Shown one piece after another: positions 1 to 64,000 of a DNA stretch of 64,000 nt. The position numbers and the translations under genes are program-made. Within the stretch, counting starts at the first letter, position 1. Every line of letters begins with the position of its first letter. The DNA comes from an uncultured Bacteroidales bacterium (GTDB lineage Bacteria > Bacteroidota > Bacteroidia > Bacteroidales > P3). The DNA lies in the NCBI GenBank assembly GCA_905234695.1, contig CAJOHZ010000002.1:1-64000 (forward strand), in the 5' to 3' direction. The notes beneath the pieces were generated by a model, which saw only the letters and a program-made list of their open reading frames with translations, had not been told where the DNA came from and did no database searches.

Positions 1-590
1 CCGGCGCCGGTGTAACCGGTGGTGGAGAGGATGATGTTGGGGATGCCGGCGAAGGTGAGGATCTTGAAGGTGTAGTACTCCATGTCGACGATGTTCTCGC
101 TGGTCAGCTTCTGCATGGCCTTGAGGGCGTTGGGACCCTGGACGGCGAGCTGAGCCCACTGCTCGCTCTCGTTGACGAAGTCCTTGCCGAGCTCCATACC
201 CATCTTGTCGGCAATCTGGCTCATCCAGTTCCAGTCTTTGTCGATGTTGGCGGCGTTGGGCACCATGAAGTACTCGTCGTCATGGACGCGGTAGACGAGC
301 ATGTCGTCGACCACGCCACCCTGACCGTTGGGGAGGCAGGTGTATTGCACCTTGCCGTCGAAGAGGTCCTCAACATTGTTGGTGGTGACATACTGCATGA
401 AGTGCTTGGCGATGGGGCCTTTGGCGCGGAACTCGCCCATGTGGCTGACGTCGAAGACGCCCACGTTGTTGCGGACGTTGTTGTGCTCCTCGACGAGACC
501 GGTGTACTGGATAGGCATGTTGTAGCCTGCAAATTCGGCCATCTTTGCACCAAGGGAGATGTGCAAATCGGTGTACGGTGTGGTTTTCAT
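1..590 (-). CDS. gcvT: aminomethyltransferase (glycine cleavage system T protein), C-terminus cut by window edge
   Basis: Minus-strand reading from ATG at 590: MKTTPYTDLHISLGAKMAEFAGYNMPIQYTGLVEEHNNVRNNVGVFDVSHMGEFRAKGP..., typical GcvT N-terminus; open to window edge. Confidence 0.93.
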   Translation of the reverse strand, partial: MKTTPYTDLHISLGAKMAEFAGYNMPIQYTGLVEEHNNVRNNVGVFDVSHMGEFRAKGPIAKHFMQYVTTNNVEDLFDGKVQYTCLPNGQGGVVDDMLVYRVHDDEYFMVPNAANIDKDWNWMSQIADKMGMELGKDFVNESEQWAQLAVQGPNALKAMQKLTSENIVDMEYYTFKILTFAGIPNIILSTTGYTGA

Positions 591-649
591 TATTTTAAGT
601 ATTTGATTTGTTATTAATTATGCTATATTCTTTGTGAGATATGGATTTA

Positions 650-657
650 CAAATATA
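650..657 (-). promoter_or_regulatory. Bacteroidota-type -7 element (TATATTTG) upstream of gcvT
   Basis: CAAATATA on + strand = TATATTTG on minus, about 60 nt upstream of the gcvT ATG. Confidence 0.45.
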
Positions 658-708
658 CATTTTTTTTTTGATATATTGCGGTCTGTGCCGTTTTCTCAAT
701 CGGTTGCG

Positions 709-3567
709 TTATCGCACCAGCACTTTTACGGGTTGCTGGTCGCCCACACGCACGATATATATTCCACTGTGTGCCAGCGTGAATGTAATCTCGGCAGAGT
801 GGGAGCGTCCTATGCCTGCCACTTTCCGCCCCATGAGGTCGAACACCTCTATCGGATAATTTTCCGCGCCGGATACGGTGAGTCGCCGCTGGCTGGTGAG
901 AATGAGATATCCCTTGTCGGCCTCGGCTTCGTCGATTCCTATAGTGATTTTCTCGAAATAGGCAACGAACAGGGTGTCTTGTGTCAACACAACATCCCTG
1001 GGGTTGGTGCGGTCGTTGTCGTCCCATTCCACGAACTCATATCCTTGGAAGGGAGTTGCATAAATGCGCAGAGTCTCGTTGGGATTATAGAGTCCTTCGC
1101 CCGCCACGGTGCCCCATTCATCGTTGTTGGAGATGATGCATGCATACACCTGATTCCGGTTGTCGGGGCAGCCTGCGAACTGGATGTTGTTGCGATAGGT
1201 CATGGTAAGGCGTGAACCTTGGATGGTGTCTTGGTTGGGGTCAGGGTTTTTCTCTGTGTCGGAGTAGGTGAGGGTGAGGTGTTCTGTAGTGTTGTGGACG
1301 TAGAACTTCTCGCTTGGCCGAGCGATGTCGCCCGAGTTGTCGTCGATGGCCACGACGAGGTTGTCGGTTCCGTTGTAGTAAAACTGGTTGTCAAGCACAA
1401 TTTCGTTCCATCCTTGGACAAGGGTTAGTGTACCGGTGAATACAGGCGTGAGTTCCGAACCCGGGACGGGGCCTACAGAATCGTTGAATTGGTCAATTGT
1501 AGTGTTGCCCAACAGGATGGTGCAATTCTCGCGCCTTAGGTCGGAAGTGTAAGCGTAATGCAGGAAGATGGAGCCGATGGTCATGGCGCCGACCAATTCG
1601 TTGGCCTTGTATAACTGCTGGGAGTAGTTGTAGTTTTTCCCGCTGGTGTATATCGAACCTGTGCGCTGCTGGGTGAGCGAATTACCAATGGTGTCGACCA
1701 CCGCGTTGTTGCAAAGCATGGTGTGGAATGTTTTCAAGCTAGCCCAGGAGGTGCTGTCGGTATAGGTGTCGTTGATACTGTTTCCATACAATCCACGCAC
1801 AGACCATTCGTAAGTGTTGTCGGACAGGAGGTTGGCGATGGTTGCATGATTAGAGTGAACCAGACGGGTCTTGTATGCGCTGTTGCTTCCACTCAGGCGA
1901 TAGCGGACGCGATAGGCGTCGGCATTGCCGATCCAAGACAGGGAGGCCGATGCTGTGGTAAGACGTTTGGTGGTGAGGTCGGCCGGCACAGGATGGTTGC
2001 TGTATGTGAACGAAATGGTGTTGCCGGCAGAACCGATATTGGTGATGGCGAAACCTGTCTCGCGTGTGCCGTCGGACAGGAACGGGTAGGGGTCGGTAGA
2101 GGGGGAGAACTCGGTGCGGCGGGTATCGCGAGAGAAACTGGCCTTTCCCAGGTTTCCGTTCTCATATCGCGAGGTAGACCCTGGGCGGAAGATCCATATC
2201 TCGTCAAACACAGTTTCGTCGTCATACCCTGCGTTTCCGCCAAAGCGGGTGTCGACACGGTACACAATCAGACCTTTGCCGGGGATGCCCGATTCAAAGT
2301 TGTTCTCGGTATTGCGGTACTCCACCACATAGTATTGGTCGGGGGATGAGCTGGGGAAGCGGTAGCAGTTGTTGGAGTTGGTGCTGTCGGCGACGGAGTT
2401 GAGGGTATAGCGTCCGGGTGTGGTGATCAGGGGGATGCTGTCGATCCAGTTGCCATACTTGTATTTCATGTAAGCCATGGAGTGCTGAGGGGGGTTGGCG
2501 TTTCCGGCCATCAGGTCCCAGCTGCCCACCGGGGTGATGGAGGTGCCGGTGTTGTAGCGGTACAGGTCGGGGGCGCCCAGGGAGTGGAACATCTCGTGGC
2601 AGAAGGTGCTAGGTCCGAAATAGTTTGACCCGGACCCTTCCAGTTGGAAGTTGAAGGTGTTGACCCGTTTGCCATTGATATATACCTCGCGACCGTAGAG
2701 GTTCCACTTGTGAGGCCAGAGGAGGTCGCTCCATCCGGTGTAGGAACCCTTGACGATGAAGTTCACGTTGTCGATACTGCCATCGCCGTCGCAGTCCAAT
2801 ACGTAGTCGGTCGGCACGGGTGCATGGGTATTGATATATTCGACAGCCCCCACAAGGAGTTCGAACTCGCGGTCGGTGCGTTGGTTGTAGTTGGTGTATC
2901 CCACGGGGTTGTTGTCGGCATAAGGCATATAATATCCGCGGGGGTGTGGGGACTGATAGGAATTGATAGTGTCGCCCGTGGGCGCGGGGGCGTAGTAGGT
3001 GCGCATGAATATCTTGTTGTACGAAGCGTGCTTGAAATAGTTGTACAATGAAGGCACGGTGCTGGTTGAAGAGTCGTTGAACATCATGTCGATGGAGTTG
3101 AACGAACGTCGGTACGACGAGTCGTCGGCGAAGCGGATGAAGATGACCAGGTTGCAGTAGTCGCCGTGGTTGCGTCCTTCCGTCTTGGGCTGTGCCGTGC
3201 GGTACTGCGGGGGAATCTCCCATGCGCGGCGGTGCTTGGCCCATTCCTCACGGCTGATGGTGAGGCCGGGGGTGAGCCCCTCGGCGGCGGGGTTTGTGGC
3301 CGGGCTGACCACACAGGACGAGGGAGAGGGGTTGCCTTCCGCATCGGCCACGGCATAGACCCAGTAGCCATCCGTTCGTTGCACAATGGTGTAGTTGTTT
3401 GCGTCGTGGTAGCGGTGGTAGCACTCGTCGCCGGTGACAAAGAAATGCACAGTGTCGCCATTGGGCTGTATTTGTGCCACGGGCATCTTTGTCACGTAGA
3501 CGGCGTGTGCCTGGAGGCCACACAGAAGAAGGATGGGTAAGAGTAGTTTTTCGGTAATGCGTTTCAT
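709..3567 (-). CDS. M6 family metalloprotease domain protein with T9SS C-terminal sorting domain
   Basis: Signal peptide; zinc motif HEMFHSLGAPD (HExxHxxGxxD); InlB-like repeat (GTVAGEGLYNPNETLRIYATPFQGYEFVEWDD); C-terminal GIYIVRVGDQQPVKVLVR. Confidence 0.88.
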   Translation of the reverse strand: MKRITEKLLLPILLLCGLQAHAVYVTKMPVAQIQPNGDTVHFFVTGDECYHRYHDANNYTIVQRTDGYWVYAVADAEGNPSPSSCVVSPATNPAAEGLTPGLTISREEWAKHRRAWEIPPQYRTAQPKTEGRNHGDYCNLVIFIRFADDSSYRRSFNSIDMMFNDSSTSTVPSLYNYFKHASYNKIFMRTYYAPAPTGDTINSYQSPHPRGYYMPYADNNPVGYTNYNQRTDREFELLVGAVEYINTHAPVPTDYVLDCDGDGSIDNVNFIVKGSYTGWSDLLWPHKWNLYGREVYINGKRVNTFNFQLEGSGSNYFGPSTFCHEMFHSLGAPDLYRYNTGTSITPVGSWDLMAGNANPPQHSMAYMKYKYGNWIDSIPLITTPGRYTLNSVADSTNSNNCYRFPSSSPDQYYVVEYRNTENNFESGIPGKGLIVYRVDTRFGGNAGYDDETVFDEIWIFRPGSTSRYENGNLGKASFSRDTRRTEFSPSTDPYPFLSDGTRETGFAITNIGSAGNTISFTYSNHPVPADLTTKRLTTASASLSWIGNADAYRVRYRLSGSNSAYKTRLVHSNHATIANLLSDNTYEWSVRGLYGNSINDTYTDSTSWASLKTFHTMLCNNAVVDTIGNSLTQQRTGSIYTSGKNYNYSQQLYKANELVGAMTIGSIFLHYAYTSDLRRENCTILLGNTTIDQFNDSVGPVPGSELTPVFTGTLTLVQGWNEIVLDNQFYYNGTDNLVVAIDDNSGDIARPSEKFYVHNTTEHLTLTYSDTEKNPDPNQDTIQGSRLTMTYRNNIQFAGCPDNRNQVYACIISNNDEWGTVAGEGLYNPNETLRIYATPFQGYEFVEWDDNDRTNPRDVVLTQDTLFVAYFEKITIGIDEAEADKGYLILTSQRRLTVSGAENYPIEVFDLMGRKVAGIGRSHSAEITFTLAHSGIYIVRVGDQQPVKVLVR

Positions 3568-3578
3568 CTTTTGGGATA

Positions 3579-4949
3579 TTAATGAATTTGATTATATACG
3601 GATTTTTTCAGCCAGAGGGCCTGTAACAGGCCGCGCAGCAAAAGGTAGGCCATGAAGGCGGTCCAGAGGATGTTGTTCCAATGATATTGATATGTGGAAA
3701 TGCCGGTATGTTGATATGACGGGAGACAGCAATGCTTGATGCCGAAATAGAGGGCGAAGAACGCTGCCGAAGCCACGAACATGCTGTTGCGCATGGTGCG
3801 CGAAGCCGTGGCGCCCACGAAGATGCCGTCGAACAGGAAGGCGGCGAAGCCGCATACGGGGATGATGAGTGTCCAGAACATATACGGATGCGCCCCGGCA
3901 ACCAGTTCATCCTGGTCGCTGAACAGTCTCAATATGCCGTCGCCCGCAACGGCGTATATCGCAGTAAAGGCGGCAGTGAGTATCAAGCCCCACATGATCA
4001 GCAGCCGCACGGCCTGTCGCAGCGACTTTCGGTCTTGGGCACCGATGTAGCGGCCCACCAGGCTCTCGCCGGCATAGGCGAAGCCATCCATGATATAGCT
4101 GAAGAGGGTGAAGAACTGCAGCAGCAGGGCGTCGATTGCCAAGACTTCGTCGCTTATCTTGCCGCTGGCGATGGTGATGAAAGTGAACACGGCCGCCAGG
4201 CATACGGTGCGCAAGAAGATATCCCCGTTCACCTTGAAGAAACGGCGCATGGCTTTCCAGCGCAAGGCATCGGCGATGTTGGCTGCTGGCGGCCGGCCGC
4301 CGGCGGTCAAAGTTGCCTTGAAAAGTTTCCCGTACTTCTTTACCACGAAGAAAAGTCCCACGGCCAAGCCGCTATACTGAGCGATGACAGTGCCCAGCGC
4401 CACCCCGCGAATGTCCCAATGGAGCACCAGGACAAAGAGGAGGCTGCACCCGATATTGACAATATTCAGGAAGATGGCTATCCACATGGGGAGGCGGGAA
4501 TTCTGCATCCCGATGAACCACCCCTTGACTGCATACAGCCCCAACGTGGCGGGGGCGGCCCAGATGCGTACATAGAAATATGAGAGAGCCAGCCTTATCA
4601 CATTGTCGCTGCCCTCGAAAAGCATCCGAGCCATCTGAGCCAAAGGCCATTGCAGCGCCAGCAGCAGGATTGCCACCGCCAGGGCGATGGCGAAGGCGCG
4701 TAGGAAGATGTGCACCGCCTCGCGCATGTTCTGCGCGCCGTAAGCCTGGGCGGTGAAGCCGCTGGTGCCCATACGCAGGAATCCGAAATTCCAGTAGATA
4801 AGGTTGAAAATCTGAGTTCCGATGGCAATGGCGCCGATATGGCTGGCGCTGAGGTGCCCGACGATGGCCATATCCACCATACCCAGCAGAGGGACGGTGA
4901 TGTTGGTGACGATATTCGGCAGGGCCAGCCCCAGGATGCGCTTGTTCAA
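3579..4949 (-). CDS. MATE family efflux transporter
   Basis: ORF 3579..5057; conserved MATE start region LNKRILGLALPNIVTNITVPLLGMVDMAIVGHL. The upstream part overlaps the next gene, so a TTG start at 4949 is suggested; start uncertain. Confidence 0.85.
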   Translation of the reverse strand: MNKRILGLALPNIVTNITVPLLGMVDMAIVGHLSASHIGAIAIGTQIFNLIYWNFGFLRMGTSGFTAQAYGAQNMREAVHIFLRAFAIALAVAILLLALQWPLAQMARMLFEGSDNVIRLALSYFYVRIWAAPATLGLYAVKGWFIGMQNSRLPMWIAIFLNIVNIGCSLLFVLVLHWDIRGVALGTVIAQYSGLAVGLFFVVKKYGKLFKATLTAGGRPPAANIADALRWKAMRRFFKVNGDIFLRTVCLAAVFTFITIASGKISDEVLAIDALLLQFFTLFSYIMDGFAYAGESLVGRYIGAQDRKSLRQAVRLLIMWGLILTAAFTAIYAVAGDGILRLFSDQDELVAGAHPYMFWTLIIPVCGFAAFLFDGIFVGATASRTMRNSMFVASAAFFALYFGIKHCCLPSYQHTGISTYQYHWNNILWTAFMAYLLLRGLLQALWLKKSVYNQIH

Positions 4950-4969
4950 TTGAAGATTAAAATTGAAAA

Positions 4970-5821
4970 TTAGAGGGATGCTTGAGCCACATTGAGTATC
5001 CTGCGGGAGCTTTTGTCCGATACAAAAGCCACCAGATGGCAATTTTCCGCGTGCCACCGCTCGTTCATATCGAACGGCAGGCGTACCGTGCGTTTTTCGC
5101 CAGCTGCGCCCGAGGCGGCGACATCGGTGCCCCAGGGGTCGGTGATGATGGCCCGCAACACGTGGTTCTGTTCATAGTTTTCGATTCGGGCCTTCGTGCG
5201 GCTGTCCTGGGCGGTGTATATCTTGTCTTCGGTCAGCAGCAAGGTGAGCGTCAGAGAGTCGTCCACCGTCTTTTCGAACGACAGATAGATGTCGGCGCCG
5301 GTGGTCTTGCCCCCGTCAGCCACGGGGACCACCTTGATGGACACCTCCGGTGCGGGGGAGATTACCGCATCAATCTTGTCGTCGAAGTTGCTCGTGGGAG
5401 TGAAAATATCCCATGCGGCACCGTTTTTCGCCCGCATCAGCAGGGCGGCGGGCTGGCCGCTGATGCCGAAATATTCATACCATTTTGAGCCGTCGCCGGT
5501 ACGCAGGTCTTCGTCGCCGCTGTAGGGCTCGCCAAAGGCGCCGGAGTGGATGGCCACCACGACCAGCTGTTCCCCATATTTCGCAAGGGCATCGTGAAGC
5601 ACCACATCGGCCTTGGGGCAGTTTACGCAGCGCACGCCGGTGTATTTCTCCACAAAGGCCCGCTGCACGGCAGGCACGTCCTCATCGGTGTCGTACCATG
5701 TGCCATTGGCGCCGGCATATACCCAATACTGCTCCTCTTCAACCTTGTCACAAGAGACGAGGAGGAATAGGAGGGATGAACTAAGAACCAGGAAGTATAG
5801 GAATCTCTTCATAATTATCAA
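4970..5821 (-). CDS. Omp28-related lipoprotein with thioredoxin-like CxxC (CVNC)
   Basis: Lipobox LLVSC; VQRAFVEKYTGVRCVNCPKADVVLHDALAKYGEQLVVVAIHSG as in the Omp28-related family. Confidence 0.8.
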   Translation of the reverse strand: MIIMKRFLYFLVLSSSLLFLLVSCDKVEEEQYWVYAGANGTWYDTDEDVPAVQRAFVEKYTGVRCVNCPKADVVLHDALAKYGEQLVVVAIHSGAFGEPYSGDEDLRTGDGSKWYEYFGISGQPAALLMRAKNGAAWDIFTPTSNFDDKIDAVISPAPEVSIKVVPVADGGKTTGADIYLSFEKTVDDSLTLTLLLTEDKIYTAQDSRTKARIENYEQNHVLRAIITDPWGTDVAASGAAGEKRTVRLPFDMNERWHAENCHLVAFVSDKSSRRILNVAQASL

Positions 5822-5829
5822 TTTTCGAT

Positions 5830-7500
5830 TTAGAACGAGCTAGTCAAACTGAAGGTGAGGCCATTGCTGGCGGGCACAGGGCGGCACACGCCGCCGATAC
5901 ACAGCAGCCCTTCGCGCTGCTTTCCGTAGCCAAGCTGGAGGCGGGTGGCGCCGTGGGTGTAGCCCACGCTGACGTTGTAGTAGTTGCCGATGCCGTCCTT
6001 GTATGCGTATTGGTCGCTGACCGACACAAACCATGCACTGGTGAAGTTATACTCCACCAATCCCATAATCCAGTCGCCGCAGCGTTTGTCGTTCACATTG
6101 TAGTCGTATTTGCTGTCGCTCTCCAACCATTCGGCTTCGAAACGCAGCACGTTTTTCTTGTTGATTTTCCATGTCAGGTCTCCGATGGCAACGATATTGT
6201 GGTGCAAGTCGCCCTCATGGCCTTCCACCACGGGGTTGAACACCTGGTAGCCGCCCGTCACAGTCAGTTTCAGTGACGAAGTCAACTTCCTGGCCACCTC
6301 CAGCGTGGCGTCGCCATAGTATAAATCGCCTGCTCCGAAATAGGTGGCGGTATATCCGTTGGTTCCCATGCCCCCCACTGTTGAGGTGTCAAGACCAGCG
6401 ATGATGGAGGTGTTAAAATGCAAATCCATGCCGTACTTACCCCCCAGCCAGGTGTCTTTCTTCACCTTGTACATCACGTCGCCTTGCAGCCCCGTCTCGC
6501 CAGTGGTCTGGGTGGCATAGGGGTACATGCTGAGAAATGCGTAAGTGTGCTGCTTGGTGATGGCAGGGATATAGTTGATATAGAGCATCTCGCCAGTAAC
6601 CGCGCGCTGAGACTTGAAGCACATGTTGTCCACCCGCTTGGCTTGTACGTTGGCGCTGAATCCCTTTTGCGAATAGGTGAGGTTCAGCATCAGGGCTTCG
6701 CCCTCTTTCATGATATAGTCGTTCATGATGCTCGGGTCTTGGCCCTTGCGGGCGTATTCGGCTTGCAGACCCCAGTTGAGGTAGGCCATATCCATGCGCA
6801 CTGCACCGGCCCCCACATTCAACGGGATATTCAGCTTATAGCTTGGGTTGGCCGGGTTGAGTTGCGTCTCACCCTCCTCGTATTTACTCACGAACCCCGC
6901 ACCAAGGGTCAAGCGGAGCTTGCTCTCGGACATGGGTTTGAGAAGACTGTTGAGGTTTAGCTCACCATCAATGCCGCGCACCAGCCCCTCGCCGTATTCC
7001 CAGAAAAAGCGTTGCTTTCCGGCCAAAGCCTTGATGGTAACACCGTCCACCGGACGCAGGGCGACATTCATGCCCAGCAACGAGTTGTCCAGGCCGAGGT
7101 ACCGATCCTCATAAGCCCGTAAAATCATGCCGCTACCGAATTGTTCATAGAAGGTACCGGCGGTGATGCTCAGTTTTTCGCCCATGTAGCTGACGAAATA
7201 GTTCGAGAAGCCCTGCCCCTTGTAGCGATTGTCGAATCCCAACATTGGGTTCTGGTAAATCTCGAAACGGAGACCTCCGATGAAGTCTCCGTTGGTGTAA
7301 AGGATGTCGGCCCGGCCGTTCAGCAGCACCCTCTCGGGTTTCATTTCGGCACCGATAAGGGTGTCGGTCCGTGTCAGCTGGCCATCCAGTTGAATATTGC
7401 CCGTCACATGGCCACCGGCAATGCCTTGGGCCCGCACCGCAGGTGCGACGAGAAGAAAGAGAGAAGAACTAAGAAGTAAGATGGCTGTTGCCCTTTTCAT
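5830..7500 (-). CDS. DUF6029 family protein (predicted outer-membrane beta-barrel-like)
   Basis: Signal peptide; GGLRFEIYQNPMLGFDNRYKGQGFSNYFVSYMGEKLSITAGTFYEQFGSGMILRAYEDRYLGLDNSL pattern of this Bacteroidota family. Confidence 0.75.
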   Translation of the reverse strand: MKRATAILLLSSSLFLLVAPAVRAQGIAGGHVTGNIQLDGQLTRTDTLIGAEMKPERVLLNGRADILYTNGDFIGGLRFEIYQNPMLGFDNRYKGQGFSNYFVSYMGEKLSITAGTFYEQFGSGMILRAYEDRYLGLDNSLLGMNVALRPVDGVTIKALAGKQRFFWEYGEGLVRGIDGELNLNSLLKPMSESKLRLTLGAGFVSKYEEGETQLNPANPSYKLNIPLNVGAGAVRMDMAYLNWGLQAEYARKGQDPSIMNDYIMKEGEALMLNLTYSQKGFSANVQAKRVDNMCFKSQRAVTGEMLYINYIPAITKQHTYAFLSMYPYATQTTGETGLQGDVMYKVKKDTWLGGKYGMDLHFNTSIIAGLDTSTVGGMGTNGYTATYFGAGDLYYGDATLEVARKLTSSLKLTVTGGYQVFNPVVEGHEGDLHHNIVAIGDLTWKINKKNVLRFEAEWLESDSKYDYNVNDKRCGDWIMGLVEYNFTSAWFVSVSDQYAYKDGIGNYYNVSVGYTHGATRLQLGYGKQREGLLCIGGVCRPVPASNGLTFSLTSSF

Positions 7501-7539
7501 GGTCTGTTAAATCTATCAAGTCTAGGTATCTATAAATCT

Positions 7540-8037
7540 TCAATCCTCCATGGCCTTCTTCACGACCTCCAGCAGCTCTTCCTCGCTGCCTTCGACAAAT
7601 GAGGTATGCTGCCACACGATTTCGCCTTTGCCATTCACCACAAAGGTGTGGGGTACATTGACCACGTTCATAGCGCGTTTGAAGTCCTGATTTTGGTCGA
7701 TGTACACCTCGTAGTCCCATCCGTTGCCGTCAACATGGGGTTTCACACGAGCCGCGCTGCGGGCGTCGTCAATCGAGATGGCCACCAGTTTCACACCGGT
7801 CTCATTCTGCCAGTCCTCATAAACCTCTTTGATGGTGTTCAACTCGCGGTTGCAGGGTTTGCACCAAGTGGCCCAGAAGCTGATGATCATCGGTTTTCCG
7901 TCATTCTGGAGGGCAGAAGTCTGCACACTGCTTCCGTCCAAAGCCTTTATCGTGATGTTTTGGGGCAGTTGGGCGTTCTGTGCCATGCCGATACAAGCCA
8001 TCGCCACAGCGGTCAAGGTTAAGAGAAATCTTTTCAT
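7540..8037 (-). CDS. TlpA/ResA-like thioredoxin family protein
   Basis: Signal peptide MKRFLLTLTAVAMACIGMAQ; FWATWCKPCNREL active site (CKPC); ORF extends to 8124 but ATG at 8037 precedes the signal peptide. Confidence 0.88.
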   Translation of the reverse strand: MKRFLLTLTAVAMACIGMAQNAQLPQNITIKALDGSSVQTSALQNDGKPMIISFWATWCKPCNRELNTIKEVYEDWQNETGVKLVAISIDDARSAARVKPHVDGNGWDYEVYIDQNQDFKRAMNVVNVPHTFVVNGKGEIVWQHTSFVEGSEEELLEVVKKAMED

Positions 8038-8147
8038 ATACGTCAAAAGTGTTTGTGATACGTAAATATTCTTGCTAAAAACGCATTTTTCCCTATTATA
8101 TTGTATCACCCGTAAAAAATTCATTATGTAAAAGAGCGCTTACCCAA

Positions 8148-8178
8148 AAAGCAGGGCCGCGTACCGCGGCCCTGCTTT
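8148..8178 (-). terminator. Rho-independent terminator downstream of ccsBA
   Basis: Perfect inverted repeat aaagcagggccgcg-tac-cgcggccctgcttt (14-bp arms, 3-nt loop) with flanking A/T run. Confidence 0.85.
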
Positions 8179-8207
8179 GATATAGTCATACCAGGGGTTC
8201 AATGTTG

Positions 8208-10337
8208 TCAGGCGTAGGAGTGCATCCCACCGAGCAACAGGTTGACGCCGAAGTAGGTGATGACAACGCTCAGAAATGCCAACAGACAGTAGAGATGGAA
8301 GAGCCTTGGATGGTGGCGAAGGCTCTTTTCGTAGAGCAGCGGCATGAGGTATATCAGCAGTGTGATAAGCGCCCATACCTCTTTGGGGTCCCAAGACCAA
8401 TAGCAGCCCCATGAGACATTGGCCCATACCGCGCCAATCATGATGCCTATGGCCAGCAATGCAGTCGCGGGGTACAGTAGCAACAGGCTGATGCGTTGCA
8501 GTCGGGTGGTTTGGGAACGCAAGATGAGCCCCGCCAAGCTGTTAAGCATGACGAAAAAGAAAAGGGCATAGGCCATCATGATGATGGTGACGTGGAGTGT
8601 TAGCAGTGGTGAGGACAGCACGGGCATGAGGTTGGTTATCGGCGGGTTGGATCCACTCATCATGGCCACCAGAAGACAAAATCCCATGGCGGGCAACGCG
8701 ATAGAAGGGGCTAGTCTGTGTCGGGGAGTTGCCAGCAGACCGATGACGCCGATGCCGATAGTCATCAGATTCATGCTGTCGAATCCGCCGGCCATGGGCG
8801 CATGGCCTCCCGCCACCCAGCGCAGTATGACGACAAGCAGCAGGAAGAGGGTCAGTGCCGCCACTGCCACCAGGGCAATTCCTTTGTTGATACAGGCCAC
8901 CTTTTCGTGGCGATTGTGGCAGTACAGCGCCAGCGCGAATGTTAGCAGTCCGAGTGTGATGCAGAGCATCGCCAACCATCTTCCGGTAGTGAGGGCATTG
9001 TAGAGTCGTTCGGCATTGATGCGACTCTCTGAGGGTAGCAGGTCTGCAGCTTGTCTCTGCTGAAATTGTCGAGTCTTCTCGAACACCGTTGAAAGCGTCT
9101 CGAAGTCGCCGCTTACCACCAACTCCTGACAATAGCTGAGTTGTTTTCGGACAAAAAGGTATTCGTCGTCGCCAACCCCGAGGGGCAGGTCATCGCTTTG
9201 CGAGTACCAATTGATGGTTCCATTGCTGTCGGCCAGTGGATAGATTTTAAGCATCTGACCGCTGAAAAGCATTTGTACGAGATTGTATTTCTCGTGTATG
9301 GCACGCATTCCACCAGGCATAGGGTGCCTTTCGAACAGGTCCTGATGGGCGGCCAGGTTACTGAACGAGGTATAGGCACCCTCCATGCCCAGTTGCCGAT
9401 GCATATCAACCCCTTTGACTTTTATCATCGGCTCCTGGCTCCAGTCATCGAAATAGAAGACCCATCCAGCCAGTACTTGTTCTGAGGAAAGCCCTTGATA
9501 GGTGGGTTTTCCATAGAGTTTTGTGGTGAAATCTTTTGCGAGGGTCTGCAGCGGAGATATCCGCCCCTTGTACAGCACGTACACCTGACCCATTTGATCC
9601 GCGACAGTTTGCGGCAGGGTGCGTGGAGTGGCGTGGGCAGTAACGCCGAAGGTCAACAGCAAAAGCAATGTGCCACCTTTCAACATACGGCGGAAACGCG
9701 AACCGGGCGTAAGAAACATCCATACCAGTCCCACCAGCAGCATCAGATAACCGAGATAGGTGACGGCGATGCCGACGGGGTCGTGCGCCACGCTCAGCGT
9801 GGAGTTTCCTTCGGAATCGTAGTCCTCTTGGTAGAAGCGGTATCCGTCTTTGCGCAGAATGTGGTTCATGGAAATATCCGCTGATTCTCCCTCTATATTT
9901 ACATGGCTCACGAAGTCCATCGGAGCCCGAGTTCCAGGATAGTTGACCACCTCAAACCGGTCAAGAATCAGCGTGAACGGCAAAATCGCCGTGTCACCAC
10001 TATCAGTTGTAAAAGAGGTGGTTGCCTTGCCGGGCTGCATGGTAACATGACCGTGCTGTCCAGTCCAGAAGGTGAGCGCGCCGCCAAGCAAGATGATTGC
10101 CACCGAGGAGCAGAGCAGCAGTCGGTGAGGAACAAGCCACAGACGGTGCCGTACCACGGCGGCCACCGCCGCCACTCCAAACACGGCTAACAGCAGGCAG
10201 AACCACCAGGAACCATAGAAGAGGTCGACGGCCACCTCATGTCCGCGGCTGCGTTCCACAATGGTACCGACGGCGAACACGCACACCGTCGGCACCATGA
10301 GGATGAGTGGCCATAGTTTCGAGAGTTTCCGTGACAT
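8208..10337 (-). CDS. System II cytochrome c biogenesis protein, ResB-CcsA fusion (CcsBA-like)
   Basis: N-terminal ResB-like part (VGTIVERSRGHEVAVDLFYGSWWF); C-terminal CcsA haem-handling WGCYWSWDPKEVWAL (WGxxWxWD); ATG at 10337. Confidence 0.9.
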   Translation of the reverse strand: MSRKLSKLWPLILMVPTVCVFAVGTIVERSRGHEVAVDLFYGSWWFCLLLAVFGVAAVAAVVRHRLWLVPHRLLLCSSVAIILLGGALTFWTGQHGHVTMQPGKATTSFTTDSGDTAILPFTLILDRFEVVNYPGTRAPMDFVSHVNIEGESADISMNHILRKDGYRFYQEDYDSEGNSTLSVAHDPVGIAVTYLGYLMLLVGLVWMFLTPGSRFRRMLKGGTLLLLLTFGVTAHATPRTLPQTVADQMGQVYVLYKGRISPLQTLAKDFTTKLYGKPTYQGLSSEQVLAGWVFYFDDWSQEPMIKVKGVDMHRQLGMEGAYTSFSNLAAHQDLFERHPMPGGMRAIHEKYNLVQMLFSGQMLKIYPLADSNGTINWYSQSDDLPLGVGDDEYLFVRKQLSYCQELVVSGDFETLSTVFEKTRQFQQRQAADLLPSESRINAERLYNALTTGRWLAMLCITLGLLTFALALYCHNRHEKVACINKGIALVAVAALTLFLLLVVILRWVAGGHAPMAGGFDSMNLMTIGIGVIGLLATPRHRLAPSIALPAMGFCLLVAMMSGSNPPITNLMPVLSSPLLTLHVTIIMMAYALFFFVMLNSLAGLILRSQTTRLQRISLLLLYPATALLAIGIMIGAVWANVSWGCYWSWDPKEVWALITLLIYLMPLLYEKSLRHHPRLFHLYCLLAFLSVVITYFGVNLLLGGMHSYA

Positions 10338-10338
10338 G

Positions 10339-11937
10339 CTAGATGGCGTTGATGAATTTGACCACGGCTTCCCGATCTTCTTTCGACAGTTGGCGGAATT
10401 TCTCCACTGTCCAGCGGGCATCGCTGCCGGGGCAACCATGCCACATGATGGCTTCCATTACGTTACGGGCACGGCAGTCGTGCAGACGATCAGCATGACC
10501 GCTGCATACAGGCGATAACCCACGCCCCCACAGCGGGGTGGTGCGGCACCAGCCTGTGCGAATGTCGTTGGGCATACGGAGACGGTGCTGGACCATGTCG
10601 CTATACGGCCATATTTTCTGATAAGGATAGCGTGGCAGCCGTGCGTCGGCATCGCTGAAAAAGCCGTTGGGGTCAGTGAAGTTGTCGGGACCTGTGGTCC
10701 AACTGGGACGGTGGCAGGCAGCACATCCCAGGTCGCGGAACAGCTTGCGTCCCCGTTGAACGGTGGGGTCGGCTAGGTTACGGGCGGCAGGTACTGCCAA
10801 ACCACGATGCCACACCATGAAGTCTACATAATTCTGGTCACTCATCTCGGCGGGCAACGTGTCGCACATCAGGTAATTGTAGATGTCGGTCTCGGGGTCG
10901 CCACTCTTGTTCCATTGGGGGAAGTAGCGGTAAAAATCGGCCTGTACTTCGGGGTCTTGCGAGGCGCGGGTGGCATAGATACTCTTGTTGAGACTGAGAT
11001 AATGGCTCCGGCGGTCACTGCGGTTGACGTTTGTGATATTCCAGATGGCATTGGCGCCAGCGGCATCCTGCAAGGGTCCGCGGCTCAGCGCGTAGGTGAA
11101 CCGTTTGGGGTGGGTAGTGTTGCCGTACAATGATGCCCAGTCAGCGCCGGCCCAGATAGCAGGATTGAGGTCCGCACCAGCCTCGTATTCTTTCAGGTAC
11201 TGCGCTTTGAGCGAGTCGTCGGGGATGGCGTCAAGTAACCCTGTACCATAGATACCGATGGTGCTTTCCAAACGGAATCCCAGATTGGCATAGGGTACGG
11301 AAAGCGGTGCGTAAAAAGCATCTTCAGGGATGGTGACTTCAGGGTATATCAGGCTGTAACTCTCGCCGTCGGGGAAGGTGTTTCCCCATTCGTCAGTGTA
11401 ACTGAGCCAAGCAATGTCAATTTTGCTTTCGTCAATGGAGGGTTTGAAGGGAGCCACCGCCTTTGTTTGTGGCATTCCGGCCACCGAGGTCTCGTAGGGT
11501 TCATTGGGGAGGGTTTTGTTATACACTACCAGCAGGTATCCGTTGCCCCAGTCGTCGGCGCGATAGCGCTCCATACGGCGGCCGTGGCCATAGCCTGGAT
11601 GGCAGGCCTCGCATGACGAACGTACATACAACGGTCCTAAACCGTTGAATGGCGGGTTGTTTTGGGTGACCGTGTGTTCAAAGAAGAATTCCCCGTATTT
11701 GAAGGCATTCACCATGCCAGCCTGCTCAACGGCAGGGGTGGGGTCCTCGAAGGCCGAGGCCGATTGGTTGAAGGTGGTCCCCAGTCGTCCACCGGCATAG
11801 GTCTCTTCTTCAACTCCCTCGGCGGCAGGACTGCCGGGTTCTATAGGGGTGATCTCTTCCGGATCCTTATTGCATGCCACTAGCCCCACCAGAGTGAAAG
11901 CAGCAACCAAAGAGAATAAACGTGTGTGTCTCATCAT
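10339..11937 (-). CDS. di-heme oxidoreductase (DHOR/DUF1111-type, putative thiol oxidoreductase) lipoprotein
   Basis: Lipobox LVAC; two c-type haem motifs CEACH and CAACH; WCRTTPLWGRGLS...DRLHDCRARNVMEAIMWHG typical of the family. Confidence 0.88.
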   Translation of the reverse strand: MMRHTRLFSLVAAFTLVGLVACNKDPEEITPIEPGSPAAEGVEEETYAGGRLGTTFNQSASAFEDPTPAVEQAGMVNAFKYGEFFFEHTVTQNNPPFNGLGPLYVRSSCEACHPGYGHGRRMERYRADDWGNGYLLVVYNKTLPNEPYETSVAGMPQTKAVAPFKPSIDESKIDIAWLSYTDEWGNTFPDGESYSLIYPEVTIPEDAFYAPLSVPYANLGFRLESTIGIYGTGLLDAIPDDSLKAQYLKEYEAGADLNPAIWAGADWASLYGNTTHPKRFTYALSRGPLQDAAGANAIWNITNVNRSDRRSHYLSLNKSIYATRASQDPEVQADFYRYFPQWNKSGDPETDIYNYLMCDTLPAEMSDQNYVDFMVWHRGLAVPAARNLADPTVQRGRKLFRDLGCAACHRPSWTTGPDNFTDPNGFFSDADARLPRYPYQKIWPYSDMVQHRLRMPNDIRTGWCRTTPLWGRGLSPVCSGHADRLHDCRARNVMEAIMWHGCPGSDARWTVEKFRQLSKEDREAVVKFINAI

Positions 11938-11962
11938 ATTTGTTTTTTTAGATTAGATGGGT

Positions 11963-13135
11963 TTAGTTATTACGCAGATAGTCGATGGCAGTACCTAATG
12001 CATCGCTCAACTCAGCACAGGCTTCCACGGCAGCCCCGTTAGCGGCATCGCTATAGTGCAATACAAAGGGAACTGGCATGGCATCAATCTTGGCCAGAGC
12101 GTTGTCGATGGCGGCACAAATGGTGGCATCCAGCGAGGCGTTACGGTCGCTGAGGTATTTGTGCAACGATTTGTCGTTGTTGCGCTGCCCCACCACGCCG
12201 CCATAGTACACATTCTGGATGCTGACGATGTTGTTATGGAAGTCGATGATGGATTTTTGGCTGTAGGGCGACTCGATATAAGTGATGTCCTCGCCGTGCC
12301 ATGCAGCGTAGATTTTCGAACTGCCCACTTCGTCGGCAATATCCGAGCAGCCCTGCATGATGGCCATGAGGGCAGCGTTCCGGCTGGCATAGGTGCTTCC
12401 AGCCTTGCCGGCATTCTTCATGTTTTGGCCGTAACTGCTGCTGCCACCAGCCACGGTATAGCTCATCTCCATTTCGTCGAGTTTAGAGATATGGCTCGCC
12501 GGGGCATTGTCGCCCATCCAGCCCACCTCTAGCTGATAGCAACGGTTGCGCAAATCGCCCGACACAGCCACGACGTATGTCCATTGGTCGGCAGTGATGT
12601 CCGAGATATTCTTGGCATGTCCGTCAGTAAACAGGATGTATTCGATGCCGTGGAATCCCAACAGGGCGTTTCCCAGTCGCTCACCAGCTACCACATCGCC
12701 ATCATCGCCCTCAAGGGCGGCTAGCATAGCGGGACTGTTCATCAGTGTGTGGAAGGCATCTTCGTCCAACGGCCATGAGTCGATATGCGGGTCAATGCCG
12801 AAATCGCCCGCTGCGCCGAAGAGGAAGGCTTCGCTTTTCTCCCATTCCTCGCGGGCGGCAAGGAATGTCTCGCAGGCAGTCTGCAAACCAGATTGGGAAG
12901 GATTGGCCTTCAACGCAGCCAGCTGATCGGCCAACAACTCGGCTTTGGCAGCCAAGGCACCATATGTGGGGGCCACGGTGTGGTCCACAAACTGGGCGGC
13001 CACTTCCGCTGCCGCTTGCTCGTCGTTGGTAAGTGTTCCGGGTTCAGGGACTGGCTCATCTTTTTTGCAGCCCGACAGGCATACAGCGGCAGTCAACGCC
13101 ACCGCCATGCAGAGTTTTACTAAAGGTTTTTTCAT
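11963..13135 (-). CDS. imelysin (M75-like) family lipoprotein
   Basis: Lipobox CLSGCKK; GFHGIEYILF (GxHxxE motif); HGEDITYIESPYSQKSIIDFHNNIVSIQNVYYGG. Confidence 0.87.
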   Translation of the reverse strand: MKKPLVKLCMAVALTAAVCLSGCKKDEPVPEPGTLTNDEQAAAEVAAQFVDHTVAPTYGALAAKAELLADQLAALKANPSQSGLQTACETFLAAREEWEKSEAFLFGAAGDFGIDPHIDSWPLDEDAFHTLMNSPAMLAALEGDDGDVVAGERLGNALLGFHGIEYILFTDGHAKNISDITADQWTYVVAVSGDLRNRCYQLEVGWMGDNAPASHISKLDEMEMSYTVAGGSSSYGQNMKNAGKAGSTYASRNAALMAIMQGCSDIADEVGSSKIYAAWHGEDITYIESPYSQKSIIDFHNNIVSIQNVYYGGVVGQRNNDKSLHKYLSDRNASLDATICAAIDNALAKIDAMPVPFVLHYSDAANGAAVEACAELSDALGTAIDYLRNN

Positions 13136-13172
13136 GGTATTGAAGTTTAGTTGATGTATTGATTTCGGATAT

Positions 13173-14462
13173 CTAGTTAAAAAATCCCGCCCATGTCATG
13201 CCGACGGCTACCCAGGGTTCAGGGTTGTATTGGCTACTGAACCGGCGTAGTCCCCATTCGGCTTTGACGGCGATTTTAGGCAGCGGAAAATAGTTCACGC
13301 CGATAGTCAGCACTTGCCGGGCAGTCCATTCGATATCGGCAAATCCCTCGGCAGGCACATAACTGTCATACTGGTCATAACGGCCGAAAAGGTAAAGTTT
13401 CTGGTCAGTCGAACTCCAGGCCATGAGATTGAGCCCCACCTCGTGAGAGATGTCATAAGCATTACGCCCCACAGGTGTGTGGGGATAGGGATTGCCCGTC
13501 ATAGTGGTCTGATTCTTGTTGCGAGTCGAGACAAGGTCGGCATCATCCAGATAGCCGTAGTCCACGTTTCCGCGCACCATGAAATACTTATTTTTGAAGG
13601 CGAAGTCGAAGGCTCCTACCAGCACTGTCCCAGTGGCACCATAGTATTTCGATGTCTCTTGATATACGGTGGTGGTTATGTCGTTGTTGAATGTGTTGCC
13701 CGCATAGCCCGAGATGCTCATCCGCAAGCCACGGACACCGATCCAGTCTACACGGAACGCTCCTGCCAAACTGTTGGCAGGACGGAACTCGTATGGTGAG
13801 GCAGATCCATTGTGAATCCATCCTGCCTCGTTGAACAGGTTACTATTCAAGGCAGGTAACAATTGCACTTCATACCGCCAAGCACCCGCACGCCCCCACA
13901 GGCTCACACCCGTCTCGTGCCATGTACAGGGCAAAATAGTATTCTCGCCCTCAGGTCGATAAACGGTAAAGAACTGCGTGGGCAGGTGGCTGTTGTTGGT
14001 CATGCCTACAGGCACTACGATATGCCCTGCACGGATGTTCAACGCGGGGCTGAAGCTCTTCTGTACCCAGAACTGCTCCAATGCCACCTCACCACCACGC
14101 TCCACTTCTTGCTCGAATTCGCCAGTTTCTTCTGTCTCTTTCTCAACTGCGGCTTCCACACCTCCGTGTTCGAACTCTATTTCAGTGCCCATGCTCCATC
14201 CGTGGCCATAATCATAGCCTAGCATCAGTACAGCATGAGGCAGGTCCACCCGTCCGTGACCACGGCTGTCAGCATAGCGGTCGGCGTGGGAATACCGGAA
14301 CACATTGTCGCTATAGAAATTGTATTTGTATACAGCCTCTCCGTAACCACCAATAGTGAGGCGGTTCGCTTTGGCGGAGCTGTCCTGTTGGGCCGACACA
14401 GAAATGGTTGCGGCTCCCATCAACAATGTGCAAACAACTGCTTTTGTGATAATTCTGCTCAT
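13173..14462 (-). CDS. outer-membrane porin-like beta-barrel protein
   Basis: Signal peptide MSRIITKAVVCTLLMGAATISVSAQQ; repeated beta-strand patterns; ends in aromatic VGMTWAGFFN; ORF extends to 14513. Confidence 0.72.
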   Translation of the reverse strand: MSRIITKAVVCTLLMGAATISVSAQQDSSAKANRLTIGGYGEAVYKYNFYSDNVFRYSHADRYADSRGHGRVDLPHAVLMLGYDYGHGWSMGTEIEFEHGGVEAAVEKETEETGEFEQEVERGGEVALEQFWVQKSFSPALNIRAGHIVVPVGMTNNSHLPTQFFTVYRPEGENTILPCTWHETGVSLWGRAGAWRYEVQLLPALNSNLFNEAGWIHNGSASPYEFRPANSLAGAFRVDWIGVRGLRMSISGYAGNTFNNDITTTVYQETSKYYGATGTVLVGAFDFAFKNKYFMVRGNVDYGYLDDADLVSTRNKNQTTMTGNPYPHTPVGRNAYDISHEVGLNLMAWSSTDQKLYLFGRYDQYDSYVPAEGFADIEWTARQVLTIGVNYFPLPKIAVKAEWGLRRFSSQYNPEPWVAVGMTWAGFFN

Positions 14463-14664
14463 GGCATACATTGATTTTGTTTTGCAAAGATCGTAAATGC
14501 CGCATGTCTGCACAATCCCTATTAGTGGTTATTTTTAGTGCCGGCTAAACGCGACAAACTTCCGCAATAATCCTTTGCGGAAAATCTAACGAATTGTGTG
14601 ATAGTTTGTAATGAAAAGAATCCCGTTATGTACGCGACTCACTACTGTTAATGATTCTCTCACC

Positions 14665-15480
14665 CTATTCCGGAAGGGGGGCGGAAGGGGAGAGCAATGT
14701 GAGCAGGGTGGTACGGGCGAGGGTCTCGGGAATTCCTTCAAGGGCCTGACGGGCCTGACGGGCATGGTCTGCAATCAATCCGAGAGGGTCAATGCCTTCG
14801 GGTAAAGCTGCGTCATGGAACTTGTCGAGGCTCTTCATGTCATCCTGCAATTGAAATATCATTCCGTAATGGTAACCAAACTGTTGCATATTTTCAATAT
14901 ACACTCCTGTAGGAGTCTCTCCAAAGGACATAGCACCCAGTCGACAGCAGGTGTCCATCAGTGAAGCGGTTTTATATCCGATGACCGTGAGGTAATCTTT
15001 CAGGGAGGTCCTTTTTTGCCGGGTAAGAGAAAGTTGCCAAAGCTCACCTTGGCTCATGGCGGCAACGGTATGGCTCACTAGTTTTGATATCTCGTTGTCG
15101 CCCACCTCGTGCAGCAGCGTCATCACCTGTGCCAGATAGTAGTCGCCGCACAGTACTGCCGTTTGGTTGTCCCAGTGGTGTCGCACAGAGTCGTGTCCGC
15201 GCCGTTGGTCAGATTCGTCCACCACGTCATCGTGCATTAGGGTGGCATTGTGTAGCAGTTCCATGGCTACCGCCAGTCGGATATGATGAGGGTGCATTGT
15301 ACCGCATGCCTTGGCCGACAATAAGACTAACAGAGGCCGCAATTGCTTCCCGGGACAAGAGGCCAGATAGCGGCCCACTTCGTCCAACAAGGGCGTCTGG
15401 TGCCAGATGCGGCGGCCGTATTCTTCTGCGAACTGTTGGAATTCGCTGGCTACAGGGGCTCGTAGTTGGTCGAGGGTCAT
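14665..15480 (-). CDS. polyprenyl synthetase family protein (divergent second Asp-rich motif)
   Basis: GKQLRPLLVLLSAKACG; MLLHNATLMHDDVVDESDQRRG-like first aspartate-rich motif; second motif reads FQLQDDMKSLDK. Confidence 0.85.
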   Translation of the reverse strand: MTLDQLRAPVASEFQQFAEEYGRRIWHQTPLLDEVGRYLASCPGKQLRPLLVLLSAKACGTMHPHHIRLAVAMELLHNATLMHDDVVDESDQRRGHDSVRHHWDNQTAVLCGDYYLAQVMTLLHEVGDNEISKLVSHTVAAMSQGELWQLSLTRQKRTSLKDYLTVIGYKTASLMDTCCRLGAMSFGETPTGVYIENMQQFGYHYGMIFQLQDDMKSLDKFHDAALPEGIDPLGLIADHARQARQALEGIPETLARTTLLTLLSPSAPLPE

Positions 15481-15495
15481 GCGGAATGAGTGGTG

Positions 15496-15927
15496 TTAGT
15501 TGATTTTGCTTTGCGGAAGGTGGATGCCTGAGGTAGTGACCATGGCGATAGGGGTTCCTTCCTCATCGCTGACAGTGATGGAATAGGCGCACGTGGTGCG
15601 TCCCTGCCGTAAGCAGGTGGCCGTCGCGGTGAGGGTGTTGCCATGGGGCTGTGCGAGATACTGGACATGGGTATCAAACGAGACCCATGCCAGCGGGGTG
15701 TTGTCTGCCAGACAGCCGCTGTTAGCGGCAGCGGCAAAGGCCAGGTCTGCCAGCGTGAAGATTACGCCGCCCATCACCGCACCCATAGCGTTGCGATGGC
15801 GCGGAAGCAGCGCCACCGAGCATCGGGCATGGTTAGGCTGCACCTCCTCAATGCTAATGCCAGTGGCCTCTGTGGCGTAACGGTCGTATGCAAACGTCTC
15901 GCGAGCCTTAAGCGTTAAACTCGTCAT
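15496..15927 (-). CDS. PaaI-like hotdog-fold thioesterase
   Basis: RHRNAMGAVMGGVIFTLADLAFAAAANS hotdog signature. Confidence 0.85.
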   Translation of the reverse strand: MTSLTLKARETFAYDRYATEATGISIEEVQPNHARCSVALLPRHRNAMGAVMGGVIFTLADLAFAAAANSGCLADNTPLAWVSFDTHVQYLAQPHGNTLTATATCLRQGRTTCAYSITVSDEEGTPIAMVTTSGIHLPQSKIN

Positions 15928-16792
15928 AGAGTGAGGAAATCTTGTTGTACAGCGGTTTGCTCACCTTCACCAAGGGCATACGCAACACGTTATTGGCATA
16001 GCCTTCAATCTCGATGAGTGCCTTGATGCCGGCAGGGTTGCCCTCCTCGAAAATGGCGTTCATCAAAGGTAACATGCGGTAGTGGAGGGGTAGCGCCTTC
16101 TTGAGGTCGCCTTTGAGCGCGAATTTGACCATTGACGACATTTCCTGCGGCAGTGCGTTGGCCAGCACCGAGATAACCCCCGATGCGCCCAGTGTGAGCA
16201 TAGGATAGGTGAGAGCGTCATCGCCCGAGATGACGGAGAACCGTTCCGGCTTGTTTCGGATAATATGCATCACTTGCGCAAGATTGCCCGAAGCCTCTTT
16301 GATGCCAATGATATTGGGACATTCATTGGCCAGTTGGAGGGTTGTTTCGGCGGCGATATTGACCCCCGTCCGGCCGGGAACATTATAAATCACCACTGGC
16401 ACAGGCGACACTTCCGACACCATCTTGAAATGCTGGGCCAGTCCCCGTTGGTTGGGCTTGTTGTAGTAAGGCGCCACAGAGAGGATACCGCTGATGCCGT
16501 CGAAGTTGGTCTTGGCAATAGCGTCGGTGAGAGCCTGTGTGTTGTTGCCACCCATGCCAAGCATGATGGGTTTGCGTCCTCCGACACACTCCACGATGAA
16601 GTCCTGCACAGCGTGCCGTTCAGTTTCGGTCATGGTGGCCGCCTCGCTGGTCGTGCCCAGGGCGACAATATAGTCTACTCCGCTGTTGAGATTATAGTTA
16701 ATCAATGCTTCCAGCTTGCTGAAATCGATGGTGTCCTGCTTTCTGAACGGGGTGATTAGTGCAACCCCGGTACCGGTGAATGGATTTTTCAT
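15908..16792 (-). CDS. dapA: 4-hydroxy-tetrahydrodipicolinate synthase
   Basis: GTGVALITPF; GTTSEAATMT; YNVPGRTGVN; GIKEASGN; full-length 294 aa. Confidence 0.95.
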   Translation of the reverse strand: MKNPFTGTGVALITPFRKQDTIDFSKLEALINYNLNSGVDYIVALGTTSEAATMTETERHAVQDFIVECVGGRKPIMLGMGGNNTQALTDAIAKTNFDGISGILSVAPYYNKPNQRGLAQHFKMVSEVSPVPVVIYNVPGRTGVNIAAETTLQLANECPNIIGIKEASGNLAQVMHIIRNKPERFSVISGDDALTYPMLTLGASGVISVLANALPQEMSSMVKFALKGDLKKALPLHYRMLPLMNAIFEEGNPAGIKALIEIEGYANNVLRMPLVKVSKPLYNKISSLYDEFNA

Positions 16793-16816
16793 GGATGTAG
16801 TATCTGTACTTTCTGT

Positions 16817-17329
16817 TTATTTTCTGATTTGGGTGAGGTAGGTGAGGAGCTGGGTGAGGTATTCTGCCAACACCCGCGGTCCACGGCCGCGTAGGAAGAG
16901 ATCGTAACATTGCTCGGCCAGTGGTGAAGGCAATTGGGTGGTGTCGTCGTAAGCTACCCGCAACAACGCTCTGCTCTTCATTGTGACATATAGACCAAAG
17001 GGGTCGTCGGCAGTGGCGATGTTGACCAACAGGTCATAGGATTCCTTGATAAAGAAAGCAATGAAGTCCATTGTGGGCAAACCGTTGTGGTCTTGCACTG
17101 TGGCGGTGTCGGCAGGCATCTCTATTGTGGTGACTTTGATGCCGCGGTTGGTCATGTGGCGGGTGAACTGGTTGAGGGTAACCTTGTCATCGTCGCTCAA
17201 AGCACGGGCGACAATGCCGATGGAGTGTATATCATCCAAATGCATAATCTTCTTCCTGCGAGGCAGTGAGGCCAACCGCTGGAGGGTGCGGACACGCTGT
17301 TGTTCCTTTATGGGAGAGAGGGTGGCCAT
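16817..17329 (-). CDS. DUF6913-like Bacteroidota conserved protein
   Basis: 171-aa product from ATG at 17329 (ORF to 17404 overlaps rnhB); conserved-looking and adjacent to dapA. Confidence 0.6.
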   Translation of the reverse strand: MATLSPIKEQQRVRTLQRLASLPRRKKIMHLDDIHSIGIVARALSDDDKVTLNQFTRHMTNRGIKVTTIEMPADTATVQDHNGLPTMDFIAFFIKESYDLLVNIATADDPFGLYVTMKSRALLRVAYDDTTQLPSPLAEQCYDLFLRGRGPRVLAEYLTQLLTYLTQIRK

Positions 17330-17330
17330 G

Positions 17331-17922
17331 TTATGCTTGGATTGGTTTAGACAATTTGAAACTCTTGCGGTGCAATGGCGTGGGGCCATACTGTGCCAGT
17401 GCACGGTAATGTTCGGCGGTAGGATAGCCCTTGTTACGATCCCACCCGTATTGTGGGTAGCGGCGATGCAGTTCCTGCATGTAGTCGTCCCTGTAGGTCT
17501 TGGCCAGTATCGAGGCTGCGGCGATGGAGAGGTATTTTCCGTCGCCTTTTACCACGGTGAAGTAGGGGATGAGCCCTTCGTTGTAAAATCGGTTGCCGTC
17601 AATCAAAAGCAACTCGGGGGTAAGGGAGAGTTGTTGCACGGCTATGTTCATGGCGTGCATCGATGCCCGCAGTATGTTTCGGCGGTCAATCTCGTCGGCT
17701 TCCACCCGTGCCACTGCCCATGCCAGCGCATCGCGCTCAATCTCGTCACGCAGTTCGTAACGCTGAGCCTCGGTAAACTGCTTGGAGTCGTTGAGTCGGT
17801 CGTTGCGATAGTCTTTGGGCAAGACAACGGCGCCCGCAAATACCGCTCCAGCAAGACATCCGCGGCCGGCTTCGTCGCAGCCGCATTCAATCAAATCGGG
17901 CGTATGTTGTGACAGCAGCATA
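17331..17922 (-). CDS. rnhB: ribonuclease HII
   Basis: ECGCDEAGRGCLAGAVFAGAVVLP; DSKQFTEAQR; SIAAASILAKTYRDDYM; ATG at 17922 (ORF to 18032). Confidence 0.95.
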
Positions 17923-17929
17923 TCAGGGA

Positions 17930-18898
17930 TTATAGCAGATTCCAGGCGACGAATAGGGCGATGACGACAAGTAGCAGGAGGTTCCACAGCCATTCCATAC
18001 GTTTTTTCTCGTAGAACAGTGCCGTGGCACAACAGGCAAAGGGGATAGCATAGGCTTGAGTGGGCATCGGTACCACAAGGTTATAGGCCGTCATGGCCAC
18101 CCCTCCGAGGATGAATAGTGACACCACAGTGGTGTTCTTTTTGTAGTTGATTACCTTACTCTGGCTGTCGACAATCAAGGCTGCAAGACCGAAGACCAGC
18201 AGTAGTGTGAAAAGGAGGCTTCCGCCCCAGTCAACCAGACGGCCGTCTGTGCGCAAATGCAGGTCAGTGAGGTCGTACAGTAGCAGGTAGTTTCGATAGA
18301 ACGACTGGTCGGACATATAGAAATAGGTCTCCAGCACAACATAGGGAGCCAGCAAACCCAACACCACCATCATCCAGTTGCGCCAGCCATATTGGCTGTA
18401 ATTGATGATGGTCACCAGCATAGGCAACAGGAACACCACCATCGAGGGGCAACAGAGGGTGGCTAACCCAAGACAAGCCGATGCTCCAAACAGGTTGGAA
18501 AGTGAGAGTGCCAGCAGGGTGCCATCGTATAGCAGCATCTGGTCGATGGTGAGAATCAAAAAGAGACTGCCCGCCAGCATAGGGGTGAAGGTGAGTTGCT
18601 GTGGCCCCAAGCTCATGGCGACAATGAAGAACAGCATCGGCATCAGCGTGCCTTTGTTGGCCAATCGGTGACGGTACAATATCATGTTGAACAGATATCC
18701 TTCGACCAGCAGCAGTCCGATGGCGGTGAGGGTGGCCGCCAATGGGCTGAGCCTCCCTGCCCAGAGGCAGAAAAGGTATCCGCCTCCTTGCAGCAACACC
18801 GGTTGGGGATTCATCAGTGCGTCTAGCCACAACGCAGCCGTCACCACCAAGATGATGACGGCTTGCAAGAAGATGTCGTTGCGGAATATCTTGAGCAT
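17930..18898 (-). CDS. DUF6427-like multi-spanning membrane protein
   Basis: Hydrophobic multi-TM protein MLKIFRNDIFLQAVIILVVTAALWLDALMNP..., typical Bacteroidota family. Confidence 0.6.
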   Translation of the reverse strand: MLKIFRNDIFLQAVIILVVTAALWLDALMNPQPVLLQGGGYLFCLWAGRLSPLAATLTAIGLLLVEGYLFNMILYRHRLANKGTLMPMLFFIVAMSLGPQQLTFTPMLAGSLFLILTIDQMLLYDGTLLALSLSNLFGASACLGLATLCCPSMVVFLLPMLVTIINYSQYGWRNWMMVVLGLLAPYVVLETYFYMSDQSFYRNYLLLYDLTDLHLRTDGRLVDWGGSLLFTLLLVFGLAALIVDSQSKVINYKKNTTVVSLFILGGVAMTAYNLVVPMPTQAYAIPFACCATALFYEKKRMEWLWNLLLLVVIALFVAWNLL

Positions 18899-18907
18899 GT
18901 GTCAGTA

Positions 18908-21046
18908 TCAATGAACCAAACGGGCGGTGCGTGCGCCGCAGCGCACAAAGTAGATACCCCGTGCCAAACGGGAGATATCAAGGGTGCCCTCCATCGTGAT
19001 TTCTTTCTGAATAACAGGACGGCCCTCCATTGTGTAGACGGTGACCCGCTCAGGCGTGTGGCGCCCCGTAAGCACGGTAACTGTCGTGGCGGCGGGATTA
19101 GGATAGAGTTGTAACGATTTGGCAAAGAACTCCTCGCTGGCTGTCTGTATATCTACACGGGACAATGCTTCGTTAACAGCGGCCATGGCATCCACCTTGC
19201 CCCATCCCCAGCGGTCACTGATGCTGTCGCGCTCATGCAGGGGTCCGGTAACAGAATCGTTGCGAGCGGTGCTGCACAGAATTTCACGCACTTCCGCTGA
19301 AGTGAGATCAGGATTGGCCTGCAGCAGCAAGGCAACAATGCCTGTGACGGCGGGCGACGACATTGAGGTGCCGCTCATGGCAGCCCACACATAGGTACGT
19401 CCATTGAAGGAGTATGTCATCGAAGATGTATAGCTGCTGGTAGTATATGAGCTTATGGAAGAGATTACATTGGAACCAGGGGCAGAGATTTCTGGTTTCA
19501 TGCGGCCGTCGATGACTGGTCCCTGGCTGGAGAATGTCGTCAAACCTCCCGGTACTATGGTGCCGTCGGGCTTGCGGGTTTCAGCACGATGGGCAGCAAC
19601 GGCAATGCAGTTGGCTGCAGCCGCAGGCTCGCCGATACCACTGATGTTGTCGCCTGCACTATAGCCCTGCAGGTTGTGGTGGGCATATACACAGCCCATA
19701 TTGCCTGCCCCGTTGGAGAGGTTACAGACATTCCATGCGTGTACTTTTCCCTCCGTGGCAGTAATAAAGAGATGGATGAGGTAGTTGGGATTTTTGTCCA
19801 CATTAATAAGCACATGCGGCCGCTGGTTAAAACGGCAAGACTGTTCCACCGTCATGTTGAAATGGAGCGTGTCGTAGCCCGTGCTGTCATTGCCGGCCAC
19901 CAGTGCGCTGTCCAGATAACGGTCGCCATCAGTGGTGCTGACCCACCGCATCTGGGTGGGCTCACCGTTGCGCACCATGGCAAACGAGACATCGAATGCC
20001 TTGCCTGGCTCCCCCCAGAGGATAAGGGCCTGGCCAATTTCGCTGCCTCCATAGTATTCGGCCACCGTGCGTAACGTATCAGCGCTGTCGGCGGTGAAAG
20101 TACGGGAGATATGAAAGAGGTCGTCGCCACAGTTGCCTGCACTGGTCACAAAGACGATGCCGCTGTCGCTGTAGCTGTTGAGGGCCTGGCTAAGGTATGA
20201 GGTGCCGTCAATTGGGCCAAGGGTGTACATGCCCCAGCTGCTATTGATGACCAGTCGTTTCTGCTCCTGTTTCGATACCTGCCACATCCATTCCACCGCG
20301 TCAAGCCACGAGTATTCATCGAGCATGAAGGTGGCGAACAGTAGGTTGGCGTCAGGGGCTTGGCCTACATACCTGTCGTCAATGCCGCGTCCTGCCGCTA
20401 TGCCCGCCACATGAGTACCATGGGTGCCATAGTCGTAGATGTTAGCCGTGTCGCCACCGGCGGCTTTCAATTCCTCACGGGTGTTGAACACAGTGCCATA
20501 GTCGAACCCGTCAGGAGCAGGTCCTGCTTGCCGGAACTGATCCCATGCACGGAGCAGGCGGAAATTGCTGCGCCCCTTGTTGTTGTAATTAATATGCATG
20601 TAGTCGAACCCCCAGTCGGTGATACCTACCAACACACCCTGACCTGTGTAGGCCTGCGGGAGACCATTGCCGGCATGAACGCTGTCGGTTCGGGTATCGA
20701 CACGGGTCTTGTTGAGGTGCGGATAGAGCGGGCGTGCCACGCTGTAGCCCACAATCTCGGGACACTGGTCCACTTCGCCGAGCAATGCCAGTGGGAGTCG
20801 CAAGGTGACAATGTGGCCGGCACGGACACCCACCGTGATACCTTTGGCCCGGAAGGCGTCGGCATCAAACCGTTCGCTTACTTCGGCCAACAGCTTTACT
20901 TCTGCCGCACTGCTTTTGGTTTGGCTTTGGCGCAGCAACGCCACACGGGAGGTGGCGTCGCATTTCGGATGACTGTCAAGACGCACGGTCTGTCCCACCG
21001 CGCTGAAGGCGGTCAGCAGGGCCGCCACAAGGAGTATCTTCTTCAT
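18908..21046 (-). CDS. S8 (subtilisin-like) serine peptidase with T9SS C-terminal sorting domain
   Basis: Catalytic Asp GITDWGFD, His YGTHGTHVAGIAAGRG, Ser MSGTSMSSPAVTG; C-terminal LQLYPNPAATTVTV...GIYFVRCGARTARLVH; signal-peptide ATG at 21046. Confidence 0.92.
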   Translation of the reverse strand: MKKILLVAALLTAFSAVGQTVRLDSHPKCDATSRVALLRQSQTKSSAAEVKLLAEVSERFDADAFRAKGITVGVRAGHIVTLRLPLALLGEVDQCPEIVGYSVARPLYPHLNKTRVDTRTDSVHAGNGLPQAYTGQGVLVGITDWGFDYMHINYNNKGRSNFRLLRAWDQFRQAGPAPDGFDYGTVFNTREELKAAGGDTANIYDYGTHGTHVAGIAAGRGIDDRYVGQAPDANLLFATFMLDEYSWLDAVEWMWQVSKQEQKRLVINSSWGMYTLGPIDGTSYLSQALNSYSDSGIVFVTSAGNCGDDLFHISRTFTADSADTLRTVAEYYGGSEIGQALILWGEPGKAFDVSFAMVRNGEPTQMRWVSTTDGDRYLDSALVAGNDSTGYDTLHFNMTVEQSCRFNQRPHVLINVDKNPNYLIHLFITATEGKVHAWNVCNLSNGAGNMGCVYAHHNLQGYSAGDNISGIGEPAAAANCIAVAAHRAETRKPDGTIVPGGLTTFSSQGPVIDGRMKPEISAPGSNVISSISSYTTSSYTSSMTYSFNGRTYVWAAMSGTSMSSPAVTGIVALLLQANPDLTSAEVREILCSTARNDSVTGPLHERDSISDRWGWGKVDAMAAVNEALSRVDIQTASEEFFAKSLQLYPNPAATTVTVLTGRHTPERVTVYTMEGRPVIQKEITMEGTLDISRLARGIYFVRCGARTARLVH

Positions 21047-21075
21047 GCTGGAAAGATAATGTTTCGCTGTTGTTT

Positions 21076-21786
21076 TCAATCGAGGTACTTCAAGACTTCC
21101 CCCCCTTTGAACAAGGCATGTATCACGGTGCCGTCCTTCTCGGTCAAGACCCCTTCGCCGTCGTATTTTCCGTTCTTCCACTCACCTTTGTAGTGCGAAC
21201 CGTCGGAATAGAGCACGGTGCCTTTGCCGTCGAACTTGCCGTTCTTCCACTGGCCCTTGTAGTTGGAGCCGTCTTCGTACACGATTTCGCCTTTGCCGTC
21301 CATACGGCCGAACATCCACTTGCCTTTGTACACGGTGCCGTTGGCCCAGTGACGCTCACCATAGCCATGGCAAACACCATTCACAAAATCACCTTCATAA
21401 TAGTCTTTGGGATCGGGGGCAAAGGTGTAGATGCCCTTCCCGGTACGGTTCTCGTCGAAAGTGCCGGTCAGTTTGTCTCCGTTGGCATAGTAATAGGTGC
21501 CTTCTCCTTTGGGACTACCTTTCACCCAAGTGCCCTCATAGCGACCACCATCGTGGTATTTATACACTCCTTGGCCGTGGAACACATCGTTCTTCCACTC
21601 GCCGTCATAACGGTCGCCATTGGCAAATTCCAAGGTGCCATAGCCTGCACGGCGTTCGTGCGAGTCACGGGTACCAGTATAACGGTCGCCATTGCCATAG
21701 ACTTTCGTGCCCACATCCTGAGTGTATCCGAGTTGACTGTAAAGCAGTGCAATAACAAGTATTGCAAAAGATAATTTATGTGTCAT
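21076..21786 (-). CDS. secreted MORN-repeat protein
   Basis: Signal peptide then about 9 MORN units (YEGTWVKGSPKGEGTYYYANGDK, YKGQWKNGKFDGKGTVLYSDGSH...). Confidence 0.9.
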   Translation of the reverse strand: MTHKLSFAILVIALLYSQLGYTQDVGTKVYGNGDRYTGTRDSHERRAGYGTLEFANGDRYDGEWKNDVFHGQGVYKYHDGGRYEGTWVKGSPKGEGTYYYANGDKLTGTFDENRTGKGIYTFAPDPKDYYEGDFVNGVCHGYGERHWANGTVYKGKWMFGRMDGKGEIVYEDGSNYKGQWKNGKFDGKGTVLYSDGSHYKGEWKNGKYDGEGVLTEKDGTVIHALFKGGEVLKYLD

Positions 21787-21806
21787 GATGAGTGTAAATT
21801 TTTTTG

Positions 21807-21814
21807 CAAAGATA
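21807..21814 (-). promoter_or_regulatory. -7 element TATCTTTG for the MORN gene
   Basis: CAAAGATA on +, about 21 nt upstream of ATG at 21786. Confidence 0.5.
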
Positions 21815-21980
21815 CAAAAAAAATCTAATTTCAGGTGTTTTTATTTTTTTCCCACCCCCATTCAGACAACTTCGTTGTAGTCCTTGAGTGCTCTCGGTGA
21901 GGCTTTTATGTCCCTTTTTCCATCCTTTTACTCTTATCTTACACATACCCAACACTTTTCCCACACTTCTCCCAATCTAC

Positions 21981-22024
21981 ATTGGAGAAGTATTGGAGAA
22001 GTATTAGAGAAACATTGGAGAAGG
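21981..22024. repeat. 11-bp tandem microrepeat (ATTGGAGAAGT)x4, degenerate
   Basis: attggagaagt|attggagaagt|attagagaaac|attggagaagg. Confidence 0.85.
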
Positions 22025-22291
22025 ACCGAAGGAACACCGAAAGAACATAAGCGTCACATAAGGACCACACCGGGATTACTTTCTCACCACGGAGACGATT
22101 CGGTAAGACACACACTTTAGCATTTTGGTTTCACCAAAAGTGTGGGTTAGGCAATCCCTAAAAGCCTAATGAGGGGAAAGACAAAATATCAACCCCCAAC
22201 CGACGTGGCGGTAAAGGAGTTCCAACAGTTTGAACAGAATTGTGTAGATAATCTTTTCCGCGGGAAGTATTGCACTATTAAATAAAATTTG

Positions 22292-22299
22292 TATCTTTG
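22292..22299 (+). promoter_or_regulatory. -7 element TATCTTTG upstream of korA
   Basis: TATCTTTG 43 nt before ATG at 22343. Confidence 0.55.
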
Positions 22300-22342
22300 C
22301 ATTCTCAATTTTTCTGTAAAAGAACTAAAAAACAATATTAAA

Positions 22343-24181
22343 ATGTCCAACAATCAGATAGTTAATAAAGACGACCTCGTCGTCCGCTTCGCTGGTGATT
22401 CCGGCGACGGTATGCAGTTGTCGGGTACCCTCTTTTCCGACGCTTCTGCCCTGACAGGAAACGACATCGCCACCTTCCCCGACTATCCTGCTGAAATCCG
22501 TGCCCCGCACAATACCATCGCGGGTGTGTCGGGCTATCAGGTGCATGTCGGAAACCACATCTACAGCTCCGGCGACAAATGCGACATCCTCGTTGCCATG
22601 AACCCCGCGGCTTTCAAGTCGCAACTGAAATGGGCCAAGAAAGGTGCCACCGTCATTGTTGACATCGACACCTTCACCGACGAGGCCATGGAGAAGGCCG
22701 GTTACAAGGACAATCCCTTCACCGACGAACTTGAGCGTGCCTACACTATCATCAAAGCACCCGTCACCAGTTTCACCGAACGCATCGGTGAGGCACAGGG
22801 AGTTGACAAGAAGACCGCCGACAAGAGCCGCAACATGTTTGCCCTCGGCATCATCTTCTATGCAACCCACAAGACGCTGGACCAGACCTTCGCCTATCTG
22901 GAACGTAAATTTGCCAAGAAACCCGCCGTCGTGGCCTTGAACAAGGCTGTGCTGACCGAGGGCTATGAATATGCCGACAAACTGGAGGTGATGCACTCGC
23001 ACATCTTCGAGGTCGCCAAGGCCGACAAGATGGAGCACGGCCGCTACCGCAATATCACCGGTAACGTGGCTACTGCTTGGGGTCTTCTGGCTGCCAGCGA
23101 AAAGAGCGGTCGCCGTCTCTTCCTCGGAAGTTATCCTATCACCCCCGCCACCGACGTCATGGTCGAACTGGCCAAACACAAGAGCCTTGGCGCCCGTGTG
23201 TTCCAAGCCGAAGACGAGATTGCCGGTGTCTGCTCCGCTATTGGCGCCAGCTATGCCGGTGCATTGGCATGCACTAGCACTTCCGGCCCCGGTCTCTCGC
23301 TGAAGAGTGAAGCGCTGGGTCTGGCAGTGATGACCGAACTCCCGCTTGTGGTTGTCGACGTGCAGCGTGGCGGTCCCTCCACGGGTCTGCCCACCAAGAC
23401 CGAGCAGAGCGACCTCGGCCAGGCCCTCTACGGCCGCAACGGCGAGGCTCCCCTCGTGGTTGTCGCTGCATCGAGCAGTGCCAACTGTTTCTACTGGGCT
23501 TTCAACGCCGCCAAGATTGCCCTTGAGCACATGACCCCCGTCGTCCTGCTCACTGACGGCTATCTGGGCAACGGCAGCCAGCTGTTCCGCATTCCCAGCA
23601 TGAAGGACATGCCCGAAATCAAGCCGCGTCTGGCCAAGGAGAACGACCCGGATTACCGTCCGTTCCGTCGCGACGAGGAGAAATTCGCCCGTGAGTGGGC
23701 TCTGCCTGGAATGGCCGGCCTGAGCCACCGTGTCGGCGGTCTCGAGAAATGCCCCGACGGGCCTCTGAGCACCGACCCCGAAAATCACGCTCTCATGACC
23801 AAGAACCGTCAGGAGAAGGTCAACCGCGTAGCCAACTACATCCCCGACCAGGAAGTCACTGGCAACCCCGATGCCGACCTGCTTGTGGTGGGTTGGGGCG
23901 GCACCGCCGGTGCTCTCACCCTCGCCGTCGAGGAGATGAACAACGAAGGCAAGAAAGTGGCCTATACCCACTTCAACTACATCTGCCCGCTGCCGAAGAA
24001 TACTGGCGACATCCTGCGCAAATACAAGAAGATTGTGGTCTGCGAACTGAATAACGGCCAGTTCGCCGGCTACCTGCGCACCCAGTTCCCAGAGTGTCCC
24101 ATGACCCAGTACAACAAAATCATGGGCCTGCCCTTCGAAGTTGGTGAGCTGAAAGAACACTTCAATAGTTTAATTGGATAA
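22343..24181 (+). CDS. korA: 2-oxoacid:ferredoxin oxidoreductase subunit alpha
   Basis: VVRFAGDSGDGMQLSGTLFSDASALTGNDIATFPDYPAEIRAP; ITPATDVMVELAKH; fused gamma/alpha architecture. Confidence 0.92.
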   Translation: MSNNQIVNKDDLVVRFAGDSGDGMQLSGTLFSDASALTGNDIATFPDYPAEIRAPHNTIAGVSGYQVHVGNHIYSSGDKCDILVAMNPAAFKSQLKWAKKGATVIVDIDTFTDEAMEKAGYKDNPFTDELERAYTIIKAPVTSFTERIGEAQGVDKKTADKSRNMFALGIIFYATHKTLDQTFAYLERKFAKKPAVVALNKAVLTEGYEYADKLEVMHSHIFEVAKADKMEHGRYRNITGNVATAWGLLAASEKSGRRLFLGSYPITPATDVMVELAKHKSLGARVFQAEDEIAGVCSAIGASYAGALACTSTSGPGLSLKSEALGLAVMTELPLVVVDVQRGGPSTGLPTKTEQSDLGQALYGRNGEAPLVVVAASSSANCFYWAFNAAKIALEHMTPVVLLTDGYLGNGSQLFRIPSMKDMPEIKPRLAKENDPDYRPFRRDEEKFAREWALPGMAGLSHRVGGLEKCPDGPLSTDPENHALMTKNRQEKVNRVANYIPDQEVTGNPDADLLVVGWGGTAGALTLAVEEMNNEGKKVAYTHFNYICPLPKNTGDILRKYKKIVVCELNNGQFAGYLRTQFPECPMTQYNKIMGLPFEVGELKEHFNSLIG

Positions 24182-24226
24182 CTAGAACCTCTAGATAATC
24201 TAGATTTTCTAGAGCATCTAGGAAAA
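24182..24226. repeat. 9-bp phased microrepeat (CTAGRnnnn)x5 between korA and korB
   Basis: CTAGAACCT|CTAGATAAT|CTAGATTTT|CTAGAGCAT|CTAGGAAAA; exact 9-nt spacing. Confidence 0.85.
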
Positions 24227-24237
24227 AGAAAAAAATC

Positions 24238-25266
24238 ATGGAAAAGCATTTTGTTCCCAAAGCGGATAAAGAATATACCAAGGCGGATTTCCAAAGCGAC
24301 CAGATGGTGAAATGGTGTCCCGGTTGTGGCGACCACGCCATCCTCGCCGCCCTGTTGGCCACCTTCCCCAAGACGGGTTACAAGAAAGAGAACGTCTGCA
24401 TGGTCTCTGGCATTGGCTGTTCCAGCCGTATTCCTTACTATGTTGACACCTATGGTTTCCACAGCATCCACGGTCGCGCCTGCGCTATCGCCACGGGTGT
24501 AAAACTCGCCAATCCCGCCCTCAGCGTGTGGGTGAACATGGGCGACGGTGACTCGATGGCCATCGGTGGCAACCACCTCATCCACGCGGTGCGCCGTAAC
24601 CAGGACCTCAACATCACGATTTTCAACAACGAAATCTATGGTCTTACCAAAGGTCAGTACAGCCCCACGACGAAGTTCGGCCAAGTTACCAAAACCTCGC
24701 CCTTCGGTACCATCGACTACCCCTTCAACCCTGGCGAGTTGGTCATGGGTGCCCAGGGCACCTTCTTCGCCCGCACCCTCGACTGCGTGCCGCAGTTGAG
24801 CACCGAATGCATGACCCGCGCAGCCAAGCATGACGGCTGCTCTGTGGTTGAGGTACTGCAGAACTGCGTTATCTTCAACGACAAGACACATGCCGCCATC
24901 ACCGACCGCGCTGTCCGTGACGACCGCACCATCGTGCTGGAACACGGCAAGCCCATGCTCTTCGGCAAGAACAAGGAAAAAGGTCTGCGCTTCAATGGCC
25001 GTCAGCTCGAAGTGGTTACCCTCGGCGAAAACGGCATCACCATTGACGACATCATGGTACACGACGAGACTACTGAGGACACCGGCATCCACATGATGCT
25101 GGCCCACATGGGCGGCGACCTCCCCGTGGCACTCGGCGTTATCCGCAATGTCAAGAAAGTCAGCTATACCCAGCTCTACGAGGAGCAGATGGACGAGCAG
25201 ATGACCAACGGCAAGTACAAATGCATGGACGACCTGCTCAACTCTGGCGACACCTGGGAAGTCTGA
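24238..25266 (+). CDS. korB: 2-oxoacid:ferredoxin oxidoreductase subunit beta
   Basis: WCPGCGDHAILAALL; GIGCSSRIPYYVDTYGFHSIHGRA; MGDGDSMAIGGNHLIHAVRRN (TPP binding). Confidence 0.94.
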   Translation: MEKHFVPKADKEYTKADFQSDQMVKWCPGCGDHAILAALLATFPKTGYKKENVCMVSGIGCSSRIPYYVDTYGFHSIHGRACAIATGVKLANPALSVWVNMGDGDSMAIGGNHLIHAVRRNQDLNITIFNNEIYGLTKGQYSPTTKFGQVTKTSPFGTIDYPFNPGELVMGAQGTFFARTLDCVPQLSTECMTRAAKHDGCSVVEVLQNCVIFNDKTHAAITDRAVRDDRTIVLEHGKPMLFGKNKEKGLRFNGRQLEVVTLGENGITIDDIMVHDETTEDTGIHMMLAHMGGDLPVALGVIRNVKKVSYTQLYEEQMDEQMTNGKYKCMDDLLNSGDTWEV

Positions 25267-25279
25267 TATTCAGGTAAAA

Positions 25280-25369
25280 GGTAAAAACTAAAAACTAAAA
25301 GGGCGGGAGACGCGCTTTTGGCTTTTAGTTTTTACCATTATAATGATTCTTTTACTTTTTAGTTTTTAC
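25280..25369 (+). promoter_or_regulatory. candidate leader with competing inverted repeats upstream of valS
   Basis: Arm A ggtaaaaactaaaaactaaaag (25280-25301) is complementary to arm B cttttagtttttacc (25322-25336) and to arm C ctttttagtttttac (25355-25369); arm C ends 5 nt before valS ATG. Confidence 0.4.
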
Positions 25370-25374
25370 TTTTC

Positions 25375-28119
25375 ATGTCTCTTGCTTCAAAATACGATCC
25401 CAGCATTGTGGAGGAGAAATGGTATTCCTTCTGGCTGGAGAAGAAACTCTTCCATTCCGAACCCGACCCGGTGTCCGGGCAGACGACTCGCCGCAAGGCC
25501 TACACAGTCGTCATCCCGCCGCCCAACGTAACAGGCGTCCTGCACATGGGCCACATGCTCAACAACACCATTCAGGATGTGCTGGTTCGCCGTGCCCGTA
25601 TGTTAGGGTTCAACGCCTGTTGGGTACCTGGCACCGACCATGCTAGCATCGCCACCGAGGCCAAAGTGGTGAACATGCTCAAGGAACGTGGTATCGACAA
25701 GCGCGACCTCAGCCGCGAGGATTTCATGAAGTATGCGTGGGAATGGAAAGAGGAGCACGGAGGCATCATACTCAAACAACTGCGCCGCCTCGGCACCTCG
25801 TGCGACTGGGACCGTACAGCATTCACCATGGATCCCATCCGCTATGAGAGCGTCATCCGCGTATTCGTGGACCTCTACAACAAAGGCCTTATCTACCGCG
25901 GCGTACGCATGGTCAACTGGGATCCCAAAGCCCTCACCGCAGTCAGCGATGAAGAGGTTATCTACAAGGAGAGCCACGGCAAGTTGTTTTATCTGAAGTA
26001 TTATTTGTCCGACCTATCGGATGTGTCAGTCCCGTCGAACGAAGTCGACAACTCCGGCATCAAGAAAGACGCGAAGGGCCTTTATATCGTGGTGGCCACC
26101 ACACGCCCGGAAACCATCCTCGGCGACACTGCTGTGTGCGTCCACCCCGAAGACCCACGCTACAGCGCCCTGAAAGGCAAGCATGTCATTGTTCCCGGTG
26201 TAGGTCGCAGCGTGCAGATTATCATGGATGAGTATGTAGACCGCGAATTCGGTACGGGTGCCTTGAAAATCACCCCTGCCCACGACATCAACGACTACAA
26301 CCTCGGCATGAAGTACGGACTGGAGACCATCGATATCTTCAACGACAACGGCACCCTCAATGATAAAGGTATGCAGTATGCCGGGATGGATCGCTTCGTC
26401 TGCCGTAAGCAAATCATGAAAGACCTCGACGAGGCTGGCCTTGTCGAAAAAATTGAGGACTACACCAACAAAGTGGGCCATTCCGAGCGCACCGATGCCG
26501 TCATCGAGCCTAAACTCAGCACACAGTGGTTCATGCGTATGACCGATGTGGCCAAGAAAGCTCTCGAGGTGGTTGAGAACGACACCATCCAGTTTCACCC
26601 CGCCAAGTTCAAGAACACATACCGCCATTGGCTGGAGAACATCAAGGACTGGTGCATCAGCCGCCAGCTCTGGTGGGGACAGCGTATACCGGCTTGGTAC
26701 ATCGACATCAACGGCAAAACTGAAGTCATCGTCGCCGTTACCGAAGAGGATGCCGCCCACATCGCCAAAGAAAAATATGGCTATACCGGTACTCTCCGTC
26801 AAGACGAAGACGTGCTGGACACCTGGTTCAGCAGCTGGCTCTGGCCCATCAGCCTCTTCGACGGTATCCGCAACCCCGACAACGACGAGATTAAGTACTA
26901 TTATCCTACCGAAACCCTCATCACTGCCCCCGACATCATCTTCTTCTGGGTGGCACGAATGATTATGGCGGGCGAAGAGTACCGCCACGAGGTACCTTTC
27001 CGCCATGTCTATTTCACCGGCATTGTGCGCGACAAGTTAGGCCGCAAGATGAGCAAGAGCCTCGGCAACAGCCCGGATCCCATAGGACTAATTGACAAGT
27101 TCGGCGCCGATGGCGTGCGCATGGGTATGTTGCTCACTGCCCCCGCAGGCAACGACATTCCTTTTGACGAGGTAATCTGCGAGCAGGGCCGCAACTTCTC
27201 CAACAAGATGTGGAACGCACTGCGTCTCATTAAAGGATGGACGGTGTCCGACGGTTCGGACAAATCTGTCCAATCCGACACCCTCCGCAACAACGAAGTC
27301 GCAGTCCAATGGATGGAGATGCGTATGGCTCAGGTACTGGAAGAGATTGAAAAGGATTTCGACGACTTCCGCCTTAGCGAAGCCCTCATGAAGAGTTACA
27401 AGCTGGCATGGGATGATTTCTGCTCGTGGTATCTGGAGATGGTCAAGCCCGCCTACGGCGAACCCATCGACAACGAGACCCTTTCGGCCACCCTCGGAAT
27501 CTTCGACCGTCTGATGCGCATCTTGCACCCCTTCATGCCCTTTGTCACCGAGGAAATATGGCACGAAATACAGACCTTCGGAAAGAGCGATGAGGAAACT
27601 GCATTCATCAATGCCAATTACAGCATCATGAACCAGCACATGCCGCACAGTGTCTTCTACGACGAGCGGCTGTTGGCCGACTTCGACCAAGCGCGCGAGA
27701 TTATCACGGGCCTGCGCAACCTTCGCAGCAGCAAAGGCCTTGCCCCGAAGGAACAACTTGACCTCTACATCAAGGGAACCTGCGCAGATACCTTCCACGG
27801 CATCATTCGCAAATTGGGCAATGCCGGCAAGATTGAGCGAGTGGAAGAGAAGGTCGACGGTGCGCTGAGTTTCCTTGTGGGCACCACGGAGTGCTTTGTC
27901 CCCATGAGCCAAAACATCGACAAGGAGGCCGAACTGAAGAAACTGCAGGAAGAGTTGCGTTACACCGAAGGATTCCTGGCCAGCGTGGAGAAGAAACTCG
28001 GCAACGAGAAGTTTGTCAACGGAGCCCCTGAGAAGGTGGTAGCCGTGGAACGACAGAAGAAAGCCGATGCAGAGAGCAAGATTGCCGCCCTCAAAGCCCA
28101 GATTGCCTCTCTGACATAA
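25375..28119 (+). CDS. valS: valine--tRNA ligase
   Basis: [15 protein letters not shown] (HIGH), [12 protein letters not shown] (KMSKS), [13 protein letters not shown]-terminal coiled coil. Confidence 0.97.
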
Positions 28120-28140
28120 CCCTCAGTTCAACAAATAGCA

Positions 28141-29130
28141 GTGCATTCTCCCGCAGTCACTGTCATAATACCCTTCTACGACACGGCGCCCTATCTTGAA
28201 CGGTGTGCCGTGTCATTATTTGAGCAGACCCTCGACGAGATGCAGTTCATCTTCGTCGATGATGGCTCCACGGATGGAGGGCCAGAGATTGTTGAGAAAG
28301 TGTTGCAGCGCTATCCACACCGACAGCCACAGACCCTCCTGCTGCGGCTGAAAGGCAACAACGGAATTCCTACCGCACGCAAAGAAGGGTTGAAACTCGT
28401 TGAAGGGGAATATGTGGCCCACTGCGACAGCGACGACTACATAGAACCGGAAATGTACGCCACCCTTTACCAGAAAGCGGTACAAGAAAGTGACGACATG
28501 GTGCTATGCGATTTCTACCAAGGGATAGGGAGTGGCAACCGCCCGCGCAGCCATACCCCTTCACACGGGGGCGACTACGTGCGCGATTTTCTCCATGGCC
28601 GGCTGTGGCCGTTCCTCTGGTGCGGCATCAGCCGCACGGAATTGCACCGGCAGTTGACATTTCCGACCGCTAGTTACCTAGAAGACTGGGTACAGACGGT
28701 GCAGCTGCTTCATCTATGCAAGAAACTGGCGGTGGTACATCAGCCGTTGTATCACTACTGCTACCACAAGACCTCTGTCAGCCATAAAACCAACGTATAC
28801 AACTGCATGAGGCAGCTTAAGGAATGCATGGAGAACTACACGCTTATGCACGACTATGTAATGCAGCACTGCCCGGTGGACGAAACTGAATTTGTAGAGA
28901 AGAAGGTACTTGTACGGGGCAAGCTGCTGCCTGTGCTGGAGAAGTGGGGGAGTGGCCGCTGGCGGAAACTCTATCTACACACCTTCCCCGAGGTGAACCG
29001 TATTATTTTGTTCAATTCCTCGCTTCCGCGGGAGCGCAAGACGGAGTATCTGGCAGTCGTCATGGGGATGTATCCCCTGATGGCGTGGCTCCGCCGAGGG
29101 TTCAGAAGACTCTCTCCAGTACAAGATTGA
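28141..29130 (+). CDS. glycosyltransferase family 2
   Basis: VTVIIPFYDTAPYLERCAVSLFEQTLDEMQFIFVDDGSTDGG; DSDDYIEPEMY; GTG start. Confidence 0.88.
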   Translation: MHSPAVTVIIPFYDTAPYLERCAVSLFEQTLDEMQFIFVDDGSTDGGPEIVEKVLQRYPHRQPQTLLLRLKGNNGIPTARKEGLKLVEGEYVAHCDSDDYIEPEMYATLYQKAVQESDDMVLCDFYQGIGSGNRPRSHTPSHGGDYVRDFLHGRLWPFLWCGISRTELHRQLTFPTASYLEDWVQTVQLLHLCKKLAVVHQPLYHYCYHKTSVSHKTNVYNCMRQLKECMENYTLMHDYVMQHCPVDETEFVEKKVLVRGKLLPVLEKWGSGRWRKLYLHTFPEVNRIILFNSSLPRERKTEYLAVVMGMYPLMAWLRRGFRRLSPVQD

Positions 29131-29175
29131 TATCTGTGCCTCACAATAAAACCGTTATTTGTTCGTTATACATGC

Positions 29176-31590
29176 ATGAGGCTGTTAAGATGTATCATAC
29201 TGCTGTGCTTATTGTCTTTTAGGGCAGTGACGTCGGTATGTTATGCCCAAGACTCGGACAATGCAATGGTGGGACAGGACTTCTGGGTCGCACTGCCATT
29301 GAACATGGGCACGCAGACACCTCGGTATTACAAACTGATTGCGCTTGGTGACACACCTTGTTCCGTCACCGTCACGCATCCCTCCAGCGGATGGTCGCAG
29401 ACGGCCTCGCTTACGGCGAGCGGCTATCTCTACATTACCCTTCCTGAAACCTATGCTCGCTACACCGTGTTTGGCGTGGCCACAGAAAATGCGTTCCATG
29501 TTACCTCCACGGCCAATATATCGCTCTGTGTAGTGGACAACCAACTGGCCAGTTGTGGTATCACGCAGGTGCTCGCCACCCCTTCGTTGCGTAGCCACTA
29601 CATGGTGCAGGACTACCCCGGGAACACCAACCATAGCTCGCAGTCATCGTCCCAAGTGGTTCTTGTGGCGGTGGAGGACAGCACCATGCTCTCGATGCTT
29701 CTGCCATGTATGGCATCAGGATGTCCGGTAGGGGCTGGCAACACCTATACCTTACACCTTTCCCAAGGGCAGACATGTCTGCTTTCCGCCCCCGCCCCCG
29801 CTTCCTTCTCAGGCATGACCGTGACAGGCAATAAATCCTTCGCCCTGTTCCAAGGAAACTCGCTGGCGTACATTCCCGCCAACAGCAGCAGCGGCGACTA
29901 TATCATGGAGCAGGCCATCCCCTCCGATTTCTGGGGGATGGAATTTCTGTTGGTATCCACGCCTTCCCGAACGATGGATGATATCGTGCGAGTAACTTCA
30001 CTGGAGGACAACTGCCAAATTGCACTTACCGACGGAAGTCTGCACGACACTCTGCAGTGTGGACAGACCCGCGAGTTCACCCTCTGTTCCAATACCGTCA
30101 AACGTCTCACCGCAACCAAACCCGTATGCGTCGGCATCTACCAACCCTGTTCCGACTACTACGGCGAAAACGGCGATGGGACACAGTTGATGATACATCC
30201 GTTAAGCAGGGGAATCAGACAAGCCAGTTTCAAACCTTTTGAATCAGTCCGCATCCACAGTCACCATCTTACCATCGTCACACAAAATGAATATGTGGCC
30301 GGGATGACCCTTGACGGGAGCAGTGTGGCGTCCTCATTCACCGTCATCGACAACAACTATAGTTTTGCCCGTATACAGGTGGACAGCACCCTGCACCGCC
30401 TCAGTAACAGCCTGGGCCCATTCCAAGCCTGCGTCTATGGCCATGGAAGGGTGGAGAGTTATGCTTACAATTTGGGGGCACCCATGGCACCGCTGCCGTG
30501 TGATACCATACGTCTGTACGATACCATCTGCCTAGCCCAGCCCTACGAGGAACATGGATTCAGAATCACGGCCATGCAGACAGGCATTGCAGGCGACTAC
30601 TTATTTGAACGGTCGACCGTAGAGGACACGGTGCGCCACTATTATCTGCTATTCCTCACCGTCCTGCCAGTATCCACGGCCGATGTGTCGCAGACCCTCC
30701 ATCCTGGCGACACGCTGTACTTTAACGGTCATGCACTAACCGCCGCAGGCGATTACCGTTTTGTGCTCACCGCCGCCAACGGATGCGACTCCATCCTTTT
30801 CCTGCATCTGACCATGGAAGAGGTGATCGGGCGGCTGACCGCCAGTGCCGACACCATCTGCATAGGCAATTCCGTCACCCTCACCGCCAGCGGCACGGAA
30901 CCCCTCTACCATTGGAGGGCGATACCCGATGACCCGCAGCTGAACGCCTTACAGGGGCAGAATACTATTGTGGTTCGTCCCACCGTCGCCACCACCTATT
31001 ATCTATGTTCCACCACCGATGAGGTGTTGGACTCGACAAGGGTCATCGTCGAAGAACTTCCAGTGCCTTGCCTTGTCGTTGAAACCGACAGCGTGGATGC
31101 CACCTTGCCGCTGGCCCGCTTTCAGGACTGCACAGCAAACCAGGCCACCACCCAGTGGAGTTATGGCGACGGGCAGGAAAGCACAGGTGCACAGGTCACC
31201 CTCAGGTTTTCCCCACCGCTAGACGATAGCGTATGGGTGACCATGACCACCTGCTGCCGACACGGATGCTGTGCCGACACCACGTTGGGACTGCCGGTAT
31301 TTATTCCCGAAATACAGCCCAGTGAGGTGTGGTTTCCCAATGTCTTCACTCCCGAGGGCGAGAGCAACCGAGAGTTCCGTGTGATAGGTGTTGGGGTTAG
31401 CGATTTCGAGTTGTGGATTTTCAATCGCTGGGGCGAGAATATCTTCCACACCACCGACATCAACGAGGGATGGGACGGAACCTACCGCGGACAGCTTTGC
31501 CGCAAGGCGGCCTACGTCTATCGCTGTCACTGCACCACCACTGCATTTCCCAACAAAACATACGTGGGAACTGTCCTCCTGCTCCGCTAA
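29176..31590 (+). CDS. T9SS type B (gliding-motility-associated C-terminal domain) surface protein with IgGFc-binding-like N-terminus
   Basis: Signal peptide; GQDFWVALPLN...; C-terminal VWFPNVFTPEGESNREFRVIG...FELWIFNRWGENIFHTTDINEGWDGTYRGQ. Confidence 0.85.
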   Translation: MRLLRCIILLCLLSFRAVTSVCYAQDSDNAMVGQDFWVALPLNMGTQTPRYYKLIALGDTPCSVTVTHPSSGWSQTASLTASGYLYITLPETYARYTVFGVATENAFHVTSTANISLCVVDNQLASCGITQVLATPSLRSHYMVQDYPGNTNHSSQSSSQVVLVAVEDSTMLSMLLPCMASGCPVGAGNTYTLHLSQGQTCLLSAPAPASFSGMTVTGNKSFALFQGNSLAYIPANSSSGDYIMEQAIPSDFWGMEFLLVSTPSRTMDDIVRVTSLEDNCQIALTDGSLHDTLQCGQTREFTLCSNTVKRLTATKPVCVGIYQPCSDYYGENGDGTQLMIHPLSRGIRQASFKPFESVRIHSHHLTIVTQNEYVAGMTLDGSSVASSFTVIDNNYSFARIQVDSTLHRLSNSLGPFQACVYGHGRVESYAYNLGAPMAPLPCDTIRLYDTICLAQPYEEHGFRITAMQTGIAGDYLFERSTVEDTVRHYYLLFLTVLPVSTADVSQTLHPGDTLYFNGHALTAAGDYRFVLTAANGCDSILFLHLTMEEVIGRLTASADTICIGNSVTLTASGTEPLYHWRAIPDDPQLNALQGQNTIVVRPTVATTYYLCSTTDEVLDSTRVIVEELPVPCLVVETDSVDATLPLARFQDCTANQATTQWSYGDGQESTGAQVTLRFSPPLDDSVWVTMTTCCRHGCCADTTLGLPVFIPEIQPSEVWFPNVFTPEGESNREFRVIGVGVSDFELWIFNRWGENIFHTTDINEGWDGTYRGQLCRKAAYVYRCHCTTTAFPNKTYVGTVLLLR

Positions 31591-31657
31591 ACCATTATTG
31601 CGGTCGACATTGAAATGGAGTTGAAAAATATTTTCCCTCCGTTTGAGAAAAAATACG

Positions 31658-31665
31658 TATCTTTG
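31658..31665 (+). promoter_or_regulatory. -7 element TATCTTTG upstream of the LRR gene
   Basis: TATCTTTG 22 nt before ATG 31687. Confidence 0.5.
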
Positions 31666-31686
31666 CAGTCTCTAAAAGTATTCACT

Positions 31687-33516
31687 ATGAAGAAATATTA
31701 TCTCCTTTTGACAAGTCTGTTTCTGATGGCAGGCACTGTCTGTGCACAGAGTTTCACCGATACTACATCCAACGGCATCCCGTTGGAATATACCGTTAAC
31801 AGTGGTACGGCAACGGTAACGCTGACGGGGCACGGCACGCCATGCGCCGGAACGCTAAACATTCCCGCCACAGTGAGCAATAATAGTACCACCTATACTG
31901 TTACTGCTATTGGTTCTGGTGCCTTTGTTTTTTGTAGAAATCTCACCACTGTTTCTATTCCCAATACAGTTACATTAATTGACACTGGTGCTTTTTATAA
32001 TTGTGATAGCCTTGTATCCATTAACATACCTTCCTCCGTCACCAGCATCAGGACTGAGGCTTTTTATATGTGTAAAAGTTTGACAACCATTACGCTTCCC
32101 GAAAATATTGACACTATTGAGCCATATACTTTCTGGCAGTGCAATAACCTGACTTCAATAACTATACCTAATTCTGTTACGACTATACGCGATTATGCTT
32201 TCGCATCGTGTAGAAAATTGACGTCCATTATTATTCCTACTTCCGTTATTACTATTGGTGTATGTGGTTTTGGGGGGTGTACAAGTGTGCTTTCCATTAC
32301 TATACCAAATGCCGTTTCCACTATCGGAATTAACGCTTTCCAACTAGTTTCTAATATTGTATATCACGGTAATGCCGCAGGAATTCCTTGGGGAGCATTA
32401 AGTGTTAATGGTTTTATTGAGAATGGTTTTGTGTATTCTGACAGCACAAAGACTACCCTTTTGGCGTACAGAGGTCCGCAAACGTCCGTTACCATTCCTA
32501 GTACGGTAGATTCTATTGGAGAAAATGTCTTCTATTATACAGATGTGACGTCAATCACATTATTGTCCCAAATTCCACCGGCTTTGGCTAATAATATTGG
32601 AATTTCTAGCAATTCACAAATATATGTTCCCTGCGGGGCAGAGGCGGCATATCGTGCCGATGCAAATTGGAACCTCTTCACTAATATACTAAGCATTTGC
32701 CCAAGTATAACAGCCCAATCATCAGACAGCACAATGGGAACTGTTCTTGGTGGCGGATCGTACGCTGAGGGCGATACGGCGACACTGACGGCAATGGCTA
32801 ACTGCGGCTACCGCTTCGACCGCTGGAACGACAGCGTGACGGACAACCCCAGACAGGTGATTGTAGCCACAGACACAACATTTACCGCCTTCTTCGTCAG
32901 TGATGCCGACACGGTATTCATCCACGACACCACGACTGTCCGCGACACCCTCATGCTGCATGATACCCTCTTGGTACACGACACGCTGACCATCACGGAC
33001 ACCCTTCTGGTCCACGATACCCTCACGGTGTACGACACACTGACTATACATGACACGGTAGGTGTTGCGTTGGCATATTACACCCTTACGGTCAGTGCAG
33101 ACCCGCTGTCGGGCATCGCCGTCGGCAGCGGCCGTTTCAGCGACAGCACCATCGTGGAGATTGCCGCCATCCCAGTGGAAGGCAATTTCTTTGTGGAGTG
33201 GAGCGACGGCAGTACAGAAAACCCGCGCCATGTGGTGATGACGGAGGATATCACGCTGCAGGCCCTATTCGACATGCCACCTGTGCCCACAGGCGTTTCC
33301 GAGGCGGAATTCCCCGAGGCCGAGGTGACCGTCAGCGGCACCACCATCACCGTGCGAGGCGCCGAAGGAGTTAGGATACGTGTATATGATGTGCAAGGCC
33401 GGCTGATGGGCAGCACCCCGCAGGCCACCGCCAACCAGCGTTTCCGTATGCCCGTCACGGGGGTCTACCTTGTCCAGCTGGGCAACGGCGCTGCCCGTCG
33501 TGTGGTGTTGCGTTAA
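31687..33516 (+). CDS. BspA-type leucine-rich-repeat surface protein with InlB-like repeats, xDTLxx hexapeptide repeats and T9SS C-terminal domain
   Basis: LRR_5-like repeats (IPNTVTLIDTGAFYNCDSLVSINIPSSVTSIRTEAFYMCKSLTTITLP); GYRFDRWNDSVTDNPRQVIV; HDTLLVHDTLTITDTL; C-terminal GVYLVQLGNGAARRVVLR. Confidence 0.87.
   Translation: MKKYYLLLTSLFLMAGTVCAQSFTDTTSNGIPLEYTVNSGTATVTLTGHGTPCAGTLNIPATVSNNSTTYTVTAIGSGAFVFCRNLTTVSIPNTVTLIDTGAFYNCDSLVSINIPSSVTSIRTEAFYMCKSLTTITLPENIDTIEPYTFWQCNNLTSITIPNSVTTIRDYAFASCRKLTSIIIPTSVITIGVCGFGGCTSVLSITIPNAVSTIGINAFQLVSNIVYHGNAAGIPWGALSVNGFIENGFVYSDSTKTTLLAYRGPQTSVTIPSTVDSIGENVFYYTDVTSITLLSQIPPALANNIGISSNSQIYVPCGAEAAYRADANWNLFTNILSICPSITAQSSDSTMGTVLGGGSYAEGDTATLTAMANCGYRFDRWNDSVTDNPRQVIVATDTTFTAFFVSDADTVFIHDTTTVRDTLMLHDTLLVHDTLTITDTLLVHDTLTVYDTLTIHDTVGVALAYYTLTVSADPLSGIAVGSGRFSDSTIVEIAAIPVEGNFFVEWSDGSTENPRHVVMTEDITLQALFDMPPVPTGVSEAEFPEAEVTVSGTTITVRGAEGVRIRVYDVQGRLMGSTPQATANQRFRMPVTGVYLVQLGNGAARRVVLR
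32923..33066 (+). repeat. 8 x 18-bp coding repeat (hexapeptide [HRTY]DTxxx)
   Basis: HDTTTV|RDTLML|HDTLLV|HDTLTI|TDTLLV|HDTLTV|YDTLTI|HDTVGV. Confidence 0.85.
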
Positions 33517-33537
33517 AAATCAACAGAATTGAGACAC

Positions 33538-33575
33538 AAAGGGGGGAACGCTATCACATGTACGTTCCCCCTTTT
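33538..33575. terminator. bidirectional terminator between LRR gene and priA
   Basis: aaaggggggaacg...cgttccccctttt inverted repeat between convergent genes. Confidence 0.75.
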
Positions 33576-33596
33576 CTATAGGGTCATGTCACGTCT

Positions 33597-36098
33597 TTAC
33601 TGCGGGTCGACGTCGAAGTGAACTTGAAGTGCGGTAAAGCGCTTGTCGGATTTGAGTTTGTCGGCGATGTCAAGGATTATACGCTTGGCCTCAGCAATAG
33701 GTTCCGTGCGTTCGAAACGCAAAATGATTTTCTTGAGATACAACCCCCGTACACGGGTGATGCTAGGGTATTCGGGTCCCATGACACGGGTAGAGAAGAC
33801 ACCACGCAACTGTGAGGCATAGAGGTCGGCGACTTCGTTGAGGAGATCGCTCACCCGGTGTTTGAGGGTGATGTCAATCAGCCGGTAATAGGGCGGATAG
33901 CGGAACACCCTGCGCTCCACAATCTGGCTTTCGTACATGGCGGTATAGTCGTTGTCGATGACATTGCGGATGGCCTCGTGGTAGGGGTTGTAGGTTTGGA
34001 TGATGACCTTGCCCTGCCGACCGTGGCGACCGGCGCGACCGCTCACCTGCGTCATCTGCTGAAAGGCCCGCTCGAAGGCACGAAAATCGGGGAAATAGAT
34101 AAGGTTGTCGGCACTGACGATACCTACTACGCTCACATGGTCGAAGTCGAGCCCTTTGGTGACCATCTGTGTGCCTACCAGAATGTCGATGCGGCGGTCT
34201 TGGAAGTCGTTGATGATTTCAAGGTAGCGGTTCTTCTGCAGGGTGCTGTCGAGGTCCATGCGTGCCACTTTGGCTTTGGGGAAGATTATGCTTAGGTCGT
34301 CCTCGATGCGTTCGGTGCCGAAGCCTTTCATGGAGAGGTGCTGCGAGTGGCAGGCGGGGCATTCGGTGGGCAGCGGTACAGAATAGCCGCAGTAGTGGCA
34401 CCGCATACTGTTGGAGGCCTTGTGGTAGACCAGCGAGACATCGCAGTGCTGGCACTTGGGGGTCCAGTGGCAATCGTCGCACTCTATACGCAGCGAGAAT
34501 CCGCGCCGATTCTGGAATAGGATGACCTGCTCGTGTCGGTCAAGGGCTTCGCGGATGTGGTCGAGGAGGAATTTGGAGAAGTGGGTAGCCATCGGCGCCG
34601 TGCCACCCGACTCGCGTCGGAGGCGATTGGACTCTTCCTTCATATCGGCACACAACACCTCGGGCAGTTGCAGGCCACCAAACCGCTTGTGCATCTCGCA
34701 GAAACCGTATTTCCCCTGTTTGGCATTGAAATAGCTCTCGACGGAGGGCGTGGCCGACCCGAGGACCGTGCGGGCATTCCAGAGGTGGGCAAGGTAGATG
34801 GCGGCATCGCGCCCGTGATAACGGGGGGCGGGGTCGTATTGTTTGTAGGAACTGTCGTGTTCTTCATCGATTATGACCAATCCCAAATCGCGGAAAGGGA
34901 GGAATGTGGCGCTGCGAGCACCGAGGAGCACCTGATAACGTTGCGCCGGGTCGGAATGCATGGTGCGATACCATACCTCTGCCCGTTGTGAGGCATTGAA
35001 ACGGGAGTGGTAGACTCCCACACGGTCACCGAAATAGCGTCGCAATCGATTGATGATTTGTGCTGTGAGGGCAATCTCCGGCAACAGGAAGAGCGCCTGA
35101 CGACCTTGGCGGATGCAGTCAGCGATAAGGCGGATGTAGACTTCCGTCTTGCCCGACGAAGTGACCCCGTGGAGCAGTGCCACCGGCTTGTCGCAATGGG
35201 TAAGATAGTTGTAGGCCGCCTGTTGCTCGTCGTTGAGTTGTATGCTGTCGGGAGAGGATGTGCTGTCAAAATGCTGGAGGCGCGACTCCACACGCTCTTC
35301 CAACACCAGCACACCGTTGCGCACCAGCGTCTTGAGGGCCGACTCGGAGAGAGATGACCCTTCTGGGGTGGGTTCCATCAAGGTACGACGGGCCACAGCC
35401 TCGTGACCAAAGTTGCTGAGCTGCATGAATCGCATCAGCAAATCCACCTGCTTCTGAGTGCTTTTCTTCCGCTCTAACGTGTCAAATAGCATTCGGGCAC
35501 GGTCAGAGTCATGGTATTCAGAAGCCAGCGAGAGATAGGTCGATGTGCGTGGCACATAACGCTCACGCAACTCCTCATCCATCACAATGATGCCCTGTTC
35601 TATCATGGTGTTGAGCAATGGCATCATCTTCTGCAGCCCGATGGCCTTGCCAATCTCATCGACCGTCATGACAGGATGATCGCTGAGCAGGTTGACCACA
35701 CGCAGTTCGTTAGCCGATAGGTCAGATAATTCGCCCGAGAAATCGGGATGAATGGTCACAGAGGCCTCGCTGGCCAGCCGAAACGCCGATGGCAGCGCGA
35801 TGGCCATCACATCGCCCACATAACTCATATAATATTCCGCCAGCCACTCCCAAAAGCAGAGTTCATGCTCGTCGACGATAGGATTGACATCAAGGATGGA
35901 GAGCAGGTATTTCACCTTGTATTGCGGCACCTCCTCATGGATGCGCCGTACCACAGCAGCATATAGTTTACGAGTACCGAATTGTACTACAACTCGTTGC
36001 CCGACTTTTATAGCATCATTATACTCCTGCGGTACCCGATAGGTGTAGGTACCGTGGATGTGCAGTGGCAATATGACGTCGACGAAATATGTATGCAT
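33597..36098 (-). CDS. priA: primosomal protein N' (replication restart helicase)
   Basis: VALLHGVTSSGKTEVYIRL (Walker A); DEEHDSSYKQYDPAPRYHGRDAA; C4 zinc motifs CDDCHWTPKCQHCDVSL; GTQMVTKGLDFDHV. Confidence 0.96.
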   Translation of the reverse strand: MHTYFVDVILPLHIHGTYTYRVPQEYNDAIKVGQRVVVQFGTRKLYAAVVRRIHEEVPQYKVKYLLSILDVNPIVDEHELCFWEWLAEYYMSYVGDVMAIALPSAFRLASEASVTIHPDFSGELSDLSANELRVVNLLSDHPVMTVDEIGKAIGLQKMMPLLNTMIEQGIIVMDEELRERYVPRTSTYLSLASEYHDSDRARMLFDTLERKKSTQKQVDLLMRFMQLSNFGHEAVARRTLMEPTPEGSSLSESALKTLVRNGVLVLEERVESRLQHFDSTSSPDSIQLNDEQQAAYNYLTHCDKPVALLHGVTSSGKTEVYIRLIADCIRQGRQALFLLPEIALTAQIINRLRRYFGDRVGVYHSRFNASQRAEVWYRTMHSDPAQRYQVLLGARSATFLPFRDLGLVIIDEEHDSSYKQYDPAPRYHGRDAAIYLAHLWNARTVLGSATPSVESYFNAKQGKYGFCEMHKRFGGLQLPEVLCADMKEESNRLRRESGGTAPMATHFSKFLLDHIREALDRHEQVILFQNRRGFSLRIECDDCHWTPKCQHCDVSLVYHKASNSMRCHYCGYSVPLPTECPACHSQHLSMKGFGTERIEDDLSIIFPKAKVARMDLDSTLQKNRYLEIINDFQDRRIDILVGTQMVTKGLDFDHVSVVGIVSADNLIYFPDFRAFERAFQQMTQVSGRAGRHGRQGKVIIQTYNPYHEAIRNVIDNDYTAMYESQIVERRVFRYPPYYRLIDITLKHRVSDLLNEVADLYASQLRGVFSTRVMGPEYPSITRVRGLYLKKIILRFERTEPIAEAKRIILDIADKLKSDKRFTALQVHFDVDPQ

Positions 36099-36108
36099 TT
36101 TTCGAATG

Positions 36109-36116
36109 CAAAGGTA
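36109..36116 (-). promoter_or_regulatory. -7 element TACCTTTG upstream of priA
   Basis: CAAAGGTA on +, 11 nt upstream of ATG at 36098. Confidence 0.45.
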
Positions 36117-36160
36117 CGAAAAAAATCTTTCTTGCGTTATAAGGGAGGAAAAAAAATTGA

Positions 36161-37363
36161 ATGAGAGAGCAGAAATTGCATATCGTCGTAGCCGTTACAA
36201 ACGACCTTGTCACCGACCAGCGAGTAGGGCGCACATGCAGTGCCCTCGTCGAGGCGGGCTACCACGTCACACTTGTGGGAAGACGGCTGCCATGGAGCAG
36301 TGACCCCGGCCCACGACCCTACCGCATGGAACGTATGCGGCTGTTGTTTCGCCGCAAAGCAGTGTTCTATGCCGAGTATAACCTGCGGCTGTGGCTGAAA
36401 CTGATGTGCAAGCGTGCCGATGCCTTCTATGCCAACGACACCGATACCCTGCTGGCCTGCTGCTGGGCGGCACGACTGCGTCGCAAGCGACTTTTGTTCG
36501 ATGCCCATGAACTCTTCCCCGAGGTGCCCGAATTGGTGGAGAAACCCCGCGTGCGAGCCGTATGGATGTGGATTGAGAAACACAGCCTGCCCTATGTGGA
36601 CGAAGCCTTCAGCGTGTGCCAAAGCGTGGCCGATGAATACGAACGACGCTACGGCGTGCCCATGAAGGTGATGCGCAACGTGCCCGACTGGCACTACGCC
36701 GCAGAGCCTCTGCCCGCAGAGAAAAGCGATGGATACACCATTCTGTACCAAGGGGCCGTCAATGTGGGACGCGGTGTACGTGAAGTGGTCGACGCACTAG
36801 AATTTCTACCCAATTGTCGTTTTGTGGTGGCCGGTGACGGAGATGAACTGGAGGCCATGCGCCGCTATGTGGGCACGCTTTCCTGGAAGGATCGGATTAC
36901 CCTTTTGGGGCGTGTCGAGCCAGAACAGTTGCACCGCTTGACCGTCACCGCCGACCTAGGCATCTGCCTACTCGAAGACCGCGGTCTGAACTACCGCTTT
37001 TCGCTGCCTAATCGTATCGCCGATTTCGCCATGGCGGGGGTGCCAATACTGGCCACCGATTTCCCTGAGATACACCGTGTGCTGGAAGAATACGGCACCG
37101 GCACACTCACTGAGCCTTGTCCTGCAGAGAAGAGCGGTAAAACTTACCAGTCGTATATCCATCGTCTAGCCGACACGTTGAGGCAAACCCTCTATCACTG
37201 GGCCGAGATGCCGAAGGAGGAGAAGGCGAGTCGTTTCAAAAGGGCAGGGGAGGAGCTCTGCTGGGAGCGGGAAAAAAACATACTTGTAAAGGCGGTGGAT
37301 ACAATAATGTATTGCACCCGCCGTTATATAGACGCAATGCCCTCGGGCGAAGTTACCCAATAA
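36161..37363 (+). CDS. glycosyltransferase family 4
   Basis: VGRTCSALVEAGYHVTLVGRRLP; LFDAHELFPEVPEL; YQGAVNVGRGVREVVDALEFL; GB-type fold motifs. Confidence 0.85.
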   Translation: MREQKLHIVVAVTNDLVTDQRVGRTCSALVEAGYHVTLVGRRLPWSSDPGPRPYRMERMRLLFRRKAVFYAEYNLRLWLKLMCKRADAFYANDTDTLLACCWAARLRRKRLLFDAHELFPEVPELVEKPRVRAVWMWIEKHSLPYVDEAFSVCQSVADEYERRYGVPMKVMRNVPDWHYAAEPLPAEKSDGYTILYQGAVNVGRGVREVVDALEFLPNCRFVVAGDGDELEAMRRYVGTLSWKDRITLLGRVEPEQLHRLTVTADLGICLLEDRGLNYRFSLPNRIADFAMAGVPILATDFPEIHRVLEEYGTGTLTEPCPAEKSGKTYQSYIHRLADTLRQTLYHWAEMPKEEKASRFKRAGEELCWEREKNILVKAVDTIMYCTRRYIDAMPSGEVTQ

Positions 37364-37393
37364 ACCAATAACAATTAAACAATTTCGCAACAC

Positions 37394-38944
37394 ATGCTAT
37401 ACGACATCCTTCTCATTCTTTATTTTCTGGGCTGCATTTTCGGCCTGTGGTTCGTGTTCAAGAAAGCCGGTGTGGCCCCCTGGAAAGCGCTGATACCCAT
37501 CTACCATTTCGTGGTGTGGGTCAAGCTCTGCGGCAAAAGCCGGTGGTGGTATCTATACCTATTGCTGCCGGGCATCAATATCTTCATCTTCCTGCTGCTG
37601 GTGGTCGAAACCGCCAAGATATTCCGTCGCCAAAACTTCTGGGAGCAGTTGGCCGCTGTCATCGTGCCGTGGATTTACCTGCCTATCGTGGGCCTCAGTC
37701 AATGGCAGTACCACGACCCCGCCGTTGAGCCACCCCTTAAGGTAAGCGAGGGCCGCGACTGGATGGAGGCCATTGCCTTCGCTTTGGTGGCAGCCGTCAT
37801 TATTCGCGGCAACGTAGGCGAGTTCTACAATATTCCTTCCAGCTCTATGGAGAAGTCGCTCATGACGGGCGACTACCTGCTGGTATCAAAATTGGCCTAT
37901 GGTCCCCGTGTGACGATGACGCCGCTGGCCATTCCGCTAGTTCATAACACCATGCCCTTCACCAAAGGCCAATGTGAGTCATTTCTCGACTGGATACAGT
38001 TGCCCTACCACCGCTATCCTGGATTTGGCAAGGTGAAGCGTTTCGACGCGGTGGTATTCAACTACCCCGACGGCGACACCGTATGTACCGCGTGGAGCCA
38101 TGACCGCAGTTACCACGATGTGGTGCGTGAGATGGGGCGCGAAGCCACCCTAAATGCAAAACAGCTCCTCGTTTACGGACGGATGGTGGAGAACCACATC
38201 CGGGTACGTCCTGTCGATAAACGTGAAAATTTTATCAAACGTTGTGTCGGCCTGCCTGGCGAAGAACTCCAAATCATCAACCAGCAGGTCTTTATCAATG
38301 GCAACGCCGTAGAACAGCCGCCCCAAAGCCAGCAGACCTACGCGGTGCGATTCCGCAGCGATGTAAATATTGGCCGCCTGCTGAGCCGCATTGGGGTTAG
38401 CGAAGAAGATATGACGAATGCCTATAACCTGATGATATACACGGATAACACCCACTATGAACTACCCCTCACTACCGAAATGGCAGAGTCGCTGAAACTT
38501 AGCGATGGTGTACTGGACATCCAGCCTATCGTCTACCCTGAGGCCGACAACTCCAGAGAACTCTTCCCTTATGCCGATGGCTACCATTGGAGCGTTGACA
38601 ACTTCGGCCCCCTACATATCCCCGCCAAAGGCGAGACCTTGCCTCTTAATCTCGAAAACCTGCCATTATACAGACGTGTCATAGAGGTGTATGAAGGCAA
38701 TGAGTTGGAGATTCGCGACGGACAGATACTCATCAACGGTCAAGTGGCCAACTCCTACACATTCAAGATGGACTATTACTGGATGATGGGCGACAACCGC
38801 CATAACTCTGTCGATAGCCGCTATTGGGGTTTCGTCCCCGAAGACCACATTGCGGGTAAGGCCAGCCTCATCCTCTTCTCATGGGACAAAGAACATCATA
38901 AAATGCGGTGGAACCGCACGTTCCGTAGTGCCTCGAAATTCTGA
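37394..38944 (+). CDS. lepB: signal peptidase I with N-terminal DUF5684-like membrane region
   Basis: FYNIPSSSMEKSLMTGDYLLVSKLAYGPRV (Ser box); DKRENFIKRCVGLPGEEL (Lys box); YWMMGDNRHNSVDSRYWGFVPEDHIAGKA. Confidence 0.92.
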   Translation: MLYDILLILYFLGCIFGLWFVFKKAGVAPWKALIPIYHFVVWVKLCGKSRWWYLYLLLPGINIFIFLLLVVETAKIFRRQNFWEQLAAVIVPWIYLPIVGLSQWQYHDPAVEPPLKVSEGRDWMEAIAFALVAAVIIRGNVGEFYNIPSSSMEKSLMTGDYLLVSKLAYGPRVTMTPLAIPLVHNTMPFTKGQCESFLDWIQLPYHRYPGFGKVKRFDAVVFNYPDGDTVCTAWSHDRSYHDVVREMGREATLNAKQLLVYGRMVENHIRVRPVDKRENFIKRCVGLPGEELQIINQQVFINGNAVEQPPQSQQTYAVRFRSDVNIGRLLSRIGVSEEDMTNAYNLMIYTDNTHYELPLTTEMAESLKLSDGVLDIQPIVYPEADNSRELFPYADGYHWSVDNFGPLHIPAKGETLPLNLENLPLYRRVIEVYEGNELEIRDGQILINGQVANSYTFKMDYYWMMGDNRHNSVDSRYWGFVPEDHIAGKASLILFSWDKEHHKMRWNRTFRSASKF

Positions 38945-39060
38945 TGACGTGTTTCTTCGCTAAAAAGTTTTCAAAAAGACACAATAATTTGCAATTTTTT
39001 AAGTTAATATTGTACTAAAACTTAAAATTTGATCGCAATTTTTCACAAATACGCAACGAG

Positions 39061-39516
39061 ATGTACGCAGAAATCAAGACACCCAAAGGAACCATGAAAG
39101 TGGACCTATATGAGAAAGATGTTCCAAATACTGTGGCGAACTTCGTCAAACTGGCCAAATCTGGTTTTTATGACGGACTCCGCTTCCATCGTGTTATTCC
39201 TGATTTCGTCATTCAGGGAGGCTGTCCGTTCAGCCGCACCCCAGGCGACCCACGTGTGGGTACCGGTGGTCCTGGCTGGCAAATCAAGTGCGAGACCTCG
39301 GCCCCGCGCCAACGACACGACCGCGGTGTCCTCTCCATGGCACATGCTGGCAAAGACACCGGCGGCAGCCAGTTCTTCATCTGCCACAACCGCATGAATA
39401 CACAGCACCTTGATGGTGTACATACCTGCTTCGGACAGGTGGTCGAAGGCATGGATGTCATTGACAAAATCCGGCAAGGCGACCTAATTGAGAAAATCAC
39501 CATTGTCGAAGAATAA
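39061..39516 (+). CDS. peptidylprolyl isomerase (cyclophilin type)
   Basis: [40 protein letters not shown]; cyclophilin core. Confidence 0.94.
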
Positions 39517-39527
39517 TCCCAAGCGCT

Positions 39528-40223
39528 ATGAATCTAGGTATAAAACTGCTTGTTGCAGAAGACGATCCGAACCTGGGCACTATCCTGAAGGCATACCTGA
39601 CACAAAAAGGGTATACGGTGTCGCTGGCCCCCGACGGCCAAGCTGCCCTTGACGCCTATCAGAATGATGACGTGGATGCATGCATCCTCGATATCATGAT
39701 GCCCGTCAAGGACGGTTTCACAGTGGCAAAAGAAATCCGTCGCGTGGACAAGCGCATTCCCATTATATTCCTCACTGCCAAAAATCTGGAGGCTGATAAG
39801 CTCAAAGGTTTCGAAATTGGAGCCGATGACTATGTCACTAAGCCTTTCAGCATGGAAGAATTGTTGGCCCGCGTCAACGCCACCATCCGCCGCTCGTTCG
39901 ACGATGGAAAACCGGACAAGAATATCTTCCATGTGGGAAACTTCGTGTTCGACTATAGCCATCAGACCCTCACCTGTGGTGAAGAGGTACAACGGCTCAC
40001 CATGAAGGAGTGCGAACTGCTTCGCATGTTCGCCATGAACTACAACCAGTTGGTCGACCGTAACAGTACCCTGCAGAAGATTTGGAAGGATGACAGTTAC
40101 TTCGCCGCTCGAAGCATGGACGTCTATATCACCAAGTTGCGCAAATACCTGAAATCCGACCCACGTGTACAGATTGTCAATGTCCATGGCGTGGGATTCA
40201 GGCTAACGCTAAAGAACGACTGA
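39528..40223 (+). CDS. OmpR-family response regulator (RprY-like)
   Basis: LLVAEDDPNLGTILKAYL; DACILDIMMPVKDGF; LTAKNLEADKLKGFEIGADDYVTKPFSMEELLARV; C-terminal winged helix. Confidence 0.93.
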   Translation: MNLGIKLLVAEDDPNLGTILKAYLTQKGYTVSLAPDGQAALDAYQNDDVDACILDIMMPVKDGFTVAKEIRRVDKRIPIIFLTAKNLEADKLKGFEIGADDYVTKPFSMEELLARVNATIRRSFDDGKPDKNIFHVGNFVFDYSHQTLTCGEEVQRLTMKECELLRMFAMNYNQLVDRNSTLQKIWKDDSYFAARSMDVYITKLRKYLKSDPRVQIVNVHGVGFRLTLKND

Positions 40224-40990
40224 TGACACTGACTTTTCTAGGAACGGGTACTTCACAAGGAGTGCCCGTTATTGCATGTAAATGTGCGGTCTGTACCTCG
40301 CATGACCCTCACGACCGCCATCTCCGCACCTCGGCTCTTATCACTACCGACCGGGGCGAGAATATCCTTATCGATATCGGTCCCGACTTCCGCGAACAGA
40401 TGCTGCGCCACGATGTTTCGCACCTCGACGGAATTCTCATTACCCATGCTCACCGCGACCATGTGGGAGGATTGGACGATATACGCTCGTTTAACTACGT
40501 GCAGCATAAGAAGATGGACATTTACTGCAACTGCGAGGCGCGCATCGCCATCGAACGAGACTATCGCTATGTGTTCCTTCCCCACGAGTTTCCTGGCCTG
40601 CCCGAAGCCGAATTGCATGAACTCGATGGCGACCACACTTTCATCGTAGGCCACACGGAGGTGATGCCGGTCAAGGCTATGCACAAAGATCTCCCCATCC
40701 TAGGATTCCGCATTGGACAATTAGCCTACATCACCGATGCCAATTTTATCGCACCTAAAGAGATTGATAAGTTAAAAGGAGTTGACGTATTGGTTATAAA
40801 CTCCTTGAGAAAGGAAAAACATTTCTCTCACTACTGCCTTCCTGAGGCATTGGAGGTCATTAAGGCAATTGCTCCACGTGAGGCCTACCTCACCCATGTA
40901 AGCCACGAAATGGGCCTGTATGCCGAAGTCAACGCCAGTCTGCCACCGCATGTACAACTTGCGTACGATGGTCTAACCCTCAACATCTGA
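40223..40990 (+). CDS. MBL-fold metallohydrolase (PhnP-like)
   Basis: GTGTSQGVPVIACKCAVC; GILITHAHRDHVGGLDDIRSF; YITDANF. Confidence 0.9.
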   Translation: MTLTFLGTGTSQGVPVIACKCAVCTSHDPHDRHLRTSALITTDRGENILIDIGPDFREQMLRHDVSHLDGILITHAHRDHVGGLDDIRSFNYVQHKKMDIYCNCEARIAIERDYRYVFLPHEFPGLPEAELHELDGDHTFIVGHTEVMPVKAMHKDLPILGFRIGQLAYITDANFIAPKEIDKLKGVDVLVINSLRKEKHFSHYCLPEALEVIKAIAPREAYLTHVSHEMGLYAEVNASLPPHVQLAYDGLTLNI

Positions 40991-41003
40991 TTCCACCCGG
41001 CCT

Positions 41004-42107
41004 ATGCATCTGCACCTTGTTTCGTTTGATGTTCCCTATCCGCCCGACTATGGTGGTATCATCGATGTATACAACCGCGTCTGCACACTCTCTGCGGCAG
41101 GGGTGAAGGTGCATCTACACTGCTACGCCTACGGGAGAGCCGAGGCCCCAGAACTGGCGAATATATGCGAAGAAGTGCACTACTACCCACGAGAAACTGG
41201 CTGGCGGCACCAATTCGACCGACGACCTTATATTGTAGCTTCGCGCTGTTCGCAAGCACTGTTGCAACGCCTGCGCTGCGATAACTACCCTATTGTGCTG
41301 GAAGGCCTTCATAACGCATTTGTGTTGGAGCAGTTGGCTCCTGAAGGACGTAAAATCGCCGTTCGGGCACACAACGTGGAACACGACTACTACCTTGGAC
41401 TGGCGCAAGCAGAGCCTGTCGCATGGAAACGTTGGTTTTACCGCATTGAAGCCCGTAAACTACGCCGCTATGAACCCGTTTTGCGGCAAGCCACTCTAGT
41501 GATGGCGGTGACTGACGAGGATGCACGTCATTTCAAGGAGTTAGGATGTAATGAGGTGGTGCAGGTGACCTCATTCCACGGACACACCACTGTCGAGTCT
41601 AGGTCCGGTCGTGGCGAGTACGTGCTATACCATGGAAACCTCTCCGTCATCGAAAACCGCCAAGCTGCCATCTATCTCCTCGACAACGTGTTTCCTAATA
41701 CCGAAATCCCGCTGGTCATCGCAGGTCGCAACCCCGATAATGTCCTACAGGAGCGGGTAGCGCAATGCCCCAATGTGCAGTTGGTTTCCAACCCCGATGA
41801 TGACACCATGCGACGACTGATACGGGAGGCACACGTCAATCTGCTTGTCACCGCACAGCCCACGGGTCTGAAACTCAAACTACTCAATGCCCTTTACGAA
41901 GGACGGCATTGTTTGGTCAACAGTGCAATGCTCAGCGGGACACCTTTTGCCGAGGTGTGTCATGTAGCCGATACCCCCGAAGCCCAGCGGGAAACATTGC
42001 AGCGCCTTATGCAACAAGATTTCTCGGAAGAGGAACTCGCCCACCGTACCTGCTTGTTGCAGCACACCGCCGCCGCCTCACTGCAGTGGCTCCAATACCT
42101 AGCTTGA
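41004..42107 (+). CDS. glycosyltransferase family 4-like protein
   Basis: LVSFDVPYPPDYGGIIDVYNRVCTLSAAGVKVHLHCYAYG; VRAHNVEHDYY; YHGNLSVIENRQAAIYLLDNVFP. Confidence 0.82.
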   Translation: MHLHLVSFDVPYPPDYGGIIDVYNRVCTLSAAGVKVHLHCYAYGRAEAPELANICEEVHYYPRETGWRHQFDRRPYIVASRCSQALLQRLRCDNYPIVLEGLHNAFVLEQLAPEGRKIAVRAHNVEHDYYLGLAQAEPVAWKRWFYRIEARKLRRYEPVLRQATLVMAVTDEDARHFKELGCNEVVQVTSFHGHTTVESRSGRGEYVLYHGNLSVIENRQAAIYLLDNVFPNTEIPLVIAGRNPDNVLQERVAQCPNVQLVSNPDDDTMRRLIREAHVNLLVTAQPTGLKLKLLNALYEGRHCLVNSAMLSGTPFAEVCHVADTPEAQRETLQRLMQQDFSEEELAHRTCLLQHTAAASLQWLQYLA

Positions 42108-42193
42108 ACAATTTGAGAATTGTCCGAATCCATTTTGCAAAGGAAGAAAGCGTGTATTTTTCGCTGTAATTTATATATATGCGCTTTTTTTCT

Positions 42194-42201
42194 TATCTTT
42201 G
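42194..42201 (+). promoter_or_regulatory. -7 element TATCTTTG upstream of DUF4199-like gene
   Basis: TATCTTTG 17 nt upstream of ATG 42218. Confidence 0.5.
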
Positions 42202-42217
42202 CAATTTAGCAATTGTT

Positions 42218-42784
42218 ATGGCGAAGTTTTTTAGACGATATAATTCAACAATTTACGGAAATTACCGCAAAGCATACTTGCTATATGGGCTATTGACAGG
42301 GGCTTTGATGGCACTGGTGGCGACGGTGTGGAATGCATCTTCCGACAAACCATTGGCCGAGCCGGAAAACCTCGTCACGGAAGCCGTTCTGCTTATCTGC
42401 ACCATGTTCGCCACCTACCGATACCGCCTCGGATTGCCCGAAGGGCGGGTAACCCTCAAAGAGCTGATGTTACTGGGATTGGGCATCGGGGTGGTGAGCG
42501 CCGTAGTCTACGGCCTGTGGACGTGGTTTTATTGCGGTGTGTGGCAGACGGGGCTGGTGCAGCATTATATCGACAGCCGTATCGCCGCAATGCAACAGTC
42601 GTCCAATGGCACGACAGAGCAGTCCATCGCTCTGGTGCGAGCCTATACGGCTGGCGACTGGGCTCTTATTGGAGCCATCCGGTCAGCGGTGATGAGCATC
42701 ATCATCACCTTCTTCGCCGCTTTGCTGTTCCGCACAGAGAAGAGTCCCGTACGGGAGAGGAAATCTACAAAAGAAACAAAATAA
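42218..42784 (+). CDS. DUF4199-like membrane protein
   Basis: Four predicted TM segments; SDKPLAEPENLVTEAVLLICTMFATYRYRLGLPEGRVTLKELMLLGLGIGVVSAVVYGLWTWFYCGV. Confidence 0.7.
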   Translation: MAKFFRRYNSTIYGNYRKAYLLYGLLTGALMALVATVWNASSDKPLAEPENLVTEAVLLICTMFATYRYRLGLPEGRVTLKELMLLGLGIGVVSAVVYGLWTWFYCGVWQTGLVQHYIDSRIAAMQQSSNGTTEQSIALVRAYTAGDWALIGAIRSAVMSIIITFFAALLFRTEKSPVRERKSTKETK

Positions 42785-42796
42785 AACATTTACAAT

Positions 42797-43729
42797 ATGG
42801 ACATTACAATAGTTGTACCGCTCTATAACGAAGACGAGTCGCTACCCCATCTGGCCGAATGGATTGACCGAGTGATGGAGGAGCACCATTTCGATTACGA
42901 AGTCCTGATGGTCGACGACGGCAGCAAGGACCGTTCATGGGCCGTCATCGAAGAACTGCATGAACGTAACCCGCGTTACCGCGGAATCAAGTTCCGCCGC
43001 AACTACGGCAAGTCGGCCGCTTTGAACGTAGGCTTCCAGCATGCCAATGGCGATGTGATTATTACCATGGATGCCGATTTGCAGGATAGCCCTGACGAGG
43101 TGCCCGAACTGTACCGCATGATTAAAGAAGACGGATACGACCTAGTGAGTGGATGGAAAAAGAAACGCTACGACTCAAAACTTGCCAAGAACATACCTTC
43201 CAAGTTCTTCAACTGGACAACCCGTCGTATGAGCGGCATCATGCTGCATGACTTCAACTGTGGTCTAAAGGCCTATCGTCATGATGTAGTGAAAAGCATC
43301 GAAGTGTATGGAGAAATGCACCGTTATATCCCCGTCATTGCCAAATGGGCAGGATTCTCCAAAATAGGGGAGAAGGTGGTGCAGCATCGCAAACGCGAAT
43401 TTGGCGTCACAAAATTCGGCCTGAACCGTTTTATCAACGGCTACCTTGACTTGATGAGCATCATGTTCATGTCGAAGTTCGGCAAGCAACCGATGCACTT
43501 CTTCGGTCTTATCGGCAGCATGGCCTTCCTGCTGGGCTTCGTGGCCTTTGTGGTGGTTTGCATCCTGCGGCTGTGTGGCCACATCTCGCTAACAAACAGC
43601 GTATGGTTCTACATTTCTATGCTTTCCATCCTATTGGGCACCATGCTCTTCTTGGCCGGATTCCTCGGTGAACTAATATGCCGCAACTCTTCTACACGTA
43701 ACCAATACCTGATTGAAACTGAATTATGA
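42797..43729 (+). CDS. glycosyltransferase family 2 (GtrB/DPM1-like, C-terminal TM pair)
   Basis: ITIVVPLYNEDESLPHLAEWI; MVDDGSKDRSW; MDADLQDSPDEVPELY; QHRKREFGVTKFGLNRF; two C-terminal TMs. Confidence 0.93.
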   Translation: MDITIVVPLYNEDESLPHLAEWIDRVMEEHHFDYEVLMVDDGSKDRSWAVIEELHERNPRYRGIKFRRNYGKSAALNVGFQHANGDVIITMDADLQDSPDEVPELYRMIKEDGYDLVSGWKKKRYDSKLAKNIPSKFFNWTTRRMSGIMLHDFNCGLKAYRHDVVKSIEVYGEMHRYIPVIAKWAGFSKIGEKVVQHRKREFGVTKFGLNRFINGYLDLMSIMFMSKFGKQPMHFFGLIGSMAFLLGFVAFVVVCILRLCGHISLTNSVWFYISMLSILLGTMLFLAGFLGELICRNSSTRNQYLIETEL

Positions 43730-44826
43730 GCCTCCAATGTGGTATCGTCGGACTTCCTAATGTGGGCAAGTCAACACTTTTCAACTGCCTGAGCAATGCC
43801 AAGGCACAGGCTGCCAATTTCCCGTTCTGCACCATCGAGCCCAATGTGGGTGTCATTACCGTGCCTGACGAGCGGCTGGCCAAACTGGTGGAAATGGAAC
43901 GTCCCGCCAGCGTAGTGCCCGCTACAGTCGAGATTGTGGACATCGCGGGACTGGTAAAAGGTGCTTCCAAAGGCGAGGGTTTGGGCAACAAGTTTTTGGG
44001 TGATATCCGCACCACAGATGCCATCATCCATGTGCTGCGCTGCTTTGACGACGACAACGTCACCCATGTCGACGGTAGCGTGGATCCCATACGCGACAAA
44101 CAGACCATCGACCTGGAACTGCAGTTCAAAGACCTTGAAACCATCGAGAACCGGTATGACAAGGAGGTGAAGAAAGCCAAGGCAGGGGGCGATGCCAAAG
44201 CCCGCAAGCTGGTAGAGGTAATGGACCTCTACCGCGAAGCCCTGCTGGCCGGCCGTAGTGCCCGTACCGTCAAACTGGACGAAGGACAAGCTGAGGCCGC
44301 AAAAGATCTGATGCTCCTCACCGCCAAACCCATCCTGTATGTGTGCAATGTGGACGAGGCTTCGGTAGTAAACGGGAACAAGTATGTCGAGGCTGTGCGA
44401 CAAGCTGTGGCTGACGAAGAGGCTGAAGTGCTAGTCATTGGAGCCGCTATCGAGGCTGATATCGCCGAGCTGGAAACCTACGAGGAAAAACAGATGTTCC
44501 TCGAAGACCTAGGGCTAAAAGAGTCGGGTGTCAATCGCCTCATTAAAGCCGCCTACAAACTGCTTAACTTGCAGACATTCCTCACGGCCGGGCCTAAAGA
44601 GTGTCGCGCATGGACTTTCAAGAAAGGGATGAAAGCCCCTCAAACTGCAGGTATTATACATAGCGACTTCGAGCGTGGCTTTATCCGAGCCGAAGTCATC
44701 AAATACGAAGATTATGTAACCCTTGGTAGCGAAGCCAAATGCCGTGAGGCAGGCAAGATTGCTGTCGAAGGGAAAGACTATGTGGTGCAGGACGGCGACA
44801 TCATGCACTTCAGATTCAATGTCTAA
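43726..44826 (+). CDS. ychF: redox-regulated ATPase YchF
   Basis: CGIVGLPNVGKSTLFNCLSNAKAQAANFPFCTIEPNVG; C-terminal TGS domain; overlaps upstream stop (ATGA). Confidence 0.97.
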   Translation: MSLQCGIVGLPNVGKSTLFNCLSNAKAQAANFPFCTIEPNVGVITVPDERLAKLVEMERPASVVPATVEIVDIAGLVKGASKGEGLGNKFLGDIRTTDAIIHVLRCFDDDNVTHVDGSVDPIRDKQTIDLELQFKDLETIENRYDKEVKKAKAGGDAKARKLVEVMDLYREALLAGRSARTVKLDEGQAEAAKDLMLLTAKPILYVCNVDEASVVNGNKYVEAVRQAVADEEAEVLVIGAAIEADIAELETYEEKQMFLEDLGLKESGVNRLIKAAYKLLNLQTFLTAGPKECRAWTFKKGMKAPQTAGIIHSDFERGFIRAEVIKYEDYVTLGSEAKCREAGKIAVEGKDYVVQDGDIMHFRFNV

Positions 44827-44888
44827 ACAGAAGTAGAATCCACGACTTCAAGAACTAAGATAATATGCGACACAAGATGTTCAATACA

Positions 44889-47654
44889 ATGAGATTCCGA
44901 AGCCTCCCCGGCATCCATCTCTTAGTTCTTAGTTCTTCCCTCATACTTCTCGCAGGGTGTTCCACACAGAAGGCCACTTGGCCCAACGTGCAGTATCACA
45001 ACATTACCACCCACTACAACATCTGGTGGAATGGTAACGAAAGTTTGAAAAGTGCCGTGGCCCAACTGGAGAAAAGCAGCAAGGACGACTACACACGCCT
45101 GCTACCAGTATACAAACTGGGGAGCAAGGAGGAAAGCATGTCGGCCAGTCCGCAGTTGGATAGAGCCGTGGAAAAGGGTGTGAAAGGCATCAAGAAACAC
45201 AGCATCTTTGTCGATGGACAGGAGCATGTACCCTATATCGCCAACTGCTATCTGCTGACGGCCTATGCCACCTTCTACAAACACGACCTTACCACCACCG
45301 CGGGTACGTGCCAAACCCTGGTGTATCAGTACAGCGGCACCGCCGTGGGTGACGAGGCAGCCGTGTTGCTGGCCCGCTGTTCAACCCAAGAACAACGCTA
45401 TCAAGAAGCCGAGACGGCTTTGGACGAACTGGTGGTGGCGGCAAGCAAGGGAAACTTTGACAAACACCAGCGACTGAACCTCTATCTGGCCATGGCAGAA
45501 TGCACCTTACCTCAAGAAAAATACAAGAAAGGGGTGCAGTTTCTCAAGCAAGCCCTCGACGAGAAACCCACACGAGCTCAGAAAGCCCGCATTTGCTATA
45601 TTTTGGGACAAGTATACCAGCAACAAGACAAGCGCCCTACTGCCTCCAAATACTACGAGAAGGCGTTGAAATACACCACTGACTACGAGATGGAATTCAA
45701 TGCACGGCTCAGTATCGCCTCATGCGCCGACCTGCAACATACAGACCGCGCCAAGTTGGAGAAACTGTTGGACAAGATGCTCAAAGACAAGAAAAACGAA
45801 GAGTTCGTAGACCAGATATACTATGCCAAAGGCGAGATGTATATGGGCATCCGCGAGTACAAGAAAGCCTGTGAGAACTTCCGCACTTCTGTGGCGAAAT
45901 CGACAACCAACCCCGCACAAAAGGCCCGTTCTGCCATTCGTCTGGCGGGTGTGCTTTACGACAAATTCCAGGACTATGACAAATCGCAACTGTACTATGA
46001 CACAGCCATGACCATCATCAAGTCCGATTATCCACATTACACTCAAATCAAGTCGCGCTACGACCTACTGACATCATTGGTGGCCTACACCCGCGTCATT
46101 GACCGTAACGACAGCCTCATCACGGTGTCCGAGATGCCCGAATCGCAGCGGTTGAACCTTATCAACGAGAAGATCGAGCAGGTGAAGAAAGCCGAGGCCG
46201 AAGCCAAAGAAAAAGAGTTGCTTGAGCAACTGGCCGCCGACGGAAAATCGCAGCAGAACACCCTGCAAGGCGATTGGTACTTCTACAACAGCAACACTGT
46301 ACAAAAAGGCAAAGAAACCTTCCGCCAGCGATGGGGAATGCGGATGCTGGAAGATTATTGGTTTCTCTCCAAGAAAGGACTGTTGGGGATGAATATGACT
46401 GCCATGGGCGACGCCGACAACGGAAGCGACGAAGAGGACAAGAATGAGAAAGACGAATCCAAAGACAGCGTGGATGTAAAGAAAATCCCCGGTGGCAACC
46501 CCGATGACCCGCACGATGTGGCCTACTACCTCAAAGACCTGCCCAAAAGTCAGGCGGAGAAAGACTCCATGCAACTGACCACCGCCTCAGGACTGCTCAA
46601 CGCAGGCTATATCTATTACGACGGCATCCACAACATCCCCAAGGCATTGGAATGCTACCTGAGGATGGCCAACAACTACACCACGAACCCCGAAATTGTG
46701 CAGGCATTCTACATGCTGTACAAAATCTATGACAAACAGGGGAATACCCCTAGTGCCAACTACTATCGCGACATGGTGCTGATGGGATTTCCCGACAGCG
46801 ACTTCGCCAACTTGATTCTGGACGAGGATTATTACAAGGAAATCATGCGTCGCAGCCAGCTGGTAAGGGAGGACTACGAAGCTGTATACACCCATTACCG
46901 CAAGCGTCGCTATGACGATGTGCTACGTGGGGTAGCAGCGGCCAAGGAGGTGTATGACGGAGACCCAATGCTGGGCAAATTCCGCTACTGGGAAGGTCTG
47001 TCCTATGCCCGCATGGACAACAAGGCACAGGCAGTAGCCACCTTCGAGGCCATCGTACGCGACTACCCCTCTACCGACAGCATTGTTCCGCTGGCCCAGG
47101 CCCAGTTGGATTACCTGCGCGGAGAAGGTGGCGAGTATATGGGCAACAGCGGGGGAGACGAGACCGTTGCCGACACACCCGATGGGCTGAAGCCCGAAAA
47201 TGCCACCCGTCGGCGTGCCGAAGACAGCCGCACATCTGCCACAATCGGCAATGAAGACGACGGTCTGCCACCCGAAGCACAGTTGTTTCGCTATAAGGAA
47301 GCGATGCCTCACTATGTCATTATCCTCATCAACGACCGTAAAATCCGTGCCACCGACCTACAGTTGAAGATTGGCGACTTTAACGCGGTATACTACACCA
47401 ACGCAGGTTATCGCGTCAGCCCATTGATGTTTACCGACACGACACAGATGATTACCATCAACCAGTTCCGCAACGCCACCGAGGCATACGACTACTGCCG
47501 TCACCTGCAACGTGAAGAGAGCCCGCTGATGAAATATTCATCGGAGGACTATCAAGTATTCGCTATCTCAAAACAGAATTATACCACCTTCTACAACCGC
47601 AAACGGGTGGATGCATACTCCCTGTTCTACCAAAAATATTACAAGAAAAAATAA
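44889..47654 (+). CDS. TPR lipoprotein, SprE/PorW-like T9SS component
   Basis: Lipobox LILLAGC; STQKATWPNVQYHNITTHYNIWWNGNESLKSAVAQLEKSSKDDYTRLLPVY; multiple TPRs; ORF from 44865, start choice uncertain. Confidence 0.85.
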   Translation: MRFRSLPGIHLLVLSSSLILLAGCSTQKATWPNVQYHNITTHYNIWWNGNESLKSAVAQLEKSSKDDYTRLLPVYKLGSKEESMSASPQLDRAVEKGVKGIKKHSIFVDGQEHVPYIANCYLLTAYATFYKHDLTTTAGTCQTLVYQYSGTAVGDEAAVLLARCSTQEQRYQEAETALDELVVAASKGNFDKHQRLNLYLAMAECTLPQEKYKKGVQFLKQALDEKPTRAQKARICYILGQVYQQQDKRPTASKYYEKALKYTTDYEMEFNARLSIASCADLQHTDRAKLEKLLDKMLKDKKNEEFVDQIYYAKGEMYMGIREYKKACENFRTSVAKSTTNPAQKARSAIRLAGVLYDKFQDYDKSQLYYDTAMTIIKSDYPHYTQIKSRYDLLTSLVAYTRVIDRNDSLITVSEMPESQRLNLINEKIEQVKKAEAEAKEKELLEQLAADGKSQQNTLQGDWYFYNSNTVQKGKETFRQRWGMRMLEDYWFLSKKGLLGMNMTAMGDADNGSDEEDKNEKDESKDSVDVKKIPGGNPDDPHDVAYYLKDLPKSQAEKDSMQLTTASGLLNAGYIYYDGIHNIPKALECYLRMANNYTTNPEIVQAFYMLYKIYDKQGNTPSANYYRDMVLMGFPDSDFANLILDEDYYKEIMRRSQLVREDYEAVYTHYRKRRYDDVLRGVAAAKEVYDGDPMLGKFRYWEGLSYARMDNKAQAVATFEAIVRDYPSTDSIVPLAQAQLDYLRGEGGEYMGNSGGDETVADTPDGLKPENATRRRAEDSRTSATIGNEDDGLPPEAQLFRYKEAMPHYVIILINDRKIRATDLQLKIGDFNAVYYTNAGYRVSPLMFTDTTQMITINQFRNATEAYDYCRHLQREESPLMKYSSEDYQVFAISKQNYTTFYNRKRVDAYSLFYQKYYKKK

Positions 47655-47662
47655 CCCATACC

Positions 47663-48019
47663 ATGAGCAATACTGTCAACAGTTCCATCAACACCATCAC
47701 CGAAGGCACCTCCATCAAAGGTGACATCACCGCCAACGGAGACTTCCGTCTCGACGGGATACTGGAGGGCAATATCACCCTGACCGGCAAACTGGTGGTA
47801 GGAGAGAAAGGTGCGGTAAAGGGCAATATCATCTGCCAGAACGCCAACATCATCGGTGTAGTCACGGGAAATGTGTCGGTAAAGGAATTCCTGACCCTCT
47901 TTGCTTCGTCAAGGGTGCAAGGCGACATCATCACCGACCGGCTCTCGATAGAACCCGGTGCCCGTTTCTCGGGCTCGTGCCGGATGCTTGACGAACTTTC
48001 CGAACCCACCAAATCATGA
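47663..48019 (+). CDS. bactofilin (polymer-forming cytoskeletal protein)
   Basis: NTITEGTSIKGDITANGDFRLDGILEGNITLTGKLVVGEKGAVKGNIICQNANIIGVVTGNV beta-helix. Confidence 0.93.
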   Translation: MSNTVNSSINTITEGTSIKGDITANGDFRLDGILEGNITLTGKLVVGEKGAVKGNIICQNANIIGVVTGNVSVKEFLTLFASSRVQGDIITDRLSIEPGARFSGSCRMLDELSEPTKS

Positions 48020-49434
48020 ATCCCGAAGAGACCATCGTAAGTCTGTTCGAGCAGTGGTCCGGCACACGCTGCATGGAGTACCAATCACTGCACGCCAATG
48101 GAAGCAACCGCCTCTACTGGCGGATGCACGGCCTTACAGGACAACAATGCATCGCCGCCTACAACGAGGATGTGCGTGAGAACGAAGCCTTCTTCTACTA
48201 TTGTCGTGCCTTACGCGACCGCGGAATACACGTCCCTGAACTATATTCCGTAAGTGACGACCATAAGTACTATCTGCAGCAGGACCTCGGCGATGTTACC
48301 CTCTTCAGCCATCTCTCTGACCACCGAAAAGCGGGCGGAGGCTTCGATGCCGGAATGCTAACGTTATACAAACAGGTGTTAGCCGACCTGGCACAGATGC
48401 AAGTGGCTGGCCGCGACATGGATTTCACCCACGCCTATCCTCGGAGCGACTTCGATAGACAATCCATCCAATGGGATTTGAACTATTTCAAGTACTACTT
48501 CCTTAAACTCACCCATACTCCTTTCGACGAAGAACTGCTAGAGCGCGACTTCAGCCTCTTAACAGACTACCTGTTGGAAGCCGACTGCGGATTCTTTCTT
48601 TACCGTGATTTCCAGGCACGGAACATCATGCTATACGAAAACACCCCATACTACATAGATTTCCAAGGGGGAAGGAGAGGGGCTGCCCAATATGATGTGG
48701 CTTCTCTGCTGTACAGCGCCAGAAGTGAAATACCCGAAGTCATCCGCCAAGAGCTGTTGGAATACTATATCCAATGCTTGGCCAATCGGTATCCGATAGA
48801 CACGAAAGTGTTTCGCCAACAGTTTCATGCTTATGTGCGCATCCGCATCATGCAGACCCTGGGAGCATACGGTTTCCGAGGACTTCTGGAAAAGAAAGAG
48901 CAGTTCATCTCCAGTATCCCATTGGCACTTCACAACCTACGCATCGTCACGGAGAACCAACCACTGCCAATAGCATTGCCCCATCTGGAACAGGTGTGGC
49001 GCACCCTGGCTGAACGCAGTATCAGTCCCGAGCCTCCGGCAGCGGAGGGCCTGACTGTGGAGGTGGGCAGTTTCTCATACAAGAAAGGCCTCCCACAAGA
49101 CACCTCGGGCAACGGCGGCGGTTTCATCTTCGACTGCCGCGCGCTGCCCAACCCCGGCCGTTATCCAGAATATCTCAACTATACCGGAAAAGACCGTCCA
49201 GTGATAGAGTTCCTACAAGACGCCCCCGCGGTGAAATACTTCCTCAACGCGGCAAAACAGATGGTAGGTCCCTCTGTGAAACGGTATCTGGAACGCAACT
49301 TCACCCATCTATCTGTCTATTTCGGTTGTACCGGAGGACAGCACCGCTCAGTATATTGCGCCGAACGACTCGCCGAATGGCTGTCGGAAAACTTTGATTG
49401 CCACGTAGTTCTAATACATCGGGAACAGCAATAA
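48016..49434 (+). CDS. APH/AmgK-like phosphotransferase fused to RapZ C-terminal domain
   Basis: N-terminal kinase loop FLYRDFQARNIMLY...YYIDFQGGRRGAAQYDVASLL; C-terminal SFSYKKGLPQD...FIFDCRALPNPG...YFGCTGGQHRSVYCAERLAEWL as in RapZ-C. Confidence 0.88.
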   Translation: MNPEETIVSLFEQWSGTRCMEYQSLHANGSNRLYWRMHGLTGQQCIAAYNEDVRENEAFFYYCRALRDRGIHVPELYSVSDDHKYYLQQDLGDVTLFSHLSDHRKAGGGFDAGMLTLYKQVLADLAQMQVAGRDMDFTHAYPRSDFDRQSIQWDLNYFKYYFLKLTHTPFDEELLERDFSLLTDYLLEADCGFFLYRDFQARNIMLYENTPYYIDFQGGRRGAAQYDVASLLYSARSEIPEVIRQELLEYYIQCLANRYPIDTKVFRQQFHAYVRIRIMQTLGAYGFRGLLEKKEQFISSIPLALHNLRIVTENQPLPIALPHLEQVWRTLAERSISPEPPAAEGLTVEVGSFSYKKGLPQDTSGNGGGFIFDCRALPNPGRYPEYLNYTGKDRPVIEFLQDAPAVKYFLNAAKQMVGPSVKRYLERNFTHLSVYFGCTGGQHRSVYCAERLAEWLSENFDCHVVLIHREQQ

Positions 49435-49477
49435 AAAAAACTTTCCACAATTTTCTCTCCACTTCTCACTTTTTTCG

Positions 49478-49485
49478 TATCTTTG
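49478..49485 (+). promoter_or_regulatory. -7 element TATCTTTG
   Basis: TATCTTTG 38 nt upstream of ATG 49523. Confidence 0.5.
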
Positions 49486-49522
49486 CACATCATTTGAAGA
49501 AATAAAAAACAAAACTATACAC

Positions 49523-50194
49523 ATGAAAAGCAGAACAATAGTCTCTATCTTGCTGGCCGTCGTTGCAGCGGCTCTCGCCTATTTAGTGTACAACTCGATT
49601 CACTCCTCCGTCAAATTCAACGACGAGTATGAGGTGCGTCGCGAAGCCAGTGCCGACAAGCTGAAAGCCATCCGCACACTGGAAGAGGCTTACAAGTCCA
49701 CCTATGGCCACTATACCGGCAGTTTCGACACCCTGTTCAACCGTCTGCTCAACGAGGACAGTCTGAGTGTGGTAAGCAAGGTTATCAACTACGACAAGAT
49801 TCCCGAAGATGTGGAAATCGACGAAATGACCGAGGCCGACAAAATCAAGGCTGGTTACATGACCAAAGTTGTCGAGTTTGTTAACCCCGTTGAGAACCTG
49901 CGTAAGACCCCGAAGGCGAAATTCAACCTCACCGACGAGGAAATTCTCAACCTCCGTTACATTCCCTATCCCAAGGGTACCGACAAGCAGTTCCAGCTGC
50001 AGGCTGGCTTTATCGAGAAGTCTGGCTACCAGTTGCCTGTGTTCGAATGCTTGGTAATGATGGAAGACCTGCTTTCGGATCTTCCCGAGCAGTTAGTCAT
50101 CAACAAGATTGACGAGCTTATCAAGAACAAACGCTTCCCAGGATGGAAAGTGGGCGATATGACCCAGGCAATCACCGACGGCAACTTCGAATAA
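49523..50194 (+). CDS. conserved hypothetical protein with N-terminal TM anchor
   Basis: MKSRTIVSILLAVVAAALAYLVYNSI then charged soluble region; typical neighbour of DUF3822/RsmD. Confidence 0.7.
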   Translation: MKSRTIVSILLAVVAAALAYLVYNSIHSSVKFNDEYEVRREASADKLKAIRTLEEAYKSTYGHYTGSFDTLFNRLLNEDSLSVVSKVINYDKIPEDVEIDEMTEADKIKAGYMTKVVEFVNPVENLRKTPKAKFNLTDEEILNLRYIPYPKGTDKQFQLQAGFIEKSGYQLPVFECLVMMEDLLSDLPEQLVINKIDELIKNKRFPGWKVGDMTQAITDGNFE

Positions 50195-50197
50195 ACG

Positions 50198-51022
50198 ATG
50201 TCATATAAAGTCACAACTCTTATCACGACAGATAAAGCGGTGGCCAATAACGATTCAAGATTATCCATTTGCCTCCGGTCAAATGGATTTTCTTTTTCGG
50301 TAACCGCCGCCGATGTGCTGCTCACACTGGGCGAAGTTGAGTGTGACCTCAACCGACCACTGGGGGAGACGGTAAGCCTTGTCAAGGCATTCTTCGCAGA
50401 ACAAGGCATTGACACCCTGAATACCGCACAAATGCGGCTCATCGTGCCGAGCGACCAATTTGTGTGGATTCCTGAAGAGTTATACGACCCAACACGCGAC
50501 CGCCAGTATCTACAGATGGTCGCCACCGTGGAACGTGAGCAGAGCATCTGCCATATTCTTTCGCAGTCATTGAAAGCCTATATGGTCTTTACAGCCCCTC
50601 AGGCCGCCACCACAGCTTTCAAAGTGGCCCTGCCAGGTATCGACATCCACAATCAGCATTCCATGCTGGTCAACGAACTGATACTGAAAAAGAGTTTAGG
50701 ACACCCATGTCTGCTGATGCATGTGCGCGACTGCAAGGCCGACTTCGAGGCGTTCTACGACGGCCATCTGCTGCTGAGCAACACTCTGCCTGCCGCCGAC
50801 GAAAATGAATGCCTATACCATGCCCTCGGCATTATGAAAAACCTTCACATGGAGACCCCCGACATGGAGTTGGCGATATGCGGACAGGTGGGACGTGACA
50901 TCTATCGGAAACTGCAACACTATTTCCCATCCGTCACTCTCTACACAGGACGTTCCTATAAATACCTCAATCCCGAATTGCAAACCCTCCACATCTACCG
51001 CCACACACTATTGTTGGCATAG
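50198..51022 (+). CDS. DUF3822 family protein
   Basis: 274 aa, ASKHA-like pattern (MELAICGQVGRDIYRKLQHYFPSVTLYTG), directly upstream of rsmD. Confidence 0.75.
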   Translation: MSYKVTTLITTDKAVANNDSRLSICLRSNGFSFSVTAADVLLTLGEVECDLNRPLGETVSLVKAFFAEQGIDTLNTAQMRLIVPSDQFVWIPEELYDPTRDRQYLQMVATVEREQSICHILSQSLKAYMVFTAPQAATTAFKVALPGIDIHNQHSMLVNELILKKSLGHPCLLMHVRDCKADFEAFYDGHLLLSNTLPAADENECLYHALGIMKNLHMETPDMELAICGQVGRDIYRKLQHYFPSVTLYTGRSYKYLNPELQTLHIYRHTLLLA

Positions 51023-51041
51023 ACCACAACCTCCACCCACC

Positions 51042-51581
51042 ATGCGTATCATTGCAGGATCTCTCAAAGGCCGCCGCCTCAACCCGCCTACCTCGCTGCC
51101 AGTGCGTCCTACCACTGACATGGCTCGCGAGGGGTTGTTCAATATCCTCAACAACTATGTGGACTACGAAGAGTGCACTGTGATGGATCTTTTTGCCGGC
51201 ACCGGTGCAATGTCGCTTGAGTTTGTGTCGCGAGGAGCCAAAGAAGTGACCGCAATAGAGATCAACAATCAATGCACCGATTTCATCAAGTCGGCGGCGC
51301 AGCAGTTCGGTGTCCAGAACCTTCATGTGGTGCGTACAGATGTTTTCGATTTGTTAAAACGAGCCTATAAGAAGTTCGACATCATCTTCGCCGACCCTCC
51401 CTATGCACTGGAAACTCTCCCACAACTGCCTGACCTCGTCTTCACCCACGACCTGCTGACCGACGACGGAATCTTCATTCTGGAGCACCCAGAGGAATTC
51501 CAATTTGAAGATCATCCCCATTTCTGGCAGCATCGACACTACGGGCGGGTGAATTTCACCTTCTTTGCAAAAACATTATAA
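51042..51581 (+). CDS. rsmD: 16S rRNA (guanine(966)-N(2))-methyltransferase
   Basis: MRIIAGSLKGRRLNPPTSLPVRPTTDMAREGLFNIL; DLFAGTGAMSLEFVSRGA; FADPPYAL (DPPY). Confidence 0.94.
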   Translation: MRIIAGSLKGRRLNPPTSLPVRPTTDMAREGLFNILNNYVDYEECTVMDLFAGTGAMSLEFVSRGAKEVTAIEINNQCTDFIKSAAQQFGVQNLHVVRTDVFDLLKRAYKKFDIIFADPPYALETLPQLPDLVFTHDLLTDDGIFILEHPEEFQFEDHPHFWQHRHYGRVNFTFFAKTL

Positions 51582-51593
51582 AATATATTCCCA

Positions 51594-52544
51594 ATGGACG
51601 CAATAATCAAAACTAATTTCTCCTTCCCCAAGCAGAAAGGTCTGTATGTGGGCAAGGTGCGCGACGTGTACAATATCGATGACAAATACATGGCCATGGT
51701 GGTGAGCGACCGCATCTCTGCCTTCGATGTGGTGCTACCCAAGGGCATTCCCTACAAAGGTCAGGTGCTCAACCAGATTGCCGCCAAGTTCTTGGATGCC
51801 ACAGCTGATATTGTCCCGAACTGGAAGATGGCCACCCCTGACCCCATGGTCACCGTGGGTTTGAAATGCGAAGGATTCCGAGTAGAGATGATTGTGCGCG
51901 GATACCTCGCCGGCTCGGCCTGGCGCGAATACAAAGCCGGCACCCGCACACTTTGCGGTGTGCCGCTGCCTGAAGGAATGAAAGAAAACCAAAAGTTCCC
52001 CACACCGATTGTCACCCCCACGACCAAAGCTGACGAAGGTCATGACGAGAATATCTCGCGGGAAGAGATTATCCGCACCGGCTTGGTATCTAAAGAAGAC
52101 TACGACCAACTGGAAAAATACGCTCTGGCCCTGTTCCAGCGCGGCACGGAAATAGCCGCCTCCAAAGGTTTGATATTGGTGGATACCAAATACGAGTTTG
52201 GCAAACGCGACGGGAAAATTTATCTTATCGATGAAATCCACACACCCGACAGCAGCCGCTATTTTTATGCCGACGGTTACGAGGAACGACTGGCCAAAGG
52301 CGAACATCAACGGCAACTTTCCAAGGAGTTTGTACGTGAATGGCTGATGGATAACGGATTCCAAGGCAAGGAAGGCCAGAAGGTGCCCGAAATGACAGAC
52401 GCAATTGTCAACAGCATCACCGACCGCTATATCGAACTCTACGAACACATTACTGGCGAGAAGTTCCAGAAAGCGGAAGATTGTGCCGACGTCACCGGCC
52501 GCATCGAAAAGAATGTCAGCCGGTATCTTGCCACGCTGGCATAA
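51594..52544 (+). CDS. purC: phosphoribosylaminoimidazolesuccinocarboxamide synthase
   Basis: [63 protein letters not shown]. Confidence 0.96.
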
Positions 52545-52557
52545 GTCTATACCACAC

Positions 52558-53040
52558 ATGGAGATAGAACGGAAATATCTCGTAAAATCCCTGCCTGAAT
52601 CTCTTGACAGTTACCCCCATATAGGGATTGAGCAAGGCTACCTCTGCACATCGCCCACCCTGCGCATTCGCAGGATGGGCGATGTGTATTGGCTTACCGT
52701 AAAGGAGAAGGTCTGCACAGGTTCGTCTGCCATCCACAACAGAGAAGAGGAATTCCACCTAACAGCAGAGAAATACATCCTGTTAAAAGAGAAATGCGAT
52801 GGTCTGATGGTTCAAAAAACGCGCTACCGTATTCCGCTGGATGGACCAATGCCATTGACCGCCGAACTAGACCTGTTTCATGGTGCCCACGAAGGGCTGA
52901 GACTGGTGGAGGTAGAATTTCCCAATACCGCAGTAGCAGATACTTTTGTACCTCCTTGCTGGTTCGGCGAAGAGGTAAGTGCCATCCCAAATTATCGGAA
53001 TAGTTGGCTGGCGCACCATCCCTACAATCCCGGACTCTAG
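52558..53040 (+). CDS. CYTH domain protein
   Basis: MEIERKYLVKSLPESL (EIERKFLV signature); RIRRMGDVYWLTVKEK; ATG at 52558, ORF frame opens at 52405. Confidence 0.88.
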   Translation: MEIERKYLVKSLPESLDSYPHIGIEQGYLCTSPTLRIRRMGDVYWLTVKEKVCTGSSAIHNREEEFHLTAEKYILLKEKCDGLMVQKTRYRIPLDGPMPLTAELDLFHGAHEGLRLVEVEFPNTAVADTFVPPCWFGEEVSAIPNYRNSWLAHHPYNPGL

Positions 53041-54896
53041 TCGCTGGGATTGGCCTGGAAATAATCAATGATCACTCTTGCCTTCGCCGGTCCCACCACC
53101 TTGGCAAGGTCGGATTCTGTCTGTAAGCGTACCGCTTTTACCGACCCGAATTTTAGCAACAGGTTGCGGGCGGTAGTGTCGCCGATGCCTGGGATATCAG
53201 AGAGGCGAGTGCGGAACGTGCCTTTGCTACGCTTGTCTTTGTGGAAGGTGATGGCAAAACGGTGTACCTCGTTCTGCAACTGCTCCAGAAGGAGGAAGAG
53301 GGGATCGGTAGGTTTGAGTCCCACCACCTGGGGAGGAAATCCATATAGCAATTCGGAAGTGTGGTGCCGGTCATCCTTGGCCAATCCCGCAATAGGGATG
53401 TCGAGGTGCAGTCGGTCATACAGCACTTCTCGTGCCACCTCCATCTGTCCCTTACCTCCATCGACTACCAGCAGCTCTGGCAACGGCTGTCCCTCTTCTG
53501 AGAGACGTTTATAGCGCCGATAAATCACCTCTGCCATCGAAGCGTAGTCGTCTGGACCTTCGACAGTTTTGATATTGTATTTGCGGTATTCCTTGCGATT
53601 TGGGCGACCATTGGTGAAACGTACCATGGCAGCCACGGGATAGGCACCTTGAATGTTGGAGTTATCGAAACACTCGATATTGACAGGCAAAGCGGGCAAC
53701 TGCAAGGCTTTCTGTATACGTTCCAGAAGTTTGTCGTTGCGACGCACCGAGGCCGCCTCGTCAGGATCGACCAGCGCACGCTGATGGCGACATTGGATTT
53801 GATATGCCCGAACATTGCGCAGCGAGAGTTCCAACAACTGTAGCTTGTCACCCCGTGTGGGGACGGTCTGCCGCAGATACTCCTCAGGCAACTCCGTCAC
53901 CTTGAAGGGGAGGACTGCCTCGACAGCGGTGCTCTCGGTCTGCTCGTGCAAAGCCGGAACCACGGTGGCAAGAATCTCCTCGTCACTTTCGTCCAACTGC
54001 TTGCGGATTTCGTTGGAGAAACTGTAGATTATCCCGCCATGCTTAATGCGCATCATGTTGACATAGGCATACTTCTCATCGGAGAGTATGCTGTATACAT
54101 CTACGTCCTTAACATTGGTGTTGACTACCGTGGAGCGACTTTGATACTCCTCCAAAAGACGAATCTTACGTTTCATGCTGTCGGCCTCTTCGAACCGCAG
54201 CTCATCAGCCAGGGCCATCATCTGCCGCTTCATGTCGCCGAGAATATCATCGAAATCACCCTTGAGAATGCTTCGGATATTCTCGATGTCAGCCATATAC
54301 TCCTTCTGTGACTGGAGACCTGCACAGGGTGCCTTGCATAACCCCAACTGGTATTTCATGCAGGGGCGCGTCTTTCCCTGTTCCTTTTCCGACTCTCCCC
54401 ATTTGGGACGTGCGCCGCAAGTACGATAGGAGAAAAGTTGACGGATAATGTCTTGCAACTCACGCAGGATGCGCTGGTTGGGATAGGGTCCAAAATATTG
54501 TCCCTTGGTCTGTCGGTTGCGGGTGAAAAGGATGCGGGGGTAGGGTTCGTCGGTGATGCAGAGGTACGGATAGGTCTTGTCGTCCTTCAACATACTGTTG
54601 TAGCGCGGCTGGTAGTGCTTGATAAGGTTGTTCTCCAGTAGCAGGGCATCGACCTCGGTGGCCACCACTGTGACCCGTATGTCGTAGATATGTCGCACCA
54701 ACATACGAATCTTGGCGCTTTTGTCGTCGTAATGTGAGAAATAAGAGCTGACCCTTCGTTGAAGGTTGCGGGCTTTACCGACATAAATCACATTGCCCGC
54801 CTCATCGAGGTGCTGATAGACCCCCGGCGTCTCAGGAATAGTCTTGAGCCGCAAGGCAATACGGTCAATATGCCGGTTGATGCTCTTGTCTATCAT
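53037..54896 (-). CDS. uvrC: excinuclease ABC subunit C
   Basis: PETPGVYQHLDEAGNVIYVGKARNLQRRVSSYF (GIY-YIG); LVVDGGKGQMEVAREVL; C-terminal HhH. Confidence 0.97.
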   Translation of the reverse strand: MIDKSINRHIDRIALRLKTIPETPGVYQHLDEAGNVIYVGKARNLQRRVSSYFSHYDDKSAKIRMLVRHIYDIRVTVVATEVDALLLENNLIKHYQPRYNSMLKDDKTYPYLCITDEPYPRILFTRNRQTKGQYFGPYPNQRILRELQDIIRQLFSYRTCGARPKWGESEKEQGKTRPCMKYQLGLCKAPCAGLQSQKEYMADIENIRSILKGDFDDILGDMKRQMMALADELRFEEADSMKRKIRLLEEYQSRSTVVNTNVKDVDVYSILSDEKYAYVNMMRIKHGGIIYSFSNEIRKQLDESDEEILATVVPALHEQTESTAVEAVLPFKVTELPEEYLRQTVPTRGDKLQLLELSLRNVRAYQIQCRHQRALVDPDEAASVRRNDKLLERIQKALQLPALPVNIECFDNSNIQGAYPVAAMVRFTNGRPNRKEYRKYNIKTVEGPDDYASMAEVIYRRYKRLSEEGQPLPELLVVDGGKGQMEVAREVLYDRLHLDIPIAGLAKDDRHHTSELLYGFPPQVVGLKPTDPLFLLLEQLQNEVHRFAITFHKDKRSKGTFRTRLSDIPGIGDTTARNLLLKFGSVKAVRLQTESDLAKVVGPAKARVIIDYFQANPSD

Positions 54897-55387
54897 TTGG
54901 GGTATTCCAGCTCAGCCTTGTTGATGGTAAGCCTCAGTTCTTTGATACCCTTGATTTCGTATTTGCTGGTACGCTGGCCCAACGTCAGCGTATGCACGCC
55001 TTTGCTGTTAAAGAAATAATAGTCACGTACCGTCTGGTGGCACACCAGATAGCCCTCGTCGGTAAAGGTACCGAGGCAGTTGCCGTTGAGATTGCGCAAG
55101 GGAAGTGTGCTGAAAAGGGTTCTCTTCTCGTGGTCGGGGCTCTCCACCTCCAGCATCAGGGGGATGGAGGACTCCCGGTAGCGGGCGGTATCAACGGTGA
55201 CAAAGACCTCGATATTGAAACAGTCGTCCGTATTGGTCACGTTGACCATGAAATGTTCCGGCTCGAACCGCATCCAAGTGTCGTTGGCGAAGGTGCGCGA
55301 TTCATCGTGTAGTGGTTTCTGGCCACAGCCGGCACAAAGCAGCAATATCGCTGAGGCAAGTGCAAAAAGTTTTCGGTTGAGTATCAT
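54893..55387 (-). CDS. gldH: gliding motility lipoprotein GldH
   Basis: Lipobox LLLCAGCGQ; SRTFANDTWMRFEPEHFMVNVTNTDDCFNIEVFVTVD; overlaps uvrC and asd by 4 nt each. Confidence 0.82.
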   Translation of the reverse strand: MILNRKLFALASAILLLCAGCGQKPLHDESRTFANDTWMRFEPEHFMVNVTNTDDCFNIEVFVTVDTARYRESSIPLMLEVESPDHEKRTLFSTLPLRNLNGNCLGTFTDEGYLVCHQTVRDYYFFNSKGVHTLTLGQRTSKYEIKGIKELRLTINKAELEYPK

Positions 55388-56436
55388 ACGTGAGAGCGTT
55401 CTGTCAGTCGTTTGAGTATCTGTATGGCATTGGTGGCGGCACCTTTGCGCAGATTATCCGAAACACACCAAAGGTTGAGTGTGTTGGGCTGCGAGAAGTC
55501 GCGCCGCAGACGCCCCACATACACCGCGTCGGTATCTTCGGCCATCACCGGCATCGGATAACGGTTTTCATCGGGGTTGTCGCACAACACCACTCCCGGG
55601 GTTCCGGCAATCAGTCGACGCACCTCGTCGAGGTCATAGTCTTGCCGCAATTCCACGTTGACGGCCTCGCTGTGACCTCCCACCACTGGCACACGGGCTA
55701 CCGTGGAGGTAATCTGAATGGTGTCGTCGCCCAATATTTTACGAGTCTCGTTGACCAGCTTCAACTCCTCGGTAGTATATCCGTCGGGAGTGAAGTCGCC
55801 TCCGTGGGGGAAGAGGTTGCGGAATATCTGGTTGGGGTAGGCGGGCTGGTAGCTGTCGCCAAGTTCCGTCTGCATAGTCTCCCGCAGACGGGCGCTGGGC
55901 ACCTGATGGTCGGCGAAGTACCGCTCTTCGGACTCCAGTTGGCGGATGGCCTTGATGCCGGTACCGGTTACGCTCTGGTATGTTGAAATGACCAGTCTTC
56001 GGATGCCATAGCGGCGGTGCAGGCTGGAGATGGCCAATACCATTTGGATGGTGGAGCAGTTGGGGTTGGCGATAATGCGATGGTCGCTCCCTACGGCATC
56101 CATATTGATTTCCGGCACCACCAGCGGCACGTTGGGATCCATGCGCCAGCACGACGAGTTGTCAATCACCGTGCATCCAGTGGCGGCGAATAGCGGCGCA
56201 TATTGCCGCGAAGCGGAAGCTCCGGCGGAGAATACCGCATATTGGGGTTTGCGGGCGATGGCCTCTTCCACGCTGACCACCGTCAAATGGCGGCCAGCAA
56301 ATTCAATTTCCTTGCCGATGGACTTGGGCGAGGCGGCTGCAATGATGTCGCACCCTGCAAAGCCTTGCTCTTGCAACACTTGCAACATCTTTCCGCCCAC
56401 AAGTCCTGTGGCTCCTACAATGGCAATAGTAATCAT
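55384..56436 (-). CDS. asd: aspartate-semialdehyde dehydrogenase
   Basis: IAIVGATGLVGGKMLQVLQEQGF; NPNCSTIQMVLAISSLHRRYGI (active Cys); GGHSEAVNVEL. Confidence 0.96.
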   Translation of the reverse strand: MITIAIVGATGLVGGKMLQVLQEQGFAGCDIIAAASPKSIGKEIEFAGRHLTVVSVEEAIARKPQYAVFSAGASASRQYAPLFAATGCTVIDNSSCWRMDPNVPLVVPEINMDAVGSDHRIIANPNCSTIQMVLAISSLHRRYGIRRLVISTYQSVTGTGIKAIRQLESEERYFADHQVPSARLRETMQTELGDSYQPAYPNQIFRNLFPHGGDFTPDGYTTEELKLVNETRKILGDDTIQITSTVARVPVVGGHSEAVNVELRQDYDLDEVRRLIAGTPGVVLCDNPDENRYPMPVMAEDTDAVYVGRLRRDFSQPNTLNLWCVSDNLRKGAATNAIQILKRLTERSHV

Positions 56437-56444
56437 GAGTTTGT

Positions 56445-58804
56445 TTATCTAACGAGTGTGACGGTCCCGGTTGTCTCCTGAGTGACGTTTGGCTCCAACG
56501 AGTGGCGGTATCGCATCATGTAGACGTATGTCCCTTGCGGGCAGCGTCCGCCGTGAACGTCGGTGCCGTCCCAGTAGCCGTCAGGACCTTTGAAATAGTA
56601 TACTTGTTGACCCCTCCTGTCGAAAATCCACACCTGCACCTCGCTGACATTTCCTTTGAGGCTAGGGTAGAACCGGTTATTGTCGTTCCTGTCGGGGGTG
56701 AATACATTGGGCACAAAACTGGACACCTTGTGTAGCGGGATAACCACTGCAGCAGTGTCGTCGCACCCATAGTTGTTGTGTACCGCCAGCAGCACCCGCA
56801 TCGAATCCACACCGGTGAGCGGAAAATTGACATAGTGGTCTGCCCAGTGGAGGTGGTGCCGTCGGGCATCAGCCACTTGCGGCTGTCGTGCCCGTAGCTC
56901 TGGTCGGTGAGCTCGATGGTAAGGTCGTCGAGCGTGGCCACTTCGGGAGTGTGGGCGATAATGGCCTTCATCGGGATAAAGGTAAAATCAAGAGACACCG
57001 TACTGTCGCAGCCCCATGCGTTATGCAGCAAGATGGTGTCCTCTGCCCGAGTGGCGACGTTGGATGCATGGTATGTGGTGCCGTTTATCCAGGTATAGGG
57101 GGCGCAGTCGAGCACCGTGTCGACGGTGTAGCTGGGCGCGAAATTCATCAGATGAAGGTGCATGGTGCTGTCGCATTGCGTCTCCGAGGTGAAATGCCGA
57201 GAGTAGTCGCCGGGGTGGGAATAGTTCTGCCCACACCACGTATAACTGCCGCCTTGGCAGATGCCCATAGTGTCGTAATAATCGTAATTGGGGAACGTAC
57301 GTATCATCATACTGTCTATATGTCTGCAACCGTTCTTGAACTGTGCCGTGCAGAACATCCACACCGTGTCGATATGGTTGGGTGGCAGCGTACCCGCTTG
57401 GTTTCGGAGAATGACAGAGGTGAAGTTGTCGGTAAGGGCGGAAGCTGGCATCAATGTGCGGACTCCGTTATATTCTTTCTCGGCATACCATGTGCAGGAG
57501 TCGAGTGTCTGCTGTTGCGCAGGATAGATTAGATTGACCGACGAGGCCTGTCCTTCGCAGATACTGGAATTCTCGCTGTAAAGCTCACACGATGCCGCCG
57601 TATCCACCCCCACGATAATTGAGTCGATAAGGGTGTAGAAGTCGCCCGTGGCGCTCTCATATATCGTTTTCACAAGATACTTGGTCACACATGTCGGGGT
57701 GACGGAGACCTTCATCTTGTCCCGTTGCATATAGTAGCCGTTGGTATCCATCGGGTCAAACGAAAACTCCACCGTATCGTAGGGATGAGTTGGATTGCCG
57801 GGCCTCTCTATCAGCCGCCACCAGGTGACGTTCTTCTGGGTATCGCCTTGCGGTGTAAAGCGCCACGCACGCTGGTGGATGGAGGTGGTGAACGGGTTGA
57901 GCCCTTCGGGGGCGAAAAATCCCGGCTTGTTGGCCTCGATATAATACGTGGGGTCCGAGATATGCTGGTAATCGTGGTAGTGCGACTCCTGTGTGGTGCC
58001 CGTGGCGTTCTGTATGCCGATGATGCCCCTGGAGCCATTCCACGAAGTTGCCGGCATTCGGTCCGCCACATGCACCTCTATGATATTGGTACCCTCATAA
58101 ATGACAATCTGGTAGGTGCAGTTATGCGTCGACGAATCGGAACCGCTGTGGTCGAATTGCGGCACATGGTTCCAACTGAAGCAGATGTGACGACACGGAT
58201 AGTCCGAGGCGGGCGAAACCCCATAATAAATGCCTCGGGGCGCCGGCGCCGCAGGAGGGTAGGTGTCCTCATATACCCCGTAGATTGCATCTCGCATATA
58301 GGTCAGTGTGGGCGCGCCGCTGGTTCCGTTCGGCCACGGCAACCCCGCCGAGTATTGCCACGGACAGCCTTGGTTGCCAGCACCCTGCGTAAATGTCCCC
58401 AACCCGTTGGCGCCAATGGTGATTTGCGTCTTTCGGTAACCGAAAAAACAGAACGGGAAATTGATTGCTATCGTGGGACCGAAATCATCGTCGGTTCCGA
58501 TAGGCATCCGCGTGCCGAAGGTGAACGGCTCGGGCGGATTGTATGGTATCTCTTCCACAAGATAGGTGCCGTTGAAATGCTGCGTCGTCACAAACAAATC
58601 GGCATTCATGACAATCGTCTGCGAGCGGCAGTTCACCACGGTATCCCATCCATTGGCTCGGCACAAACGGGAACGAGTATGGTCCACACGCTCGTGAATC
58701 GTGATATTGGGGCATTGCGCGTGGGCCGTATATAGGCTGACAGCTAGAAATACAAAGGATGTGAATCGTCTCAGAAAACCATGGTCACTCATAAAACAGA
58801 ACAT
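56445..58804 (-). pseudogene. T9SS type B sorting-domain surface protein disrupted by a single-nucleotide frameshift
   Basis: ORF 56516..58804 (signal peptide, repeated PYTWINGTTY/ICQGGSYTWCGQNY modules) loses frame after WLMPDGTTSTG; ORF 56445..56876 carries SSFVPNVFTPDRNDNNRFYPSLKGNVSEVQVWIFDRRGQQVYYFKGPDGYWDGTDV. Confidence 0.85.
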
Positions 58805-58876
58805 GAAATCGTCTGCAAAAATACACTTTTTTATTGATATAACAATATATTGGGCATATTTTTTAATTTTTTCACA

Positions 58877-58897
58877 TTGTGACGGTTCTCGTCACAA
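58877..58897 (-). terminator. second hairpin (8-bp stem, 5-nt loop) adjacent to hppA terminator
   Basis: ttgtgacg-gttct-cgtcacaa. Confidence 0.5.
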
Positions 58898-58927
58898 AAA
58901 ATGGCCGCCCAACAAGGCGGCCATTTT
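58898..58927 (-). terminator. Rho-independent terminator downstream of hppA
   Basis: aaaatggccgcc-caacaa-ggcggccatttt, 12-bp perfect stem, T-rich tail on minus strand. Confidence 0.85.
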
Positions 58928-58954
58928 CATGATTATTGCAGTTGTTCCTCCGTT

Positions 58955-61432
58955 TTACTTGATGCGCATCCTGTAGAACGAACGGTACACAAAGTACAGC
59001 GCAATCAGCAGGAACGCAATGCCCACATACGGGGCATACGTATGGAAACCGTCACTGATGGCAATCTCCATCGCAAGAACTCCAAACAGGGTGGTGAACT
59101 TGATGATGGGGTTGAGCGATACCGACGAGGTGTCCTTGAATGGGTCACCCACCGTGTCGCCTACCACACTGGCGTCGTGCAGCGGCGTTCCTTTGGCCTG
59201 CATATCCACCTCAACCACCTTCTTCGCATTGTCCCATGCACCTCCCGCGTTGGCCATAAACACCGCCTGGAACAATCCGAACACTGCAATGCTGATAAGG
59301 TAGCTGATAAAGAGGCAAACAGGGGCGTTATTGAGGGTCTCGCCTTCACCCGTCGGGGCCGAGAGGCAGGCAAACGCCAGCGCAAAGCAGAAGATGGCAA
59401 TAAAGATATTGATCATGCCGCGCTGCGCATAGTTCGTGCATATCTTCACCACCTCCTGGCTCTTGGCCGTATCGGCCTTCTTCGGAGCGTTGGTGTCCAG
59501 CTTGATATTCTCCTTGATATACTCCACAGCCCGGTTGGCGCCCGTCGTCACGGCCTGCATTGAGGCACCCGTGAACCAGTAAATCACGCAGCCGCCGAGG
59601 ATGAAGCCCAGGATGCTGTACGGGTTGAGCAAATTCAGAACCGTCTCGGGCTCTATGCCGAGTTTCTCCTGAATCATGAGGATAAGGCTGAAAATCATCG
59701 TTGTCGCGCCCACCACGGCAGTGCCTATCAGCACCGGCTTCGCAGTGGCCTTGAAGGTATTGCCCGCTCCGTCGTTGGCTTCGAGGTAATACTTGGCTTT
59801 CTCGAAATCAGGCGTGAAACCGAACTCCTCCTTCACCTCTCGCGTGGTCTTCTCCACATCGTCCTCTATAAGCGAAAGCTCGTAAACACTTTGGGCGTTG
59901 TCGGTCACAGGCCCATAGCTGTCCACCGCGATGGTCACAGGACCCATACCCAGCATTCCAAAGGCCACCAGGCCGAAGGCGAAGATACTGTAGTAGCTCC
60001 CGAACACATCGCCGATGCCGAACGCCGTCGAAGCAATGTAGGCCACAATCATCAGCACAAAGAAGACGATGCCAGTCCAGAAACCGCCGAAGTTGCCCGC
60101 CACAAGTCCGCTGAGGATATTGAGCGATGCTCCGCCCTGTTCCGAAGCCTTCACAACTTCGTTCACATGCTTCGAAGTGGGGGAGGTGAACAGCTTCGTG
60201 AACTCGGGGATAAGTGCTGCACCCAGCGTTCCACAGCTGATAATGACCGAGAGCGCCAGCCACAGATTCGGCACAATCGAGTTAACCTCCTCCGTGTTAA
60301 GGATAAAGTGGCTAGCCAGGAAAGTTCCCAGTATGCTGATGATGGAGGTAATCCACACCAACGAGGTCAACGGCTTCTCGAAATTGATGTCGTCTGCCTT
60401 GCTGTACCGTGCTTTCGCCAGGACTCCATTGATATAATACGACAGCACCGAAGCCACGATGCCGAGAATACGCATCACAAATATCCACACCAGCAGCTTC
60501 ACCTGCACCGACGACGCAATTGCCGTCGCGGCTTCAAGGTCGCCGCCACACCGCTCCATAAACAGGTCCGGACGAATCGCCAACAGGATGAAACTCACCA
60601 ACGCCACGCCCGTCACACCGTACGTCTCGAAACCGTCAGCGGTAGGTCCAATGCTGTCACCGGCATTGTCGCCCGTGCAGTCGGCAATGACACCAGGGTT
60701 GCGCGGGTCGTCCTCACCAATCTTGAAGACCACCTTCATCAAATCGCTTCCGATATCGGCAATCTTCGTGAAGATACCGCCCGCAATGCGCAACGCACTC
60801 GCGCCCAAGCTCTCGCCGATGGCAAAGCCGATAAAACAGCTCCCCGCCAAGTCTCCCATAAAGAGCAATATCACAAGCATCAGCACTAATTCAATACAAA
60901 TCAGCACAATGCCGATACTCATACCCGCCCGCAAAGGAATATTCAGCAGGTCGAGCGGTTTGCGACGGAGCGAGGCAAAAGCCATACGGGCATTGGCATA
61001 CGTGTTCATTCTCACACCAAACCATGCCACACCGTAGGAACCCAGGATACCGACAACCGTCCAACCGAGAATCAGGCAAACCGAGCCAAACGGCATACCC
61101 GACAGCACACCGAAATACAACGCGATGGCCGCTCCGATAAAGACGAAAAGCACCACTAAAAACTTCCCTTGCTGTCTGAGATATGTGGAACAGGTCTTGA
61201 AGATTACGTTTCCTATCTCAAGCATTGATTGATGAGCCTTCAGCCTGCGGACCTTCGCAAACTGAAGCAACCCGAACAGCAGTCCCACGGCCACAATCAA
61301 AAATCCCCAATAAAGTATTCGCGTGTCGGGTTGCGAGGCAAATCCTTCGGGCATCTTCAGGTCGGCTTCCCCGCCTGCAAACGCCAAAACAGGCGCCATA
61401 AAAATGGCTAGCAATAAAATTAACTTCTTCAT
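58955..61432 (-). CDS. hppA: membrane-bound sodium/proton-translocating pyrophosphatase
   Basis: ADVGADLMKV-like region reads IADIGSDLMKVVFKIGEDDPRNPGVIADCTGDNAGDSIGPTADGFETYG; DTVGDPFKDTSSVSLNPIIKF; ATG at 61432. Confidence 0.97.
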   Translation of the reverse strand: MKKLILLLAIFMAPVLAFAGGEADLKMPEGFASQPDTRILYWGFLIVAVGLLFGLLQFAKVRRLKAHQSMLEIGNVIFKTCSTYLRQQGKFLVVLFVFIGAAIALYFGVLSGMPFGSVCLILGWTVVGILGSYGVAWFGVRMNTYANARMAFASLRRKPLDLLNIPLRAGMSIGIVLICIELVLMLVILLFMGDLAGSCFIGFAIGESLGASALRIAGGIFTKIADIGSDLMKVVFKIGEDDPRNPGVIADCTGDNAGDSIGPTADGFETYGVTGVALVSFILLAIRPDLFMERCGGDLEAATAIASSVQVKLLVWIFVMRILGIVASVLSYYINGVLAKARYSKADDINFEKPLTSLVWITSIISILGTFLASHFILNTEEVNSIVPNLWLALSVIISCGTLGAALIPEFTKLFTSPTSKHVNEVVKASEQGGASLNILSGLVAGNFGGFWTGIVFFVLMIVAYIASTAFGIGDVFGSYYSIFAFGLVAFGMLGMGPVTIAVDSYGPVTDNAQSVYELSLIEDDVEKTTREVKEEFGFTPDFEKAKYYLEANDGAGNTFKATAKPVLIGTAVVGATTMIFSLILMIQEKLGIEPETVLNLLNPYSILGFILGGCVIYWFTGASMQAVTTGANRAVEYIKENIKLDTNAPKKADTAKSQEVVKICTNYAQRGMINIFIAIFCFALAFACLSAPTGEGETLNNAPVCLFISYLISIAVFGLFQAVFMANAGGAWDNAKKVVEVDMQAKGTPLHDASVVGDTVGDPFKDTSSVSLNPIIKFTTLFGVLAMEIAISDGFHTYAPYVGIAFLLIALYFVYRSFYRMRIK

Positions 61433-61474
61433 ACACAGAGTGTTTACAAGATAAGTGCAGTTGATTAAGATTTG

Positions 61475-61482
61475 CAAATATA
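61475..61482 (-). promoter_or_regulatory. -7 element TATATTTG upstream of hppA
   Basis: CAAATATA on +, about 43 nt upstream of ATG 61432. Confidence 0.45.
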
Positions 61483-61513
61483 GTACTTATTTATGGAATA
61501 CGAAAAAAAATCG

Positions 61514-61521
61514 TATCTTTG
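61514..61521 (+). promoter_or_regulatory. -7 element TATCTTTG upstream of argS
   Basis: TATCTTTG 47 nt upstream of ATG 61568. Confidence 0.5.
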
Positions 61522-61567
61522 CATTTTCAAAAAATACAACAAACCCTTTTATATCCCTCATTGAGAA

Positions 61568-63361
61568 ATGATAGAGAAGAAGCTCCAACAAGCTGTTGCC
61601 ACTGCACTGAAGAATCTGTACGGTATAGAAGCCGCTCCTGAGACGGTGACCCTGCAGACCACCAAGAAAGAATTTAACGGAGACTATACCGTTGTGGTGT
61701 TCCCCTATGTGAAACAGGCCCGCAAGAGTCCCGAACAGGTTGGAAACGACCTCGGGGCCGCCGTCATACAAATGGTGGAGGAAGTGTCCGACTTCAACGT
61801 CATCAAGGGCTTTTTGAACTTCTCCGTCGCCGACAGCTACTGGATGCAGTTTGTCGCCGAAAGGGTAGGGGACACGGCGTATGGCCTGACGAATGCCGCC
61901 CCCGACGCAAAGCCGGTCGTGGTGGAATATTCGTCTCCCAACACCAACAAACCTCTGCACCTCGGCCATATCCGCAACAACCTGTTAGGCTGGTCGGTAA
62001 GCGAACTGTTGGCCGCCAACGGCGCCAACGTCAAGAAGGTCAACCTGGTCAACGACCGTGGCATCCATATCTGCAAATCCATGCTGGCATGGCTGCGTTA
62101 CGGAAACGGCGAGACCCCTGAAAGCAGCGGCATGAAAGGCGACCATCTGGTGGGGAAATACTACGTGGAATTCGACAAACATTATAAGGAAGAGGTGTCG
62201 GCACTGGTGAAGGAGGGCATGGAAGAGGAAGAGGCAAAGAAACAGGCCCCGCTGATGCTCGAAGCCCAGCAGATGCTCAAACGTTGGGAAGAGGGCGATA
62301 AGGAAATCCGCGACCTTTGGAGCAAGATGAACGGCTGGGTCTATGCCGGCTTCGACGAGACCTACCGCCGTTTGGGGGTGGGGTTCGATAAAATCTACTA
62401 CGAATCCAATACCTATCTGCTCGGTAAAGAGTTGGTACAGAAAGGGCTTGATTTGGGTGTCCTCTTCCGCAAAGAGGACGGCTCTGTATGGTGCGACCTC
62501 ACCGGCGACGGCCTCGACCAAAAACTCCTGCTGCGCAGGGACGGCACATCGGTATACATGACCCAAGACTTGGGCACGGCACTGCTGCGTCACAACGACT
62601 TCGGCGCGGAACAACTGATATATGTTGTGGGTAACGAGCAAGACTATCACTTCAAAGTGCTGAAACTCATCCTTGGGAAACTGGGATTCGACTGGGCCGA
62701 CAAAGTCTACCACCTCTCGTATGGCATGGTGGAACTGCCCAACGGCAAGATGAAGAGCCGCGAGGGCACCGTGGTCGACGCCGACGACCTCATCACAGAG
62801 ATGGAAGCCACCGCCGAAGAGATGTGCCGCGAACACGGAAAGAACGACGACCTAACAGAAGATCAGCGCAGAGAGCTATACCACATCCTGGCTTTGGGCG
62901 CACTCAAATACTTCATTCTGAAAGTAGACCCCGCCAAGAATATGCTCTTCAACCCCGCCGAGAGCATCGACTTCAACGGCAACACAGGTCCCTTCATCCA
63001 GTACACCTATGCCCGTATCCGCAGCATCGTCCGGAAAGCCGAGGAACAATGTATTACCCTGAGCGACAAATTGAATATCTCCAACCACAGCCTGGACGAT
63101 AAAGAGCGTGCGGTCATCAAATGCCTCCACGACCTGCCCGGCACCATTGCCACGGCGGCCGAGAATTTCAGTCCCGCCATGGTGGCCAACTACGCCTACG
63201 ATTTGGCCAAGAACTTCAACAGTTTCTATCAGGATACCCCCATCCTTCGCGAAGAGAATGCCGACATCAAGGCATTCCGCGTACAGTTGTGCGCCGTCGT
63301 TGCCCAGGCTCTCTACAACACAATGAAGATATTAGGCATCCAATTACCTGAAAGAATGTAA
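61568..63361 (+). CDS. argS: arginine--tRNA ligase
   Basis: VVEYSSPNTNKPLHLGHIRNNLLGWSVSELL; KMKSREGTVVDADDL; DALR-type C-terminus. Confidence 0.97.
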   Translation: MIEKKLQQAVATALKNLYGIEAAPETVTLQTTKKEFNGDYTVVVFPYVKQARKSPEQVGNDLGAAVIQMVEEVSDFNVIKGFLNFSVADSYWMQFVAERVGDTAYGLTNAAPDAKPVVVEYSSPNTNKPLHLGHIRNNLLGWSVSELLAANGANVKKVNLVNDRGIHICKSMLAWLRYGNGETPESSGMKGDHLVGKYYVEFDKHYKEEVSALVKEGMEEEEAKKQAPLMLEAQQMLKRWEEGDKEIRDLWSKMNGWVYAGFDETYRRLGVGFDKIYYESNTYLLGKELVQKGLDLGVLFRKEDGSVWCDLTGDGLDQKLLLRRDGTSVYMTQDLGTALLRHNDFGAEQLIYVVGNEQDYHFKVLKLILGKLGFDWADKVYHLSYGMVELPNGKMKSREGTVVDADDLITEMEATAEEMCREHGKNDDLTEDQRRELYHILALGALKYFILKVDPAKNMLFNPAESIDFNGNTGPFIQYTYARIRSIVRKAEEQCITLSDKLNISNHSLDDKERAVIKCLHDLPGTIATAAENFSPAMVANYAYDLAKNFNSFYQDTPILREENADIKAFRVQLCAVVAQALYNTMKILGIQLPERM

Positions 63362-63368
63362 TCTACCG

Positions 63369-64000
63369 ATGTACTTAACGATACCTTATACCATTCCGGG
63401 CTTCATCTGCGACCGCAACGACCAACTGACCATGTGGGGCATGGCCAGGTTGTTTCAGGAAGCCGCCGACGCACATGTACAGAACAATAAAATTGGGTTC
63501 AAAGAACTGAAAAACAACGGTAAAGCATGGGTTCTTTGCCGTGTGTTCTATCATGTCGACAGACTCCCCCAAGCAGGGGAGAGGGTCACCCTGAAAACAT
63601 GGTCTCGGGGCACTGACGGGCTCTTCGCCGTCCGCGAATACCAGATGCTCGACCCCGACGGGAACGCCATTGTATCTGGCACATCCTATTGGGCGGTCAT
63701 CGATTTTGAAACCCGCCATGTCATCCGTATCAACACCCTTATGGAGCAATTCGAAGCGCATCCAGATGTGGCAACCGCTCGCGAGAAACTCTTCAAGATG
63801 CGACTTCCCGGCAACGGCGAAAGCCTGCAGCCGGTATTCTCCATGCCAGTGAAAAATTCCATGCTTGACCACACACAGCACGTCAACAACGCCGAATACA
63901 TCAAGCTGATATTTGACGAGTATCAGGACATCAACAGCCAGTCCATCGATTTCGAGATTCATTATATACTGGAAACACAACCCAACGACACCGTCTCAGT
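63369..64000 (+). CDS. acyl-ACP thioesterase, C-terminus cut by window edge
   Basis: From ATG 63369: MYLTIPYTIPGFICDRNDQLTMWGMARLFQEAADAHVQNNKIGFKEL...; second hotdog half MLDHTQHVNNAEYIKLIFDEY. Confidence 0.88.
   Translation, partial: MYLTIPYTIPGFICDRNDQLTMWGMARLFQEAADAHVQNNKIGFKELKNNGKAWVLCRVFYHVDRLPQAGERVTLKTWSRGTDGLFAVREYQMLDPDGNAIVSGTSYWAVIDFETRHVIRINTLMEQFEAHPDVATAREKLFKMRLPGNGESLQPVFSMPVKNSMLDHTQHVNNAEYIKLIFDEYQDINSQSIDFEIHYILETQPNDTVS

Follow-up and report, generated by a model that had tools for sequence, protein, structure and literature searches.

Four adjacent genes from an uncultured Bacteroidales bacterium, encoding a porin, an imelysin lipoprotein, the di-haem protein DHOR, and the haem c synthetase CcsBA in the order of transcription, are a conserved unit whose members are inherited together, and we consider it fairly probable that they constitute an iron-limitation operon capturing iron at the outer membrane. 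The window, i.e. the whole stretch of DNA that was analysed, comprises 64,000 nt (assembly GCA_905234695.1, contig CAJOHZ010000002.1, positions 1–64,000, forward strand). The four minus-strand open reading frames, their intergenic gaps of 37 nt (porin–imelysin), 25 nt (imelysin–DHOR), and 1 nt (DHOR–CcsBA), and the 14-bp terminator hairpin described in an earlier note on this DNA were all confirmed (Table 1). The porin has an alternative in-frame ATG at 14471. The two arms of the terminator (8148–8161 and 8165–8178, 14 nt each, 100% complementary) were recovered by a repeat search, a terminator scan of the window having missed the hairpin, and an Rfam search gave no match. Past the terminator, Pfam identified TlpA-like, DUF6029, and Omp28-family genes (window 4970–8124). 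These three were considered as members of the module and rejected; the order porin–imelysin–DHOR–CcsBA recurs across Bacteroidales, whereas they are not kept beside the cluster in related loci and are a separate unit. Elsewhere in the window, a subtilase with a type IX secretion tail is encoded at 18908–21181.

Table 1. Positions in the window of the genes, motifs, and putative regulatory elements of the operon
Feature	Coordinates	Strand	Basis
Porin, 16-strand outer-membrane barrel, first operon gene	13173–14462	-	ORF; AlphaFold2 pLDDT 80; Foldseek matches to general porins
Imelysin (M75) lipoprotein, canonical topology, GxHxxE at H162/E165	11963–13135	-	PF09375 E 7e-50; motif 78/78; PDB relatives 3n8u, 4ecg
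DHOR di-haem c-type lipoprotein, divergent Bacteroidales subfamily	10339–11937	-	PF06537 E 1e-33; two CxxCH
CcsBA (ResB-CcsA fusion), system II haem c synthetase	8208–10337	-	PF05140 (ResB) E 2e-15; PF01578 (Cytochrom_C_asm) E 4e-31
First haem c site of DHOR, CEACH	11599–11613	-	Invariant in 80 sequences
Second haem c site of DHOR, CAACH	10711–10725	-	Invariant in 80 sequences
Glutamate-rich hairpin, porin residues 94–129, predicted extracellular side	codons 14076–14183	-	42 orthologues, distant porins, paralogue comparison
Palindromic operator AAATAACCACTAATAGGGATTG, degenerate copy of AAATCACCAnTnnTGGTGATTG	14513–14534	-	PWM score 25.5; upstream conservation 71/76
Putative Bacteroidales-type -7 box GATCTTTG (consensus TAnnTTTG, one mismatch), 20 nt past operator	14485–14492	-	Spacing kept in 42 relatives
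Intrinsic terminator: perfect 14-bp stem, 3-nt loop, T run	8148–8178	-	Repeat search

We collected 80 loci with a relative of DHOR, which belong to Bacteroidales, mostly MAGs from the ruminant gut, and also to Phocaeicola. Nearly all of them contain porin, imelysin, and DHOR genes followed by CcsBA, in most cases in the same order, with median gaps of 42, 28, and 66 nt; the gene next to that of imelysin is DHOR in nearly all, and the exceptions are mostly truncated contigs or loci with a rearranged CcsBA. Because the gene set is retained so widely, the arrangement is not a matter of chance, and the gene-neighbourhood check on the four genes proposed in the earlier note revealed an order conserved in relatives. 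When 198 Bacteroidales genomes were sampled evenly, full-length porin and DHOR turned up in identical sets of 26 genomes (Fisher p 4e-33). G096, with a weak DHOR match below the curated cut-off, is left out of this count, and the porin of G180 is a fragment close to the end of a contig and not full-length. Imelysin occurred in 25 of the 26 genomes with DHOR and in one other (Fisher p 2e-29), and a CcsA-domain gene in all 26.

Several loci depart from this picture. Locus L125 (genome G247), from the same genus as the window, is a decaying module: its porin is intact, whereas imelysin is missing, along with the greater part of DHOR and half of CcsBA. Locus L129 (G107) has an imelysin without DHOR, beside an HTTM/gamma-carboxylase-like protein and a TonB receptor, and L117 contains a tandem pair of DHOR genes inside the cluster. 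Loci L108, L113, L114, and similar ones are of a second type, with a canonical DHOR and often a circularly permuted imelysin, while the window form combines an imelysin of canonical topology with a divergent DHOR. L113 additionally has genes for Porin_O_P, a PSCyt1 haem protein, and a protein with a RidA domain before CcsBA.

The genes are further tied together by a shared operator. The 22-bp palindrome AAATCACCAnTnnTGGTGATTG precedes the porin in 71 of 76 sequences. A TAnnTTTG box usually follows 20 nt later (20–21 nt in 42 relatives), and this box may serve as a promoter element, judging from its sequence and position. The operator persists in most families of a Bacteroidales order sample. 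The scan of the window's own genome covered 831 kb of 2.47 Mb, with five second-order Markov sequences as controls, in which sites at score 15 numbered about one on average and those at score 20 at most one. The site before the porin was the best scorer, and the best sites accompanied by the box were the one preceding the porin, whose box has one mismatch, and those preceding a DUF4491 gene and a ZIP permease; the feoB operator was weaker, with a score of 13.5. Since members of the ZIP family often carry Zn or Mn, the operator alone does not prove the metal. In the same genome, the region L141:7549-11128 contains DUF4491, a Flavodoxin_4 lipoprotein, and the ZIP permease, with two copies of the operator. 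A canonical Fur box (GATAATGATAATCATTATC-like) upstream of the porin was sought and rejected, as its best scores equalled those of shuffled sequence, and a sigma-70 promoter scan did not outperform shuffled sequence, in line with expectation for Bacteroidota.

CcsBA located away from DHOR had its own operator in eight of nine cases (L030, L031, L042, L044, L059, L063, L064, and L091, but not L079; L039, where a contig end cuts off CcsBA, is left out of the count), against none of 60 when adjacent to DHOR (p 1e-9). The operator of the moved CcsBA usually lies 47–55 nt before the start codon. In intermediate cases with a gap of 150–300 nt, the sites were weaker or absent, and a DHOR displaced from its porin also had the operator upstream. 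The operator is thus a new part that ties the genes together even in a split operon. In relatives, operator-like sites additionally precede the genes for a class I SAM methyltransferase (L032, L036, L047), hemerythrin(-LuxR) regulators (L030, L104, L086), DUF2023, which is a flavodoxin partner (L110), and, in one relative, a His-rich P-type ATPase (L078). The SAM methyltransferase, hemerythrin-LuxR, and DUF2023 families are members of the published low-iron stimulon (PMC10434189), the text of which contains no operator motif.

In CcsBA, the ResB and CcsA domains are fused according to Pfam, and the WWD haem-handling motif WGCYWSWDPKEVWALI can be read in the translation. It is the only CcsA-domain gene in the window's genome, and NrfA was found neither in this genome nor in the whole genus. 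The earlier note had claimed that the operon carries its own haem-attachment enzyme, and this claim is supported: a count of other CcsBA copies in the genome yielded no second CcsA-domain gene, NrfA is absent, and the moved CcsBA retains the operator. The accompanying count of CxxCH motifs gave 258 matches against 176 in the reversed control and was discarded as an uninterpretable measure of cytochromes; the CDDCH and CPACH motifs at 34347–34481 of the window, considered as further cytochromes, were rejected as zinc motifs of PriA. Among 66 genomes of the window's genus, CcsA was present in all 53 with DHOR, and 11–12 of the 13 without DHOR also lacked CcsA, the higher number counting the G243 match as noise. 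We treated that match (E 9e-4, internal stops) as noise, a CcsBA profile finding nothing there; G205, which likewise has no DHOR, has a CcsA fragment at a contig start. The association has a Fisher p of about 1e-11, which overstates the evidence, as genomes of the same genus are related and not independent samples. Another genus of the same family combines NrfA with a CcsA that is not fused, and CcsA without DHOR or NrfA is present in some genomes of the family; the apparent dedication of CcsBA to DHOR is therefore a property of this genus and not of the family. We infer that DHOR is the main, perhaps the only, haem c client of CcsBA in this genus.

The porin of the window matched no Pfam family and had no relative in a PDB sequence search, and it folds as a porin barrel (Table 1), the model and the fold search indicating that it is not a TonB receptor. 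Porin_O_P (PF07396) gave no match over the Pfam cut-off for this porin, and 3 of 42 relatives matched it weakly. The glutamate-rich hairpin forms the second predicted extracellular loop and contains 13–14 invariant glutamates and His99 in 42 orthologues; residues 100–124 of the loop are of low confidence in the model. It is retained in DHOR-linked porins of distant families. By contrast, nine paralogous porins of other genomes (L130–L138) lack the hairpin, about 26 residues being missing. The acidic hairpin, specific to DHOR-linked porins, is a second new part. The paralogous porins belong to the same barrel family, have the same operator upstream in five of nine cases, and are followed by an FMN_bind protein in the four loci tested (4/4). 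These loci have neither imelysin nor DHOR, and their redox-cofactor neighbour uses flavin rather than haem; they appear to represent a parallel flavin-based iron module, a second combination of a porin with a redox-cofactor protein.

The imelysin scored 170.6 bits with PF09375 (curated cut-off 23.5). Its GxHxxE motif, GFHGIE in the window, is present in all 78 sequences, and the lipid cysteine C23 in 77 of them. Acidic residues follow the lipid cysteine in most orthologues, which fits the surface-export signal of Bacteroidota. The imelysin BT2479 has been detected in culture supernatant, and a BT2479 mutant retained EspB-cleaving activity (PMC6282197); the BT2479 signal peptide has been used for cargo secretion from Bacteroidaceae (PMC13192842). 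DHOR, of which the window's genome has one, scored 116.8 bits with PF06537 (curated cut-off 22), with a divergent central region. Both haem motifs, C109xxC112H and C405xxC408H, were found in 80 of 80 sequences, and the non-haem cysteines C464 and C478 in 79 of 80. A PDB sequence search with DHOR returned no relative. Its structure model is of low confidence (pLDDT 62) and gave no significant fold match, MauG appearing as a non-significant hint; we rejected the model for placing haem ligands or a substrate site, as it was too poor and the fold search meaningless.

The closest known systems are the imelysin-DUF1111 (DHOR) operons, which are tied to iron and Fur-regulated in P. aeruginosa (Xu et al. 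2011, PMC3143127). In P. aeruginosa PA4370–PA4373, V. cholerae VC1264–VC1266, and the Bacteroides PIBO locus, an imelysin with GxHxxE lies beside a di-haem DHOR, and as in the window, both are envelope lipoproteins linked to iron. The same paper already described a permuted Bacteroides imelysin and proposed that DHOR with imelysin parallels EfeB with EfeO. The window differs from these operons in that it adds the glutamate-hairpin porin and the CcsBA haem ligase, has no second, IPPA-type imelysin, and uses as operator a palindrome that does not resemble the canonical Fur box. In B. thetaiotaomicron, BT2473–BT2482, which includes a porin, a thiol oxidoreductase, a peptidase M75, and CcsA, was induced 63- to 324-fold by low iron in RNA-seq and also raised in a colitis data set; the CcsA/ResB genes linked to nrfAH, by contrast, fell about 30-fold in low iron (Lewis and Gui 2023, PMC10434189). 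This locus resembles the window in porin, DHOR, imelysin (M75), and CcsA, but it is larger, and by analogy with L113 it probably also includes a Porin_O_P and a PSCyt1-type haem gene; the window represents a compact four-gene form. Gene order, co-occurrence, the operator, and the iron induction of this counterpart all support the earlier proposal of an iron-linked module with its own haem ligase, although the core idea, imelysin working with DHOR for iron, is already known. To this idea, the analysis adds an acidic hairpin in the porin, the operator, and a dedicated haem ligase.

EfeUOB/EfeUOM and the window both combine an imelysin domain with a haem protein for iron. However, the imelysin scored 21.9 bits with the NCBIfam EfeO model against a cut-off of 270 and had no cupredoxin match, no EfeU (Ftr1-type) permease is encoded in the operon or its flanks, and DHOR, a haem c protein, stands in place of the DyP haem b protein EfeB. 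The window module is not a member of EfeUOB, and we see in it a Bacteroidales form of the imelysin-DHOR iron operons already known, one that brings a haem-c ligase of its own and a specialised porin.

An iron-limitation operon of this kind might work as follows. At low iron, a repressor would leave the operator. The porin with its glutamate-rich surface hairpin would gather iron ions and admit them without TonB, the imelysin lipoprotein would bind iron via the GxHxxE site, and the di-haem DHOR would alter the redox state of this iron, most probably by reduction of Fe3+ to Fe2+, or else by controlled oxidation before handover. FeoB or ZIP could then carry the metal across the inner membrane. 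CcsBA would mature DHOR, and it would be induced with the set because DHOR is presumably its principal client.

The same genes could instead serve peroxide defence, with DHOR as a MauG/CcpA-like di-haem peroxidase at the envelope, imelysin keeping iron from Fenton chemistry, and the low-iron induction reflecting stress overlap. Pfam labels DHOR a putative peroxidase, and MauG was the sole hint, not a significant one, from the fold search. Nevertheless, the operator groups the operon with metal permeases, no peroxide regulon gene was found beside an operator in the 831 kb of the own genome, and peroxidase work needs no dedicated acidic porin; we therefore regard this explanation as rather unlikely. 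A role in handling a divalent metal other than iron (Zn, Mn, or Cu), under the operator of that metal's regulator, would suit the sites before the ZIP-family permease and the His-rich P-type ATPase of one relative. It is nonetheless unlikely in view of the sites carried by feoB and the genes for DUF2023, the SAM methyltransferase, and the hemerythrin regulators, families in the low-iron stimulon, and of the response of BT2473–BT2482 to iron (PMC10434189).

Thiol-disulfide chemistry, which the name thiol oxidoreductase implies, would give a role to the conserved C464 and C478 and recalls the TlpA-like thioredoxin gene just past the terminator; as this gene is not kept beside the operon and the two cysteines may form a structural disulfide, we find such a role very improbable. 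Bacteroidales depend on haem salvage, and surface DHOR and imelysin might acquire or store gut haem or haem peptides instead of inorganic iron. The haem ligase inside the operon and the low-iron response shared by the hmu haem genes (PMC10434189) agree with this notion, but CcsBA attaches the CxxCH haem covalently and from the inside, imelysins are tied to iron and not to haem (PMC3143127), and the porin is not a TonB receptor, which makes haem a quite unlikely target. As for the iron-capture reading that we prefer, a cell starved for iron pays a high price for making a haem protein, which counts against it. More tentatively, and with some inclination to doubt, we suggest that a Bacteroidales-wide metal operator, absent from the literature that we found, controls a TonB-independent system of iron capture, equipped with its own haem-c ligase, in which imelysin and a di-haem cytochrome, both on the surface, cooperate with an acidic-loop porin, and that other genomes have a parallel porin-flavoprotein version.

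Bacteroidales dominate the gut and the rumen. Expression of the counterpart locus rises strongly in low iron as well as in colitis, its function and operator not being described there (PMC10434189). The present analysis provides a concrete operator, a glutamate hairpin, and a dedicated haem ligase, each of which is accessible to single mutations, and it poses the puzzle of why an iron-starved cell spends haem on an envelope cytochrome. The four-gene set is inherited and regulated as one, most likely for obtaining scarce iron.
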